DNA of 64,000 bases from positions 62,001-126,000 of the forward strand of contig NZ_VANI01000005.1 of NCBI RefSeq assembly GCF_005771435.1, in the 5' to 3' direction. The notes below the pieces were generated by a model that saw nothing but the letters and a program-made list of their open reading frames with translations, was not told the DNA's origin and did no database searches. How positions within the stretch are numbered: the first letter of the stretch is position 1; each line of letters starts with the position of its first letter. This DNA is from Microbulbifer harenosus (GTDB lineage Bacteria > Pseudomonadota > Gammaproteobacteria > Pseudomonadales > Cellvibrionaceae). The position numbers and the translations under genes are program-made. Below, piece after piece: positions 1 through 64,000 of this stretch.

Positions 1-107
1 CCAGTAGGTCGATATCATCTGCGGCGACTTCCTTACCGTTGAATACCGTCAAGGCGACCTTGAGGGTCTGCCGGTGTAACCGATGTTCGCGGTATTAACG
101 AAGCTAT
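1..107 (-). pseudogene. Decayed fragment of a prpF-like gene (runs off the left edge)
   Basis: Read on the minus strand, two short blocks match the PrpF protein encoded at 14177-15355. Positions 70-102 encode FVNTANIGYTG, which aligns with FVNAADIGYTG of the intact PrpF. Positions 1-68 encode, in another frame, TLKVALTVF then NGKEVAADDIDLL, which aligns with TPKVAF and GKHVDAGEIDLL. In the intact gene these blocks are separated by roughly 40 more codons, so the fragment carries a deletion and a frameshift, and there is no start codon upstream. The DNA also matches directly: 16 identical bases start at position 69. I read it as the remnant of a second PrpF-family gene; the rest lies outside the window. 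Confidence 0.55.
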
Positions 108-141
108 AAGTTATCGGTCACTTGGGCGCGGCCTGCCCTCG

Positions 142-1413
142 TCACCACGCGAGACTGGCGGCTACACGTGCCTCATCAGCGTGCAATGAAAACGACCAGC
201 CATTGCGTTCACACAACCGCTGAACAATACCCAGGCCCAGACCATATCCGCTTGACGGGGGCTCGGTTGGTGTGTGCCGCTCATTAGCTTCACTACTCAC
301 TTGATTGGTGACGAATAGCACGCGCTCTTTGATGTGAATCGTGATCGGCCCCTGCCCGTCAAGCGTGTGCTGGAACGCATTGCGCACCAGATTATTGACC
401 GCGATGGAAAACGCCTGTGAATGGCCGCAGGCAATGGGTTTTGAAAGATCATCGATTTCAACGTCGTTCAAGTCGATTTCAACATCGACAAACTTGCCGT
501 TTAACAGGTGGCGATGCTGGTCTATTGCCTGGCTTACCAGCGGCATCACCGAAAACTGCTCGTCATACAGCCCATCGTCGGCTTCGCGAGCGAGGCACAA
601 GAACGTTTCAATCGTGGCTTTCATTTCGAAGGTAGCACGCCTCACACGATCGACTACTTTCGCATCGGCCGTTGACAGATCGCTCTGCTCCAACAGCTCA
701 AGCGCGCCCATGATCACTGTGATCGGCGTCCGCAATTCATGGCTGGCTGAACCGGTAAAGTATCGCTCCCGCTCTACAAATGCGCTGATCCGCTCAAGGG
801 TCTTTTCGATGGTCTTGGCGAGCACGCCGACCTCATCATCACCGAACCGGCTGGACTCTATGAGCTTAAGATCGTCGGCCGATAGCTTTTCCGGATCGAT
901 GTCCGCGACCACTTTGGCGAGCTGCACGACGGGGGCGACCGCTCTGCGCATCACAAGAACGCCCAGCCCGAAACCAAGCGCACCAAGCGTGCCCACGGCA
1001 CCCGTGATAGCAAGCAGCCACCACCAATCCTCTGACGACGCAGCCTCAATCCCGGCAACGTCAAAAACCACAAATGCGCGTCGCTGCTCATTGTCGGCAG
1101 CCTGCTTTCCATTCTCGATAGGTACCACCGCGACATGCAGCTCTTCGGTTTCGAATTCGTACATTCCCTCATCGGGATTTGTCTGCGCCCATTCCCTGAG
1201 TGATTCCGGCAGGCTAGCAATCTCATCGTATCCGCGCAGGTTCATCGTCAGAGAGGGGTAGCTTTCGGCGGCTTGCTTTAGCTGATTCGCCAGCACATGG
1301 TCTTCACTCAATCTGATTGCAGAGAAGAACGCGAATCCCCAGGCTACACTGAGCACAGCAACACACAGTGCAAACGCAATAGCGACACGCTTGCGTAAAC
1401 TGTACCTGTACAT
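142..1413 (-). CDS. Two-component sensor histidine kinase
   Basis: This is a membrane sensor kinase of about 423 residues that should phosphorylate the regulator encoded just upstream in the operon. The N-terminus has a membrane segment near residues 10-30, a periplasmic sensor stretch of about 100 residues, and a second membrane segment near 130-155. A HAMP linker follows, then a HisKA dimerisation helix with the phospho-acceptor motif SHELRTP. The ATPase domain shows the N box (NNLVRNAFQHT) and a glycine-rich GYGLGLGI box. The usual DxGxG D-box is replaced by a short FVTNQ stretch, which occurs in some QseC-type kinases but is worth noting. The ATG shares one base with the regulator stop (TAATG), so translation is coupled. 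The signal sensed is unknown; the receptor gene at the front of the operon suggests an envelope or nutrient cue. Confidence 0.9.
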   Translation of the reverse strand: MYRYSLRKRVAIAFALCVAVLSVAWGFAFFSAIRLSEDHVLANQLKQAAESYPSLTMNLRGYDEIASLPESLREWAQTNPDEGMYEFETEELHVAVVPIENGKQAADNEQRRAFVVFDVAGIEAASSEDWWWLLAITGAVGTLGALGFGLGVLVMRRAVAPVVQLAKVVADIDPEKLSADDLKLIESSRFGDDEVGVLAKTIEKTLERISAFVERERYFTGSASHELRTPITVIMGALELLEQSDLSTADAKVVDRVRRATFEMKATIETFLCLAREADDGLYDEQFSVMPLVSQAIDQHRHLLNGKFVDVEIDLNDVEIDDLSKPIACGHSQAFSIAVNNLVRNAFQHTLDGQGPITIHIKERVLFVTNQVSSEANERHTPTEPPSSGYGLGLGIVQRLCERNGWSFSLHADEARVAASLAW

Positions 1414-2117
1414 TACTGAACACCCTCTGCCATTCGGTACCCGATGCGATGCACCGTATGAATAAGCGGGCTATCAAACGGCCTATCGATTGCCTGCCGC
1501 AGTTTGTACATGTGCGAGCGAAGCGCATCACCATCGGGGCGTTCGTCAGCCCACAGCAAGGTTTCGAGATCATCGCGGGCCACAACCGCCGGTGCCGCTT
1601 CCATCAGCCGTTGCAGCAGCCTTATACCCGCAGGGGTGAGATCTATGAGCTGCCCTGAGCGATGCACTTGCAGCGTGGACTTATTCATCGTCAGGTCACC
1701 TACCGTCAACAGATTGGCAGTTTTGCCGTGACTACGCTTGTACAGCGCCTGCAGCCGCGCATGCAGCTCCTGTAATGCGAACGGCTTGACAAGATAGTCA
1801 TCGGCACCCACTTCGAACCCCTTGAGTTTATCGTCCAGCGTGTCTCTCGCGGTCAGCATCAGCACGGGCGTATCCACTTCGGCATCGGCTCGCAGCTTTT
1901 GGCAGAAACTCAGGCCATCCATCCTTGGAAGCATCAGATCCAGAACAATCACGTCGAACGGGTTGGACAACGCCAGGTGCATAGCGCTTATGCCGTCATA
2001 GGCAAAATCCATAACATAGTTATGCTTTTCCAGATAAGCCGCAATGTTCTCACAAATATCGCGGTTGTCTTCGACAATCAGCACTCTGATCGGTGCCGCA
2101 CCTAGCGTATGTACCAT
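1413..2117 (-). CDS. OmpR/PhoB-family response regulator
   Basis: This is a 234-residue DNA-binding response regulator. The receiver domain (about residues 10-120) has the acidic pair VEDN, the phospho-acceptor aspartate in VLDLMLPRMDG, and the conserved KPF lysine. The C-terminal winged-helix domain (about 135-230) is of the OmpR/PhoB type, with the YRMAEG ending typical of the QseB/PmrA group. It lies between a TonB-dependent receptor gene and the kinase gene, all in the same direction, and its stop overlaps the kinase start. The likely job is to control the receptor operon in response to the kinase; this is inferred from arrangement only. The start is preceded by a G-rich stretch that also ends the repeat block at 2124-2191. 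Confidence 0.92.
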   Translation of the reverse strand: MVHTLGAAPIRVLIVEDNRDICENIAAYLEKHNYVMDFAYDGISAMHLALSNPFDVIVLDLMLPRMDGLSFCQKLRADAEVDTPVLMLTARDTLDDKLKGFEVGADDYLVKPFALQELHARLQALYKRSHGKTANLLTVGDLTMNKSTLQVHRSGQLIDLTPAGIRLLQRLMEAAPAVVARDDLETLLWADERPDGDALRSHMYKLRQAIDRPFDSPLIHTVHRIGYRMAEGVQ

Positions 2118-2123
2118 CCCCTA

Positions 2124-2191
2124 CCCCCTTACCAGGCACGATTTACCAGGCCACTATTTACCGGGCACGAATTACCAGGCACGATTTACCA
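2124..2191 (-). repeat. Tandem 14-15 bp repeats with TGGTAA core after the receptor gene
   Basis: On the minus strand the gap between the receptor stop and the regulator start is made of five imperfect copies of a 14-15 base unit, TGGTAAATCGTGCC. The first copy supplies the final Trp codon and TAA stop of the receptor, so every later copy repeats a Trp-stop pair. The last copy is cut after TGGTAA and runs into the G-rich stretch before the regulator. This looks like local slippage or duplication of the gene end. Confidence 0.8.
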
Positions 2192-4570
2192 TGCATAGTC
2201 CAGCCGCAGACCAATAAGCGGTTCGGCTTCGCTTTCGTCTTCCACTTGAACACCTCGACGGTAGTCAAACTCCGTATCATCACTCGATGACGCCGCCGTC
2301 AGGTTGATGACATCGAGAAAGGCTGTTGCATCCACCGGGCCAAAGGCACGCCGATAGTCAACGCGAACGTTAAACATACCGGAGCCGCTATTGCGACCGA
2401 CGTTGCGCTCTGTGATCTCTTTCGAGTGGCGCAAAGGTTGCCCGGCTCCCAGCACGTCGGCATGGATAATAAACTCGTCGCCTGGCAAGCCAGAGAGGTA
2501 TTTGTAGCGCCCCGCCACCTTCCAGCGGTCGCTGATTTCCCAGGTCAGGCCGAGGGTAGCGACATGCTCGCGGCTGAAGTCAGCGGCCACGGCACCGCGA
2601 CCATCTTTCCGGTCCACTTCGGCATCGTTATAAGAGTACGTCGCGGTGGCGTAAATGCCCTCACGAATCGTAGCGTTGGCCACCACATCGAAACCATATG
2701 ACGTGCCGTCACCAATGTTGGCAAAGGTGCCACTTGCCCGGTCAAGGTCCACCACCAGCTTGTCGAGGTTTTGGTAATAGGCTTCCGTCAACACCGACCA
2801 ACTGTTGTTCGGGGAATATTCGAAACCGAGACTGGCGTGTGTGATTTCTTCATTCTCCAGGTTGTTCGACTCGTTTGCGGCAAGCTCCAGAAACCGTGGT
2901 GACTGATGAAAGAGCCCTGCCGTTGCAAAATATCGAAACGCATTACCCGGCCGCCAATTGACGCTGAACCTGGGGGACGCGAAGCTTTGGTCGGCAAAAC
3001 CGTCCTGTTCTAACCGCACACCGGAGCGAAAATCCCAATTTCCAAGCTCAAAAACCTGCTCTACGTAACCTGCGTAGCTGGTTGCTTTCTCATTCAGTGA
3101 AGAATTGAGGTTTTCGGGCGTCAGCACAATAAAGCGCTGATCAGGGTCTGGCCTGAAGTCATCGTCGTCGTAGACAAACCGGATCCAATCCCCATCCAGG
3201 ACGGTGCTATAGTCCAGTTCAGTTTGGGTCACGCGAACACCGGCACTGAACACACCCCACTGATTCACCGTCTCGAAGTCGCTTCGCCAGCCGATCTCCT
3301 TCTCACCCTCACCAATGGTAATAATGTCTTCCCGCACCGGAAAGCTGGACGCAGGTGATCCCTCAGGTACGAGATCCGGAAAGGATTCCCCCTCCGAACT
3401 GATCTTGTCGCTAATGCGATAGAAAATCTTGTTGGTCCACACAGCATCTTCACCGACCAATGAGCGCAAAGTGAAACCGTACAGATCACTATCCTGTTCA
3501 GAATATTGAAGCGCAGCATCCTCGAAATTGGGCGAGTAAAAAACGTGCGTCACATCGCGATAATAGTCTTCGTGCGTGTCTATCAACAGCACTTCGAGCG
3601 CGTGGTTCTGATTGACAGGCACAACCGACTTTACGATAACGTCCCTTAAAACCGGCGCGCCAATATCGAGTTCTTCGATTGTTTCAAAAAAGGAGCCGAA
3701 GTCTAATCGGCGCGCAGAAACGAGCAAGGTAGAGTCTTCCGTGATACCGGCAGGACCATCGTAACCCACTTCATAGCCGGCAATGTCGAAGCGCAGACTC
3801 GCAGAAGGGCTTGGGTTGCCATCGGCGACTTCCAGTTTGAGTAACGATGCAGCCCGGCCACCATAGGCCGCACTCCACCCACCCGGTGAAAACTCCGCGC
3901 CGCTGATCACGTTCGGGGCGAAAATCGAGAAACGGCCGCCGCCACCGACATCTTCCTCTTCGCCCAGCGTCGCATCAAAGTGCACCGCTTTATCAAAGGG
4001 AAAATCATCCACGAACAGCAAATTATCCCTTGGGCCACGGCCGCGTACGCTGAAGCTCGCAAATTCACTGGCGGATGCCAGGCCGGGTAAACCGTCCAGC
4101 GAGAGCAGCGGATCTGAGCCACCGCCAACAGCACTTCGCAACGCCTCCCTATCCAGGTAGGTGCTGCTAGCGGACGCCAATGCATCGGCTTGCTGTGCCC
4201 GAACCTCCACTTCCTCGAGGGCCTGCTCGCGAAGCTCGAATTCTATTTTGAGATTCTTGCGCGTAACCACGCGCACGCTTGGCTCATAAGATGTATTAAA
4301 CCCACCTTTGGCCACGTTCACCGAGTAGAGACCGGGGTCAAGCAGTTCAACGACAATACGACCCTGTTCATCGGTTTCCACAGTTCGCATGGTATTGGTT
4401 TCCCGCTCCCTGAGCTTGATCTGCGCGGATGAGAGTGGCCGGTCCGTATTCTGATCCTTGACCACAATGGTCAACGCACCGGGCGCTTCTGCTGCGTGGG
4501 TATACAGTGGAGACCCCATCAACAGCGCCGATAGAGTCAAACCCGATACCTGCCGAAATTGTCTGCTCAT
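2186..4570 (-). CDS. TonB-dependent outer membrane receptor with N-terminal carboxypeptidase-like domain
   Basis: This encodes an outer membrane active-transport receptor of 794 residues. The ATG at 4570 was chosen because it gives a good signal peptide ending THAAEA; the reading frame stays open upstream but that stretch looks non-coding. After cleavage comes a carboxypeptidase-regulatory-like beta-sandwich (about residues 30-105), a plug domain with VRGRGPRDNLLFVDDFPFD, and a long beta-barrel with many alternating aromatic strands. The chain ends LDYAW, and a terminal aromatic residue is usual for outer membrane barrels. It is first in a likely operon with the regulator and kinase downstream. 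The substrate cannot be read from sequence. Receptors with this extra N-terminal domain often take up sugars, peptides or metal chelates in marine bacteria. Confidence 0.88.
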   Translation of the reverse strand: MSRQFRQVSGLTLSALLMGSPLYTHAAEAPGALTIVVKDQNTDRPLSSAQIKLRERETNTMRTVETDEQGRIVVELLDPGLYSVNVAKGGFNTSYEPSVRVVTRKNLKIEFELREQALEEVEVRAQQADALASASSTYLDREALRSAVGGGSDPLLSLDGLPGLASASEFASFSVRGRGPRDNLLFVDDFPFDKAVHFDATLGEEEDVGGGGRFSIFAPNVISGAEFSPGGWSAAYGGRAASLLKLEVADGNPSPSASLRFDIAGYEVGYDGPAGITEDSTLLVSARRLDFGSFFETIEELDIGAPVLRDVIVKSVVPVNQNHALEVLLIDTHEDYYRDVTHVFYSPNFEDAALQYSEQDSDLYGFTLRSLVGEDAVWTNKIFYRISDKISSEGESFPDLVPEGSPASSFPVREDIITIGEGEKEIGWRSDFETVNQWGVFSAGVRVTQTELDYSTVLDGDWIRFVYDDDDFRPDPDQRFIVLTPENLNSSLNEKATSYAGYVEQVFELGNWDFRSGVRLEQDGFADQSFASPRFSVNWRPGNAFRYFATAGLFHQSPRFLELAANESNNLENEEITHASLGFEYSPNNSWSVLTEAYYQNLDKLVVDLDRASGTFANIGDGTSYGFDVVANATIREGIYATATYSYNDAEVDRKDGRGAVAADFSREHVATLGLTWEISDRWKVAGRYKYLSGLPGDEFIIHADVLGAGQPLRHSKEITERNVGRNSGSGMFNVRVDYRRAFGPVDATAFLDVINLTAASSSDDTEFDYRRGVQVEDESEAEPLIGLRLDYAW

Positions 4571-4840
4571 ATTGTTATATCCCTTGCTATACCCTTTTTT
4601 GTCCCGACAACGATCTGCCGTTATTAATTGGTGAAACGCTGGGAGGTTAGCAGCGCAAATGTGACTGAAATGTCGCTGAGATGTGAAAACTGTATCAGAG
4701 CCCGTTATCCACTGCCGGTTCAACTCAAGGGAGATACCGGCACCAGGCTATTTGGCACGTAAAGTGAGTTGTTTTTCCCTTAAGTCATAAATGGGTGTAT
4801 TACACTTTTTATTCCGTGGGTATATAAGGAGTTACCTTGA

Positions 4841-5623
4841 ATGAAACGGATGTTGAAATTTCCACCTATCTTGGCGCCTTTGGCTCTGGCATTTTCCAGC
4901 TCGGTCTCTGCGGGCACCCTCGGCTTGAGCGGACCACAGGACTTTATTGTCCGCGTTGGCGGCTATTATATTGATCCACGGGAGGACAAGGTTAGTTTTG
5001 TCGACGATACCTTCCAGTTTTTCGATGCGTTTCGCTCTACCGTTGATCCGGGTTCCGAGTGGGGTTGGTCCATAAACCTTGAGTGGAAACCGATAGAGCA
5101 TTGGGGCATCGAGCTTGGCTATATGGACGGCGACAAGCATACCAGCAGTCACGCTGACGTCTTTTTCTCGCCGGGCTTCGAAAATGTCGAATTTCGTGAT
5201 GTGGTCAGTTTTGACGCCGATATCAGTACAATGAGCCTGAAATTCTACCCCCTGGATGATACCTGTATGGTTCAGCCCTATATAGGTGGTGGAATCAGCT
5301 ATACCGACTTCGGTGACAGCAGCGTTAGCCGTGCACTTCGCGACGACCTGGCTGAATTTGGCCTGCGCGGCAATTTCGATATGGGGTACTCCTGGGGCTA
5401 CACCTGGCAAGTGGGTATGGATTTCAATTTCGGACGCGAAAGCGCCTGGCTGGTCAATGTCGCCGCGGTGTATGCACGATCCGTAACCGATATGCGGATA
5501 CAGCTGTTGGATGACGTTCCGCCGCCCCCGGATGTAGAGCCGTTTTTCGAGTCCTATTCCGGCGACTACATCTATGATCCGTGGATGTTCAATCTGTCAG
5601 TAGGGTACAAATTCTCTTTCTGA
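4841..5623 (+). CDS. OmpW-family outer membrane protein
   Basis: This encodes a small beta-barrel porin-like protein of 260 residues. A signal peptide of about 24 residues ends SVSAG. The mature start GPQDFIVRVGGYYIDPRED is the OmpW hallmark (a VRxGxxYIxP-like opening), and the chain ends VGYKFSF with a terminal phenylalanine. It is longer than typical OmpW (about 210), with additional acidic and aromatic loops. A strong Shine-Dalgarno (AAGGAG) precedes the ATG, and a TATATAA stretch just upstream may be its -10. A hairpin terminator follows directly, so it is probably a single-gene unit. OmpW proteins pass small hydrophobic molecules; the substrate here is unknown. Confidence 0.85.
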   Translation: MKRMLKFPPILAPLALAFSSSVSAGTLGLSGPQDFIVRVGGYYIDPREDKVSFVDDTFQFFDAFRSTVDPGSEWGWSINLEWKPIEHWGIELGYMDGDKHTSSHADVFFSPGFENVEFRDVVSFDADISTMSLKFYPLDDTCMVQPYIGGGISYTDFGDSSVSRALRDDLAEFGLRGNFDMGYSWGYTWQVGMDFNFGRESAWLVNVAAVYARSVTDMRIQLLDDVPPPPDVEPFFESYSGDYIYDPWMFNLSVGYKFSF

Positions 5624-5649
5624 CTTTCTGAATTCGGCAGATTTTACTG

Positions 5650-5670
5650 GGCGCTTCGGCGCCTTTTTTT
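5650..5670 (+). terminator. Rho-independent terminator after the OmpW-like gene
   Basis: A five-base-pair GC stem (GGCGC/GCGCC) with a TTCG tetraloop is followed by seven T residues, 26 bases after the stop of the OmpW-like gene. Confidence 0.85.
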
Positions 5671-5679
5671 ATGGAAGGA

Positions 5680-6681
5680 TCAATCGATCTGACGGCGCGC
5701 TTCATTGGACCGGTGGGTACGCGGCTCACGCACCCGTATTACCTGATCGCGCTTATCCGTTCTCTTTTTGGGCTTCTTTTCCTGTGTCTTTTTCTTTGGT
5801 TGCTCGTTCTCTGGTTGCTCTCTCTTTGGCTCCTTGCCCTCCTGGGGCGGAGCTGGCTTCGCGGCGTTATTGTGCCGATCATTTGGCGCATTGCGCTGGG
5901 GTTGGGGCTGGTGCTGGCCGCGTATGTTTTGTTGCTTGGGCCGGTCGCGCACCGCGCGGCGATCCATTGCCGGATGCTCTGATGCAGGAACAACTCGCGG
6001 GTCGCGAATGCCGGTCGGCTTGTCCGCAAGTTTGACTGCCCGCACGTCCCGGCCTGGATTCGGACCTGGATTCCGGTGTTCATTACGGCGATCCTCGCTC
6101 CGGTTATCCACCTGAGACCCCCGCCGCTTTGGCTCGGCTATGCCAGCAAACCCCTGTTCGCCGCCTCGGCCACGGTCCTGGCCCTGCACACGACGATCCT
6201 GGCCCTCCTCACGACGATCCTGTCGTTGCCCATTGCCTTCATGCCGGTCCCGCCGGTTGTAACCGTCGTCATGATCGTGCCGGCGCGGCGGTCTGTCGTG
6301 GTGTCCTCCGGCATAGTGATGGCCATGGCGGCGCAAGCGCGTATGCCAGCGATCATTGAAGTTTGCCGAGACATAAAAATTCGGGGCCGGATACCAGGGG
6401 CCATGCCAGTGACTGGCACTGATCCAATGGTCCTGATACCAACGATAGTAATGCCCCTGCCGAAAGAAAACGTCGCTGCGGTCGTAGAATACGTAAACGC
6501 CGAGAGTATCGTCGTAGTAGCGATAGCCGGGATCGGTGATCACTGAATAGGAGTAAACCGGGGGAGCATGGCGGACATAGGTGCTCCCGACGTACACTGG
6601 CGCAGATGGGTAGGTGACACAGCCACCGAGCGTCAAAGTGATGGTGAGAGCGGCGAGTAATCGGTATGGGAACTGGCGCAT
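5680..6681 (-). CDS. YXW-type lipoprotein with long basic low-complexity tail
   Basis: A 333-residue predicted lipoprotein. The signal peptide ends at a lipobox, LGGC, near residue 21, so the protein should be anchored in the outer membrane or envelope. Residues about 25-105 are rich in Tyr, Trp and His (YYRWYQDHWISASHWHGPW), like the small YXW/WXXGXW repeat lipoproteins of proteobacteria. The rest is highly charged and of low complexity, with repeated GQDRR/GQDRG units and a Lys/Glu/Pro-rich end (EGKEPKREQPENEQPKKK), probably disordered. The gene faces the OmpW-like gene tail to tail. Function is unknown; the His- and Arg-rich tail could bind metal, nucleic acid or cell-wall polymers. Confidence 0.75.
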   Translation of the reverse strand: MRQFPYRLLAALTITLTLGGCVTYPSAPVYVGSTYVRHAPPVYSYSVITDPGYRYYDDTLGVYVFYDRSDVFFRQGHYYRWYQDHWISASHWHGPWYPAPNFYVSANFNDRWHTRLRRHGHHYAGGHHDRPPRRHDHDDGYNRRDRHEGNGQRQDRREEGQDRRVQGQDRGRGGEQGFAGIAEPKRRGSQVDNRSEDRRNEHRNPGPNPGRDVRAVKLADKPTGIRDPRVVPASEHPAMDRRAVRDRPKQQNIRGQHQPQPQRNAPNDRHNNAAKPAPPQEGKEPKREQPENEQPKKKTQEKKPKKRTDKRDQVIRVREPRTHRSNEARRQID

Positions 6682-6805
6682 GGTGCGGATTCCTTGGATT
6701 CACACCTGCTTTTTAACCCGGCGCAACTGAATCGCCCCTGAATTAACTCGCAAAAGAACAGAGAACAACCAATACCGAGAAATGAACACAACCCCATAAA
6801 TTCAG

Positions 6806-7486
6806 CTAACTTTCAGAAAGTCCGATTTTTACACGCTCATCTTCATTAGTAATAAACGGCAACATTCGGCTCGCTGCCAGCCATGCAACACCAAATGCAA
6901 ACAAACCTGTCGCCTCGACATAGTAAGTCAGCCGCTGAGTAATACCGCTAAAATCTACCCAGCCCAGAATATCCAGCAGCTGTACGGCCATAGCGCCAAC
7001 CATAGCGACTGCGCAGATTCTATAAATTAGACCCCTGACCTTCGCCTCTTTGGAATCTTTTCCTTTAGCTCTCAGGTAAAACAGCCAACAAAAAATGGCG
7101 AGGATAATGAACATTGAAATTGCCGAGGCCGTATGAACAATCCCGGTCATCGTGGGTTCTCTCGCTGCCTCCTCAACATTCCGACCTGTAAAGCAATCGC
7201 ATGGGAAAAATGCCACTGCTGCTACAGCCACTGCTGCGACTTTACTCAAGACAGCCTGAAACAAAGAGTAGCCATTATACGACCAGAGAAAAGCCGATAT
7301 TACGCATAGAGAGCCAACGAATACATTTCGGGCATTATCCGTTAAATGATATGACAGACTAATCGAGCTAATACTGACCCCAGGTGTCAGCAAGTCCGTA
7401 AAACTCGCGAGTGACAAAGCGATAAATCCCACGATCAACTTAGCCGTGTGGTGATCAATTTCTGTGTCTAGTGGCTTCCTATCCAT
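6806..7486 (-). CDS. DUF998-like multi-pass membrane protein
   Basis: A hydrophobic protein of about 226 residues with six likely membrane segments, resembling the DUF998 family (a short first segment, a Cys-containing loop FPCDCF, then paired helices). The function of the family is not settled. I prefer the ATG at 7486 (MDRK), because AGG lies eight bases upstream; an in-frame ATG at 7504 would add six residues. The upstream start lies inside the remains of a RAYT transposase, so the gene border has been rearranged. It marks the left part of the AT-rich accessory region. Confidence 0.7.
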   Translation of the reverse strand: MDRKPLDTEIDHHTAKLIVGFIALSLASFTDLLTPGVSISSISLSYHLTDNARNVFVGSLCVISAFLWSYNGYSLFQAVLSKVAAVAVAAVAFFPCDCFTGRNVEEAAREPTMTGIVHTASAISMFIILAIFCWLFYLRAKGKDSKEAKVRGLIYRICAVAMVGAMAVQLLDILGWVDFSGITQRLTYYVEATGLFAFGVAWLAASRMLPFITNEDERVKIGLSES

Positions 7487-7497
7487 GGACGCAACCT

Positions 7498-7706
7498 CAT
7501 ACATTTGGAGTTACCAGCAAGCAGATGTGGTTGGTCATCAACACCCAGGTATGCACCTAAATATCTAACTCATTTACATGCTGTATTAGCCAACCGGCGT
7601 AGGCGATCATCTCCTGCTCTAAACAGAAGCAAACCTGCCGATTGTTGCCCTGCTGCATGACATGCTGCGGATTCCCTGCAGGTCCAAGACGCGGCAATCT
7701 AGCCAT
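7498..7706 (-). pseudogene. Truncated REP-associated tyrosine transposase (RAYT, Y1/HUH type)
   Basis: The minus strand from the ATG at 7706 reads MARLPRLGPAGNPQHVMQQG, continues with NNRQVCF, then meets an in-frame TAG, and after it reads VHTWVLMTNHICLLVTP. This is the conserved N-terminal part of RAYT/IS200-like transposases (usual consensus GNNRQ followed by HxxVLMTNHVHLL). Two lesions show it is dead: the internal stop, and replacement of the second histidine of the catalytic HUH pair by cysteine (NHICLL). All of the protein after the HUH region, including the catalytic tyrosine, is missing; the DUF998-like gene begins there instead. RAYTs move REP palindromes, and this window carries several families of such palindromes. 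Confidence 0.8.
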
Positions 7707-7865
7707 CGAACTTTCCCTTCCCTCTTTTTATGACCATAGACTAAAGGAAGGAAAACTCAGTAGGTGCTAATGAGTGTCATACTTTTGATCCAACGCCATT
7801 TGTTAATTTATTTATACACTCATTAGACTTCGGCGTAGTGCACTGCGGCCCATCGAGCCTGCTAT
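7707..7865. other. AT-rich gap without a recognised gene
   Basis: Between the transposase remnant and the stop of the next gene I see no convincing coding frame. The stretch is AT-rich, including a run close to TTGTTAATTTATTTATAC, and may hold the end of the preceding transcription unit. Confidence 0.5.
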
Positions 7866-8858
7866 TCAGTGCTTGTAGCAATAGTCGATGATTTCCTTGA
7901 ACCCCACCTCTTCACGCGCCAGTCTCACCTCCAATTCGTTAAGTTTTGCGACACTGGGCAATTCTTTAGCTCCAGATATTTCAATCGAAAATTCGTCCTT
8001 GTAACTTTTTCCAACCCTCGACAGCTCACCGCTGAGCTGGTTTAAAATTTCGTCTCTTAGTAAAAGTTGGTTTCGTCGAAAACGAATAAGTCGGTGACAA
8101 TCAAAGAAGTCTGACCGTCTCGTCGAGTCATATTTTCTACCGTTCCAGCCTGTTTTTCGCGTGGCGCGATACAGCGCGCGCTCTTGCGTATCCCTCCACA
8201 CACGAAAGTCAAAATGATTGGTAGGATTCGGGTTCTCGTGTGTGGCCTGAGAGTGGAAATTGGCTTCCCTAAACTCGTGTTTATCAAGGATAGCCAATGT
8301 CCTGTTCTGTGTGGATAACATGCGTTTAATTGATCTGGGCATCTCAAAGCTCATCACCTTGGTTGAATCCAAGATACGCAATTCTCTCGAAAGTTCTTCG
8401 TCATCTCGATCCCAATGCCTTTTCAGTCGTTTAGGCACCCACTGAACATGAGTACCAAAGAGGCGAAAAACGCCGTATGGGCTGAATGAAGTCATGTGAA
8501 TTTTTTCACGCAAATCATCATCTTGAAGGAAAAAAAACGCACATCCGGACCAATTTAGCGACTGAGCTATTTCCTCCACCAGCTCGCGTATTGTTTCGTC
8601 AACTGAATGTGGTGAATATCTCGTCTTAATGTTGCCAAGTAAATTTTGCGAGAACTCTTCATCATTCGACACAATATCAAAAATGTTTCCGCTTCGACGG
8701 TTCGTCAAACTGAACAAGCTGCCAAAATCCTCATCAAACATCCGACGATTAAAATCAGGCTTCTCCCGCTCCATCTTGACTAAAAACCGATCAATCCATG
8801 CAAGACGGAAATCATGAAAGTGGTATCTGCGCAAAGGTTCGGCTCTAAAAATTTTCAT
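7866..8858 (-). CDS. Unrecognised soluble protein, second gene of a two-gene membrane system
   Basis: A 330-residue protein I do not recognise. The ATG at 8858 (MKIFRAEPLRR) lies one base after the stop of the larger upstream gene, so the two are translationally coupled. It has no signal peptide or membrane segment. The composition is charged and rich in Arg, Asp and Phe. Features include a hydrophobic patch SGCAFFFLQDDD near residue 105, a basic middle (RATRKTGWNGRKYDSTRRSD) and a helical C-terminus (VAKLNELEVRLAREE). Base use is AT-rich compared with the core genes. Its tight coupling suggests it works with the membrane protein encoded before it, perhaps as an effector or regulator on the cytoplasmic side; this is inference. 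Confidence 0.7.
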   Translation of the reverse strand: MKIFRAEPLRRYHFHDFRLAWIDRFLVKMEREKPDFNRRMFDEDFGSLFSLTNRRSGNIFDIVSNDEEFSQNLLGNIKTRYSPHSVDETIRELVEEIAQSLNWSGCAFFFLQDDDLREKIHMTSFSPYGVFRLFGTHVQWVPKRLKRHWDRDDEELSRELRILDSTKVMSFEMPRSIKRMLSTQNRTLAILDKHEFREANFHSQATHENPNPTNHFDFRVWRDTQERALYRATRKTGWNGRKYDSTRRSDFFDCHRLIRFRRNQLLLRDEILNQLSGELSRVGKSYKDEFSIEISGAKELPSVAKLNELEVRLAREEVGFKEIIDYCYKH

Positions 8859-8859
8859 C

Positions 8860-11334
8860 CTATACCTCTTCACGTTCCTCACGTAACCGGCGTGCAAGAC
8901 TACTAATGTGATAGTCGACCTCAAAGTCAATTGTATCGAGTTGCGGTACAACAAGATACGCAAAGAACAGATGAGACGCATCGGCACGAGATCTCAGGAA
9001 CTCTCTCACTATTTTATTTGGGTGCGGCACCCCATGCGACATTCCCATCCCCCCCCAAAAACCATCATTTCTAGCGCGATATTCAAACGACATTTTCCAG
9101 TTAATCCGGATTAGCCCACGGGGTGACGCACTCATACTAAAGCTACGCGTATTCGCGAGGAGCATCATTCTCTTGAAGTACTTTTGTTTGTCAGTTGCGT
9201 GTGTAATCCAAGCATTGAACTTAACTATCGCTCCCGCTGCCAACCTTGTATTGCCAAAGTATGCTCCATAAAGAATTGCAAAACCCAAGACTGAAGCCAA
9301 GTCATTGATCACCGTTGAAATGAGATGAAGTCGGTACTCATTGTTTACATCCAGTGATGGATCTGAAAATTTCGAATCCGCAGCCAAAAACGCAAGAGAC
9401 ATGAACATAGGAAGGACCTTGTCCAATCTAATTTCATCATTTTTTTCAAGAGCGGTTATACATGCTTCAGCCAGCTCGAAGTATATTTGTCCAAAGTGAT
9501 CAGGTAGATCATCATTGTGCTTTGGCTCAAAGATATGTTCGACGAAGGCTCCACTACCGAGCCTGGTAATTGCATCTTCTCGAGCAGAAGTAAGCTGTCG
9601 GGTCATCTCGAAAATGTTTATCTCAGGCAACTTGTATTGCTCTTCGGCGTAGTGCTCATATTTACGGTACCGCTCAACGAGCTGGGCAAGTTCGTCGAAC
9701 CAGCGCGGCAACTTCCAATGGCTATGCAAGCTTGCAAGGACAACCTGCGTTGCAGACTCAGGCATTTTCAATTTTGATAGTGATTCAACAAAATCTGGAA
9801 GCAAATTTTGAAAAAAATCACATATCGCAGGCAGGACTTTTACATAATGCTGCAACAGCCTTTGTACCGCCAACTGTTGGATGTATCTTGGCTTAGATAG
9901 ACGCCGCCCCTCAATATCTTGCTCAAATTCGATGCGCTCAACGATGAACGCGAGTTCTACTTGAAAAAGGGCAGGCAGATGACGTAGGGACTTCTCAGAC
10001 CACTCGTCCTTTTCAAAGAACTTCTCCAGTTCTTTTTCAAAGGTAAACCATCTACGTATTGTCTCTAAGCAGAGGGTGCTCCCTAGCGCAGCCCATGTGT
10101 CTGCTATGCCGACCAGTACTTTCGCTGATTTATCGTCCTCTACGGGATCCAATGAGGCGAAAGCATACTCTATGATTTCTTTGAATCTCTTAAGCTCTTG
10201 CATGCCAATCTCGAACTGAAACCGTTCTGCATAAGCTGAAATACGAGTTGAGAAGCGACCGATAAGTTTTAATGCGAGTTCGAAGTCTCCGACTTGAAAT
10301 GCAAGTTCAATATGGCCAGCTAATCTGTCTACGAGGTCTTTTTCGAACCATTGGTGATCAAGCTTTTCTTCAATCAGCGGTTGTTGGCTACTCGTTTGCA
10401 GCGCCATAGAAGTGGCTGTATCCCCCGCAAAAAACCACTGCTTATGCTTGTTCCTTCTTGGAAACCAATAGCTTTCTTGGTCGATTGTGTGTTTTCGTTG
10501 AAGATAGTGTAAAAGCAAAGCCGTGTAGTCGTCGGTTAATGCAGGAAGGTTATCTTCCAAACCGTCCTTACCTGCTTTTACACGGTCATCAATGTATAAA
10601 AGTTGTTCAAGAGCCAGTCGCGCGAGCTTCGAATGATGGTTAGCTAATGAGTTTGAATTTTTACGGTTTCTCGCACCCTCAATGTGGCGTGCGATACTGG
10701 GAAGTATTTCGCTGCGGACTAGAATATTTAGGTCAAAGAAATTAAAGAGTCTCTGACCCAAGGGAAACAAAGCCAAAGCGCTCAACAGAGTCAAAATCGT
10801 ACCGCCGACATAAACAAAAAGTCCGGGTTCTAATCCGAACAATGGCAAGGCCGTTGCAGTCAAACAAAACATCGCTGAAAGCACCAAAACTCGAGAGTAC
10901 ACACTACCCACCTGTTCGTTGGTGAGCATTTGGATGATATCTCGGCGAAGTCTGGTATAGCCGGCGCTCAGTATGATGCCAATTGTAGCGAAGTAGATCG
11001 AGAATATTGCAGTGAGCAGTTGAGCGTACAGTCTGAGCTGCTCGATATTGAATTTTTTGTCTTCTGTACTAAGCGGTGAAAGTAAAGACAGGCTCTTATT
11101 GACGTAACTTTCAATGAAAATTAGCGCCACTAAAACCAAAATAACCCAAAATAAACTTTCCACACCGATCCATGCGAATGAACCTAGAATGCGGGCATTT
11201 GCTTTTGCTTTCGAGACTGAGGCGCTTCTCTTGTAAGCGCTGTACTCAAGGGCAAATCCAATTTTTCCTAACCATGTTCGGAACTTCCAAAACCAGGGCT
11301 GGGAACTCACCGAGATTTTCAACCAATCAAACAA
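8860..11334 (-). CDS. Unrecognised large membrane protein with four N-terminal membrane helices
   Basis: An 824-residue protein I do not recognise. Hydrophobic segments fall near residues 55-76, 104-125, 147-167 and 171-192, giving four membrane helices in the first quarter. The remaining 630 residues are hydrophilic, helix-rich and probably cytoplasmic, without obvious nucleotide-binding or catalytic motifs. The start appears to be TTG at 11334, with GGAG six bases upstream. The gene is AT-rich relative to the core and is followed, after one base, by the 330-residue partner gene. The layout (membrane anchor, large cytosolic sensor-like part, small soluble partner, next to a Septu-like pair) is compatible with an uncharacterised defence or stress system, but no motif proves it. 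Confidence 0.7.
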   Translation of the reverse strand: MFDWLKISVSSQPWFWKFRTWLGKIGFALEYSAYKRSASVSKAKANARILGSFAWIGVESLFWVILVLVALIFIESYVNKSLSLLSPLSTEDKKFNIEQLRLYAQLLTAIFSIYFATIGIILSAGYTRLRRDIIQMLTNEQVGSVYSRVLVLSAMFCLTATALPLFGLEPGLFVYVGGTILTLLSALALFPLGQRLFNFFDLNILVRSEILPSIARHIEGARNRKNSNSLANHHSKLARLALEQLLYIDDRVKAGKDGLEDNLPALTDDYTALLLHYLQRKHTIDQESYWFPRRNKHKQWFFAGDTATSMALQTSSQQPLIEEKLDHQWFEKDLVDRLAGHIELAFQVGDFELALKLIGRFSTRISAYAERFQFEIGMQELKRFKEIIEYAFASLDPVEDDKSAKVLVGIADTWAALGSTLCLETIRRWFTFEKELEKFFEKDEWSEKSLRHLPALFQVELAFIVERIEFEQDIEGRRLSKPRYIQQLAVQRLLQHYVKVLPAICDFFQNLLPDFVESLSKLKMPESATQVVLASLHSHWKLPRWFDELAQLVERYRKYEHYAEEQYKLPEINIFEMTRQLTSAREDAITRLGSGAFVEHIFEPKHNDDLPDHFGQIYFELAEACITALEKNDEIRLDKVLPMFMSLAFLAADSKFSDPSLDVNNEYRLHLISTVINDLASVLGFAILYGAYFGNTRLAAGAIVKFNAWITHATDKQKYFKRMMLLANTRSFSMSASPRGLIRINWKMSFEYRARNDGFWGGMGMSHGVPHPNKIVREFLRSRADASHLFFAYLVVPQLDTIDFEVDYHISSLARRLREEREEV

Positions 11335-11418
11335 AAGGCTCTCCCTCTCATTGCCTATTTCAATTACGAGATTGCACTATCTCTATAGCCCTGTGAGTAG
11401 TTAAGGATTCTTCTAGAA

Positions 11419-11489
11419 TGGGATCAGATCAGCAATATAGCATTACACGCCACAAATCAAATTAACACCACAAAATTGATCTGACCTCA
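11419..11489. repeat. Inverted repeat resembling a RAYT-mobilised palindrome
   Basis: TGGGATCAGATCA at 11419-11431 is matched in inverse by TGATCTGACCTCA at 11477-11489 with two mismatches, around a spacer of about 45 bases. Paired GGGGTCAGATCA-type ends are common in small non-coding elements linked to Y1 transposases, and a dead RAYT lies 3.7 kb away. The 245-base gap between the two island operons (11335-11579) holds nothing else I recognise. Confidence 0.5.
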
Positions 11490-11579
11490 AAAAATCAAAA
11501 AAATTGACCTACCCCCATTTATTTAACCGATTTTATTTAAAATAAATCCCCTAAACTTGCTTACCCATACTTAAAACTA

Positions 11580-12245
11580 TTAGCTCTCTACTAGCAATGA
11601 ATTACTAACCTGAATTTGAGCCAGCATAAGCATTTGCATTTTCAGCCGATCCCTTTCCGCCTCATCCTCCTCATTTAGCATCGCGTTAGCGGTTTCTATC
11701 AAGCCAGGGACCTGAGCCACTGATTCATTCCAGCCACCAGCGTTATATGAAAATCTCAGCAACCCGCAAGCTTCTATAGTCTTTCTTCCTTTATCACTTT
11801 TTGGCGCATATATGATTCCCAGGTGAACAGCTATATGATCCTCATAGACATCGAAATGTGGGTGGACAATTGTAAAGTGATGACTTTCAGTTGGATACCT
11901 CAACCTCCCCTTATTAACCAGCACATGCTTATTACTTTTTTCAGTATTGCAATCCTTGCAAGCTACACATAAATTTTTTGGTGTAAACATGAATTGTGGT
12001 GAATTTTTCCTTGCCACAATATGTTCAACGTCCCAAACACCGGAGTGCTGAACGGGGTACCGTATATTACAGTAGACACAGGTTAAGCTCTGCTCATTTT
12101 TATAATGCGATTTTATTTCACGCTTAACTTCAGCTATATCTTCATGATACCAATATTCGTGACTTTGACTTTCCCTGTCACTTTCATATTGATCAACGAG
12201 CAGTCGACTTTCAGATGAATATTCTATGGGCGATTCTATTTTCAA
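11580..12245 (-). CDS. ptuB: HNH endonuclease, PtuB-like (Septu-type defence)
   Basis: A 221-residue HNH nuclease, the likely effector of a Septu-like anti-phage system. The zinc-type HNH core is visible: CVYC at residues 56-59, the DVEH histidine at 75, NLC at 91-93, CKDC at 96-99 and a closing NKH near 107. The start is TTG at 12245, overlapping the stop of the ATPase gene as TTGA, with GGAG eight bases upstream inside the ATPase gene; no earlier in-frame ATG exists. In Septu, PtuA and PtuB form a complex that degrades nucleic acid on phage infection. The assignment rests on the HNH motif, the ATPase partner, and gene order. Other ATPase-HNH pairs exist, so the subtype is open. Confidence 0.78.
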   Translation of the reverse strand: MKIESPIEYSSESRLLVDQYESDRESQSHEYWYHEDIAEVKREIKSHYKNEQSLTCVYCNIRYPVQHSGVWDVEHIVARKNSPQFMFTPKNLCVACKDCNTEKSNKHVLVNKGRLRYPTESHHFTIVHPHFDVYEDHIAVHLGIIYAPKSDKGRKTIEACGLLRFSYNAGGWNESVAQVPGLIETANAMLNEEDEAERDRLKMQMLMLAQIQVSNSLLVES

Positions 12246-13714
12246 CCTTCATACTCCAAGGCAAGAATCAAAGCATCGATCAAAGTTGATACCGGATCAT
12301 TTTCTTTTAGTAGAGGCCGCATTTCGATTATAGGCTTAGCTTCCTGCCTAATTTCACTTTTCGCTACGCTCCCCTTGCTAATTTTTGCGATTAAGTTTAG
12401 ACACTCTCTGGTTACATACTCATTTGATGACCCAGGAGCACAAAATATTTTTGCCAATTGAAAATCAGCTGACTTTTTATAGTACTTATCAGAGGGTAAA
12501 AGCTCTCCGGTATTCATTTTTAGAATCGCACAATTCGCACCGTGAACCCTCGATATTATTTGTGGCGAGTGCGTTGCAATTATAAAGTGGCAACCTCTAT
12601 ATGAATCAAACGTCCTCAGCAGAAGGTCTATATACTTTTCCTGCCACTCAGGGTGCAAGCTGATTTCCGGCTCATCAATACAAATTAATGACCCATCTTC
12701 GATTTCACTAGCAATGCCAATTATTGTTGCGATGATACATTGCTCACCAGAGCTTAGATCACGAACACTTACAGGCTCAATTGCTGGGTATTCAGGATAC
12801 AAATGTATGTCTGCAAGCCTCATCAACCCCAAATTTCTAAGAAGCTCTGTATGTTCAAATAGCTCAATTACACTTCCAGAGAGACAGCCTCCATCAAACC
12901 CAATATCAAAACCAATCCTTCTTGCCGTATGAAGATCCTCTTCCAATTCTCCATACGCTTCGACAACCTTACGCAATAAGACATCATCTCCAGACAGAAC
13001 ATCTAAAGCCCTTCGAACTCTAGGATGCCTAGATTGGGAGTCAGAAGGATTAAGCCCCTGATCACTGACAAGTGACAAGAAACGACTGGGAGATATATCA
13101 AATTGGTACTCTGCAGTTAATTTTGGCAGATAACCTAAGAAATTAAACACCCCCTTTAATTTCTCTAGTTTCAGCTGCCCCTCTCTTGAAGAGCGAAACA
13201 ATGAACCTACTAGTCTATCCAGTAATGAGTTTGATGATTGTGGACCAAATTCACTTCTTACACCCAAATAAGTGTATCGACTGTATTCTGTGTCTGGTCT
13301 TTTGAAGCTGTTTCGCCCTAGCGGAAACTTATCGTAGGGTGTCGTTGAAGTCGCTACGATTTTATTTGGCAAGGTATCACTAGGGCTAACCCCCAAAATA
13401 AATTCGCCAGAATACTGACACTTACCGTGATTTACGGTAAGACCAGCGACAATCCCACCCTTTTCATAGACCAGCGAAAATTTATCTAAAACAGCATCCG
13501 CTCGCCGACCCAGTCCGGATCTATTCTTTTGGACACGACCACCTTCATCTAGAGATTCAAATGAACCAATGATTGCGCTTAACAGCCTACTTTTTCCGAT
13601 ACTATTTTTGCCAACAACAATTGTATAGTGGTTATCCCACTCGGAATCATTTTTAGTAAGCGTAAACGGCAAGACACGACCGTCAAAAAATGCCTTCGTA
13701 ATTTTGAAAGACAA
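12242..13714 (-). CDS. ptuA: AAA/ABC-type ATPase, PtuA-like (Septu-type defence)
   Basis: A 490-residue SMC/ABC-like ATPase. Walker A is GKNSIGKS near residues 35-42, the signature-like motif is LSSGEQ, Walker B is LICIDEPEISLHP, and the switch histidine sits in IATHSPQII. This is the OLD/RecF-like ATPase architecture used in several defence systems. An HNH nuclease gene overlaps its end by four bases, the order seen in Septu. The start is TTG at 13714 with GGAG six bases upstream. Base use is clearly more AT-rich than in the prp operon next door, a sign of transfer. It probably senses infection and licenses the nuclease; the trigger is unknown. Confidence 0.82.
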   Translation of the reverse strand: MSFKITKAFFDGRVLPFTLTKNDSEWDNHYTIVVGKNSIGKSRLLSAIIGSFESLDEGGRVQKNRSGLGRRADAVLDKFSLVYEKGGIVAGLTVNHGKCQYSGEFILGVSPSDTLPNKIVATSTTPYDKFPLGRNSFKRPDTEYSRYTYLGVRSEFGPQSSNSLLDRLVGSLFRSSREGQLKLEKLKGVFNFLGYLPKLTAEYQFDISPSRFLSLVSDQGLNPSDSQSRHPRVRRALDVLSGDDVLLRKVVEAYGELEEDLHTARRIGFDIGFDGGCLSGSVIELFEHTELLRNLGLMRLADIHLYPEYPAIEPVSVRDLSSGEQCIIATIIGIASEIEDGSLICIDEPEISLHPEWQEKYIDLLLRTFDSYRGCHFIIATHSPQIISRVHGANCAILKMNTGELLPSDKYYKKSADFQLAKIFCAPGSSNEYVTRECLNLIAKISKGSVAKSEIRQEAKPIIEMRPLLKENDPVSTLIDALILALEYEG

Positions 13715-14082
13715 CCCCGACTCCTTTTATGTTATTAATTTGGCAGCATTGTATCGCGCATCTATAAAGGCGCAGCACCGCGATAGCTATTTAGATAAGC
13801 GCCACATTATATTTCCGCTCAATCAACTCCGCGATTCGATTGTCTTCAACCCCGGGAAACACGCCACCCTTCACCCGCTTTCAGCGAAATTTATTGATTT
13901 TCAAAATAACCTATACAGTGCAATTATTTTTATATCTTGGATATCGCCACTGTAGATGGTATTTAATTTTCCTTCTAAGTCAATGGCTTATCTTTCTCAA
14001 AAGTATACACTCCAAGTATCAAGCTATTTGATCTTTAGAGATCGAGTAAAGACTAAATACCAAACAAAAGATCGTACAAATA
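13715..14082. other. AT-rich upstream region of the Septu-like operon
   Basis: This stretch of 368 bases has no gene I can support. It must hold the promoter of the ATPase/nuclease operon near 13720-13800. On the minus strand, 13811-13897 reads a short open frame (KRVKGGVFPGVEDNRIAELI and on to a stop) that could be the tail of a decayed gene, but I cannot name it. Confidence 0.4.
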
Positions 14083-14114
14083 AAAAAGCGAGCCTCATTC
14101 GAGGCTCGCTTTTT
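14083..14114 (-). terminator. Bidirectional terminator after prpF
   Basis: A perfect nine-base-pair stem (GCGAGCCTC/GAGGCTCGC) with a four-base loop is flanked by five or more A residues on one side and five T residues on the other. It can stop transcription from the prp operon on the minus strand. It lies 62 bases beyond the prpF stop and marks the right border of the AT-rich island. Confidence 0.88.
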
Positions 14115-14176
14115 CAACTTCCGAAGTTAGTTTAAACGACTCTCATCGCCATTAGCAGCTCCTGCTGCAAGCAAGA

Positions 14177-15355
14177 CTAAAAGCAATCACCTGGCACCCG
14201 CACCCACCCTTCCATCAGAATCCGCGCACTGCGGCTCATGATGGCCTTGGTGGCAGTCCACTCACCGTGGGCAATTTCCGCTTCCGCGCCGACCCGCAAG
14301 GTGCCTGACGGATGGCCGAAGTTCACCACACTGCGCTCCCCGCCCCCCGCGGCCAGGTTGACCAGGGTGCCGGGAATGGCGGCGGCGGTGCCGATGGCGA
14401 CGGCGGCGGTGCCCATCATGGCGTGGTGCAGTTTGCCCATGGAGAGCGCGCGCACCAGCAGGTCGATTTCACCGGCGTCCACATGCTTGCCACTGGAGGC
14501 GCCATAACCTTTCGGTGCCGCGACGAACGCGACCTTGGGGGTATGCTGGCGAGCGGCTGCCTCTTCCACCGTTGCGATCAGGCCCATGGCCTTTGCGCCA
14601 TATGCACGGATGGTTTCGAACATGGCGAGCGCCTTGTCGTCACCGTTGATGGCTTCCTGCAGTTCGGTGCCGGTGTAACCGATATCCGCGGCGTTGACGA
14701 AGATGGTCGGGATGCCGGCGTTGATCATGGTGGCCTTTAACGTACCGACGCCCGGCACTTCCAGGTCGTCCACCAGGTTGCCGGTGGGGAACATGGCCCC
14801 TTCGCCATCGGCCGGGTCCATGAATTCGATCTGGACTTCGGCCGCCGGGAAGGTGACGCCGTCCAGTTCGAAATCACCGGTCTCCTGCACTTCCCCATTG
14901 GTGATGGGTACGTGGGCGATGATGGTTTTCTTGATGTTGGCCTGCCAGATGCGCACGGTGCAGATACCGTTCTGTGGAACACGCTCTGCATCCACAAAAC
15001 CGCTGTTGATGGCGAAGGCACCGACGGCGGCGGTGAGGTTGCCGCAGTTGCCGGACCAGTCCACGAAGGGTTTGTCGATGGAGACCTGGCCGAAGAGGTA
15101 ATCCACGTCGTGGTTTGGCTGCTCGCTTTTGGACAGGATGACGGTTTTGCTGGTGCTGGAGGTGGCTCCGCCCATGCCGTCGGTGTGTTTGCCGTAGGGG
15201 TCGGGGCTGCCGATTACGCGGAGCAGGAGGTTGTCTCTGGCCTGGCCTGGGGTTTGGGCGGATTCGGGCAGGTCTTGCAGGCGGAAGAAGACGCCTTTGC
15301 TGGTGCCGCCGCGCATGTAGGTGGCGGGGATTTTGATTTGGGGGGCGGAGGTCAT
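14177..15355 (-). CDS. prpF: 2-methylaconitate cis-trans isomerase PrpF
   Basis: This 392-residue enzyme isomerises the 2-methylaconitate made by AcnD so that the methylcitrate cycle can go on. The N-terminus IPATYMRGGTSKGVFF is the PrpF family opening, followed by GMGGATSSTSK, the DWSGNCGN active-site block, and the C-terminal SMGKLHHAMMGT block. The ATG at 15355 gives the normal family length; the frame stays open upstream through the repeat element but that is not coding. It is the last gene of the GntR-prpB-prpC-acnD-prpF unit, separated from acnD by 155 bases filled with palindromic repeats. Confidence 0.95.
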   Translation of the reverse strand: MTSAPQIKIPATYMRGGTSKGVFFRLQDLPESAQTPGQARDNLLLRVIGSPDPYGKHTDGMGGATSSTSKTVILSKSEQPNHDVDYLFGQVSIDKPFVDWSGNCGNLTAAVGAFAINSGFVDAERVPQNGICTVRIWQANIKKTIIAHVPITNGEVQETGDFELDGVTFPAAEVQIEFMDPADGEGAMFPTGNLVDDLEVPGVGTLKATMINAGIPTIFVNAADIGYTGTELQEAINGDDKALAMFETIRAYGAKAMGLIATVEEAAARQHTPKVAFVAAPKGYGASSGKHVDAGEIDLLVRALSMGKLHHAMMGTAAVAIGTAAAIPGTLVNLAAGGGERSVVNFGHPSGTLRVGAEAEIAHGEWTATKAIMSRSARILMEGWVRVPGDCF

Positions 15356-15385
15356 TTTTAGTCTCGCGGGAAACTTGTTCTTGGT

Positions 15386-15498
15386 TGTAGGAGCCTGCTT
15401 GCAGGCGAACAGTTTGGTGCTTCGTGGCTGTTCGCTTGCAAGCAAGCTCCTACGGGTGCTTTGTGGGTGGTTGTTCGCCTGCAGGCAGGCTCCTACAA
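15386..15498. repeat. Repeat family A (TGTAGGAG palindromes) between acnD and prpF
   Basis: A palindromic element starts TGTAGGAGCCTGCTTGCAGG and meets inverse arms at 15430-15452 and 15472-15496 ending GCAGGCTCCTACA. There is one left arm and two right arms. It fills most of the acnD-prpF gap and would fold into a strong hairpin in the prp mRNA. Confidence 0.85.
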
Positions 15499-15510
15499 GG
15501 GTGCTTCGGA

Positions 15511-18108
15511 TCAGGCGTTGGCTTCGGCTTCCAGGAAGTCTTTGGCGAAGCGTTGGAGGACGCCGCCGGCTTCGTAGATGGAGACTTCTTCCTGGGTGTC
15601 CAGGCGGCATTTGACCGGGACTTCTAGGGTTTCGCCGTCTTTGCGGTGAATCAGTAGGGTCAGGGTTGTGCCTGGGGTGCGGTCGCCGGTCACGTCGTAG
15701 GTTTCGGTGCCGTCGATGCCGAGGGTCGTGCGGGTGGTGCCCGGCAGGAACTCCAGCGGCAGCACGCCCATGCCGATCAGGTTGGTGCGGTGAATGCGCT
15801 CGAAGCCTTCCGCCACGATGGCTTCCACGCCGGCGAGGCGCACGCCTTTGGCGGCCCAGTCGCGGGAGGAACCCTGGCCGTAGTCGGCGCCGGCGATAAT
15901 GATCAGCGGCTGCTTGCGGTCCATGTAGGTTTCGATGGCTTCCCACATGCGGGTGACTTTACCTTCCGGCTCAACGCGGGCCAGCGAGCCCTGCTTCACT
16001 TCACCGTTCTCGTCGCGCACCATTTCGTTCAACAGTTTCGGGTTGGCGAAGGTGGCGCGCTGGGCGGTGAGGTGATCGCCGCGGTGGGTGGCGTAGGAGT
16101 TGAAGTCCTCTTCCGGCAGGCCCATTTTCGCCAGGTATTCACCGGCGGCACTGCTGGCCAGGATCGCGTTGGACGGCGACAGGTGGTCGGTGGTGATGTT
16201 GTCACCCAGCACTGCCAGCGGGCGCATGCCTTTCAGCGCGCGCTCACCGGCCAGCGCGCCTTCCCAGTACGGCGGGCGGCGGATGTAGGTGCTCTGCGGG
16301 CGCCAGTTGTACAGCGGGTCGCCCTTCTCTGCCGCGCTCTTTTCCAGATCGAACATCGGGATGTAGACCTCGCGGAACTGCTCGGGCTTCACGCTCTGTT
16401 TGACGATCGCGTCGATCTCTTCGTCGCTCGGCCAGATATCTTTCAGGGTCACCGGGTTGCCGTCTTTGTCGTAACCCAGGGTGTCTTTTTCGATATCGAA
16501 GCGGATGGTGCCGGCGATGGCGTACGCAACCACAAGCGGCGGCGAAGCCAGGAACGCCTGCTTGGCGTAGGGGTGGATGCGGCCGTCGAAGTTGCGGTTG
16601 CCGGAGAGTACCGCGGTGGCGTACAGGTCGCGGTCGATCACTTCTTTCTGGATGACCGGGTCCAGTGCGCCGCTCATGCCGTTACAGGTGGTGCAGGCAA
16701 ACGCGACCACGTCGAAGCCCAGTTGCTGCAGTTCCGGCAGCAGATCGGCTTCTTCCAGGTACATTTTTACGGTTTTGGAACCGGGAGCCAGGGAGGTTTT
16801 CACCCAGGGCTTGCGGCTGAGGCCGAGCTTGTTGGCGTTGCGCGCGATCAGGCCCGCGGCAATCATGTTGCGCGGGTTGCTGGTGTTGGTGCAGCTGGTG
16901 ATCGCGGCAATGATCACTGCGCCGTCGGGCATCAGGCCCTCTTCTTCCTTCCACTCTTTGGCAATGCCGCGGTTCGCCAGTTCGGACACCGGCAGCAGTG
17001 CGTGCGGGTTGGACGGGCCGGCCAGGTTGCGGGTTACGGAAGACAGGTCGAACTTGAGCACGCGCTCGTATTCGGCGTCTTTCAGGGAATCCGCCCACAG
17101 GCCGGTTTCTTTCGCAAATTTTTCTACCAGGGCTACCTGCTCGTCGTCGCGGCCGGTGAGCTTCAGGTAGTCGATGGTCTGCTCGTCGATGGCGAACATG
17201 CCGGCGGTGGCGCCGTATTCGGGCGTCATGTTGGCGATGGTGGCGCGGTCGCCCAGGCTAAGGCTGGTCGCACCTTCGCCGTAGAATTCGAGATACGCAC
17301 CCACCACGCGCTCGCGGCGCAGGAACTCAGTCAATGCCAGCACCATGTCGGTGCCGGTGATGCCGGGCTGCAGTTTGCCGGTCAGCTCGACGCCGACGAT
17401 GTCGGGCAGGCGCATGTAGGAGGCGCGGCCGAGCATGACGCTTTCGGCTTCAAGGCCGCCGACGCCCACAGAGATTACGCCGAGCGCATCCACCATCGGG
17501 GTGTGGCTGTCGGTGCCGACGCAGGTATCCGGGAAGGCAACGCCTTCTTTCACCTGCACCACAGGAGACATTTTCTCCAGGTTGATCTGGTGCATGATGC
17601 CGTTACCGGGCGGGATCACGTCGACGTTTTCAAACGCGGTTTTGGTCCAGTTGATGAAGTGGAAGCGGTCTTCGTTGCGGCGCTCTTCCACTGCGCGGTT
17701 TTTTTCAAACGCGTTTTTTTCAAAGCCGGGGTGTTCGACGGCCAGGGAGTGGTCGACGATCAACTGGGTGGGGACCACCGGGTTTACTTTGGCGGGGTCA
17801 CCGCCCTGCTCTGCGATGGCGTCGCGCAGGCCGGCGAGATCCACCAGTGCGGTCTGGCCGAGGATATCGTGGCAGACGACGCGCGCGGGGAACCAGGGGA
17901 AGTCGAGGTCGCGCTTGCGTTCGATGATTTGTTTGAGGGCTGCGGTGAGGTTTTGTGGTTCGCAGCGGCGCACCAGATTTTCCGCGAGGATGCGCGAGGT
18001 GTATGGGAGTTTGGCGTAGGCGCCTGGCTGGATTTTTTCGACGGCTTCGCGGGTGTCGAAAAAATCGAGGTCGGTGCCAGGGAGATTTTTGCGGTATTCG
18101 GTATTCAT
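15511..18108 (-). CDS. acnD: Fe/S-dependent 2-methylisocitrate dehydratase AcnD
   Basis: This 865-residue aconitase-family enzyme dehydrates 2-methylcitrate to 2-methylaconitate, which PrpF then isomerises. The opening (MNTEYRKNLPGTDLDFFD, then YTSRILAENLVRRC) is characteristic of AcnD rather than AcnA. Aconitase blocks seen include GTDSHT, the cluster ligands in ITSCTNTSNP and CTTCNG, and GSSRDWAAKG near the C-terminus. The ATG at 18108 matches the family start; an in-frame start four codons earlier is possible. It is third in the prp operon, after prpC and a 510-base gap holding a four-unit repeat array. Confidence 0.96.
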   Translation of the reverse strand: MNTEYRKNLPGTDLDFFDTREAVEKIQPGAYAKLPYTSRILAENLVRRCEPQNLTAALKQIIERKRDLDFPWFPARVVCHDILGQTALVDLAGLRDAIAEQGGDPAKVNPVVPTQLIVDHSLAVEHPGFEKNAFEKNRAVEERRNEDRFHFINWTKTAFENVDVIPPGNGIMHQINLEKMSPVVQVKEGVAFPDTCVGTDSHTPMVDALGVISVGVGGLEAESVMLGRASYMRLPDIVGVELTGKLQPGITGTDMVLALTEFLRRERVVGAYLEFYGEGATSLSLGDRATIANMTPEYGATAGMFAIDEQTIDYLKLTGRDDEQVALVEKFAKETGLWADSLKDAEYERVLKFDLSSVTRNLAGPSNPHALLPVSELANRGIAKEWKEEEGLMPDGAVIIAAITSCTNTSNPRNMIAAGLIARNANKLGLSRKPWVKTSLAPGSKTVKMYLEEADLLPELQQLGFDVVAFACTTCNGMSGALDPVIQKEVIDRDLYATAVLSGNRNFDGRIHPYAKQAFLASPPLVVAYAIAGTIRFDIEKDTLGYDKDGNPVTLKDIWPSDEEIDAIVKQSVKPEQFREVYIPMFDLEKSAAEKGDPLYNWRPQSTYIRRPPYWEGALAGERALKGMRPLAVLGDNITTDHLSPSNAILASSAAGEYLAKMGLPEEDFNSYATHRGDHLTAQRATFANPKLLNEMVRDENGEVKQGSLARVEPEGKVTRMWEAIETYMDRKQPLIIIAGADYGQGSSRDWAAKGVRLAGVEAIVAEGFERIHRTNLIGMGVLPLEFLPGTTRTTLGIDGTETYDVTGDRTPGTTLTLLIHRKDGETLEVPVKCRLDTQEEVSIYEAGGVLQRFAKDFLEAEANA

Positions 18109-18158
18109 CTGTTTCACCAAAGTGAATCTTGGCTTTGTGTCTTGGCTGGGATTGGCCT

Positions 18159-18612
18159 TGTAGGAGCCTGCTTGCAGGCGAACAGGTCGCGCTTCGTTGC
18201 TGTTCGCCTGCAGGCAGGCTCCTACAGGGGGTGGTCCCGAATTTTGTGCGGAGCTTGCGCTCGGCGTTCCCGGGGGTGTTTCCGCTGTAGGAGCCTGCCT
18301 TGCAGGCGAACAGGTCGGTGCTTCGTTGCTGTTCGCCTGCAGGCAGGCTCCTACAGGGGGTGGTCCCGAATTTTGTGCGGAGCTTGCGCTCGGCGTTCCC
18401 GGGGGTGTTTCCGCTGTAGGAGCCTGCTTGCAGGCGAACAGGTCGGTGCTTCGTTGCTGTTCGCCTGCAGGCAGGCTCCTACAGGGGGTGGTCCCGAATT
18501 TTGTGCGGAGCTTGCGCTCGGCGTTCCCGGGGGTGTTTCCGCTGTAGGAGCCTGCCTTGCAGGCGAACAGGTCGGTGCTTCGCTGCTGTTCGCCTGCAGG
18601 CAGGCTCCTACA
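18159..18612. repeat. Four-unit tandem array of family A palindromes between prpC and acnD
   Basis: Four units begin at 18159, 18286, 18415 and 18543, with a period of 127-129 bases. Each holds an inverted repeat of about 70 bases (TGTAGGAGCCTGC...GCAGGCTCCTACA), and the first three carry a near-identical spacer of about 57 bases starting GGGGGTGGTCCCGAATTTTG. Units 1 and 3 read GCCTGCTTGC while units 2 and 4 read GCCTGCCTTGC, so the array probably arose by doubling a two-unit block. The prpC stop lies just beyond the last arm. The whole gap (18109-18618) holds nothing else. Confidence 0.93.
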
Positions 18613-18618
18613 GGGGGA

Positions 18619-19743
18619 TTAGCGCTCGGCGATTGGGGTTACTTTGCGCAGTTCCGGGCCAACGTATTCCGCGCTTGGGCGGATGATGCGGTTGTCGGCG
18701 CGCTGTTCAAATACGTGGGCGGCCCAGCCGGTTACGCGGGACATTACAAAGATCGGGGTGAACAGCTTGGTGGGAATGCCCATGAAGTGGTACGCCGACG
18801 CGTGGAAGAAGTCGGCGTTGCAGAACAGCTTCTTCTCGCGCCACATGACTTCTTCGCAGCGTACGGATACCGGGTACAGCACGTCGTCGCCAACGTCGGC
18901 GGCCAGTTTTTCGGACCACTGCTTGATGATGGCGTTGCGCGGGTCGGATTCGGTGTATACCGCGTGGCCGAAGCCCATGATCTTTTCTTTGCGCTCGAGC
19001 ATGCCCAGCAGTTCTTTTTCCGCTTCGTCGGCGGAGGAGAAACGCTCGATCAGCTCCATCGCCGCTTCGTTGGCGCCGCCGTGCAGCGGGCCGCGCAGGG
19101 AGCCGATGGCGCCGGTGATGCAGCTGAACAGGTCAGACAGGGTCGACGCACACACGCGCGCGGTGAAGGTGGAGGCGTTGAACTCGTGCTCTGCGTACAG
19201 GATCAGGGAGACGTTCATCACCTGCTCGTGCAGCGCGTTCGGTTTCTCGTCGCGCAGCATGTGCAGGAAGTGGCCGCCGATGGAGTCGTCGTCGGTTTCG
19301 GTTTCGATACGCACGCCGTCGTGGCTGAAGCGGTACCAGTAACAGATGATGGACGGGAATGCGGCCAGCAGACGGTTGGCTTTTTCCTGCTGCTGCGCGA
19401 AGGATTCTTCGCCCTCCAGGTTGCCCAGCATGGAGCAGCCGGTGCGCATGACGTCCATTGGGTGTGCGTCGGCGGGGATGCGCTCGAGTACTTCTTTCAG
19501 TGCCTGCGGCAGGCCGCGCAGGGTTTTCAGCACGCCTTTGTAATCGGCCAACTGCGCTTTGTTGGGCAGTTCGCCGTAGAAAATCAGATAGGCGACTTCT
19601 TCGAACTCGCAGTTTTCGGCGAGGTCTTTTACGTCGTAACCGCGGTAGGTCAGGCCGGAGCCGGATACGCCTACGGTGGAAAGTGCGGTTTTACCGGCTA
19701 CCTGGCCACGCAGGCCTGCTCCGCCAACTTTTTTCTCTGCCAT
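18619..19743 (-). CDS. prpC: 2-methylcitrate synthase PrpC
   Basis: This 374-residue citrate-synthase-family enzyme condenses propionyl-CoA with oxaloacetate to 2-methylcitrate. Diagnostic blocks include GLTYRGYDVKDLAE, HPMDVMRTGCSMLG, the catalytic GPLHGGANEAA region and GFGHAVY. The ATG at 19743 (MAEKKVGG) gives the normal family length; the open frame before it only translates a repeat element. It follows prpB across a 385-base gap filled with repeats, and precedes acnD. Its last codon lies six bases from the end of the tandem array. Confidence 0.96.
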   Translation of the reverse strand: MAEKKVGGAGLRGQVAGKTALSTVGVSGSGLTYRGYDVKDLAENCEFEEVAYLIFYGELPNKAQLADYKGVLKTLRGLPQALKEVLERIPADAHPMDVMRTGCSMLGNLEGEESFAQQQEKANRLLAAFPSIICYWYRFSHDGVRIETETDDDSIGGHFLHMLRDEKPNALHEQVMNVSLILYAEHEFNASTFTARVCASTLSDLFSCITGAIGSLRGPLHGGANEAAMELIERFSSADEAEKELLGMLERKEKIMGFGHAVYTESDPRNAIIKQWSEKLAADVGDDVLYPVSVRCEEVMWREKKLFCNADFFHASAYHFMGIPTKLFTPIFVMSRVTGWAAHVFEQRADNRIIRPSAEYVGPELRKVTPIAER

Positions 19744-19776
19744 CGTTAATTCCCCTATCAGTTTAAGTTTTACTTC

Positions 19777-19857
19777 GTCATGCCGGACTTGATCCGGCAT
19801 CCAGTACAGCGGCTTCGATCTACCTCCGTTCTGGATCCCGGCATGCGCCGGGATGAC
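19777..19857. repeat. Repeat family B (GTCATGCCGG ends), copy 1
   Basis: An element of about 81 bases runs from GTCATGCCGGACTTGATCC to GCCGGGATGAC. Its reverse complement is almost the same as 22804-22885. The ends form nested palindromes and the centre reads CGGCTTCGATCTACCTCCG in this orientation. It sits just upstream of prpC, within the operon. Confidence 0.9.
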
Positions 19858-19878
19858 GAGGTTGGGCGTTGTGGTTTT

Positions 19879-19946
19879 GTAGGAGCCTGCTTGCAGGCGA
19901 ATGGTTGCGGAGTGCAGACCGGTTCGCCTGCAAGCAGGCTCCTACA
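19879..19946. repeat. Repeat family A, short form, upstream of prpC
   Basis: A 68-base palindrome: TGTAGGAGCCTGCTTGCAGG on the left and the inverse arm ending CAGGCTCCTACA on the right, around a spacer of about 18 bases. It is the short form of family A. Confidence 0.9.
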
Positions 19947-19960
19947 GGGTGGAGTGGTTA

Positions 19961-20116
19961 TGTAGGAGCCTGCCTTGCAGGCGAAAATTTAGCTCCTGTG
20001 CCAAGCAGCCGTCCCTGGAGCAGTTTCCGGCCCGGCCATCCATGGCCGGTCGCTGATCTGAGCAGCGAGCAATGCTCGCAAAACGCTCAGTTCAGCCATG
20101 CAGGCAGGCTCCTACA
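19961..20116. repeat. Repeat family A, long form (about 156 bp), copy 1
   Basis: The same TGTAGGAGCCTGC ends enclose an inner part with further palindromes (GGCCATCCATGGCC and AGCGAGCAATGCTCGC). The element is the reverse complement of the copy at 24926-25080 with scattered differences. It fills the gap between prpB and prpC together with the two elements before it. Confidence 0.9.
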
Positions 20117-20128
20117 GGGTGCATCTCG

Positions 20129-21007
20129 TTACTTTTTGAAGAGTGCATCGAGCTTGTCTTCAAACTCGTGGTAGTTCAGGTAGTCGTACAGTTCGGCGCG
20201 GGTCTGCATGGTGTCTACTACTGCCTGCTGGTCGCCGTTGGCCAGAATGCTGGTATAGACGTTTTCCGCAGCCTTGTTCATGGCGCGGAACGCGGACAGC
20301 GGATACAGCACCACATCGGCGCCGGATTCCGCGAGTTCGGCCTTGTTGTACAGCCTGGTTTTGCCGAACTCGGTGATGTTGGCGAGGATCGGTACGTTCA
20401 AAGCGTCTTTAAAGGCGCGGTAGTGTTCCAGCTCGGTCACGGCTTCGGCGAAGATGCCATCGGCGCCGGCTTCGATGCAGGCCTGGGCGCGTTCGATGGC
20501 GGCTTCGAGCCCTTCCTGGGCGAAAGCGTCGGTGCGGGCCATGATGAAGAAGTCATCGTCGGTGCGTGCGTCTACCGCGGCCTTGATGCGGTCGACCATT
20601 TCCTCTTTGGAGACGATTTCTTTGTTCGGGCGGTGGCCGCAGCGCTTCTGCGCGACCTGGTCTTCGATGTGCACGGCGGCAGCGCCGGCGCGGATCATTT
20701 CTTTGATGGTGCGCGCGATGTTGAAGGCACCGCCCCAGCCGGTGTCGATATCCACCATTAGCGGCAGGCTGGAAGCGGCGGTAATACGGCGCACGTCTTC
20801 CAGCACGTTGTCGAGACTGGTCATGCCGAGGTCCGGCAGGCCGTAGGAAGCGTTGGCCACGCCGGCGCCGGAGAGATAGATGGCCTGATGGCCGATGCGC
20901 TCGGCCATGATGGCGGTATAGGCGTTGATGGTGCCGACGACCTGCAGCGGCTGGTTTTCTTTCAGTGCCAGACGGAAGCGTGCGCCGGCGGATTCTGGTC
21001 TGCTCAT
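20129..21007 (-). CDS. prpB: 2-methylisocitrate lyase PrpB
   Basis: This 292-residue enzyme splits 2-methylisocitrate into pyruvate and succinate, the last step of the cycle. It belongs to the PEP mutase/isocitrate lyase family, seen in the opening [19 protein letters not shown], the metal-site block [25 protein letters not shown] with the catalytic cysteine, and [12 protein letters not shown]. It is the first enzyme gene after the GntR regulator, 34 bases from the regulator stop, and leads the prpB-prpC-acnD-prpF run. Confidence 0.96.
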
Positions 21008-21041
21008 AAGCTGTCTTCTCTCATCAATTCTGCTTGGCTAG

Positions 21042-21773
21042 TTAATTTTGCTTGGACAGTTTGTTCTCAATATTGCTGCGGGACGCGCGGATGTGGCGCC
21101 GCATGAGGATTTCCGCCAGTTCTCCATCGCCGGATTCGATGGCATCGATGATGTGGCTGTGCTCGCGAAAAGCGCGGTGCGCGCGCGGGCTGGCCATGCC
21201 AAGTTGATAGCGGTACATGCGCACGCGGTAGTAGAGCCGGTTGCAAAGGGTGTCGATCAGCAGGTCGTTGTTGGAGGCCTGTACGATGCGGAAGTGGAAG
21301 TCGAAATCCCCTTCCGGCTGGTAATAGGCGGTGCCGGCCTGGAGTTCTTCCTGTTGTTCGTGGCGGGCGAGCATCTGGCGCAGCTCTACCACGTCTTCTT
21401 CCGTGCGGTTCTGCGCGGCGAGCCGGCAGGCCATGCCTTCGAGGGCTTCGCGCACGTCGTAGAGTTCCAGCAGGCCGCGTTCGGTGAGGTCCACCACGCG
21501 GGCGCCGACATTGACCCGGCGTTCCAACAGGCCGAGGGATTCCAGACGCATCAAAGCCTCGCGCAGGCTGCCGCGGCTGGCATCGAAGCGGCGCGCCAGT
21601 TCCGGTTCGCTGATCTTGCTGCCAGCGGCCATGTGCCCTTCGACAATTTCACGGCGCAGGGTGAGGAAAAGACGGTCAGCCAGACTCTGGGAGCCGCGGG
21701 TACCTTTGGGTACCTCCGCTTCCGTGGTGTTGATTGCGGTTTCGGATTGCACGGTCGTGAGCCTGCTCAACAT
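21042..21773 (-). CDS. GntR-family (FadR/FCD type) regulator of the methylcitrate operon
   Basis: A 243-residue transcription regulator with an N-terminal winged helix (LADRLFLTLRREIVEG, then ISEPELARRFDASRGSLREA) and a C-terminal FCD ligand domain (DVREALEGMACRLAAQN, metal-type histidines in DFHFRIVQAS and HSHIIDAI). I place the start at the ATG at 21773 (MLSRL); a TTG three codons upstream is possible. The gene heads the prp operon in the same direction, which suggests it controls itself and the enzymes, with a cycle intermediate as effector. A 12-base palindrome over the start codon is a likely operator. Many gammaproteobacteria use this GntR type in place of the sigma-54 PrpR of enterics. 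Confidence 0.88.
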   Translation of the reverse strand: MLSRLTTVQSETAINTTEAEVPKGTRGSQSLADRLFLTLRREIVEGHMAAGSKISEPELARRFDASRGSLREALMRLESLGLLERRVNVGARVVDLTERGLLELYDVREALEGMACRLAAQNRTEEDVVELRQMLARHEQQEELQAGTAYYQPEGDFDFHFRIVQASNNDLLIDTLCNRLYYRVRMYRYQLGMASPRAHRAFREHSHIIDAIESGDGELAEILMRRHIRASRSNIENKLSKQN

Positions 21774-21783
21774 TGTCGACAAT
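21772..21783. promoter_or_regulatory. Palindrome ATTGTCGACAAT, likely operator of the prp operon
   Basis: A perfect 12-base palindrome straddles the regulator start codon. A related half, TTGTCAACA, lies about 55 bases further upstream. FadR-type GntR regulators bind short palindromes of this form, so self-repression is likely. A possible promoter on the minus strand (TTGACG, 17 bases, TAAGCT) lies around 21801-21829. Confidence 0.6.
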
Positions 21784-22175
21784 TTTTAGGTTTAGCCAGC
21801 TTAATTTGCCAGTTTTTTGCCGTCAACCGTATTTTTTGTCAACACATTGGGAAATTTAGGCTATACGGCGCGATAGATTGGAGCCGCCGGGGTACGGGGA
21901 AAAATAAGACGGGACGGTCATGCTGCAGTGCGCGCCCTGCGCAGCCCACAAGTTCTGTGCTGTGGCCTGCGAATTGCAAAGTTCGACCAAAAAAGAACGC
22001 AACGGAGCGGAATGGTAGTCTTGAAATAGTGATATGGGCATAATAGCGCCCGCGCTGACCCGGGTGCGGATAAACACGCCTGGCCACTCTATCCTTATGG
22101 ATAGCCGTCGCCGCTGGCGCCGCTGGCCATCCGTATCGAAAATGACACGTCGAGAGTATCAAGCAGATTCAAATC
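21784..22175. other. Divergent region between the prp regulator and the DUF2062 gene
   Basis: About 390 bases hold the prp promoter on the left and the promoter of the DUF2062 gene on the right. I see no convincing gene here; the open frames lack a start signal and family resemblance. Confidence 0.5.
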
Positions 22176-22712
22176 ATGCCTAAGAGTATTATCAGGCGCT
22201 GGCTGCCGACTCCCGAACAAGTAAGAGCCAATAACAATCTGCGGTTTCTCGGCAATCTGCTGCACGACCCTAACCTCTTCCACCTGAATCGGCATTCCGT
22301 ATCTGTGGCCTTTGCCGTGGGTATCTTCACCAGCTTCCTTCCCCTGCCCGGCCAGATGCTGATCGCCGCCCTGCTCGCACTCTGGTTCCGCTGCAACCTG
22401 CCGCTGTCGGTGGCCCTGGTGTGGATTACCAACCCAGTCACCATGCCGGCGATTTTCTATAGCACCTACAAGCTGGGGGCGTGGATTCTGGGTGCACCAC
22501 CGGAGCCCTTCGAGATCGAGCTTTCGTGGGAGTGGTTGCGGGATGAGGTTGGGCGAATCTGGCTGCCGCTGTTTTTTGGATCGCTGATCTGCGGCATTTT
22601 CTTTGCCGCCGTCGCCTATTTTGCAATGCAGGGGATCTGGCGCTGGCATGTGGTGAAACGGTGGAAGACACGGCTGGAGCTGCGCAAGGCACAGCTCGAT
22701 CAGGGCAATTAA
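22176..22712 (+). CDS. DUF2062 domain membrane protein
   Basis: A 178-residue inner membrane protein. The family pattern is clear: a basic N-terminus (RRWLPTPEQVRANNNLRFLG), then FAVGIFTSFLPLPGQMLIAA, then LVWITNPVTMPAIFYSTYKLG, with a third membrane segment near residues 130-150 and a charged tail. DUF2062 proteins are widespread next to lol or glycosyltransferase genes but have no proven function. It faces lolE tail to tail, with repeat family B filling the gap, and lies close to lolCDE as in related genomes. Confidence 0.88.
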   Translation: MPKSIIRRWLPTPEQVRANNNLRFLGNLLHDPNLFHLNRHSVSVAFAVGIFTSFLPLPGQMLIAALLALWFRCNLPLSVALVWITNPVTMPAIFYSTYKLGAWILGAPPEPFEIELSWEWLRDEVGRIWLPLFFGSLICGIFFAAVAYFAMQGIWRWHVVKRWKTRLELRKAQLDQGN

Positions 22713-22715
22713 GCT

Positions 22716-22796
22716 GTCATCCCGGGCCCGACCCGGGGCCCACCCAGAAGTTGCCGGACAGTATGTCACTGGATGCCGGATCAAGTCCGGCATGAC
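22716..22796. repeat. Repeat family B, copy 2
   Basis: An 81-base element begins GTCATCCCGGGCCCGACCCG and ends CAAGTCCGGCATGAC, four bases after the DUF2062 stop. Its centre differs from the other two copies, so it is an older or recombined copy. Confidence 0.88.
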
Positions 22797-22803
22797 GGCC
22801 CCT

Positions 22804-22885
22804 GTCATCCCGGGCCTGACCCGGGATCCAGAGCGGAGGTAGATCGAAGCCGCTGTACTGGATGCCGGATCAAGTCCGGCATGAC
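22804..22885. repeat. Repeat family B, copy 3
   Basis: An 82-base element in the same orientation as copy 2 and the near-perfect reverse complement of copy 1 at 19777-19857. It ends five bases before the lolE stop and could act as a terminator-like hairpin between the two convergent genes. Confidence 0.9.
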
Positions 22886-22890
22886 GAAGG

Positions 22891-24159
22891 TCAGAAATCC
22901 TGGCGCAGGGCTGCCGCCGGTTGCACGCGGCTGGCTTGTAGCGCCGGGTACAGGGTGGCAATCAGGCTCAGCAGGAACCCTGCCCCCACCACCAGCGCCA
23001 CATCCCCCCACTGCAGTTCCGACGGCAGATAATCCACCGGATAGACGTCAGACTTAAGGAACTGGATGCCAAACAGGGATTCAAGCCCAGCCACCGCATC
23101 GGTGACCAGCAGCGAGCCGATGACTCCGAGTAATCCGCCCACGAGAACCCCCACCAGCCCCACCAATGCCCCCTGGCTCACAAAGGTCAGTAGGATTTCG
23201 CGGGTGCTCGCACCCATGGTGCGCAGGATGGCGATGTCGCCGTGTTTGTCGATCACGACCATCACCAGCGTCGACACAACGTTGAACGCGGCGATGGCGA
23301 TGATCAGAAACACCAGCAGACTGACCAGATTGCGCGACATCTGGATCGCCTGGTACAGATTGCCGTGGGTGCCGGTCCAGTCATTGCCGTAGTAGCCTTC
23401 CGCCGGCAACTGGCGCAGCAGGTTCTGGAACACTGCGAACGAGCGCAGCATGTCCTTCATCCGCATTTGCACCCCGGCGCCACCGGCACCGCCGGCCAGT
23501 GTCTGGGCCTGCGCCCAGTCCACCAGTGCCAGCGAGTGATCCAGCGCGGTGCCGGAGTGGAATATATCCACCACCCGGAAGCCCGCCAGCTGCGCCGCCG
23601 CGCGGCCGCCGGATTCCGAATTGCCACTCTGGGGAACGATGATGGAGAGCTGTTCACCTACCGCGATTTCCAGCTTGTCGGCGATGCCTTTGCCCAGAAT
23701 GATGCCGGGTTCCGCGGGATCATTGGTGAGCGCGGCAAAGCTGCCGGGCTGCAGGAATTCGCCGATGCTCGATACGTTGACGATGGTCTCGGGATTCACG
23801 CCCTGCACCAGTAGCGGGGAAACTTCGAGACCGTTGCGGGCAAGGCCATTGACCTGCCAGACCTCCGCCGCCGCGGTGACACCGTCCATTGCCGCCACCT
23901 GATTGCGCACTGCAGTCCAGTCGATTTCCGGGCTGGCGTTGTAGACCGTGGCGTGGGGCATGATGCCGAGAATGCGCTCGCGCAGTTCGCGGTCGAACCC
24001 GTTCATCACCGACATCACCACAATCATCAGCGCCACACCCAGGATCAGGCCGATCATGGAGAGCCCGGAGATAAACGACACCAGGCCAGCCGAGTCGTTG
24101 CCTCCTCGCTGGGCGCCGGCATAGCGCAGGCCGATAAAGGCGGGAAGCGGCCTAAACAT
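22891..24159 (-). CDS. lolE: Lipoprotein-releasing ABC transporter permease LolE
   Basis: A 422-residue FtsX/MacB-type permease that, with LolC and LolD, lifts outer-membrane lipoproteins from the inner membrane to LolA. It has one membrane segment near residues 25-50 ([20 protein letters not shown]), a large periplasmic domain, and three C-terminal membrane segments. The family block [20 protein letters not shown] is present. The ATG at 24159 ([14 protein letters not shown]) overlaps the lolD end by eight bases, so translation is coupled. LolC and LolE are paralogues; I assign this one as LolE because it follows lolD. Confidence 0.92.
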
Positions 24160-24901
24160 GATCGCCCTGCTGCCAGCCTTCCACCAGTTGCCCATCGACC
24201 AGGTGCAGACAGCGATCCAGCGCACCGGCGAGGTCCGGGTCGTGGGTGACGATAACGAAGCTGATGCCGGTTTCGTCGTTGAGACGGTCCATAAGCTTGT
24301 GAATCTCTTTTGCGGTGGCCCGATCCAGGTTGCCGGTGGGTTCGTCCATCAGCACACAGGCGGGCCGCGCCACCAGTGCGCGGGCAATGGCAACGCGCTG
24401 ACGCTCACCGCCGGACAGTTGCGCCGGTTTGTGGTCCAGACGCTGGCCAAGGCCGACGGCCTCCAGCATTTCCCGCGCCTGGGCGCGGGACTCCGCCACC
24501 GAGCGCTTGCCGATCAGCAGCGGCATGGCGACGTTTTCCAGCGCGGTGAATTCGTTCAGCAGATGGTGAAACTGGTACACAAACCCGAGGCTGCTGTTGC
24601 GCAGCCAGCCGCGCTCGTTGGCATTGAGCGACGCGAGGTTCTGGCCGCCCACCCACACCTCGCCGGTGCTCGGCGTGTCCAGCCCGCCGAGCAGGTTCAA
24701 GAGGGTGGATTTGCCGGAGCCGGAGGCGCCGACAATGGCGAGGCGCTCGCCCTTCGGCACCTGCAGTTCAACACCGCGCAGCACCTGCAGTTCGTTGGCG
24801 CCCTGGCGGTAGGTTTTGGTGAGGCCGTGGCAGGCGAGCACCACTTCCGCACTGGCCTGTGGGCGTGATTCTTCTGGATGGATTTCCACTTGGCTGTTCA
24901 T
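24152..24901 (-). CDS. lolD: Lipoprotein-releasing ABC transporter ATPase LolD
   Basis: A 249-residue ABC ATPase that powers lipoprotein release by LolCE. It has Walker [10 protein letters not shown], the Q-loop [16 protein letters not shown] typical of LolD, the signature [15 protein letters not shown], Walker [13 protein letters not shown] and the switch histidine in FVIVTHD. The N-terminal 25 residues are an extension before the usual LolD start. It overlaps lolE by eight bases and is separated from lolC by a repeat element of about 155 bases. Confidence 0.95.
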
Positions 24902-24925
24902 ATATAGGTTCAGTTTTTGTGTACC

Positions 24926-25080
24926 TGTAGGAGCCTGCCTGCAGGGCTGAGATGAGCGTTAAGCGAGCACTGCTCGCTGTTCATTTCAGCGACCGGCCAT
25001 GGATGGCCGGGCCGGACGCTGCTCCAGGGATGGCTGCTTGGCACCAAGCCTGGAAGTTCGCCTGCAGGCAGGCTCCTACA
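24926..25080. repeat. Repeat family A, long form, copy 2, between lolC and lolD
   Basis: A 155-base element with TGTAGGAGCCTGC ends and inner palindromes. It is the reverse complement of 19961-20116 with scattered base changes. It lies in the lolC-lolD gap, 10 bases after lolC and 24 bases before the lolD start, so its RNA hairpin sits inside the operon. Confidence 0.9.
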
Positions 25081-25090
25081 ACAGTGTTGG

Positions 25091-26332
25091 TTATTCGTAT
25101 CGCAGTGCTTCGGCGGGCGCGATCTGCGCCGCGCGCCAGGCCGGGAACAGGGTCGCTAGCAGACTCATGATGATCGCGGCGCTAAGAACCATCACCGCAT
25201 CAGCGGCGCGGAATTCCGACGGCAGGAAGCTGACGAAAAACACCCGCGGATCAAAAATCTTTGCACCCACCACATGCTCGATCCAGGACACCAGATCGGT
25301 GAGGTTCAGCGCAATCAGCGTGCCGAGAAGGCCGCCAGTCACCGCGCCGATAATGCCAATCGCACTGCCCTGCACCACAAACACCGCCATGATCTGACGG
25401 GAAGTGAGCCCGAGAGTGCGCAGCACGGCGATGTCCGAGCGCTTGTCCGCCACCATCAGCACCAGCGCGGACACAATATTGAACGCCGCCACCGCCACAA
25501 TGATCATCAGCATTAAGGTGACGACAGTTTTCTCCATTTTCACCGCCTGGAACAGGCTGCCCTGGGAGTGGCTCCAATCCTCGCCGGTAAATCCCTCTCC
25601 CAGCGAAGCGGCATAACCTTCGACAACGCCGAGGGCGTTGTTCATATCGTCAAACTTGAGCTGCAGCCCCTGCACCTTGTCGGGCATGCGCAGCAGGCGC
25701 GCGGCGTCGTCCAGGTGCATAAGCGCCATGTTCTGGTCCACCTGCGCGCCCACGGAAAATACCCCGGCCACGGTAAAACGCTTGGTGCGGGGAAAGATGC
25801 CGGCAGGCGTTATGGTCACTTCCGGCAGGGTGAGAATCACGCTGTCACCGGGGATAACGCCCAGCTGGCGGGCGAGAATACGTCCGAGGACGATGTGGTA
25901 ACTGCGCGGTTCCAGCCCGTCGAGGCTGCCCATCAGCATATGTTCACCCACGGCCGACACTTCCCGCAGGGCCACTGGATCAACCCCCTGGAACTCCACA
26001 CCCTGGGATTGATTGTTGGCACCGAGCAGTGCAAAACCGCGCACAAAGGGGCTCGCGGCGAGTACATGGGGTTGCTCGCGCAGGCTGCCCGCGACGGCAG
26101 GCCAATCCTCGAGGCCCTCTTTTTTCTCCACAAAGCCGTGCGGCACCACGGACAGGATGCGGGTCTTCAGTTCGCGATCGAAACCGTTCATCACCGAAGT
26201 GACCACGATCAACGCCAAAACGCCCAGCGCCATACCCAGCAGAGAGAAGCCATTAATAAAGGAAATGAATTGCTGCCGTCGGCGGGCGGCCACGTAGCGC
26301 AGGCCGATGTAGAGGGGAACTGGTTTTATCAT
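25091..26332 (-). CDS. lolC: Lipoprotein-releasing ABC transporter permease LolC
   Basis: A 413-residue FtsX-type permease, paralogue of the LolE protein encoded downstream. It opens KPVPLYIGLRYVAARRRQQF, followed by a membrane segment (ISFINGFSLLGMALGVLALI), the [17 protein letters not shown] block, a periplasmic domain and three membrane segments in the last third. It is the first gene of lolC-lolD-lolE. An unusual feature is the repeat element that separates it from lolD, since lol operons are usually tight. Confidence 0.93.
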   Translation of the reverse strand: MIKPVPLYIGLRYVAARRRQQFISFINGFSLLGMALGVLALIVVTSVMNGFDRELKTRILSVVPHGFVEKKEGLEDWPAVAGSLREQPHVLAASPFVRGFALLGANNQSQGVEFQGVDPVALREVSAVGEHMLMGSLDGLEPRSYHIVLGRILARQLGVIPGDSVILTLPEVTITPAGIFPRTKRFTVAGVFSVGAQVDQNMALMHLDDAARLLRMPDKVQGLQLKFDDMNNALGVVEGYAASLGEGFTGEDWSHSQGSLFQAVKMEKTVVTLMLMIIVAVAAFNIVSALVLMVADKRSDIAVLRTLGLTSRQIMAVFVVQGSAIGIIGAVTGGLLGTLIALNLTDLVSWIEHVVGAKIFDPRVFFVSFLPSEFRAADAVMVLSAAIIMSLLATLFPAWRAAQIAPAEALRYE

Positions 26333-26417
26333 GGGGCTGATTTAAGCGGAAAAACGCCAAGAAATCCAAGTATTTACGTGCACTGCCGGCACAAACTGCT
26401 GCATTCGACCACAACGG

Positions 26418-28049
26418 TCAACGCGGATTCCATTTGAGCAGCTTTTCATTCAACAACTTGAGCTTTGCCTCGTCCCACCCCGGAGGTGCCACCAGTTGGT
26501 GCCAGGCGTGCACGTAATCCGCCGGTGCATAACTGTGGCCAAAGCCCATTGGCGCAATCCCAGCGTGCATGTCCATTGCCAGTTGCAGCATGGTGACAAT
26601 GGGATACCACTGCAGGTCCGGCGATACATCCGGGGCGCGCGGCGCTTTCATCCACGCCGGCATCCGGTAGGCCGCCTCCGGCTCGAAGAACACGATCGGG
26701 TCACTGCCGTGTTGCAGGTAGGCGAGACGGAAATTCCCCCACGCCGCACTGCCCTTCTCGTAGCCACCAAAGTGGTTGCCGAAGCGCACCACGGCGCCAT
26801 CGCGGAACTCGGGCAGCCAGGCCGGCGAGCCCGGATCCCGGTCTGCGGTAACCTCGCGCCAGGTGTCGCTGCGGAATGGTGGGCCGACCCACAGAGCGCC
26901 GTGAAATGGGTCGTTGATGATGTCGTAGAAATCAAAGGAGCGATCGGAGTTGAGCGCGCCAAGGCTCAGCCCGAACAGGTACAGTCTGGGCCTGGTGTCG
27001 TGCGGCAACCCGCTCCAGTGGCCGTAAACAGTACGAAATAGCGCCTGGGCGGTCTCGCGACCATACGCGTCCTCGGTCATCAGCGCGATCGGGCTCGGCA
27101 GATACGAGTACTGCGCGGCAACGCTGGCAACATCGCCACGCAATAGATATTCAATGGAGTTGATAGCGCCTGGATCTACCCATCCGGTGCCCGTCGGTGT
27201 AATCAGGATCAGATAGGGGCGTTCGAAACCTCCCACACGCAGCAATTCTTTCAGCGCCAGCTCTGCACGCTCCGTCGGTGTTTCCGCGGCATTCAACCCG
27301 ACATACACGCGTATCGGGTCTTTTGCGCTGCCGGTCACTTCCGCGATGTCGCCGGCTTTGGGGCCGAGCGCGATATAGCGTCGCCCCTGATGGCCCATAT
27401 CCTCCCAACGGACCAGGGACTTTGCGCTGCCCGGTGTCATCGGGTCGGTAGGTTCGGGCATGTCCGGCGCTATGCGGGCATCGAGCTGCTGATAAATTCG
27501 GTCCACGCGCTTTAACGCCGCGGTGAGAATGACATCGTTAAACGCCGACCAGAACAGAACAATGGCGGCAATCAGACCCAGCACCATTGAGATGCGGCGA
27601 GGCGCGCGCCGCTCCAGCTTGCTCGACAGGAAATAATAGAGGCGCCGGAACAGCTTGGCGATGGCGACAAGTACCAGAAACACCAGAAGTGCCACTACGG
27701 CGACCGTGAACGGGCGCACCCCGGGTGCATCTTCCAGCCCCATCAGCGAGCGCACGGTGTTCTGCCAATTGGCGGCATTCCACAGAAACAGCACCGCCAG
27801 CAAGGCACAGAAGCTCCCGGTGACCCAGCGCAGGATACGGCTGGCCCGCGCCCCGGCGGATGGCAGCTCAAAAAACCTCCACAGCCAGTGCAGGAATACC
27901 CCCACCCCGTAACCGGCCGCGAGAGAGACGCCGGAGATAACCCCCTGAACCACCCCCTCGCGAGGAATCAGCGAAGGAGTCAGGGACAGGGCGAAGAAGA
28001 TCGTCGCAACCAGCAGCCCTGCTGTAGAAAAGAAATGAGTAAGCCGCAT
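26418..28049 (-). CDS. Membrane-anchored alpha/beta-hydrolase family protein
   Basis: A 543-residue protein of the bacterial Abhydrolase_9 type. Four membrane segments fill the first 165 residues (near 10-30, 38-58, 75-95 and 110-130). The remainder is an alpha/beta-hydrolase domain with a nucleophile elbow GLSLGA and a later conserved FGNHFGGYEKGSAAWGNFR block. Such proteins are found in actinobacteria and proteobacteria, and their substrates are not established. The gene is not tightly linked to neighbours; lolC starts 85 bases downstream. Confidence 0.82.
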   Translation of the reverse strand: MRLTHFFSTAGLLVATIFFALSLTPSLIPREGVVQGVISGVSLAAGYGVGVFLHWLWRFFELPSAGARASRILRWVTGSFCALLAVLFLWNAANWQNTVRSLMGLEDAPGVRPFTVAVVALLVFLVLVAIAKLFRRLYYFLSSKLERRAPRRISMVLGLIAAIVLFWSAFNDVILTAALKRVDRIYQQLDARIAPDMPEPTDPMTPGSAKSLVRWEDMGHQGRRYIALGPKAGDIAEVTGSAKDPIRVYVGLNAAETPTERAELALKELLRVGGFERPYLILITPTGTGWVDPGAINSIEYLLRGDVASVAAQYSYLPSPIALMTEDAYGRETAQALFRTVYGHWSGLPHDTRPRLYLFGLSLGALNSDRSFDFYDIINDPFHGALWVGPPFRSDTWREVTADRDPGSPAWLPEFRDGAVVRFGNHFGGYEKGSAAWGNFRLAYLQHGSDPIVFFEPEAAYRMPAWMKAPRAPDVSPDLQWYPIVTMLQLAMDMHAGIAPMGFGHSYAPADYVHAWHQLVAPPGWDEAKLKLLNEKLLKWNPR

Positions 28050-28239
28050 TCGTGACTGCCCGATGAGTCAAGTTCGAATTTCAGCCTAGCACATGCCCGG
28101 CGAGCGGCACTGGCCGCGACCCGCGCACCGCAGCCTTGTGTCGGCCCAGGGAAAGGAAAAACGTGAAGAATGCCCCGTGTTTCGGCAAAATATCTGCTTT
28201 AATGCCCCGCAACACGAATAAATCAATGGGAGAGCCCAC

Positions 28240-28539
28240 ATGTTCTCAACCTCCATCCTGCGCAACCTCACATTGGCCGGCCTCGTCGGCATCGCTATTT
28301 CCGCCTCAGTCGCTCAGGCTGAAACGATCGAAGTGCCCGTTGGCAGCCAGGGGCAAGTCGCCGAGGCAACCCATCTGCGCGGCAAGAAGCAGGATCAGGT
28401 GACCCAGGAACTGGGCGAGCCTCTCAACATCCAGGGCCCGGTCGGAGTGCCCGCAATTTCACGCTGGGAGTACGGCGCTTTCTATGTTTACTTCGAGAAC
28501 GACCGGGTTCTGCACACCGTCGCCAAACACCAGGGCTGA
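28240..28539 (+). CDS. Small periplasmic protein with a BamE-like fold pattern
   Basis: A 99-residue secreted protein. The signal peptide ends SVAQA near residue 26. The mature part has a short helix region (KKQDQVTQELGEP) followed by WEYGAFYVYFENDRVLHTV, the pattern of SmpA/OmlA (BamE)-like domains, where a helix pair precedes a small sheet. There is no lipobox, so it should be soluble in the periplasm. A good Shine-Dalgarno (GGGAG) precedes the ATG. Function is unknown; the next small secreted gene follows within 46 bases, so the two may be one unit. Confidence 0.75.
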   Translation: MFSTSILRNLTLAGLVGIAISASVAQAETIEVPVGSQGQVAEATHLRGKKQDQVTQELGEPLNIQGPVGVPAISRWEYGAFYVYFENDRVLHTVAKHQG

Positions 28540-28585
28540 GCCCGGGCCGGAAACCACTTTTCAGTAACCTCTCAGGGATGAAGTC

Positions 28586-28942
28586 ATGACCACTGTTCGC
28601 GCGTTTCAAACAATTTCATTTTGCTGCCTGCTGCTGACCGGGGGCGCCGTATTCGCCCAGACACCAGTCGACCCAATGGGCGGCATGGGTGAAAAACTGG
28701 CCAAACTGGGCGGTCAAATGCATGTCGCAGCCAAAAAATGTGGCGGTTACACGGAAGAGCAGCTTGAAAAGATGAAAGCGGAACAGCGCAAGAACTCCGC
28801 CAATCTCGCCATGACGGAAGAGGCCTTCGACAAAGCCTTTGCCGAAGGTGAACGCCTGCTGGAAGAGCGATGGAAAAACATGAGCAGCGCCGAACGCGCC
28901 GCCGCCTGTGAGGAAATGAAGTCGGTCCCCGACGGGATGTAA
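28586..28942 (+). CDS. Small secreted helical protein, unknown function
   Basis: A 118-residue protein with a signal peptide ending VFAQT near residue 25. The mature part is helical and rich in Lys, Glu and Met (EEQLEKMKAEQRKNSANLAM), with two cysteines, one in AAKKCGG and one in AAACEEM, that could form a disulphide. I recognise no family. A GGGATGAAG stretch precedes the ATG. It follows the BamE-like gene in the same direction, with no terminator seen in between. Confidence 0.65.
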   Translation: MTTVRAFQTISFCCLLLTGGAVFAQTPVDPMGGMGEKLAKLGGQMHVAAKKCGGYTEEQLEKMKAEQRKNSANLAMTEEAFDKAFAEGERLLEERWKNMSSAERAAACEEMKSVPDGM

Positions 28943-29034
28943 TCCAGTCAGTATCTGACCACCAATACGCCCACCGCCTGGTGGGCTACTTCGCAGAACG
29001 CATTTCAGCGGGAGCGCATTATTGATGTTCCGTG

Positions 29035-29502
29035 TCAGTAGAGATAGGTCGCGGTGCCGGTAGCGATCAGCTCGTCTGCATCGTTGTGCAGCTCCATGCG
29101 CGTCACCACCAGCTTGTTCCCTACCCTCAGCACAGAGCCGCCACAGACAAAACTCTCGCCCCGCCCGGGCTTTAAATAATCTACTCGCATATCCACCGTA
29201 CCCAGACGGGTGAGGCGCTGGATTTTTTCTTCCCAGTCAATCGCGCCACCCATACGCTGGTAGGCCGCGACCATCGCGGTGAAACCGCCGACCTGGTCCA
29301 GCGCGGTGGCGATCACGCCACCGTGGAGAATATTGTGGAAATGATTGCCGATCAGCTGTGGCTTGCGCACAAACTTGGCGGACAGCGTCTGCTGTTCGAA
29401 ATCGACCTCGTGCAGCTTGAGGCCGATTTCGCGCACAAAGGGTACGCCTTCAAAGACGCCCTCGATCAACTGGAAAAATTCGCTATACGAAGGTTCCGTC
29501 AC
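29035..29502 (-). CDS. PaaI-type hotdog thioesterase
   Basis: A 155-residue hotdog-fold protein likely to hydrolyse acyl-CoA thioesters. The family signature is visible as [21 protein letters not shown], with the catalytic Asp in ALDQ, and a later [18 protein letters not shown] strand block. The substrate cannot be read from sequence. Its start overlaps the sthA stop by four bases, so it is translated together with the transhydrogenase. Confidence 0.85.
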
Positions 29503-30896
29503 AGTCGGGTTACCCGATTGAGGCCATCCAGGGCGGCACTGCGATAGGCCTCGGCCATGGTGGGATAGTTGAACGTGGTATTGACGAAATAATCTATTCG
29601 GTTATTCGGCGCCGGCTGTTTCATGATCGCCTGACCGATATGCACAATCTCCGCCGCTTCCGCACCAAAACAGTGGATGCCGAGAATTTCACGGGTTTCG
29701 ATGTGGAACAGAATTTTCAGCATACCTACACGCTCGCCGGAAATCTGCGCGCGCGCGGTGTGTTTGAACAGTGCACGGCCCACTTCGTAAGGCACCTTGG
29801 CATTGGTGAGTTCGCTTTCCGTTTTACCCACGGAGGAAATTTCCGGGAGGGTATAAATACCCGTCGGCGCGTCCTCAATAACACGGTGGTCGCGCCCGGC
29901 AATGGCATCTGCGGCAGCGCGCCCCTGGTCATAGGAAGCGCTGGCGAGGCTTGGCCAGCCGATGACATCGCCCACGGCAAAAATATTTTCCACCGCAGTG
30001 CAGTAGTGATCGTCCACCGCCAACTGGCCGCGATGGTTGGCTTCAAGACCGACATGTTCCAGGCCGAGGGAGCCGGTGTTACCAGAGCGGCCGTTACACC
30101 AGAGCAGCGCGTCCGCGGAAATCCGCTTGCCGGATTGCATCTCCATGGTCACACCGCGATTTGTGCCGGTTACCTTGGCGTACTCCTCTCTATGACGTAC
30201 GGTCACGCCCATATCCCGCAGATGGTAGCTGAGGGCATCGGAAATCTCGTCGTCGAGAAATTCCAGCAGGTGGTTGCGGCTGTTGATCAGGTCCACCTTC
30301 ATACCGAGGGCGGCAAAAATGGACGCGTACTCGCAGCCGATAACACCGGCACCGTAGATGATGATGGACTGCGGCGTGTGCGCCATATCCAGAATGGTGT
30401 CGCTGTCGTAGACCCGCGGGTGGTTGAAATCCACATCCGCCGGGCGGTATGGACGCGAGCCAGTGGCGATAACAAATTTTTCCGCGCTTATGATTTCACG
30501 CGCGCCGTCTGCCAGCTGCACCACAACGTTGTTGGCGTCTTTGAACTGGGCATCACCAACGACAAGATCCACGCGATTGCGCGCGTAGAAACTGGTGTGC
30601 ATTTCCACCTGGTAGGAAATCACCTTATTGACGGTTTGCATGACTTCCGGAAACGTCAGGCGGCGCGGCTCGCCCAAAGCGCGAAACACGGGCTGTGTGT
30701 TGTAGCGCATTAGCTGCTTTACCGAGTGGCGCAGAGCCTTGGAGGGAATGGTGCCCTTGTGGGTGCAGTTCCCGCCCACTGAAGGGCTGCGCTCAATCAC
30801 CGCGACACGCAGGCCTTTCTTGGCCGCGCTCATGGCTGCAGCCTCCCCCGCGGGGCCCGAGCCGATTACTACCAGGTCGTACTTGGAGTTTGCCAT
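29499..30896 (-). CDS. sthA: Soluble pyridine nucleotide transhydrogenase SthA
   Basis: A 465-residue FAD flavoprotein of the disulphide-reductase family that exchanges hydride between NADPH and NAD+ and balances the two pools. The FAD motif [19 protein letters not shown] opens the protein, [17 protein letters not shown] follows, and the NAD(P) motif is [18 protein letters not shown]. The single cysteine in place of the CxxxxC pair is characteristic of Sth rather than lipoamide dehydrogenase. It lies next to the nqr operon as in Pseudomonas, and overlaps the thioesterase gene. Confidence 0.95.
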
Positions 30897-31033
30897 TTAT
30901 CTTCTGTCTTTTCTTTTATCGGTAATTCAACAAGGCGCGGTGCCACCAACAGCGCGCTCACTACTCAAAAGGGCACTTGTAAAAGAGTACTGCGTGCGCC
31001 TGGCGGCGCCCGGCGGTGCCCAGAGATACTTTC

Positions 31034-31300
31034 TCAGGATTCTTTGCGGCTGCTCTTGCTCGCATCGTAGGCAAGATCGCTGCCCGCAGCCTCCTTCGCC
31101 AGTGCGGCCTGGCGCTGGCGCTCCTGCTCCTTCTCACACTCCTGATCGTCACCACCGCAGATGTCGCAGTCTTTCTTCATGCCGATTTTGTTCAGGCCGC
31201 CGCAGGAACCCTTGAGCGGCTTGTTCTGGACTATCGCGCCGAGGGCCATGCCTGCCACGATAAGTATCATCGCAATGAACGCAAGAATATAAATAGTCAC
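31034..31300 (-). CDS. nqrM: Na+-NQR maturation protein NqrM
   Basis: An 88-residue single-span membrane protein (membrane segment near residues 5-25) needed to mature the sodium-pumping NADH dehydrogenase, probably by delivering iron to the NqrD/NqrE site. The four-cysteine pattern GSCGG...KKDCDICGG is diagnostic. A charged tail follows (ECEKEQERQRQ). It closes the nqrABCDEF-apbE-nqrM run, and its ATG lies two bases after the apbE stop, so it is co-translated with apbE. Confidence 0.93.
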   Translation of the reverse strand: MTIYILAFIAMILIVAGMALGAIVQNKPLKGSCGGLNKIGMKKDCDICGGDDQECEKEQERQRQAALAKEAAGSDLAYDASKSSRKES

Positions 31301-31302
31301 GG

Positions 31303-32328
31303 TTACCTCCCCTGACGTTCAAGATAGGGCTGGAACGCACTGCTGGCGCGCTCTTCAAACCCGGTATCGGTTTTTACCAGCAGAAAAACCGCGAGCTGCT
31401 GTTCTTCCGCTAATGTTAACGCCGCCTCGGCACCCATCACATTCAGCGCGGTGGCGAAGCCATCGGCCTCGGCGCAGGTATCGGCAATGACGGTGACCGA
31501 TGCGAGCCTGTGCTCCACCGGGCGGCCAGTGCGCGGGTCGATGGTGTGCGCGTAGCGCTTGCCGTCGCGCTCGTAATAATTGCGGTAGTCGCCGGAAGTG
31601 GCAATGCCTTTGCCGGTTACCTGAATCGGTTCCTGTACCACCTGCCCCGCGCTGGGCCGCTCGATACCAACACGCCAGACCGCTCCCCTGGGGTTAACAC
31701 CCGCCGTACGCAGTTCACCGCCCACTTCCACCAGGTAATTGGCAATTCCCCTGGCTTCCAGCAGGTCGGCCACACGGTCGACGCCATGCCCCTTGGCAAT
31801 CGCGGACAAATCAACCTTGACCGGCCGGGTTTTACTGAGGTGTCGACCATCGAGCAGCAGTGCATCGGAGCCGATCACTTGCTTCAGCGCTTCAATATCG
31901 CTGTCTGCGGGAATTTTTTCTGGTTCTGGCAGTGGGCCGAAACCCCACAGGTTGACCAGCGGACCGACGGTAACGTCAAAGGCGCCGCCACTGCGGCGGT
32001 AGATATCCAGCGAGCGCGCGATGACATCCGCGAGATGAGCGGAAACCTCCACTGCCGCTCCCACCGGTGCGTCGTTAAAACGCATCAGCTCCGAATCGGG
32101 AATGTAGGTAGACATCTCCTGGTTGACCGCCGCCAGCTCTGCGTCGATCGCGGATTGCAATTCGGCCCTGATCACGGTCCGCGGCACATCCGTTACCGTG
32201 ATGTGGTAAGCGGTGCCCATGGTGGGACCAGACAGTTTCCAGGTGGTTTTCTCCGGCGCACAGGATGCCAGAACCACCAGAGCGAGGATAAAGATAACCC
32301 GCAGAGCGCGGTTAAACCCGGAAGCCAC
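31303..32328 (-). CDS. apbE: FAD:protein FMN transferase ApbE
   Basis: A lipoprotein flavin transferase that attaches FMN to threonine in the SGAT/TGAT motifs of NqrB and NqrC. The family blocks are GPTMGTAYHITV at the start, a DLSAIAKGHGVDRVAD active-site stretch and YAHTIDPRTGRPVEH with metal ligands. I chose the GTG at 32328 because it gives a compact lipoprotein signal (ASGFNRALRVIFILALVVL, then ASC). An ATG at 32391 also stays in frame, but it would place a strong terminator hairpin inside the coding region. No clear Shine-Dalgarno precedes the GTG, so the start is uncertain. The gene lies 69 bases from the nqrF stop. Confidence 0.9.
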   Translation of the reverse strand: MASGFNRALRVIFILALVVLASCAPEKTTWKLSGPTMGTAYHITVTDVPRTVIRAELQSAIDAELAAVNQEMSTYIPDSELMRFNDAPVGAAVEVSAHLADVIARSLDIYRRSGGAFDVTVGPLVNLWGFGPLPEPEKIPADSDIEALKQVIGSDALLLDGRHLSKTRPVKVDLSAIAKGHGVDRVADLLEARGIANYLVEVGGELRTAGVNPRGAVWRVGIERPSAGQVVQEPIQVTGKGIATSGDYRNYYERDGKRYAHTIDPRTGRPVEHRLASVTVIADTCAEADGFATALNVMGAEAALTLAEEQQLAVFLLVKTDTGFEERASSAFQPYLERQGR

Positions 32329-32330
32329 AA

Positions 32331-32367
32331 ACAAAAACAGGGCCGAATACAGCGGCCCTGTTTTTGT
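32331..32367 (-). terminator. Strong terminator-like hairpin between nqrF and apbE
   Basis: A perfect 15-base-pair stem (ACAAAAACAGGGCCG and its inverse) with a seven-base loop carries a run of five T on each strand. It lies 31 bases after the nqrF stop and just before the preferred apbE start. It could reduce transcription of apbE and nqrM relative to the nqr structural genes. Confidence 0.85.
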
Positions 32368-32397
32368 GGAAGCGTAAGCAATTCCATTCATGCGCGA

Positions 32398-33624
32398 TCA
32401 GCCACCGAAGTCGTCGAGCAGGATGTTTTCATCCTCTACGCCGAGGTTCTTCAGCATATTGATCACCGCCGCGTTCATCATGGGCGGCCCACACATGTAG
32501 TACTCACAGTCTTCCGGCGCCGGGTGGTCCTTCAGATAGTTTTCGTACACCACGTTGTGGATGAAGCCGGTGTATCCGGTCCAGTTGTCTTCCGGCTGCG
32601 GATCAGACAGCGCGATGTGCCACTGGAAGTTATCGAACTCTTCCTGAAGACCGTTGTAGTCGTCCTCGTAGAACATCTCACGCAGAGAGCGCGCACCGTA
32701 CCAGAAGCTGATCTTGCGCTTGCTGTGCAGACGCTTCAGCTGGTCGAAAATGTGCGAGCGCATCGGCGCCATACCGGCACCACCACCGATGAAGACCATT
32801 TCGTTGTCGGTATCCTTGGCGAAGAATTCACCGAAGGGACCGTACACGCGCATTTTGTCGCCCGGCTTCAGGTTGAAGACATAGGAAGACATCTGGCCCG
32901 GGGGAATACCCTCGGTGCGCGGCGGCGGTGTGGCGATACGGATATTGAACTTAACCACGCCCTTCTCTTCCGGGTAGTTGGCCATGGAATAGGCGCGCAC
33001 TACCGGCTCGGTCACCTTGGACTCCAGCTTGAAGAAGCCGAAGTGTTCCCAGTCACCGCGATATTCCGGCTGGATATCGAAGTCGGAGAATTTCACGTGG
33101 TGGGGCGGCGCTTCCAGCTGGACGTAACCGCCCGCGCGGAAGTCCACGTTCTCGCCTTCCGGCAGTTTCAGAGTCAGCTCTTTGATGAACGTAGCCACGT
33201 TGGGGTTGGATTCCACAGTGCATTCCCACTGCTTCACACCGAACACCTCTTCCGGCACTTCGATCTTCATGTCCTGCTTGACGGAAACCTGACAGGACAG
33301 ACGCTTGCCCTGCTTGGCTTCACGCGGGGTGAAGTGCGCAGCCTCGGTGGGCAGCATATCGCCACCACCTTCGAGCACTTTACACACGCACTGCGCGCAG
33401 CTGCCGCCGCCGCCACAGGCAGAAGCCAGGAACAGGTTGTTGGCCGCCAGGGTTTGCAGAAGCTTGCCGCCGGCCGGCACGGTGAGGGTTTTCTCACCGT
33501 TAACCAGGATGTTGACGTCACCGGTGTTCACCAGGCGCGAACGGGCAACCAGGATGATGGCTACCAGCGCGAGCACGATGACGGTGAACATGCCAACGCC
33601 AAAATAAATGTCCATTAATTCCAT
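32398..33624 (-). CDS. nqrF: Na+-NQR subunit F, NADH:quinone reductase flavoprotein
   Basis: A 408-residue subunit that takes electrons from NADH and passes them by FAD and a 2Fe-2S centre into the pump. One N-terminal membrane helix ([15 protein letters not shown]) is followed by a ferredoxin domain with the cluster ligands in [10 protein letters not shown] and LSCQ. The FAD site is in RAYSMANYP, and the NADH-binding [12 protein letters not shown] with C-terminal YYMCGPPMM follows. The start has GGGGAGG nine bases upstream. It is the last structural gene of the nqr operon. Confidence 0.97.
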
Positions 33625-33642
33625 ACTATTCGACCTCCCCGC

Positions 33643-34251
<609 letters not shown>

Positions 34252-34254
34252 CTA

Positions 34255-34929
<675 letters not shown>

Positions 34930-34930
34930 C

Positions 34931-35713
34931 TCACGCCTCCCCTGCTTTCAGGTTTTTCAGGAAGGGACCAAATCCCTGGCTGCCGAGCCAGAAATTGATC
35001 AGGTTGTTGACGCCGCGGCTGGTCAGGGTAGCGCCGGACAGACCGTCAACCTGGTGCACCGCATTGGCGCCGCTCGGATCGACACTGCCCTTGATTACAT
35101 GGATATCCACATCGCCTTCAGCGTTGAATACCTGCTTGCCTTCCCACTGGGCTTTCCAGCGCGGGTTGTCTACTTCGCCACCCAGTCCGGGGGTTTCCTT
35201 GTGCTCGTAGAAACCGAGACCGGCTACGGTTTTCAGATCGTTCTCCAGAGCGAGGAAGCCATACATCTGGCCCCACAGACCGGAACCGCGAACCGGCAGG
35301 ATGATGCGCTGCAACTCACCATTCTTCTCCACCAGGTACACCTCTTTGGTGTTTTCCCGGCGGATGATGCGAGCGGTATCCTCTTCCGCCGGCAGCTTAC
35401 CGCTGGCGTCGGGGATCTTCGCCGCGGCGCGGCCACTGCCACCCGCCGGCGCTTCATCGGTGAATTTGCCGGTGCTCAGATCAACATACTTGATCGTCAC
35501 CGCTTCGAACGCTTCTTCGATCGCTTTGGCGTTGCGCTGATCGGCGTCGATCAGGCCACCGGCCATCAGTACGTTGCGTTTTCTGTCCAGTGCCGCATTC
35601 GCTTCCTGCTTGGGCTTGAGTACCACGGCCGCGGTGGAGACCACCACGGAACAGACGATACATAGCACCAGTGCGACCAGCAGAGTACCTTTTACAGAAT
35701 CTTTATTAGCCAC
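34931..35713 (-). CDS. nqrC: Na+-NQR subunit C
   Basis: A 260-residue periplasm-facing subunit with one N-terminal membrane helix ([20 protein letters not shown]) and a covalently bound FMN. The flavin attachment site is [12 protein letters not shown] near the C-terminus, the target of ApbE. I place the start at GTG 35713 because GGAGG lies seven bases before it and the result matches the family opening; an ATG at 35758 lies well inside nqrB. The start overlaps the nqrB end by eight bases. Confidence 0.95.
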
Positions 35714-36917
35714 GTGCCAACCTCCGCTTGATATGGGACTGCACAACGAAGTGGTCAAACAGCGGCGCGAACAGGTTGGCGAACAGAATCGCCAGCATCA
35801 TGCCTTCCGGGAATGCCGGGTTTACCACACGGATCAACACGCACATCACGCCAATGAGAATGCCGTACCACCAGCGACCGGTGTCGGTCATGGCGGCGGA
35901 TACCGGGTCGGTGGTCATGAAGATGAGACCGAAGGCGAAACCGCCCACCACCAGGTGCCAGTACCAGGGCACATTGAACATCGGGTTGGTGTCGGAGCCG
36001 ATCATGTTGAACATGAATGCAGTTGCCATCATGCCGAGCATGGTGCCGGCAACAATGCGCCAGCTGGCGATCTTCATGAACAGCAGGATCGCACCGGCGA
36101 TCAACATGGCCAGGGTGGAAGTTTCACCAATGGAACCGTGCATCTTGCCGACGAATGCGTCCATCCAGGTCAGTTGACCGGAGGGCACACCAACAACGCC
36201 GTTCTGGATGCCTTCGCTGGCCAGTACAGACAGCGCGGTTGCGCCGGTGTAACCGTCAACCGCGGTCCATACCGCGTCACCGGACATGGCGGCCGGGTAG
36301 GCAAAGAACAGGAAGGCGCGGCCGGTAAGCGCCGGGTTGAGGAAGTTTTTGCCGGTACCACCGAACACTTCCTTGCCGATCACCACACCGAAGCTGATAC
36401 CCATGGCCACCATCCACAGAGGCAGATCTGGCGGACAGGTCAGCGCGAACAGGATGGAAGTCACGAAGAAACCTTCGTTCACTTCATGGCCGCGCACAGC
36501 AGCGAACAGCACTTCCCAGATACCGCCGACCACAAAGGTCACGGCGTAAATCGGCAGGAAGTACATGGCCCCGTGGACCAGGTTGTCCCACAGGCTGTTG
36601 GCGTCGTAACCAGACAGTGCACCGATGATCGCGTGGCGCCAGCCGGTCAGTTCCGGATTGGCCATGCCGGCGATAATGGTGTTGGCCTGGAAGCCCACGT
36701 TCCACATGCCGTAGAACATCGGGATCATGGCACAGGCCCACACGGTGATCATGATGCGCTTCAGGTCGATACCGTCGCGCACGTGTGCGGTCGCCTTGGT
36801 GCGATCGGCGGGCTGGAACAGACCGGTGTCGATCGCTTCATACAGTGCGTAGAACTTTTCGTATTTGCCGCCCTTGTGGAAGTGCGGCTCCATGGAGTCG
36901 AGTAGTTTGCGCAGCAT
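35706..36917 (-). CDS. nqrB: Na+-NQR subunit B
   Basis: A 403-residue membrane subunit with about ten helices that carries riboflavin and a covalent FMN and forms part of the sodium channel and quinone site. It opens with [20 protein letters not shown], and the FMN attachment threonine is in [10 protein letters not shown]. The block [20 protein letters not shown] and the C-terminal helices are as in the family. The ATG is two bases after the nqrA stop, and the gene end overlaps nqrC. Confidence 0.97.
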
Positions 36918-36919
36918 CC

Positions 36920-38772
<1,853 letters not shown>

Positions 38773-40230
38773 TCAGTCCTTCTTTGGGAACAACTCGTAA
38801 CGCACCCCAGCCATATCCTCCAGGCAGCGCACCACCTGGCAGCTGTAGCCGAACTCGTTGTCGTACCAGCAGTAGAGCACCGCGTTGTTGCCATCGACGA
38901 TGGTGGCGATGGAGTCGAACACGCAGGCGCGACGGGAGCCGACGAAGTCACTGGAGACCACTTCCGGCGAATTGGTAAAGTCGATCTGCTGGCGCAGCGG
39001 CGAGTGCAGCGCCACATCGCGCATGTACTCGTTCAACTCTTCCTTGGTGGTTTCCTGCCCCAGACGCAGGTTCAGGATCGCCATGGACACGTTCGGGATC
39101 GGCACACGAATGGCATTGCCGGTGAGCTTGCCCTTCAATTCCGGCAGCGCCTTGGCCACGGCCTTGGCGGCACCGGTCTCGGTCAGCACCATATTCAGTG
39201 CAGCGGAACGGCCGCGGCGCTCACCCTTGTGGTAGTTGTCGATCAGGTTCTGGTCGTTGGTGTAGGCGTGGACGGTTTCCACGTGGCCGTGCTCAACACC
39301 GTATTTATCCATCATCGCCTTCAGCACCGGTACGATGGCGTTGGTGGTACAGGAGGCCGCGGACAGGATCTTGTCTTCCGGCTTGATATCGCTGTTATTG
39401 ATGCCGTACACGATATTTTTCAGGTCGCCCTTGCCCGGTGCCGTCAGCAGCACCTTGGCGGCGCCTTTGCTCTCCAGGTGCTGGGCCAGGCCGTCTTCAT
39501 CGCGCCATACACCGGTACTGTCGACGATCAGCGCGTTGTTGATGCCGTACTGGGTGTAATCCACTTCCTGCGGGGAGTTGGCGTAGATGACCTTCACTTC
39601 GTTGCCATTGCAGATCAGGGTGTTGGTCTCTTCGTCCACCCGGATGGTGCCGTTGAAGGCGCCGTGCACGCTGTCGCGGCGCAGCAGGGAGGCGCGCTTG
39701 ACCAGGTCGTTATCCGCACTGCCCTTGCGCAGCACAATGGCGCGCAGGCGCAGCACATCGCCGCTGCCCGCTTTCTCGATCAACAGGCGGGCCACCAGAC
39801 GGCCGATACGACCGAAACCGTAAATCACCACGTCCTGGGACTGCGGCAGCGGCTTGCCGGCACCGGCGGCATCTTTCAGCTCTTCGCTGACGAATTCTTC
39901 AATGGAGAGACCGCGCTGGTCGCGCATGTACTTGTTGGTCAGAGTGCCGAGGTCGATGTGCACAGGACCCAGGTCGAGCTTGCAGATGGCTTCAAGGACC
40001 GGAAAGGTTTCGAACTCGGACAGTTCGTTCTCTTCCACCTGGCGCACGAAGCGGTGGGCTTTCATGATGCTCAGCACGGAGCGGTTCACCAGGTTCTGGC
40101 CGTACATGTAAATGCCGACGTTGCTTTCCCGGTTGAGCTTGCCAATCATCGGAATCATGGATTCCGCCAGCGCTTCACGCGCTTTCCAGTCCTTGAAAAA
40201 GTCCGCGGGCTTCGGTCGCTTCTGAGTCAC
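38773..40230 (-). CDS. gap: Large-type glyceraldehyde-3-phosphate dehydrogenase
   Basis: A 485-residue GAPDH of the long class found in Pseudomonas next to mfd. About 140 residues of extra N-terminal helix-rich sequence precede the Rossmann motif YGFGRIGRLVARLL. The catalytic cysteine is in SAASCTTNAIVP, with the family blocks VETVHAYTNDQNLIDNYHKG and RAAALN-like RSAALNMV. It interconverts glyceraldehyde-3-phosphate and 1,3-bisphosphoglycerate, probably mainly for gluconeogenesis. I chose GTG at 40230 because GAGG lies nine bases upstream; a TTG six codons earlier is less likely. A HexR-type operator lies about 165 bases upstream. Confidence 0.94.
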   Translation of the reverse strand: MTQKRPKPADFFKDWKAREALAESMIPMIGKLNRESNVGIYMYGQNLVNRSVLSIMKAHRFVRQVEENELSEFETFPVLEAICKLDLGPVHIDLGTLTNKYMRDQRGLSIEEFVSEELKDAAGAGKPLPQSQDVVIYGFGRIGRLVARLLIEKAGSGDVLRLRAIVLRKGSADNDLVKRASLLRRDSVHGAFNGTIRVDEETNTLICNGNEVKVIYANSPQEVDYTQYGINNALIVDSTGVWRDEDGLAQHLESKGAAKVLLTAPGKGDLKNIVYGINNSDIKPEDKILSAASCTTNAIVPVLKAMMDKYGVEHGHVETVHAYTNDQNLIDNYHKGERRGRSAALNMVLTETGAAKAVAKALPELKGKLTGNAIRVPIPNVSMAILNLRLGQETTKEELNEYMRDVALHSPLRQQIDFTNSPEVVSSDFVGSRRACVFDSIATIVDGNNAVLYCWYDNEFGYSCQVVRCLEDMAGVRYELFPKKD

Positions 40231-40395
40231 TATCAGACACCTCTGCAAAGTGAAAAATTAGGTCGTGCCAGGGCCGGCTCCAGACACCGATCCACGCTCT
40301 AAGAATGGATCAAAAAATCACCTGCGGGCCCAAGGCTGGCGCATTATGTGGATTCACCTGAGGCCGCGCAACCGAGCAAAAAATGGCCGGAAAAC

Positions 40396-40410
40396 TGTAG
40401 TTAAACTACA
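40396..40410. promoter_or_regulatory. HexR-type operator upstream of gap
   Basis: TGTAGTTAAACTACA is a perfect palindrome around a central A and fits the HexR consensus TGTARTWWWAYTACA at every position. HexR controls central carbon genes, including gap, in many gammaproteobacteria. The site lies in the 344-base divergent gap between gap and mfd and is extended by outer CCGGAAAA/TTTTCCGG arms (40387-40420). The rest of the gap shows no gene. Confidence 0.85.
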
Positions 40411-40574
40411 TTTTTTCCGGGAAAAAATTGCACTGCCACAGGGGCGAATTGATGCGACCTGGCCACCGGATCCCGGCCGCCCCAGGGGCCGCACCTGCAC
40501 CAGCTTCCGTTCACAGTTACAATAGGCGCCCCTTGGGCCGTCAGCGGTCAGAAAGCACGGAATTATAAGGAAAC

Positions 40575-43500
40575 ATGAGTCAGTTCCCCCCTTTGTCCCC
40601 CCCCACTTTCCGCTCCCGCAATGACCGGCAATTCTGGGGCCAACTGCACGGTGCCAGTGCGGCACTGGCCGTTCTCAACGCGGCCACAGCCAGCGCTGCA
40701 CCCACCCTCCTGATCGCGCGCAACAGTCAGGAAGCCCAGCAACTTGAGCTGCAGCTGAAATTTTTTAACAAGTCTCGGCGAGATGACGCCTCCGGCAAAT
40801 CCGTAGGGGACCTGGAAATTTTCCAGTTTCCGGATTGGGAAATTCTTCCCTACGACACATTTTCTCCGCACCAGGACATCATCTCCGACCGCCTGGCCAC
40901 ACTCTACCGGCTGCCGCAGATGGGCAGCGGTGTGGTCATCGCACCGGTCAGCACCCTACTGCACCGACTGGCGCCGAAGGATTACGTGGCCGGCAATGCG
41001 CTGATACTCAAGGAGGGGCAGAAGTTCGATCTAAACACCCAGCGGCGGCTGCTTGAGCAGGCCGGCTATCACTGTGTTGATACCGTGTATGAGCATGGAG
41101 AGTTCGCGGTGCGTGGCGCGCTCATGGATATCTTCCCCATGGGCAGCAACCTGCCCTACCGCATCGACCTGTTTGATGACGAAATCGAATCCCTGCGCAC
41201 GTTCGACCCGGAAGATCAGCGCACCGTCGACAAGGTGGCGCAGGTTCACCTGCTACCGGCGCGGGAATTTCCGATGCACAAGCCGGCGCTGGCAAAATTT
41301 CTGGAGCGCTGGCACGAGCGCTTCGATTGCGACCCCGGCCCGGTTTCCATTTACCAGGACATCAGCGCCGGCATTGCGCCGGCCGGTATTGAATATTACC
41401 TGCCACTGTTTTTCGATCAGTGCGCAAGCCTGTTCGACTACCTGCCGGACGGCAGCCAGGTATTTATACAGGGCGACCTGAAACAGCCGGTGGAGTCCTT
41501 CTGGCGCGAGGCGGAAAACCGCTACCAGAGCCGCTGCGGCGATCTCACCCGCCCCATTCTGCCCCCGCGCCAGGTGCTGCTGGATATCGACGAATTCTAT
41601 GGCGCGCTGAAATCCCTGCCGCGCGCCATCTTCTCCGCGGAGACGCTTCCGGAAGCCGAAGGCAATTACAACTTTGCCACCCGCCTGCCCCCAAGCCTGC
41701 CGGTGAATGGCAAATCCGATCAGCCATTGGCGGCACTGGAGGCCTACCTGATGGACTATTCCGGTCGGGTATTGTTCTGCGCCGAAAGCGGCGGCCGCCG
41801 CGAGGCACTGCTTGAGCTGCTCGCCGGCATTCGTCTCAAGCCGAAAACCTTCGATACCTGGCAGGCATTTCTCGACGCCGACGAGCGCCTCGGCATTACC
41901 GTTGCCCCCATCGACCAGGGCATGCTGCTGGATGAGCCGCACCTGAACCTTATTGCGGAACCGCAGTTGTTCGGCGACCGGGTGCTGCAGCAACGCCGGC
42001 GCAGAAAAGCCAAGGAAGATGCGGACAATGCGGTTAAAAACCTGGCCGAGCTGCGCATCGGCGCACCAGTGGTGCATATCGACCATGGTGTCGGGCGCTA
42101 TAAAGGCTTGCAGAGCCTGGACATCGACGGCCAGCAGGCGGAGTTCCTGACCCTCGAATACGGAGACGGCGCCAAGCTGTATGTGCCGGTGGCGAACCTG
42201 CACCTGATCAGCCGCTATTCCGGAGCCGATGAAGAGCTCGCCCCACTGCACAAGCTTGGCAGTGAGGTCTGGCAGAAAGCCAAGCGCAAGGCGGCGGAAA
42301 AAGTGCGCGATGCCGCTGCCGAGCTGCTCGACATTTATGCCCGTCGCGAGGCGCGCGTCGGTCACGCCTTCGGGAATCCGGGACTCGCTTACCGTGAATT
42401 CGTGGCGGGCTTCCCCTTCGAGGAGACCCCCGATCAGCAGCAGGCCATCGAATCGGTCGTTGCCGACATGCTCTCCGACAAACCCATGGATCGACTGGTC
42501 TGTGGCGATGTGGGGTTCGGCAAAACCGAAGTCGCGATGCGCGCCGCATTTGTTGCCGCCCACGGCGGCAAGCAGGTGGCCATGCTGGTACCCACCACCC
42601 TCCTCGCCCAGCAGCATTTCCAGTCACTGCAGGATCGCTTTGCAGACTGGCCTATCAGTATCGAAGTGATATCCCGCTTCCGCAGCACCAAGGAGGTGGA
42701 TGCGATCAAAGAGCGCGTGGCGGATGGCAAGGTGGACATTCTCGTCGGCACCCACAAACTGCTGCAGAGCGACCTCAAATTCAAAAACCTCGGCCTGCTG
42801 ATCATCGACGAGGAGCATCGCTTCGGTGTGCGTCAAAAGGAAAAGCTGAAGAGCCTGCGCTCGGAGGTGGACATCCTCAACCTCACCGCCACCCCGATTC
42901 CCCGCACCCTGAATATGGCCATGGCGGGCATCCGCGATCTGTCCGTGATTGCCACGCCGCCGGCGCGACGCCTATCGGTGAAAACGTTCGTGCGCGAGCG
43001 CGACGATGCCCTGATCAAGGAAGCGATACTGCGGGAAATTCTGCGCGGCGGTCAGGTGTATTTCCTGCACAACGAAGTCAAAAGCATCGAGCGCATCGCG
43101 CGGGAGCTGCAGGAAATGGTCCCCGAAGCCCGGGTCGGCATCGGCCACGGCCAGATGCGCGAACGCGAGCTGGAACAGGTGATGAGCGATTTCTATCACA
43201 AGCGTTTCAACGTGCTGGTGTGTACCACCATCATCGAAACCGGGATCGACGTGCCCACCGCCAACACCATCCTGATTGAGCGCGCCGACAAGTTCGGCCT
43301 CGCCCAGCTGCACCAGCTGCGCGGGCGTGTGGGCCGCTCCCACCACCAGGCCTATGCCTACCTGCTGACCCCGAACAAGCGCGCCATGACCGCAGATGCG
43401 GTAAAGCGACTGGAAGCCATCAGCGAAGCCCAGGACCTGGGGGCGGGCTTTACCCTCGCCACCCACGACCTGGAAATCCGCGGCGCCGGCGAACTACTCG

Positions 43501-44060
43501 GCGAGGAACAGAGCGGACAGATTCAGAGCGTGGGCTTTACCCTTTATATGGAAATGCTGGACCACGCGGTCAAGGCCATACGCGAGGGGCGCGTGCCCAA
43601 CATCGACGAGCCGCTGGAATCTCCCGCGGTGGACGTAAACCTGCGAGTGCCTGCACTGATACCGGAAGATTACCTGCCGGACGTGCACAGCCGCCTGATC
43701 ATGTATAAGCGCATCGCCAACGCCGAGGACTCGGCCGCCCTGAAAGAATTGCAGGTGGAAATGATCGACCGTTTCGGCTTGCTGCCGGAACCGCTGAAAC
43801 ACCTGTTCAGGATCACCGAAATCAAATTGAGCGCGGGCCGGCTGGGTATCCGCAAGCTGGAAGCCTCTGCCAGCCGCGGCCGCATCGAGTTCGCGGACAA
43901 TGCCAAGGTGAACCCACTGACGCTGGTCAAACTGGTACAGAACCGTCCGGGCCAATTCCAGCTGCAGGGGGCAAACCACCTGAACTTTGCCCTGGACGAG
44001 AGCGGCGCAGAACACCGCTTGCAGCAGGTGAACGAGGTATTGCAACAGCTGTCGCAATAG
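40575..44060 (+). CDS. mfd: Transcription-repair coupling factor Mfd
   Basis: A 1161-residue ATP-dependent translocase that releases RNA polymerase stalled at DNA damage and recruits UvrA. The N-terminal UvrB-like module includes FPDWEILPYDTFSPHQDIISD. The polymerase-interacting region follows near residue 490 (VVHIDHGVGRYKGLQ), and the RecG-like motor has Walker A GDVGFGKTEVAMR and the DEEH box in IIDEEHRFGVRQKE. The TRG block follows (HQLRGRVGRS), then the C-terminal autoinhibitory domain. Length is normal for the family. It is divergent from gap. Confidence 0.98.
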   Translation: MSQFPPLSPPTFRSRNDRQFWGQLHGASAALAVLNAATASAAPTLLIARNSQEAQQLELQLKFFNKSRRDDASGKSVGDLEIFQFPDWEILPYDTFSPHQDIISDRLATLYRLPQMGSGVVIAPVSTLLHRLAPKDYVAGNALILKEGQKFDLNTQRRLLEQAGYHCVDTVYEHGEFAVRGALMDIFPMGSNLPYRIDLFDDEIESLRTFDPEDQRTVDKVAQVHLLPAREFPMHKPALAKFLERWHERFDCDPGPVSIYQDISAGIAPAGIEYYLPLFFDQCASLFDYLPDGSQVFIQGDLKQPVESFWREAENRYQSRCGDLTRPILPPRQVLLDIDEFYGALKSLPRAIFSAETLPEAEGNYNFATRLPPSLPVNGKSDQPLAALEAYLMDYSGRVLFCAESGGRREALLELLAGIRLKPKTFDTWQAFLDADERLGITVAPIDQGMLLDEPHLNLIAEPQLFGDRVLQQRRRRKAKEDADNAVKNLAELRIGAPVVHIDHGVGRYKGLQSLDIDGQQAEFLTLEYGDGAKLYVPVANLHLISRYSGADEELAPLHKLGSEVWQKAKRKAAEKVRDAAAELLDIYARREARVGHAFGNPGLAYREFVAGFPFEETPDQQQAIESVVADMLSDKPMDRLVCGDVGFGKTEVAMRAAFVAAHGGKQVAMLVPTTLLAQQHFQSLQDRFADWPISIEVISRFRSTKEVDAIKERVADGKVDILVGTHKLLQSDLKFKNLGLLIIDEEHRFGVRQKEKLKSLRSEVDILNLTATPIPRTLNMAMAGIRDLSVIATPPARRLSVKTFVRERDDALIKEAILREILRGGQVYFLHNEVKSIERIARELQEMVPEARVGIGHGQMRERELEQVMSDFYHKRFNVLVCTTIIETGIDVPTANTILIERADKFGLAQLHQLRGRVGRSHHQAYAYLLTPNKRAMTADAVKRLEAISEAQDLGAGFTLATHDLEIRGAGELLGEEQSGQIQSVGFTLYMEMLDHAVKAIREGRVPNIDEPLESPAVDVNLRVPALIPEDYLPDVHSRLIMYKRIANAEDSAALKELQVEMIDRFGLLPEPLKHLFRITEIKLSAGRLGIRKLEASASRGRIEFADNAKVNPLTLVKLVQNRPGQFQLQGANHLNFALDESGAEHRLQQVNEVLQQLSQ

Positions 44061-44173
44061 CGGCAACGAAGTCCGGCTGGCGGCACCTTCGACACACAAT
44101 CAGTGCTAAGATGGCCGCAGCGTTTGACTCGATCAATCCCTGAACAAGACTCAGAAATAACAGCGGTAACAAA

Positions 44174-45076
44174 ATGACCTTTACCAATAATCAGGTCACG
44201 GTTCGCCTGAAGCGGCTGGCCGGCGCCGCGCTGCTGGTCCTCTGCGCGGCCAACAGCGAGGCCGCGGGGTACGCGGGCACCCAGTTCGAAATCGAGATGG
44301 TGGTGTTCGCCCGCGAGAGCGGCATGAACCTGTCCCGGGAAACCTGGCCCGCCGCCCCGCGGCTCAACTACGCCGAGCGCTGGGTGGACTTCAACACCCC
44401 CTCTCGCAGTAACTCAGAGATACCGGCACTGCAGCCCGCTCCCAACCACCTGGACAACAAGGTCGCCGCCCTCAGGCGCGACCCGGGTTATCAGGTGCTG
44501 TTCCACAAAACCTGGCGTCAGGTCCTGCAAACCGAGCGCAATGCCCCTGCGGTACTGATCAGTGGTGGTCAGATGGACGGTAATCACCACCAGTTGGAAG
44601 GCAGTGTGACGCTGAGCGTTTCCCGCTACCTGCACCTCAGTACCGATCTCTGGTTCAGCGAGTGGTTGCCGCCGACGGCCGCCCTTCCCTCTCCGCTGAG
44701 CCAGGGTGTAGAGCAAGGCGCTGAGCAGCCCCGGGGCATTCCGGTGCCCACCCGCCCCCGCGCTGCGCTGGCGGCGGCCGCAAGAGACACCGCAAGTGAC
44801 GAGCCTCTGGATCTGGACCGCAGCGGTATCCGCACAGAACCTGCGATGTACCACAGCGGCAGCAGCTTCTCCGACCGCCCGGTTTCTGAACCGGAGCCCG
44901 AGGCCATGGAGAAGCTGGCGGCGCGTGTGGCCGTACTTCAGGAGGAGCGGCGTCTGCGCAGCGGCGAGCTGCATTACATCGACCATCCCAAGCTGGGGGT
45001 GCTGGTGGAAATTCGTACCGTTACACCACTGGAAGAGCCTGAACCACTTGATGAGCCGATGGAACTCACCCCCTGA
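44174..45076 (+). CDS. csiV: CsiV-family periplasmic protein
   Basis: A 300-residue secreted protein with a signal peptide ending SEAAGY near residue 30. The mature start GTQFEIEMVVFARESG and the later block GYQVLFHKTWRQ are the pattern of CsiV, a peptidoglycan-binding cell-shape factor described in Vibrio, often found after mfd. The middle has a SRYLHLSTDLWF strand motif, and the C-terminal LRSGELHYIDHPKLGVLVEI block is also typical. The protein lies 113 bases after mfd in the same direction and is followed by a terminator. The role in cell-wall work is inferred from the family. Confidence 0.82.
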   Translation: MTFTNNQVTVRLKRLAGAALLVLCAANSEAAGYAGTQFEIEMVVFARESGMNLSRETWPAAPRLNYAERWVDFNTPSRSNSEIPALQPAPNHLDNKVAALRRDPGYQVLFHKTWRQVLQTERNAPAVLISGGQMDGNHHQLEGSVTLSVSRYLHLSTDLWFSEWLPPTAALPSPLSQGVEQGAEQPRGIPVPTRPRAALAAAARDTASDEPLDLDRSGIRTEPAMYHSGSSFSDRPVSEPEPEAMEKLAARVAVLQEERRLRSGELHYIDHPKLGVLVEIRTVTPLEEPEPLDEPMELTP

Positions 45077-45101
45077 GCGACCATCGGTATTGCCTTTGCA
45101 G

Positions 45102-45124
45102 ACGGCCCCCAGCGGGCCGTTTTT
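45102..45124 (+). terminator. Terminator after csiV
   Basis: A seven-base-pair stem (ACGGCCC/GGGCCGT) with a five-base loop is followed by five T residues, 25 bases after the csiV stop. Confidence 0.85.
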
Positions 45125-45200
45125 CGTAGGCGATGAATCGCTGTACCCTCACGGGCACCCATAACAAATATCCAAAAAAACAACCAGGTCAGATCATTTC

Positions 45201-46436
45201 ATGATTACCAATGACGCCATCATCCTCGGTATGCTTGCGGCCATTCTTGGCTTCGTGTTTTACACCGCCAGTAGCGAGCAGCGCTTCTGGAAACGCTTCT
45301 ACCGCTTCGTTCCTGCGCTGTTGCTGTGCTATTTCCTGCCCAGCCTGCTGACGACATTCCACATTATTGACGCGCACAGTTCGAATCTTTACTTCGTCGC
45401 ATCGCGCTACCTGCTCCCGGCCAGCCTGGTGTTGCTGACCCTGAGCATCGACATGAAAGGTATCTTCAACCTGGGGCCGAAAGCGCTGGTCCTGTTTCTG
45501 ACAGGCACGCTCGGCATCGTCATCGGCGGCCCACTGGCGCTGCTGATCATGTCCACCTTCAACCCAGAAATGCTGAACGGCAATGGTCCCGACGCCATCT
45601 GGCGAGGTATGACCACCATCGCAGGCAGCTGGATTGGCGGCGGCGCCAACCAGGCGGCGATGAAGGAAATTTTTGAAGTGGGTGGCCAGGTCTTTTCCGC
45701 AATGGTGGCAGTCGATGTAATCATCGCCAATCTGTGGATGGCAGTGCTGCTGATCATGGCCGGCAATGCCAAGCAGCTGGATGCCCGGCGCGGCGCCGAT
45801 ACCTCAGCCATTGACACATTGAAGGAACGGGTGGAAACCATGCAGCGCAAACATGCGCGCAACCCCACCCTCCAAGATCTGATGCTGATCGCCGCTGTGG
45901 GCTTTGGGATCACCGCCGTCGCCCATGCTTTCGCCGATGTGCTCGCGCCCTGGTTCCAGACTCATGCACCGCAGCTTGCCCGCTTCAGTTTTACCAGCCA
46001 GTTCTTCTGGCTGATCGTGATCGCGACCACGCTTGGTATTTTCATGGCCTTTACGCCGGCGAAAAAGCTCGAAGGGGCCGGTGCATCAAAAATCGGATCG
46101 GTGTTTATCTACTTTCTCGTGGCGACAATCGGCACCCATATGGATATCACTGCGCTGAAAGAAAGTCCCGAGCTGTTTGTGCTGGGCGTTATCTGGATGG
46201 CGATACATGCAGGGCTGATGCTGCTGGTGGCCTGGCTCATCAAGGCACCCACTTTTTTCATGGCCGTGGGCAGTCAGGCTAACGTTGGCGGTGCGGCTTC
46301 TGCACCGGTGGTGGCCGCCGCCTTCCACCCGTCACTGGCACCAGTGGGAGTGCTGCTTGCCGTGATGGGCTATGCACTCGGTACCTATGCCGCCTGGTTC
46401 TGCGGACAGCTTTTGCGGATGGTGGGCGCGCTCTGA
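45201..46436 (+). CDS. DUF819-family membrane protein
   Basis: A 411-residue inner membrane protein with about ten membrane segments, resembling the DUF819 (YjcL-like) family of putative transporters. Family blocks are IDMKGIFNLGPKALVLFLTG, the glycine-rich TTIAGSWIGGGANQAAMKEI, and a repeat of the same idea near the C-terminus (GSQANVGGAASAPVVAAAF), showing internal duplication of two halves. Similar glycine-rich hairpins occur in sodium-coupled transporters; the substrate is unknown. It is a single-gene unit between two terminators. Confidence 0.86.
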   Translation: MITNDAIILGMLAAILGFVFYTASSEQRFWKRFYRFVPALLLCYFLPSLLTTFHIIDAHSSNLYFVASRYLLPASLVLLTLSIDMKGIFNLGPKALVLFLTGTLGIVIGGPLALLIMSTFNPEMLNGNGPDAIWRGMTTIAGSWIGGGANQAAMKEIFEVGGQVFSAMVAVDVIIANLWMAVLLIMAGNAKQLDARRGADTSAIDTLKERVETMQRKHARNPTLQDLMLIAAVGFGITAVAHAFADVLAPWFQTHAPQLARFSFTSQFFWLIVIATTLGIFMAFTPAKKLEGAGASKIGSVFIYFLVATIGTHMDITALKESPELFVLGVIWMAIHAGLMLLVAWLIKAPTFFMAVGSQANVGGAASAPVVAAAFHPSLAPVGVLLAVMGYALGTYAAWFCGQLLRMVGAL

Positions 46437-46448
46437 CGCGCCCTAGTG

Positions 46449-46541
46449 GTCTTGCGGAAAATTATGTAACCGTTCGCGGCGCCAGAACGCTGCGCGCCTT
46501 AGTTACCTATCTTTCCGCATGGTTACCTACCTTTCCGCATG
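46449..46541. repeat. Short inverted and direct repeats, possible IS end remnant
   Basis: Two direct copies of GTTACCTAYCTTTCCGCATG lie back to back at 46502-46521 and 46522-46541. A related inverse copy (CTTGCGGAAAATTATGTAAC) lies at 46449-46468. Repeated transposase-binding sites of this kind are found at the ends of some insertion sequences, such as the IS21 type. No transposase gene is present, so it would be a solitary relic. Confidence 0.5.
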
Positions 46542-46559
46542 GACCGCCGGGTAATCAGC

Positions 46560-46595
46560 AAAAAGGCCATTCCAGCACTCTGAAATGGCCTTTTT
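46560..46595. terminator. Bidirectional terminator between the DUF819 gene and the cold-shock gene
   Basis: A 12-base-pair stem (AAAAAGGCCATT/AATGGCCTTTTT) around a 12-base loop carries A and T runs on either side, so it can serve both convergent genes. Confidence 0.85.
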
Positions 46596-46687
46596 GCTTC
46601 ATAAAGCGAACGCAATAGCCCAACCAGCGAACCACGTTCAAACCGGTTCGCTTAGGCTATTTCGGAGAGAAGCTTTTGCGGCAGCGG

Positions 46688-46903
46688 TTATTCGCAGGGA
46701 ACAACGTCTTCCGCGAGCAGTCCCTTGTCGCCCTGCTGCATTTCAAATTCTACGGCTTGCCCCTCGTTCAGGGTCTTGTAGCCTTCACCGCGAATGCTGC
46801 GGTAGTGCACAAAAATATCCTCGGAACCTTCGGCACAGGTGATAAATCCATAACCCCGGGCATTGTTAAACCACTTCACGGTACCCGTAACGCGATCACT
46901 CAT
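46688..46903 (-). CDS. Cold-shock domain protein (CspA family)
   Basis: A 71-residue single-stranded nucleic acid-binding protein of the CSD type. RNP1 is ARGYGFIT and RNP2 is DIFVHYR; the usual RNP1 KGFGFI is slightly changed. It opens [18 protein letters not shown], the standard family start. Two cysteines, in FITCAEG and VVPCE, are less usual. The 280-base gap upstream up to 47183 fits a long 5' leader as in other csp genes, but no other feature is readable there. Confidence 0.95.
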
Positions 46904-47183
46904 TAAGCCAACCTCATTTTATTGTTATCGCGCCCGCCCCGGTTGTGGGCGATGCGCCTACCCCAATTCCCGTATTCCAGCCGGAAGCCCGGCGCGAAAT
47001 ACTGTCTCGAAGCGCCTGCCCGGTCACCCGGGCAAGTCGCTACTGATTCTTAGATAAAACCGCGCCAGTGTCTAGGTTTCCCCGTGAATTTAATGTTACT
47101 TCCCACGAAGTTTGCGCAACTAATCACCAAAATTGGCGGAAAAGTGCCGCAGTTTTTGACAAATCATGCAGGCTGCGAATACA

Positions 47184-48329
47184 TCACTTAACTGTCATTC
47201 CAGTATCAACAGCAATGCGTCGATCACCGGCAACAGCCAACTCAGGAAGTTCAGCAATATGCAAAGTAGACGTTGGGAAAGCACAAGACGCACCCTGCTC
47301 CTGAACAATATTCAGGATCTTCAGTAAAACGTCCTGCTTGATCTCGTGATAACGCACCCAGTCTGTGGTTTTGGTAAAGGTGTAGACAAAGAAATCGAGC
47401 GACGATGGTGCAAACGAGTTGAAGTTTACGATCAGGGTCTGATTGGTATCGATCTCGGGATGCTGCTGCAGCATCTCCTTCACTGCTTTGACAATCGGCG
47501 CCATCAGATGCGCATCGTCGTAGCGAATACCTACGGTTTCGTATATACGGCGGTTTAGCATCCGCGACGGGTTTTCCACGGAAATCTGGGTGAACACACC
47601 GTTGGGAATATACAGCGGGCGCTTGTCGAAGGTGCGAATGCGGGTGAGGCGCCAGCCAATATCCTCTACCGTTCCTTCAATCTCCTTGTCCGGCGACCGC
47701 ACCCAGTCACCCACCTTGAAAGGCCGATCAAGATAGATCATCAAACCGCCGAAAAAATTCGCCAGCAAATCCTTGGCGGCAAAGCCAATTGCGAGACCAC
47801 CGATACCGCCAAACGCCAGTACCCCGCTGATGCTGTAGCCAAAGTGCTGCATGATGACCATGCCGGCGGTCACCATGATCGAGGCGCGGACCAGCTTGCC
47901 AATGGCGCGCACCGTGGTGGCATCCATGGGTTTGCCCATAAACCTTGGATCGGCCAGATTCTGCTCTACCGCCTTGGCAAAGCGCAGTGCGAACCAGGTA
48001 GCCAATACAATAAACCCGATTTCCCGGATCGTATTCGCGAATGAAAAAATTTCCGCACCGGTAGCCCGGCCGGCACGCGCGGCCGCAAGGGACAACCCCA
48101 CCAACCACACCAGCAGCGAGGCGGGCGGATTAATACTGCCGCACAGTGCATCGTCCCATGGGTTGACAGTGCGCTCCGCACGCTGCTGCAGCCGCCGGAC
48201 AAGCAGCCCCAGCAGCCATGCGGCAATGGCTGTGGTCAAAACAATCAGGAAAACTTCTGCAATCCAGAAACGGTCATCTCCCAGCAGGGAGCGCAAAAAA
48301 GCTCTGGCCGACTCCACAAATGACTCCAT
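47184..48329 (-). CDS. MscS-family mechanosensitive channel
   Basis: A 381-residue channel of the small-conductance type that protects cells from osmotic downshock. Three to four membrane segments fill the first 185 residues. The pore helix and linker block is GVLAFGGIGGLAIGFAAKDL, then FGGLMIYLDRPFKVGDWV, and the cytoplasmic vestibule contains GTVEDIGWRLTRIRTFD and YIPNGVF. The ATG at 48329 starts just before a short basic stretch; the frame before it has no family likeness. It lies 60 bases upstream of the nagZ end and is transcribed in the same direction. Confidence 0.9.
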   Translation of the reverse strand: MESFVESARAFLRSLLGDDRFWIAEVFLIVLTTAIAAWLLGLLVRRLQQRAERTVNPWDDALCGSINPPASLLVWLVGLSLAAARAGRATGAEIFSFANTIREIGFIVLATWFALRFAKAVEQNLADPRFMGKPMDATTVRAIGKLVRASIMVTAGMVIMQHFGYSISGVLAFGGIGGLAIGFAAKDLLANFFGGLMIYLDRPFKVGDWVRSPDKEIEGTVEDIGWRLTRIRTFDKRPLYIPNGVFTQISVENPSRMLNRRIYETVGIRYDDAHLMAPIVKAVKEMLQQHPEIDTNQTLIVNFNSFAPSSLDFFVYTFTKTTDWVRYHEIKQDVLLKILNIVQEQGASCAFPTSTLHIAELPELAVAGDRRIAVDTGMTVK

Positions 48330-48390
48330 ATAACAACAAACCGATGAATTTGCGCTGATGCGCGCGCGATGACTGACGTATTGTGCGGAT

Positions 48391-49404
48391 TTACACCCAG
48401 GATGCCAGCCATTCCCGGGTCGACTGCCAGCGGGGAGACTGCTCGAGTTCGCTCCAGCTGCCAATTCTCGCCTGGCCACGCATACGCGCCAAGCGCCGGC
48501 TGGACTCGGGATCGGGAGTGAAGCCAGTCAAAGCGTCCAGCGCCGCCAGGGCGCCCTGGCGATTGTTGCAGACCACACCCATATCACAACCCGCCTGCAT
48601 GGCGGCGCGAATCCGTTCCCCGTAGCCACCAGCGGCACCTGCGCCCTCCATGGTCAGATCGTCGCTGAATATCACCCCGTCAAAACCGAGGCGCTTACGC
48701 AGAATTTCCTGCAGCCAGAAACGCGAAAAACCCACCGGGTTTTCATCCACCCGGGCAAAGCGGATATGTGCCGGCATCACCGCCTGCAGCTCACCCGCGG
48801 CGATGCATTCCGCAAACGGGGTACAATCCGACGCCAGCACCTGCTCCAGCGTCCGGTGATCTACCGGCAGCTCCTCGTGACTGTCTTCCTTCACCTGGCC
48901 GTGCCCCGGGAAATGCTTTCCGGTAGTCGCCATACCTGCCTCGTGCATCCCGGCGATAAAAGGCCGGGCCTTCTCCGCCAGCACCAGGGGATCTTGCGCA
49001 AAACTTCGGTCGCCCACTATTTTGCAAAAGTCGTCATCGGCATCCAGCACCGGCGCGAAACTGAAATCCACACCCACGGCCAGCAGTTCCGCCGCCAGCA
49101 GCCAGCCCACATCGCGGAGTTGCTGGGGGTTGGCCCGTGCGCTCAGTGCCTGCATGGAGGGGATCCGGGTGAAGGTGTCGCGAAAGCGCTGCACCCTCCC
49201 GCCTTCCTGGTCCACCGCCAGCAGAATTTCAGGGCGCACACGGCGGATATCCGCGATCAGCTCTTCGAGCTGTTCGCGATTGCGGAAATTGCGCGCGAAA
49301 AAAATCAGCCCACCGACCATCGGATGAAGCAGCAGCTCGCGGTCTTCACCGGTGAGGTCTGTGCCCTCAATATCAACCATCACGGGACCAATCTGGACAG
49401 ACAT
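48391..49404 (-). CDS. nagZ: Beta-N-acetylhexosaminidase NagZ
   Basis: A 337-residue family-3 glycoside hydrolase that removes GlcNAc from anhydromuropeptides in cell-wall recycling. The opening IGPVMVDIEGTDLTGEDREL, the block AVDQEGGRVQRFRD, and the signature GKHFPGHGQVKEDSHE with the catalytic His are all present, as is the IFSDDLTMEGA nucleophile Asp. The length fits cytoplasmic NagZ. It follows the psrA-like gene, as in Pseudomonas. Confidence 0.97.
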   Translation of the reverse strand: MSVQIGPVMVDIEGTDLTGEDRELLLHPMVGGLIFFARNFRNREQLEELIADIRRVRPEILLAVDQEGGRVQRFRDTFTRIPSMQALSARANPQQLRDVGWLLAAELLAVGVDFSFAPVLDADDDFCKIVGDRSFAQDPLVLAEKARPFIAGMHEAGMATTGKHFPGHGQVKEDSHEELPVDHRTLEQVLASDCTPFAECIAAGELQAVMPAHIRFARVDENPVGFSRFWLQEILRKRLGFDGVIFSDDLTMEGAGAAGGYGERIRAAMQAGCDMGVVCNNRQGALAALDALTGFTPDPESSRRLARMRGQARIGSWSELEQSPRWQSTREWLASWV

Positions 49405-49506
49405 GTGATGTCAGCTCCTGTTGCCAATCTGGAATCATTTGAAACTCGCCGCGCCCATGCCGTCCGGTGCAACCGCCGCCCGCCGGATCGGACCGCGCCA
49501 CTGCCC

Positions 49507-50145
49507 TCAACCCGCGCCGACATCCGGCGCGGTCAGCATGGCAACTGCGGCCGGCGCGAGCCGTGCCAGAGTTTCGTCGAGGCTGCTCTCGGCGCCAAAG
49601 TCTTCCCTCAGGATAGCTTCGATGGCGTCGAAGCTGGATAGGGAAAATATGGTAGCACCCAGCATGAAGTACAGGCGCCAGTAAAATGTGACCGGGTCAA
49701 CCTGTGGCAGGGCATCGGATAATTGTCCGGCAAAGCGCCGGTAGCTGGCACCGTAACGGGACACGATAAACCGCCGCAAGTGTCCCTGGGACTGGGTGTA
49801 AGCAAGCCCCAGAAGACGCATGAAGCGCTTGGGGTCGCGACCTTCCCTGGCGAGCCCGGCGAGTGCCACCCGGTACAGACTCTGCAGCAGGTCTTCCAGT
49901 TGCAACTGGGCCTGAGACTCCCGCCGGTTTAACTCCCGGTCCAGATTCTCCGTAAAAGGCGTAAGAAAACGCTCAAAAACCGCCTGTATCAGTTCTTTTT
50001 TCGAACCGAAATGATAATTTACCGCCGCGAGATTGACGCCCGCCGTGCTGGTAATGGTGCGCAAAGAGGTCTCGGTGAAGCCCCGCTCGGCAAACAGCAC
50101 CTCAGCGGCATCGAGAATACGGTTGACGGTATCCAGCTGACTCAT
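49507..50145 (-). CDS. psrA: TetR-family regulator, PsrA-like
   Basis: A 212-residue regulator with an N-terminal helix-turn-helix (ILDAAEVLFAERGFTETSLR, then GVNLAAVNYHFGSKKELI) and a helical ligand domain (AREGRDPKRFMRLLGLAYTQ). The gene order lexA-psrA-nagZ matches Pseudomonas, where PsrA senses long-chain fatty acids and controls fatty-acid degradation and rpoS. The name therefore rests on both sequence pattern and synteny. The ATG at 50145 (MSQLDTV) is preferred over an ATG three codons upstream. A possible self-regulatory site lies 20 bases upstream. Confidence 0.82.
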   Translation of the reverse strand: MSQLDTVNRILDAAEVLFAERGFTETSLRTITSTAGVNLAAVNYHFGSKKELIQAVFERFLTPFTENLDRELNRRESQAQLQLEDLLQSLYRVALAGLAREGRDPKRFMRLLGLAYTQSQGHLRRFIVSRYGASYRRFAGQLSDALPQVDPVTFYWRLYFMLGATIFSLSSFDAIEAILREDFGAESSLDETLARLAPAAVAMLTAPDVGAG

Positions 50146-50165
50146 CCAATTCAAACCATCAATTA

Positions 50166-50177
50166 AAACGTTTGTTT
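50166..50177. promoter_or_regulatory. Possible PsrA-type operator upstream of the psrA-like gene
   Basis: The minus strand reads AAACAAACGTTT, which fits the AAAC-N4-GTTT core of the known PsrA site but lacks the outer G/C pair. The position just before the start codon suits autoregulation. This is inference from a short match. Confidence 0.4.
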
Positions 50178-50390
50178 AAGAGCTGAGACTAGCACATCGA
50201 CACCCGATCGAACATTTCCGAAAACCTCCCACTTGCACACTGCCACCCGCAAACGGCCAGCTCGCTCACAGTCTCGTTAAGCCGTGCAGTTCTCGCGACT
50301 CTCCGGTTACCAGCTTTGATCGCGGCACACTAGATTGGAATGAAAGGCCAGTGATTGGCGTCTTTGGGTGATGACGACAGGAGGTACCCC

Positions 50391-50723
50391 ATGGCGAGAA
50401 TAGCGCCGGAAATAGGCAGCTGGTTCGAGAACTTTCAAAGCGGTGATTTGTTTGAAGTGGTCGCTGTGGACCAACCATCCCGCACCATCGAGATTCAGTA
50501 TCTCGACGGCACTCTTGATGAAATTGATTTTCACAGTTGGCCGCGATTGCCCGTCATCGGCGCCGCAGCTCCGGAAGATGCCAACGCGGGCTACGGCTCC
50601 TGGGCGCAAGAGATGCAGGACGACGAAGACTCCGGCTACACCAGTCCGATTTTTTCTCCGGTCCAGAGCACCATAGACCGCCTTGAGGGTGAAACCTTCC
50701 CGGGAACAGACGAAGGGCCGTGA
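50391..50723 (+). CDS. DUF6763-like small conserved protein
   Basis: A 110-residue acidic cytoplasmic protein. The opening ARIAPEIGSWFENFQSGDLF and the stretch VDQPSRTIEIQYLDGTLDEI match a short conserved family of gammaproteobacteria (DUF6763) of unknown role. A small beta-rich domain is likely, followed by a disordered acidic tail (EMQDDEDSGYTS). The ATG at 50391 was chosen because AGGAGG lies six bases upstream. Confidence 0.78.
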   Translation: MARIAPEIGSWFENFQSGDLFEVVAVDQPSRTIEIQYLDGTLDEIDFHSWPRLPVIGAAAPEDANAGYGSWAQEMQDDEDSGYTSPIFSPVQSTIDRLEGETFPGTDEGP

Positions 50724-50795
50724 TGGCGATTGTTGCCCGGACGAATGTTGCCCAGACGAACAACAGGCTCAACCAGCCCCAGCGGGCGACGGTCT

Positions 50796-51437
50796 CTACT
50801 CATCCCGCTTACGAATGAAGTCGATGATGATTTCCGCTGCCTCATCCACGGTATCCACCAGTTTGAACAGCTCCAGATCAGCGGCATCGATACACGCGCG
50901 CTCAAGTACGGTACCCACCAGCCACTCCAGCAGACCAGACCAGTAGCGCTTCCCGACCAGCACAATGGGAAAACGCCGCACCTTCTGGGTCTGCACCAGC
51001 GTCAGCGCCTCAAACAGCTCATCCATGGTGCCATAGCCCCCAGGCATGGCTATGAAGCCAACCGCATGCTTCACAAACATGAATTTGCGCACGAAGAAAT
51101 AGCGGAAGTTCAGGTGGATATCCAAATAGGGGTTGGGCACCTGTTCGAATGGCAGCTCGATATTCAGGCCTATTGAAGCGCCGGCATGGGTAAATGCGCC
51201 GCGATTGCACGCCTCCATAATACCCGGGCCACCGCCGGTGATAACCGGGATGCCCTCACCCGCCAGCAGCTCGCCCAGCCGCACCCCTTGTTGATACTCA
51301 ACAGCGTCTTCCCGAAAGCGTGCGCTGCCAAATACGGTCACCGCACCCTTAAGCGTAATCAGGCGCTCTATGCCATCGACGAGTTCAGACTGAATACGAA
51401 GCACGCGCCACGCTTCCGGCATTTTTGCATCCAGCAT
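50796..51437 (-). CDS. LOG-family protein (Rossmann fold, TIGR00730 type)
   Basis: A 213-residue protein of the lysine-decarboxylase-like/LOG family. The signature PGGYGTMDELFEAL is present, together with the opening GAVTVFGSARFREDA and ITGGGPGIMEACNRGA. Some LOG members hydrolyse nucleoside monophosphates to free base and phosphoribose, as in cytokinin release; the bacterial role is often purine nucleotide turnover. The start is preceded by AGGAG. The gene is divergent from lexA. Confidence 0.88.
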   Translation of the reverse strand: MLDAKMPEAWRVLRIQSELVDGIERLITLKGAVTVFGSARFREDAVEYQQGVRLGELLAGEGIPVITGGGPGIMEACNRGAFTHAGASIGLNIELPFEQVPNPYLDIHLNFRYFFVRKFMFVKHAVGFIAMPGGYGTMDELFEALTLVQTQKVRRFPIVLVGKRYWSGLLEWLVGTVLERACIDAADLELFKLVDTVDEAAEIIIDFIRKRDE

Positions 51438-51577
51438 ATGCCTTCTCCTAATCGCTCTTACTTCTTATGTTGGCAGCGAATCGGCAAACCGAGTCAGCGC
51501 AGGTTTTGGAGTTCGCCGGTCCCTCCAAGTCTAGCAGTATTGACGCGAGAGCCTTGTGGATTGCGTGAGGGAGAAAT

Positions 51578-51593
51578 CTGTATATAATCCCAG
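51578..51593. promoter_or_regulatory. LexA box 1 upstream of lexA
   Basis: CTGTATATAATCCCAG fits the CTG-N10-CAG SOS box. TATAAT at 51582-51587 lies within it and probably is the -10 of lexA, so bound LexA would cover the promoter. Confidence 0.88.
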
Positions 51594-51596
51594 CAA

Positions 51597-51612
51597 CTGT
51601 ATAAAAATACAG
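51597..51612. promoter_or_regulatory. LexA box 2 upstream of lexA
   Basis: CTGTATAAAAATACAG fits the SOS box with a near-perfect palindrome. It lies three bases after box 1, the same double arrangement known for lexA in other gammaproteobacteria. Confidence 0.93.
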
Positions 51613-51628
51613 ACAACAGGAAACGCCC

Positions 51629-52237
51629 ATGACAAACCTCACTGCTCGCCAGGCTCAGGTACTGGAACTGATCAAATCCTATCTGGACGAAACGGGTTAC
51701 CCGCCCACCCGGGCCGAGATCGCACAGGAATTGGGCTTTCGCTCGCCAAACGCAGCGGAAGAACACCTGAAGGCGCTCGCGCGCAAGGGGGCGATTGAAA
51801 TGGTTGCCGGTGCTTCCCGGGGCATTCGCATTCCCGGCCACCAGAGTGGCCTACCCATTGTTGGCCGGGTAGCCGCGGGCAACCCGATTCTGGCGGAGGA
51901 GAATATCGAGGAGTACTGCGAGATCCCCGCGGAATTCTTCCACCCCCCGGCGGATTACCTGTTGCGGGTGCACGGCATGAGCATGAAGAACGCCGGCATT
52001 TTTGATGGAGACCTTCTCGCGGTACAGCGCACCGACAATATCCGCAACGGACAGATTGTGGTGGCGCGAATCGAAGACGAGGTGACCGTTAAGCGCTTTA
52101 AGCGCCGCGGCAACCAGGCGATGGTCCAGCTGTTGCCGGAGAATGAAGAATTTGACGTCATCGAAGTAGATATGCGCGACAAGAATTTCGCGATTGAAGG
52201 ACTCGCGGTCGGCGTAATTCGCCAGAACCCGTTCTAA
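51629..52237 (+). CDS. lexA: SOS repressor LexA
   Basis: A 202-residue repressor-protease. The N-terminal winged helix ([20 protein letters not shown], then [20 protein letters not shown]) binds the SOS box. The cleavage site is in GRVAAGNPI (Ala-Gly bond). The catalytic serine is in [11 protein letters not shown], and the lysine is in EVTVKRFKR. Two boxes upstream show autoregulation. It has a good Shine-Dalgarno (CAGGA) and is followed by a strong terminator. Confidence 0.97.
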
Positions 52238-52264
52238 CCTGCAGGCGAATAGCCTGTGCGTCAT

Positions 52265-52303
52265 CCAACAAAAACGGGGCTCATCGAGCCCCGTTTTTGT
52301 TGG
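52265..52303. terminator. Perfect 18-base-pair bidirectional terminator after lexA
   Basis: The arms 52265-52282 and 52286-52303 are perfect inverse copies around a three-base loop, with A and T runs flanking a GC core (CGGGGCTC). It lies between the convergent lexA and the small gene at 52324 and can serve both. Confidence 0.9.
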
Positions 52304-52323
52304 TCCACCGGGAGCTTTCCTCC

Positions 52324-52578
52324 TCAGTGGATGGTGTGTTCCGTAACGTCCACCTCTTCCTCTTCAAAGGGTTCCGGCTCCAGGGCACCGAGATCCTGCA
52401 CCGCCTCAATACCGGCCTCCAACATGGCACGAGCGATCGCAATCTTGTGCTCGCGCAGGAAGTTCAGGCTTTCGTCCGAGAAATGAATACGCACCAGCGG
52501 GTCCTCCCTGTGACCAGCGCGTCGCAGCGCCACATCACCATTGGACAACTCGATGATTTCGTAAGTCTCAGAGGACAT
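52324..52578 (-). CDS. Small conserved acidic protein near lexA/topA
   Basis: An 84-residue soluble protein. It opens TYEIIELSNGDVALRRAGH, then RIHFSDESLNFLREHKIAIA, and ends in a very acidic tail (PEPFEEEEVDVTE). It matches the position of a small conserved gene between topA and lexA in Pseudomonas. No function is known. It may belong to the topA-DUF6586 unit, with a gap of about 100 bases from the gene before it. Confidence 0.75.
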   Translation of the reverse strand: MSSETYEIIELSNGDVALRRAGHREDPLVRIHFSDESLNFLREHKIAIARAMLEAGIEAVQDLGALEPEPFEEEEVDVTEHTIH

Positions 52579-52679
52579 TCACTTCTCCAGTTACAGCGGG
52601 ATTTGCGGGCAGTGTAACACAGGGATCAGTGATTATTCAGCGGCCAGACACGGTCGGGACTGGCGCCGAACCAACCTGA

Positions 52680-53210
52680 TCACCATTCCACGCTCTGGGC
52701 GCGCTGCCGTGCCACCAGTTCACCGAGCTGGCGCTGCCAGAATCTGAGGCTCTCTACACTGAGACTGGCAGGGGTACTTGAGTCCACCTGCCGCAGGGGT
52801 ATCAGGGACTGCACACCGCTGGCGATCGGAGAAGACTCCTGGCCTCCACCCGCCGTGGGGCGCCACAACCCCCGCCAGCAGTGCGCCATAGCCGCAAACC
52901 AGCTCTCGGGGTTTTCCTCCAGATCCAGCAGCTCAGCGACCTCAGCGCTGTATTTGTCGCGCGCGCTTACCAGTTCCTGTAAGCGGACCGCGGTGTCCGG
53001 CTCGCCACCAGGTCTAAACCCCAGTTGTAGCTGGTAGCCCTGCTCTGCCAGAAACGCGCGATAAGCCCGCCACAACTGCAACAACGCACCCTCAAGCAGC
53101 GCGGACCGCAACAGCGGCGGGCTTTCATCGTCGGCGGTATCCAGTGAATGCAATATCAGCTCTGATTTTCGCAGGGCCGAAGCCACCAGACCGGTATAGG
53201 GGTTGCTCAT
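52680..53210 (-). CDS. DUF6586-family protein
   Basis: A 176-residue helical cytoplasmic protein. The opening NPYTGLVASALRKSELILHS, and the later LLEGALLQLWRAYRAFLAEQG, fit DUF6586, a short family seen next to topA in Pseudomonas relatives. No catalytic motif is visible. The start lies eight bases after the topA stop, so the two genes are co-transcribed and perhaps coupled. Confidence 0.78.
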   Translation of the reverse strand: MSNPYTGLVASALRKSELILHSLDTADDESPPLLRSALLEGALLQLWRAYRAFLAEQGYQLQLGFRPGGEPDTAVRLQELVSARDKYSAEVAELLDLEENPESWFAAMAHCWRGLWRPTAGGGQESSPIASGVQSLIPLRQVDSSTPASLSVESLRFWQRQLGELVARQRAQSVEW

Positions 53211-53218
53211 TGCTTCAC

Positions 53219-55960
53219 CTATTTCGCCGGTGACTTTTTGGCCGGGGTCTTTTTCGCGGCTGCTTTTTTGGCCGCAGCCTTTTTCGCCGGCGCCTTTTTA
53301 GCAGCCGTTTTTTTCGGCGCCGCGGATTTGCTACCTGAGTCCTCTACCAGCCATTTACCGCCGGTATAGAACGCCTTCCAGCCGGTTGCCTTGCCGTCTT
53401 CCTCGGATTGCACGTACTGTTCCTGGGTTTTGCGGCTAAAACGCACAACCGTATCCCGGCCCTCGCTGTCTTCCGTAGGTGCGGAGAACAGGAAACTGTA
53501 CTTGGGATCAATCTCATCCTTGTGCGGCAGCAGCTCCTTCACCAGCGGCGCGCGAGTCTCGCGGTTTTTCGGGAACTGGCTGGCAGCCAGGAACAGACCC
53601 GAAGCACCGTCGCGCAGGATGTAGGTGTCGTCGACCTTTTCACAGGCGAGCTCCGGCATGGGTACCGGGTCCATTTTCGGCGGCGCGGGCTGACCGTTCT
53701 TGAGCAGTTTGCGGGTGTTTTTACAGGCATCATTGGTGCAGCCGAAGTATTTGCCAAAGCGGCCAGACTTCAACTGCATGTCGCTGCCGCACTTGTCGCA
53801 CTCAATCAGCGGGCCGTCATAACCCTTGATCTTGAACGTACCTTTTTCTACCTCAAAGCCGTTGCAGTCCGGGTTGTTTCCGCAGATATGCAGCTTGCGC
53901 TGCTCGTCCACCAGATAACTGTCCATGGCTGTGCCGCACTTGGGGCACCGATGTTTGTCCCGCAGTTGACGGGTTTCGGCTTCGTCATCCTTATCCGCGT
54001 CGATAGCCTCTTCGCCGGACACCAGATTCATGGTGTTGGTGCAGCGCTCCTTTGGCGGTAACGCATAGCCGGAACACCCCAGGAAAACGCCGGTGGAACC
54101 GGTGCGAATCTGCATATGGCGGCCGCACTGACCGCACTTGATATCGGTATCCGTGGGCGCATTGCGTCGCATGCCACCGTCGGTATCCTGAGCTTGTTCC
54201 AGACGCTTGCTGAAGTCCGTGTAGAACTCATCCAGAAGTGCCTTCCACCCTTTTTTCCCTTCGGCCACGGCATCCAGGGATTCTTCCAGGCTCGCGGTGA
54301 AACCGTAGTCCATCAGATCGGTGAAGCTTTCACTCAGACGGTCGGTGACGATGTCGCCCATTTTTTCCGCGTAGAAACGACGGTTTTCCAGGCGCACATA
54401 GCCGCGGTCCTGAATGGTGGAAATAATCGACGCGTAGGTAGACGGCCGGCCGATACCGCGTTTTTCCAGCTCTTTTACCAGGGCTGCCTCGCTGAAGCGC
54501 GCCGGCGGCTTGGTGAAATGCTGTTTCGGATCCAGTTTCTTGAGATTGAGTTTTTCCCCAACCTTGATGTCCGGCAATACCAGATCTTCGTCTTTCTTGC
54601 TCTGCGGCGGCGCCACTTTGAGAAAGCCGTCAAAACGGATAACCCGGCCGCGGGTGCGCAACTCAAAGTCTCCGGCACTCACCACCACAGACGTGGACGT
54701 GAACTGTGCAGGTGTCATCTGACATGCAACGAACTGTTGCCAGATCAAGGTGTAAAGGCGCTCGGCATCCCGCTCCATACCGGACAACATGTTGGGCTTG
54801 ACCCGCACATCGGAAGGGCGAATGGCCTCGTGCGCTTCCTGGGCGCCCTCTTTGCTACTGTAGCGGTTCGGATTATCCGGCAGGTACTTCTCGCCGTAAC
54901 TCTCGCCAATAAACTCCCGCACCGAGGCCACAGCCTCCGCACTCAGGTTGGTGGAGTCGGTACGCATATAGGTGATGTAGCCGGCTTCGTACAGACGCTG
55001 GGCCATCATCATGGTTTTCTTCACGCTAAAGCCGAGACGATTGCTCGCCGCCTGCTGCAGGGTGGAGGTGATAAAGGGTGCGCCCGGCTTCGAACTGGTG
55101 GGCTTGTCTTCGCGCGAGGTAACTTCAAAGTTGCTGGACTGCAGTGCCTGCACTGCGGCCATGGCCTGTGTTTCGTTGACCGGGCGGAAATTCTCGCCGC
55201 CCTGCTTTTTGACTTCCAGACGCAGCGCGTCGGATTTGACCGTTTCGGTGTCCGCGAACAGCGTCCAGTACTCTTCGGGGATAAACGCGCGGATTTCCCG
55301 CTCGCGCTCAACCACCAGGCGCACCGCCACAGACTGCACACGACCGGCTGACAGGCCGCGGGCAACCTTTTCCCACAGCAATGGCGACACCATGTAACCC
55401 ACGATGCGATCGAGAAAACGGCGTGCCTGCTGGGCGTTTACGCGGTCAATATCCAGCGGGCCGGGGCTCTTGAATGCCTCCTGGATCGCGGACTTGGTGA
55501 TCTCATTGAAAACCACACGGCGAAAGCGCTGTTCACTGCCGCCGATGGCCTCGCGCAAATGCCACGCAATGGCCTCCCCCTCGCGATCCAAGTCCGTCGC
55601 GAGATACACGGTGTCGGCGTTGGCGGCGAGCTTGCGTAGCTCGTCAACCACTTTTTCCTTACCAGGCAGGATCTCGTAGTGCGCTTCCCAGTTGTGATCC
55701 GGGTCGATCCCCATACGCTTGATCAGCTGCTCATGGCTTTTCTTGCGCTTGTAGACCTCTTTGTCTTCTTTGGACAGCTTGCGGGTTTCCGCCGCCCGGC
55801 GGGCGCGCTCCTTGGCATCCACCGGCTGTTTGCTGGAGGCACCGGTAGGAAGATCCCGGATGTGGCCGATACTGGACTTTACGATAAAGTCCTTGCCGAG
55901 ATACTTGTTGATCGTTTTTGCCTTCGCCGGAGACTCGACAATGACCAGTGATTTACCCAT
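53219..55960 (-). CDS. topA: DNA topoisomerase I
   Basis: A 913-residue type IA topoisomerase that relaxes negative supercoils. The Toprim domain opens [19 protein letters not shown] and holds the acidic pair in [15 protein letters not shown]. The active tyrosine is in [14 protein letters not shown]. Three C-terminal zinc-ribbon-like repeats follow ([24 protein letters not shown]), then a Lys/Ala/Pro-rich tail of repeated AAKK and PAKK units that probably binds DNA. The ATG at 55960 gives the usual start; the frame upstream is non-coding. Confidence 0.97.
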
Positions 55961-56038
55961 AAGCTTCTGATTTTTAATAGAAAATTTACTGCTTTCGCAC
56001 CTGCGGCGACAGCCGTTTACGGCGGTGCGCTGCGCGAA

Positions 56039-56067
56039 TATATATGCTCCGCCCCCGGTGTGGTCAA
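56039..56067 (-). promoter_or_regulatory. Likely topA promoter
   Basis: On the minus strand TTGACC (56062-56067) and TATATA (56039-56044) are separated by 17 bases, which fits a sigma-70 promoter. The transcript would start near 56032, giving a leader of about 70 bases. Confidence 0.7.
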
Positions 56068-56077
56068 GCAATCGTCA

Positions 56078-56096
56078 CAATTTGGTGACCAAATTG
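56078..56096. promoter_or_regulatory. Perfect 19-base palindrome upstream of the topA promoter
   Basis: CAATTTGGTGACCAAATTG is symmetrical around its central G and lies about 10 bases upstream of the -35. The position suits an activator or a factor bound beside the polymerase. I do not recognise the regulator. The rest of the 293-base gap to the next gene holds no gene. Confidence 0.6.
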
Positions 56097-56253
56097 ACTG
56101 CTTTGCACGCAATTCTGACCCACCATCCAGCAGATGGTTCTCCGTGGACTCCTGCTGTATTCTCACGCGATACAAGGCATCACGCGCCTATTTCGTTTAC
56201 TTTGCTCAGGGGACGGCCGCTAGATACATTAGTTCAGAAAAACACCGGGCACG

Positions 56254-56823
56254 TCAGGAATTGCGTCGCGAATCCGGGCTTTCACCACTATCGAGCGGTT
56301 TTCCGTCTGAGTTACCCCCGGGCTGTGGCAGGCGTATTGCTTCCTCTATTACCGGGCGCATTGCGCTCAGCGCATGCAGGATGGCATCCAGCCCCCTGTC
56401 ACCGCTGCGCTCCTGCCACTGCACGCCGAGACCGGCGTCGTTCGCGAAAATCGCGGTGGCATCCGCCGGCAGCATGGAAACCAGTTCTTTAAGAGAGGGT
56501 TTGGCCACCTCGGGGGCCTCGCGCTTGTTGCGCCAGTCCCAAACGCCGTCGAAATTCAGATCATGGGGCATCCGTTGCAGTTCCAGCCCCCAACCGCTCT
56601 GCAGACGACGCGGGTTTCGCCACTGGGAGAAATAAACCGCGGCAGTGCCTTTCCCTTGTGATTCCGGCAGCGGCTGTATCTGTACCTTGAGTCCGGAGCT
56701 GGCGGCGCGCTGGCGTAAATCCGCCAGTTTTTTGTCACGGCTGCTGGGCTTTAACCACATCACCGGCCCGATCACCAGTGTGACAGCGAAGATGATGATG
56801 ATGATTGGCAGCCAACTGGACAT
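56254..56823 (-). CDS. Single-span membrane protein, unknown function
   Basis: A 189-residue protein with one N-terminal membrane helix (SSWLPIIIIIFAVTLVIGPV) and a cytoplasmic or periplasmic domain with no family I can name. The stretch DLNFDGVWDWRNKREAPEVA and the later helix LDAILHALSAMRPVIEEAIR are conserved-looking. The ATG at 56823 is placed at the hydrophobic start; an ATG ten codons before is possible. Base use fits the core genome. The gene lies between topA and the usp gene and is transcribed alone. Confidence 0.65.
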   Translation of the reverse strand: MSSWLPIIIIIFAVTLVIGPVMWLKPSSRDKKLADLRQRAASSGLKVQIQPLPESQGKGTAAVYFSQWRNPRRLQSGWGLELQRMPHDLNFDGVWDWRNKREAPEVAKPSLKELVSMLPADATAIFANDAGLGVQWQERSGDRGLDAILHALSAMRPVIEEAIRLPQPGGNSDGKPLDSGESPDSRRNS

Positions 56824-57033
56824 GAACACTCCCTGTGGAAAGGCAAAAAACAACTTGGGTCACCGTCTCCGCGCCCCTGATAGCGGCGGGACACCCCATT
56901 TCCGGCGCGCATTTTTCCCCGCAAGACCACCGCTGTGTCAAGCGTGTTTTTTTAAAGTAGACTCAATGAAGCAACCGGGCGCTCCGTCAATCCACCTCGA
57001 TGCGCCTGAAATTCACCAATTCGCGGAGGCCGC

Positions 57034-57483
57034 ATGTCAGGCTACAAAAACATTCTGGTAGGACTGGACCTCTCTGAAGAATCCTCTCAAGTTCTGGACC
57101 GCGCCGCGCAAATTGCCACAGTAAGCAACGCGCAGCTGAGGCTGGCACACATCATTGAGCCGCTCACGTTTGCCTATGGCGGCGATATTCCGATGGACCT
57201 CTCCGAAGTGCAGGAACAGTTGCAGAACCAGGCAAAAGAACAGCTGCGACGGGCCGCCGCCAGCCTGAATATTCCCGCCGACCGGCAACATGTGGTGCTC
57301 GGCCAGCCGGCTACGGAAATTCACCGTCTGGCCGAGGACACCGATTGTGATCTGATTGTCATTGGCAGCCACGGTCGCCACGGACTCGCGCTGTTACTGG
57401 GCTCCACCGCCAATGGCGTGCTGCATGGCGCTGGATGCGATGTGTTGGCAGTGCGGGTGCATCCGCCCGGCGATTCCAACTGA
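57034..57483 (+). CDS. Universal stress protein (UspA family)
   Basis: A 149-residue alpha/beta protein of the ATP-binding Usp type. It opens KNILVGLDLSEESSQVLDRA and shows the nucleotide motif in VIGSHGRHGLALLLGSTANG, followed by the closing VLAVRV strand. Such proteins aid survival under starvation or redox stress. The gene is a single unit facing uup; a short GC hairpin lies in between at 57501-57515 but lacks a T-run. Confidence 0.92.
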   Translation: MSGYKNILVGLDLSEESSQVLDRAAQIATVSNAQLRLAHIIEPLTFAYGGDIPMDLSEVQEQLQNQAKEQLRRAAASLNIPADRQHVVLGQPATEIHRLAEDTDCDLIVIGSHGRHGLALLLGSTANGVLHGAGCDVLAVRVHPPGDSN

Positions 57484-57546
57484 ATCGCGAGATAGCTACC
57501 GGGGCGTTTCGCCCCAGCAGCAGTCTCCGCTGACATCCGTCGGGGG

Positions 57547-59451
57547 CTACATACCGTCGAGTTCCGCCCAGCGTTCAAAGGCCGTTTCCAGCGCCTGCTG
57601 CAGCTCTGTCAGTTTTTGCAACCGCGCCTGCACCTGCTCGCTGTCCTGCTGATAAAAATCCGGCTGCCCGATCTCGGCTTCCAGCGCGGCAATTTCCGTT
57701 TCCAGGGTCTCAATCTGCGCCGGTAGTGCGTCCAGTTCGCGCTGCAGCTTATAACTGAGTTTTTTGCTCTTGGGCGCCGCGACCGCGCTCGTATCCGCGG
57801 TCTTCGCGGTTGCGGGTTTTTCCCCTGCCAACCCTGACGACTGCTCCCGCTTGCGCGACCTGAGCTGCTCCTCTGCGCTGAGAAAGCGCCCGCCCTGACG
57901 CACGAAATCCTGGTAACCACCAACGTATTCCCGCACCAGACCATTGCCCTCGAATGCAAGACAGCTCTCCACCACATTGTCGAGAAAAGCCCGGTCGTGG
58001 CTGACCAGCAGTACCGTGCCGGGGAAATCCAATAGCAGCTGCTCGAGCAACTCCAGGGTTTCCACATCCAGATCATTGGTAGGCTCATCCAGCACCAGGA
58101 TATTTGCCGGCTGGCTGAACAGTTTCGCCAACAGCGCGCGGTTGCGCTCGCCACCACTCAGCGCACCCACCTTGGTGCGGGCCTTGAGGCCGGTGAACAG
58201 GAAGTCGCTCAGGTACGACATCACATGGCGGCTGCTGCCACCCACTTCAATGGTTTCCCGCCCCTCGGCAATGTTGTCAACCACGGTCTGATCCGGGTCG
58301 AGCGTATCCCGGCGCTGATCGAAATAAGCCACTTGCAGTTTGGTGCCGAGGCGGACGCTGCCGGCCTGTGCTTCCAGCTCGCCGAGTAACAGGCGGATCA
58401 ATGTGCTCTTGCCGGCACCATTGGGGCCGATCAATCCGACCTTGTCACCGCGCATCAGCGTGAAGTCGAGATCGCGGATCAGTGGAACCAGATCGCCGTG
58501 CTCATCGGCAAAGCCGAAACTCACTCCCTTCAGTTCTGCCACCAGCTTGCCGGAGCGCTCGCCCGCATCCAGCGACATCTTCGCCACGCCCTGGCGCTCG
58601 CGGCGGGCCTGACGCTCGCGACGCAGCGCCTGCAGAGCGCGCACACGGCCCTCGTTGCGGGTGCGGCGGGCCTTGATGCCCTGACGGATCCACGCCTCTT
58701 CCTGGGCCAGCTTTTTGTCGAACAGGGCGTCGTTGCGGGCCTCCTCCTCCAATTGCTTTTCTTTCTCCTGCTGGTAGCGGTCGAAGGGGCAATTGAACAC
58801 CCGCAGAATGCCGCGATCGAGATCCCATACCGACGTCGCCAGTCGCTGGGCCAGTGCGCGGTCGTGGCTCACGAACAGCAGCGCGCCGCGATAGGTGGCG
58901 AGAAAGGTTTCCAACCATTCCACCGCGGCAATATCCAGGTGGTTCGTGGGCTCGTCCAGAATCAGCAGATCCGGTTCGGTCACCAGCGCACGGGCAAGTG
59001 CGGCACGGCGCTGCCAGCCGCCGGAAAGATCCATGACGCGGGCATTTTCATCCAGGTCGAGGCGGTCGAGCACACTGTCGATTCGGGCGAGCAGCTCCCA
59101 GCCGTGCGCACTGTCGATCTTCGCCTGCAGATCGGGATTCTGGTTGTCTCGGTACTCTGCCAGCCAACCGCCCACATCACCGAGCCCTTCGGCCACATAT
59201 CGATAAACCGTGTGGTCGCAATCATCTGGCAGCGCCTGTTCCAGCGTGGCCAGTACGGTACCGCTCTGGCGGATGATCTCGCCCTCGTCGGGATCTCCGT
59301 GACCGCCGATCAGGCGCAACAGGCTGGATTTTCCCTCGCCGTTGCGCCCCACCAGGCAGATCCGGTCTCCCCGCTCGATTTTGGCACTCACATGATCCGC
59401 CAGTACCTGCACGCCATAGCGTAAACAAACGCCATCCAACTGAAGCAACAT
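57547..59451 (-). CDS. uup: ABC-F ATPase Uup
   Basis: A 634-residue soluble protein with two ABC domains and no membrane segment. Walker A motifs are GRNGEGKSS and GPNGAGKST; the signature blocks are LSGGWQRR and LSGGERNR. The Walker B motifs carry LILDEPTNHLD and LVLDEPTNDLD. A charged linker lies between the two domains. The C-terminal part is a coiled coil (QIETLETEIAALEAEIGQ), typical of Uup, which acts on ribosomes or branched DNA and limits transposon excision. It is divergent from the transglycosylase gene. Confidence 0.94.
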   Translation of the reverse strand: MLLQLDGVCLRYGVQVLADHVSAKIERGDRICLVGRNGEGKSSLLRLIGGHGDPDEGEIIRQSGTVLATLEQALPDDCDHTVYRYVAEGLGDVGGWLAEYRDNQNPDLQAKIDSAHGWELLARIDSVLDRLDLDENARVMDLSGGWQRRAALARALVTEPDLLILDEPTNHLDIAAVEWLETFLATYRGALLFVSHDRALAQRLATSVWDLDRGILRVFNCPFDRYQQEKEKQLEEEARNDALFDKKLAQEEAWIRQGIKARRTRNEGRVRALQALRRERQARRERQGVAKMSLDAGERSGKLVAELKGVSFGFADEHGDLVPLIRDLDFTLMRGDKVGLIGPNGAGKSTLIRLLLGELEAQAGSVRLGTKLQVAYFDQRRDTLDPDQTVVDNIAEGRETIEVGGSSRHVMSYLSDFLFTGLKARTKVGALSGGERNRALLAKLFSQPANILVLDEPTNDLDVETLELLEQLLLDFPGTVLLVSHDRAFLDNVVESCLAFEGNGLVREYVGGYQDFVRQGGRFLSAEEQLRSRKREQSSGLAGEKPATAKTADTSAVAAPKSKKLSYKLQRELDALPAQIETLETEIAALEAEIGQPDFYQQDSEQVQARLQKLTELQQALETAFERWAELDGM

Positions 59452-59621
59452 AAATAAACACTACAATGGTTTTGGAGCATCTCAACAAATCAACGGCGCG
59501 AGCAGCGGTCGCGAAAGACCACTCGACCATAGAGATTTTCAGAGATACCCAGGTGAAAACGGACATTTTACGCTTTATTCTGCGCCCTTCGAATAAGCGA
59601 TTTCTCAATCGGGTGTTCAGT

Positions 59622-61646
59622 ATGTCGATTGGCAGTAAAGGACTCGCCATTATCCTCTTCAATCTGTTGGTGGGCGGCCTCGCCGCTGTGCCGCCGCTCG
59701 CGGGCGCAGAAGCATCTGCGGCTGGCAAGGCACAATCCAGCGGGGTCCGCGAGGCCGAAGCGGCTGTTGCCCAGCGCCAGAAGCTGCAGGATGCCCGTAT
59801 GGCCATCGCCCACAATGACCAGCGCCGGCTGAAGCAACTTAAGAAAGAGCTGAAAGACTATCCGCTGCTGCCCTACATCGACTACTGGAACATCAGTAAG
59901 AATCTCTCACGCCTGCCCTATGACGACATCGACGCGTTTCTGGAGAAGTACGACGGCACTGCCGTTGGCGACTGGATGCGCATCCGCGTACTGCGTGAGT
60001 TGGGAGGGCGCGATCGCTTCCGCGATTACCTGAGATACTACCGCCCGGAATGGATCACCCGAACTCAGTTGCGCTGTTACTACGTCGATGCCTTGTCGCG
60101 CTATGGCGACAAAAAAGAAGCCTACGCCCTGATCGAAGAGCTCTGGACCGTCGGCGCGTCCCAACCAAAAGAGTGTGACCCGGCGTTCAACCGCTGGATT
60201 GCCGACGGTGGGCTCACCCAGGAACGCACCTGGAAACGCCACGCGCTTTCCATCAGCGCCGGCAATCTGGATCTGGCCGGCTATATTGCCCGCAAGCTGG
60301 ACAAAGACCGTGCCCGCCGCGCGGAGTTGATGCGCGAGGTCTACCGCAAGCCCGAACTGATCCTGAATTACGACCGTTTTACCCGCAAAGAACCGGAATA
60401 CCGCGACATTGTATCCATCGGCCTGCGCCGGCTGGCGACGCAGAATGCGCAAAAGGCCGAGTCCGCGTGGCAGCGGTACAGCGCAAGCTATCTCTTTTCC
60501 GAGGAGGAAAGCGACGATTTCCTGCGCTACCTGGCATTGCAGTTCGCCCGCCAGGACGATCAGGAAGGCCTCAAAGCGTTGATCAAATCCAGCCCCGGGT
60601 TTTTTGACCTGCGCACCTCCGAGTGGCTGATACGCCAGTCGCTGCGGGAAATGGACTGGGCGCAGGTGGAGTTCTGGATCGACCGCCTGCCCGCCGACGA
60701 GCAGAATCTGGACCGCTGGCTTTACTGGAAAGCCAGGGCCATCAACGAGCAGAATACGAAAAATGACCCCGCGCGACGGGCCCAGGCCGACAAGCTCCTG
60801 CAGAAGGCCGCCGCCGAGCGCAGTTATTACGGGTTCCTCGCGTCGGATACCCTCCAGCGTGAATACAGCTTTGTCGACCGCCCGGTGCCGATTACCCCCA
60901 AGCAGGTGGACGAAGTGGCTGCGCGCCCGGGTATGCAGCGCGCGCGGGAGCTCCAGGCGATCGGCGAGTTCTACCACGCGCGCAGGGAGTGGGATTACGC
61001 CACGGAAAAAATGACGCCTGAGGAGTTGATGACCGCAGGGAAAATCGCCAGCGCCTGGGGCTGGTATCACAAATCGATCCAGTCGATTCTGGCCGCGAAT
61101 TACCTGGATGATCTCGAACTGCGCTTCCCGCTGGCGTTTACCGATATCGTCAGCGATGTGGCAAGTAACATGGGCAAGAAGACCGCACTGGATTCCTATC
61201 TGGTGCTGGCAGTGGCGCGCCAGGAGAGCCATTTCAGCCATGATGCAAAATCCCACGCCGGCGCCATGGGCCTGATGCAGCTCCTGCCCTCCACCGCCGC
61301 CGCGACCGCGCGTAAGGCCGGGGTGCCCTACCGGCGCAGCTGGGACCTGCTGAACCCCAGTACGAATATCACTCTCGGCGCCTACTACCTCAACTCGCTG
61401 CTGAACCGCTTCGACAACAACCGGTTTCTCGCCGCCGCGGCCTACAATGCGGGGCCGACACGGGTTGCAGGCTGGCTCAAAGACACAGGAAAGAAGCTGC
61501 CATTCGACGTGTGGATTGAAACCATTCCTTATAGCGAGACCCGCAAGTACGTGCAGAACGTACTCTCGTACTCGGTCATTTATGCCTATCGCAGCGGAGA
61601 CAAGGCGCCATTACTGACTAAAACTGAGGCGGAATCCCGACTGTAG
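59622..61646 (+). CDS. slt: Soluble lytic murein transglycosylase (Slt70 family)
   Basis: A 674-residue periplasmic enzyme that cuts peptidoglycan between MurNAc and GlcNAc. A signal-like segment ends near residue 30 (VPPLAGAEASA). A long helical superhelix of about 430 residues forms the U and L domains, and the C-terminal catalytic domain has the glutamate in ARQESHFSHDAKSHAGAMGL, then MQLLPSTA and YNAGPTRVAGW. The ATG at 59622 was chosen because it starts the signal; the frame upstream is open but unlikely. The start is not preceded by a clear Shine-Dalgarno, so it is somewhat uncertain. Confidence 0.93.
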   Translation: MSIGSKGLAIILFNLLVGGLAAVPPLAGAEASAAGKAQSSGVREAEAAVAQRQKLQDARMAIAHNDQRRLKQLKKELKDYPLLPYIDYWNISKNLSRLPYDDIDAFLEKYDGTAVGDWMRIRVLRELGGRDRFRDYLRYYRPEWITRTQLRCYYVDALSRYGDKKEAYALIEELWTVGASQPKECDPAFNRWIADGGLTQERTWKRHALSISAGNLDLAGYIARKLDKDRARRAELMREVYRKPELILNYDRFTRKEPEYRDIVSIGLRRLATQNAQKAESAWQRYSASYLFSEEESDDFLRYLALQFARQDDQEGLKALIKSSPGFFDLRTSEWLIRQSLREMDWAQVEFWIDRLPADEQNLDRWLYWKARAINEQNTKNDPARRAQADKLLQKAAAERSYYGFLASDTLQREYSFVDRPVPITPKQVDEVAARPGMQRARELQAIGEFYHARREWDYATEKMTPEELMTAGKIASAWGWYHKSIQSILAANYLDDLELRFPLAFTDIVSDVASNMGKKTALDSYLVLAVARQESHFSHDAKSHAGAMGLMQLLPSTAAATARKAGVPYRRSWDLLNPSTNITLGAYYLNSLLNRFDNNRFLAAAAYNAGPTRVAGWLKDTGKKLPFDVWIETIPYSETRKYVQNVLSYSVIYAYRSGDKAPLLTKTEAESRL

Positions 61647-61732
61647 CGGGTGTTGGGCGCACGGAGAATACGCAGGAAAGCGTCGGTGCGCCCTGCTGCC
61701 AGCGTCCCATTTTTAACGTGTTGGATAAACGC

Positions 61733-61987
61733 TCATGACAGCCGGGCCGAAAGCCAGGACGCCAGTTCGCTGGTGGTAAATGGCCAGCACAGGACGTCCT
61801 CGACCTCGCCGAGCCCCACCACGGGAATACTCCAGCCAAAGAGCCGTGTCAGCTCCTCGTCATCGGCAATATCCACCGGCTGCAGACGCAGATCAAACTT
61901 TTCCAGCAGCGGCCAGATCTCCGGCTTTGCCTTTTCACACAGGCTGCAGCCGAGGGTGGTATAAAAAAACAGCGCGCGTTGCGACAC
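61733..61987 (-). CDS. Glutaredoxin-like DUF836 protein
   Basis: An 84-residue thioredoxin-fold protein. The CxxC pair is in TTLGCSLCEKA, then a long helix and VDIADDEELTRLFG, and the cis-proline loop is SIPVVGLGE. Such small proteins probably carry out thiol exchange; the partner is unknown. The start is GTG at 61987, two bases after the stop of the FHA gene, so it is co-translated with it. The ending WLSARLS is short for the family. Confidence 0.85.
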   Translation of the reverse strand: MSQRALFFYTTLGCSLCEKAKPEIWPLLEKFDLRLQPVDIADDEELTRLFGWSIPVVGLGEVEDVLCWPFTTSELASWLSARLS

Positions 61988-61989
61988 GT

Positions 61990-62865
61990 TCAAATCATCC
62001 CCTGGCTTTGGGCCCAGAAATAGCCGCCGGCGGCGGCCGCCGCCAACAGCGTGCAAATCCAGATCCAAACGTACCCCCGGACACCGGTGACGTCGCTGGA
62101 GCCCAGAGACGAGACCGGCGGAAACTCAGAGTGCGGCGGCACTGATGTCGTCGAGCGCGTGCGCGCCCTGTCAATGGCCTGCGCTAACGCGGCGCTCTGA
62201 CGCGCCGCTTCCGGCAGCGGAACGGCCTGCCGCACCGTGGTTTTGTCGATATCGTCGGCGGGGCCCACCACGCTGAAACTGAGACTGTCAAAGCGCAACT
62301 CATCACCGCGGCGCACGCGGGATTCGGTGATCCGTTGATTATTGAGGAAAGTGCCGTTGGCAGAGCCCAGATCCACCACAAACAGCAGCCCCTCGCGTAC
62401 TTCGAGGCGCGCGTGCCGACGGGACAAGTGGGACATTGCGAAGGTCAGGTCACATTCATCCGAGCGCCCCACCACGGATCTCTCACGCACCGGGAATACC
62501 CGTCCGACGATGGCGGGATGATTGGCGCGCAGCGCCCAGGAAACATTCGCATTCGTGCCAGCAGCCTTGAGCCGGGTGATCTTCGGATCGACCACCGCGA
62601 GATTCCGCTCACCCAGTTGCACCCGGTCGTTGCGATGCAGCCGGCAACTGCCGTCGATCAATTTTCCATTGACGGATATCTGACCGTTTCCAGCCAGATT
62701 GCGCAGCTCCAGCTCTTCCCCATCGACAAGAATCTCCGCGTGGAGTTTTGCTACCGAAGCGTCCGTCAGTGTCAGATCACACTGGCTGCCCCGGCCGATT
62801 GTGACCTTGGGTGCCACCAGCCATACACTTTGACTGGCATCTTTGACATCACAAAGTTTCAGCAT
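61990..62865 (-). CDS. FHA-domain membrane protein
   Basis: A 291-residue protein with two FHA domains that bind phospho-threonine peptides. The second (about residues 115-200) is canonical: VVGRSDECDL, SHLSRRHARLEV, and DLGSANGTFLNNQRI. The first (about 20-95) is more diverged (TIGRGSQCDLTL and AKLHAEI), so it may be structural. A C-terminal membrane helix (WIWICTLLAAAAAGGYF) anchors it. The ATG at 62865 was chosen because it begins the domain region. The gene is head-to-head with a PP2C phosphatase, suggesting a phospho-signalling pair. Confidence 0.9.
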   Translation of the reverse strand: MLKLCDVKDASQSVWLVAPKVTIGRGSQCDLTLTDASVAKLHAEILVDGEELELRNLAGNGQISVNGKLIDGSCRLHRNDRVQLGERNLAVVDPKITRLKAAGTNANVSWALRANHPAIVGRVFPVRERSVVGRSDECDLTFAMSHLSRRHARLEVREGLLFVVDLGSANGTFLNNQRITESRVRRGDELRFDSLSFSVVGPADDIDKTTVRQAVPLPEAARQSAALAQAIDRARTRSTTSVPPHSEFPPVSSLGSSDVTGVRGYVWIWICTLLAAAAAGGYFWAQSQGMI

Positions 62866-63154
62866 TGTCCAGGCTTCCTCGAATGCGTAGAACGGCGTAC
62901 ATTTTTCAACCAAGGCCGCTAGCGAACCAATTAAGAATCTATCGACCAACAGATCGCGCGTCGGCGGAGACGCAACTACGGGTATCTGAGAACCCCGCTG
63001 CGGGAAGTTTATCACGGCCAATTTCATTGGCCTGTGAATCGGTTTGCAGCTTACAATGCCGGCAGGCTCTAGTATGGAAGTGTCGAAAGCCGCAAGGATT
63101 TGCGCGGTTTTGCACTTGCGACAATAACGACAGGTAACAGGTAGTTGTATACCA

Positions 63155-64000
63155 GTGAGTGAAGCCAAGGTAGATGCCAACGTCGGTACCAGCGGAAATA
63201 CCGGTGGTAAAGAACCTGCCAGCGAGGTAAGCCGCCCCGCCGCCCGCGCAACGGTGCGCAGTGCCGGCGCAACCCACCCGGGCTATCGCCGTGAGCAGAA
63301 TGAGGATGCCTTCTGGGGCGACGAGTCCCGAGGTATCTGGGTCGTGGCCGATGGCCTCGGCGGCCACCACGCCGGAGAGATTGCCAGCCAGACCGTGGTG
63401 GAAGAAATCCAGCGCTCCTCCGCCACCGATCGGCACTACGAACAGGCCCTGCGCCGCGCTCATGCGTTGCTCGCCGGGGAAGAGACAAACTCAACCGCCA
63501 TGGGAACCACCGCCGTGGTGGTGGCCGAAGACGGGAATTACTTTCATATCTATTGGGTCGGCGACAGCCGCGCCTATCTGTGGACGCCGCCGGCCACTGA
63601 TGCCGGCAATCAAGGCAACACCAAAGCACCTCACGGCACGCTCAAGCAGCTGACCATAGATCACTCCTACGTGCAGATGCTGGTGGATTCGGGAGCCATC
63701 AACCAGGAAGAGGCTGCGAGCCACCCCAATCGTCACGTGATCACACGCTGTATCGGCGGCTCCGCAAATCCGACACTTGAGATCGACCGCGCGTCATTTG
63801 CCTGGAACCCCGGACAAAAATTGCTACTGTGCAGTGACGGCCTGAGTAACGATGTCGGCCTGGAAGAAATCTGCCAGATCCTGGCAAACACACCGGATAA
63901 CCAGCGCGCCAGCGAACTGCTGGTCGCGGCGGCGCTTGATGCCGGTGGACGCGACAACATCACCGTTCAAGTCATCAACTCGCCGGATTCAGCGACGGCA
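63155..64000 (+). CDS. PP2C-family serine/threonine phosphatase (partial at right edge)
   Basis: At least 282 residues are seen, with no stop before the window end. It is a PP2C/Stp1-like metal-dependent phosphatase. Motifs in order are NEDAFW, VADGLGGHHAGEIAS, MGTTAVVVAEDG, WVGDSRAYLW, LLLCSDGLSNDV and GGRDNITVQVI, holding the acidic metal ligands. The start appears to be GTG at 63155 after a weak Shine-Dalgarno, followed by a disordered opening of about 30 residues. It is divergent from the FHA gene, an arrangement seen in threonine phosphorylation circuits such as those tied to type VI secretion. A partner kinase may lie just beyond the window. Confidence 0.9.
   Translation, partial: MSEAKVDANVGTSGNTGGKEPASEVSRPAARATVRSAGATHPGYRREQNEDAFWGDESRGIWVVADGLGGHHAGEIASQTVVEEIQRSSATDRHYEQALRRAHALLAGEETNSTAMGTTAVVVAEDGNYFHIYWVGDSRAYLWTPPATDAGNQGNTKAPHGTLKQLTIDHSYVQMLVDSGAINQEEAASHPNRHVITRCIGGSANPTLEIDRASFAWNPGQKLLLCSDGLSNDVGLEEICQILANTPDNQRASELLVAAALDAGGRDNITVQVINSPDSATA

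Follow-up and report, generated by a model that had tools for sequence, protein, structure and literature searches.

We lean towards the view that two adjoining genes, here called A and B, make up a two-gene module that has so far gone undescribed and moves horizontally, that it is most likely a defence against phages, and that it works as proposed below. Both lie in the window, the whole stretch of 64,000 nucleotides that was analysed. The first-pass annotation had taken the pair for a possible defence or stress module in which a large membrane sensor works with a soluble partner. Genomics shows that A and B are a two-gene unit. The unit recurs near defence genes in unrelated bacteria, an observation which that annotation had named beforehand as the support for its proposal. 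Neither of the two findings that it named as refuting the proposal, occurrence of the genes apart in relatives or a match to a known housekeeping family, was seen. Its reading is borne out in part, and defence by the pair and sensing by A are candidate roles.

The gene pair and its place in the window

Open reading frames of 824 and 330 residues, one base apart, had been described from the letters of the DNA, and their coordinates are confirmed. The pair and the features around it are as follows.

8860..11334, minus strand: gene A, open reading frame of 824 aa with a TTG start as called; membrane protein
7866..8858, minus strand: gene B, open reading frame of 330 aa with an ATG start one base past the A stop; soluble
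11580..12245, minus strand: PtuB, HNH nuclease of Septu, a neighbour outside the pair (PADLOC, E 3.2e-72)
12242..13714, minus strand: PtuA, ATPase of Septu, a neighbour outside the pair (PADLOC, E 4.7e-123)
7503..7706, minus strand: transposase remnant, broken by an in-frame stop, on the island's left edge (tblastn)
7810..14082, no strand: variable cargo segment of a hotspot of the genus, holding Septu and A-B here (blastn)

Hydropathy agrees with the earlier description of A as a protein with four membrane helices at its N-terminus. Four strong hydrophobic segments lie at about residues 56-74, 106-124, 149-167 and 172-190, and the 634 residues beyond them are presumably cytoplasmic. Zero membrane segments are found in B, which had been called soluble. 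Base use is AT-rich, as had been noticed, with a GC content of 44.6% in A, 44.1% in B, 40.2% in PtuB and 41.3% in PtuA, versus 58.9% outside the island. The neighbours described as Septu-like are Septu at the PADLOC E values given above, and the transposase described as dead is a fragment interrupted in frame. Calculated with five relatives each, dN/dS ranges from 0.08 to 0.17 in A and from 0.09 to 0.23 in B, so both look like real genes; judged by these ratios, A and B are under purifying selection. Of the 28 A genes examined, 19 have TTG as the called start.

Across the family, B directly follows A in 28 of the 29 loci examined, and in the 29th (L004) the contig terminates at the A stop codon. 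Both genes are also present in a locus found later (L035). When the start of B is taken as the start codon nearest the A stop, 26 of the 28 loci show an overlap of 1 to 20 bases between the genes, and the other two have gaps of 1 and 2 bases. Searches with A and searches with B converge on the same 2 of 369 genomes, and queries from the second of two subfamilies place A and B on the same 3 of 72,556 plasmids. The window's own A matched 3 plasmids and its own B only 2 of these; searches with a single gene would miss strongly diverged solo copies, and the window's B overlooked even the B of L035 in the viral contigs. Pairwise identities of A and of B are closely correlated, with r = 0.976 for all 378 pairs and r = 0.949 when only pairs inside a subfamily are counted.

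The prpF end of the hotspot (7504-14177 in the window) is present in 47 of the 48 genomes of the window's genus, and the left flank (4832-7504) is matched in 44 of them, strongly in 30 and by short and weak matches in 14. For 18 relatives (L062-L079) we retrieved the sequence that lies between the two flanks. A DUF998 gene marks the left side of 13 of these intervals and is missing from 5, and their GC content ranges from 41.9 to 53.3%. The cargo varies, and some genes are common to a few relatives, for example to L069 and L071 and to L069 and L063. Compared by blastn with the 18 intervals, the island at 7505-14176 matches at its edges only (7505-7809 and parts of about 14054-14171), with an extra match at 13925-13990 in L078 alone; the A-B pair itself has no nucleotide match in them.

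Ten proteins from the hotspots of 6 of the 18 relatives, picked by eye, were compared with PADLOC, and defence proteins were found in 5 of the 6. These were ThsA and ThsB of Thoeris plus a NERD-UvrD protein (L064), SIR2 and HerA (L069), HerA (L075), GajA and GajB of Gabija (L071) and LmuB of Lamassu (L078), and no PADLOC match was obtained among the proteins tested from L066. The hotspot proteins of the relatives indicate that the pair and Septu fill a slot often used for defence systems. Positions 3232-5337 of L066 encode a protein of 701 residues that by eye resembles an HSP90-type ATPase; it has no PADLOC match and is possibly another unnamed defence gene.

Distribution and neighbourhoods of the pair

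A tblastn search against plasmids found A on two Paenibacillus plasmids and one Burkholderia glumae plasmid, and a five-member profile found at least 24 loci in GTDB contigs. The family splits into two subfamilies with about 20% identity between them. Within the first, pairwise identity of A is at least 46%, and identity to the window's A reaches 85%. Its hosts are Marinobacter, Vreelandella, Nitrosomonas, Aminobacter, Stappia, Salipiger, Maricaulis and others, and the copy in a Desulfobacterales MAG is 78% identical to that of the window. The second subfamily (29-80% identity) occurs in Paraburkholderia, Dyella, Microbulbifer, Burkholderia, Paenibacillus and some MAGs. High identity combined with so patchy a distribution speaks for horizontal transfer, by which the pair would move, and single cases may be MAG contamination. 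The family is rare, and with the window's genome included each time it was found in 2 of 369 genomes for the class, 2 of 398 for the phylum and 2 of 194 for the order. A and B represent two unnamed protein families present in at least two phyla.

We compared 16 neighbouring proteins from 11 loci, picked by eye, with PADLOC. Convincing matches near the pair were to type I restriction and methyltransferase (L011), PDC-M60A (L012, 2e-84), type IIG (L016), SngA and SngC of Shango (L018), NERD-UvrD (L026), an HsdM fragment of 80 aa (L030, 1e-14), a type III methyltransferase (L031) and Fic (L032, 1.6e-25). Matches in L010 and L019 were weak only, and the eye-picked neighbours in L004 had no PADLOC match. 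With the window included, a convincing defence neighbour is present in 9 of the 30 known loci, of which these 11 and the window were sent to PADLOC. Several loci (such as L014, L023 and L025) lie, by eye, among ordinary-looking genes.

A less selective set took, in 28 loci, as many as four called genes on each side of the pair, each gene coding for 110 aa or more, and comprised 164 proteins. The 130 that were scanned, a random choice, matched at E <= 1e-20 a total of 131 PADLOC families; the 25 listed include SngB, SngC, PD-Lambda-4, PDC-M60C and restriction or methylation of types I, IIG and III. The control comprised 250 proteins from 20 arbitrary stretches of 14 genomes of the same order, with hosts unmatched; the 125 that were scanned matched 9 families, and the comparison of 131 with 9 counts PADLOC models, not proteins. 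Together the results show that unrelated bacteria repeatedly carry A-B in their defence islands and hotspots. From this genomic context, a role of the pair in defence appears quite probable.

Genes of phages and other mobile elements also occur around the pair. By eye, L004 adjoins an integrase and L035 phage regulatory genes, each at the end of a viral contig, and conjugation genes lie near the pair in L012. A tRNA gene is found within about 300 bases in L017 and L025.

Several neighbourhoods held further observations. In L018 (1-4827), SngA, truncated by the contig end, and SngC immediately precede the pair. They flank a gene that is probably SngB; one of the 130 neighbours matches SngB at 4e-180. 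Two genes by the prophage integrase of L004 (5672-7095) resemble RnlA-RnlB by eye, and are without a PADLOC match. In Marinobacter sp. ATCH36 (L021, 4016-9868), genes recognised by eye as belonging to Tn7-like transposition come just upstream of the pair, and in L012 (14119-19181) the candidate defence gene PDC-M60A and two genes resembling response regulators by eye are next to the pair.

Predicted structures of A and B

The statement that no family can be named for either protein holds at the level of sequence in profile searches. Neither A nor B has a significant match in PADLOC (2023), NCBIfam (June 2026), Pfam or PHROGs. PADLOC gave no match to the A or B of the window at E <= 1; in Pfam the window's A has no match at E <= 1, and its B only an insignificant one to GAF_2. 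Scans of relatives against Pfam returned scattered weak matches only, with a best E of 0.018 for 29 relatives of A and of 0.005 for 28 relatives of B, and the best E in sequence searches of the PDB was 0.22. No catalytic motif was recognised in A or B.

The A family has 29 members. The AlphaFold model of A (pLDDT 80.4, pTM 0.70) shows four N-terminal TM helices followed by a predicted all-helical solenoid of about 630 residues, so that a membrane domain with a solenoid is supported by prediction. A weaker fifth hydropathy peak at residues 671-689 falls within the predicted solenoid. DUF2254 (PF10011), in which the order of the TM helices is loosely like that of A by eye, was considered and rejected at an hhalign probability of at most 1.1%; this family is absent from the 14 Pfam families listed for the 29 A members at E <= 1.

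The B family has 28 members, and the model of B, built on 26 sequences, has a pLDDT of 83 and a pTM of 0.83. It resembles the portals of tailed phages in Foldseek and VIA and has the fold of a portal monomer, at Foldseek TM-scores of 0.29-0.46 and with high rmsd. B is therefore predicted, with good support, to have a phage-portal fold. By sequence B could not be matched to a portal family: no Pfam portal family is among the 12 families listed for the 28 B members at E <= 1, the PHROG portal model matched 1 of the 28 at E 0.52, and hhalign of B against a haloarchaeal portal alignment gave a probability of 0.1%. Likewise, tblastn of one B (L029) against 50,697 phages returned a sole match at E 2, to a gene that is not a portal.

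The most conserved loop of B (G237, W238, R241) lies at the position of the portal tunnel loop, judged by helix order only. No sequence similarity was detected between B and the portals of tailed phages (e.g. HFTV1, 80alpha, lambda and RcGTA). Unlike these portals, B has a membrane solenoid protein as its constant partner, and its clip-like segment appears, from helix order only, to be much shortened. Among the neighbours read by eye, no phage head genes were noticed flanking the pair; phage genes lie near L004 and L035. A tailed phage is the probable source of B, which would have been taken over long ago.

Proposed working, alternatives and known systems

The predicted portal fold of B shifts the likely mechanism from a sensor plus a soluble partner to a membrane protein plus a portal mimic. 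A would be an inner-membrane protein with four TM helices and a large cytoplasmic alpha-solenoid. B would probably oligomerise and dock on this solenoid at the membrane; for its forming a ring and docking on A we put the chances at about even. A phage factor that normally meets the portal, such as incoming DNA, connector, terminase or scaffold, would then engage the mimic held at the membrane. Either that phage component would be tied up, or the membrane domain of A would change, and the infected cell would stop. That a mimic or decoy acts as the trigger through the membrane is doubtful. We give only a modest chance to the reading that the pair is a cellular immune machine made from a domesticated portal. 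In it, a ring on a membrane-embedded solenoid would act as a decoy or gate towards the DNA of the phage or the parts of its head, and the bacterium would thereby turn the viral DNA gateway against the virus at the inner membrane.

Portals are DNA channels, and the pair might instead form a membrane DNA conduit of mobile elements, used in uptake, export or establishment, with B as a portal-like channel ring on A. The position of the conserved loop of B, again by helix order only, would fit such a conduit, as would the presence of the pair on plasmids and at prophage-like contig edges and, judged by eye, its closeness to a transposon and to a cluster of conjugation genes. However, the neighbour lists showed no linked ATPase or nuclease that stays with the pair, the recognisable neighbours that recur belong to a variety of defence systems, and we judge the conduit unlikely. 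A passenger module for stress, toxin-antitoxin or another function, merely riding in defence islands or hotspots, is a reading to which we give little credence. Hotspots do hold cargo that is not evidently defence, and L014, L023 and L025 with their ordinary-looking surroundings are consistent with it, but many more defence models are matched around the pair than in arbitrary stretches of DNA of relatives (131 versus 9 PADLOC families).

It is improbable that B enters or caps the phage's own portal ring and so directly disturbs the building of heads, while A does no more than anchor it to the membrane close to where some phages start their heads. The predicted portal fold agrees with such interference, and the portal of T4 is made on the inner membrane with gp40 and YidC, according to PMC4493910. 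However, interference of this kind leaves the large conserved solenoid of A unexplained, and mixed rings with many phages are unlikely because no sequence similarity was detectable between B and the portals tested. Very improbable, in our view, is that the portal likeness of B is a model artefact or a convergent fold of no functional meaning, which would leave the pair unnamed, even though the portal relation has no support at the level of sequence, the model draws on 26 sequences and the Foldseek TM-scores are just 0.29-0.46.

Kiwa (KwaA-KwaB) is a two-gene system of a four-TM membrane protein, the small KwaA, and a soluble protein of about 300 aa, KwaB, whose domain is DUF4868. A-B shares with Kiwa the pairing of a four-TM membrane protein with a soluble protein of about 300 aa, and B differs from the soluble protein of Kiwa by its predicted portal fold. 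Kiwa was rejected as an identity for the pair, neither A nor B being matched to it by Pfam or PADLOC. Septu was rejected as well; PtuA and PtuB adjoin the pair, but A and B have no PADLOC match. To our knowledge, no immune protein is built from a portal fold.

SNIPE, as PMC13190303 presents it, is a membrane-bound nuclease acting at genome injection, and it shares with A-B a membrane-tethered protein with a large cytoplasmic part. SNIPE is a single protein with a nuclease domain, whereas no nuclease was recognised in A or B. PMC12847820 reports that SpbK is activated by the phage portal YonE and that some Avs proteins sense portals. Portals are therefore already known to trigger immunity; SpbK and Avs4 sense the phage's own portal (PMC12847820), whereas with A-B the bacterium itself encodes a protein of predicted portal fold.

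No system like A-B was found in searches of open papers, and a recent description elsewhere may exist; the words 'portal' and 'capsid' are absent from the main text of the DefensePredictor paper. If A-B defends, it would be the first example known to us of a portal adapted to defence, with a directly testable mechanism at the membrane. Even without a role in defence, a predicted portal-fold protein that is always tied to a membrane solenoid protein would be unexpected, and it is testable by structure.

The transposase remnant at the left edge of the island (7503-7706) resembles a REP-associated transposase and is presumably of the RAYT/Y1 type. By tblastn it is 73.5% identical over 68 aa to a copy of 230 aa in a relative (L073). 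The window also carries REP/BIME-like repeats at 15386-20120, 5 copies of 71 nt and 8 of 35 nt, which sit among genes that by eye appear to belong to the methylcitrate pathway.
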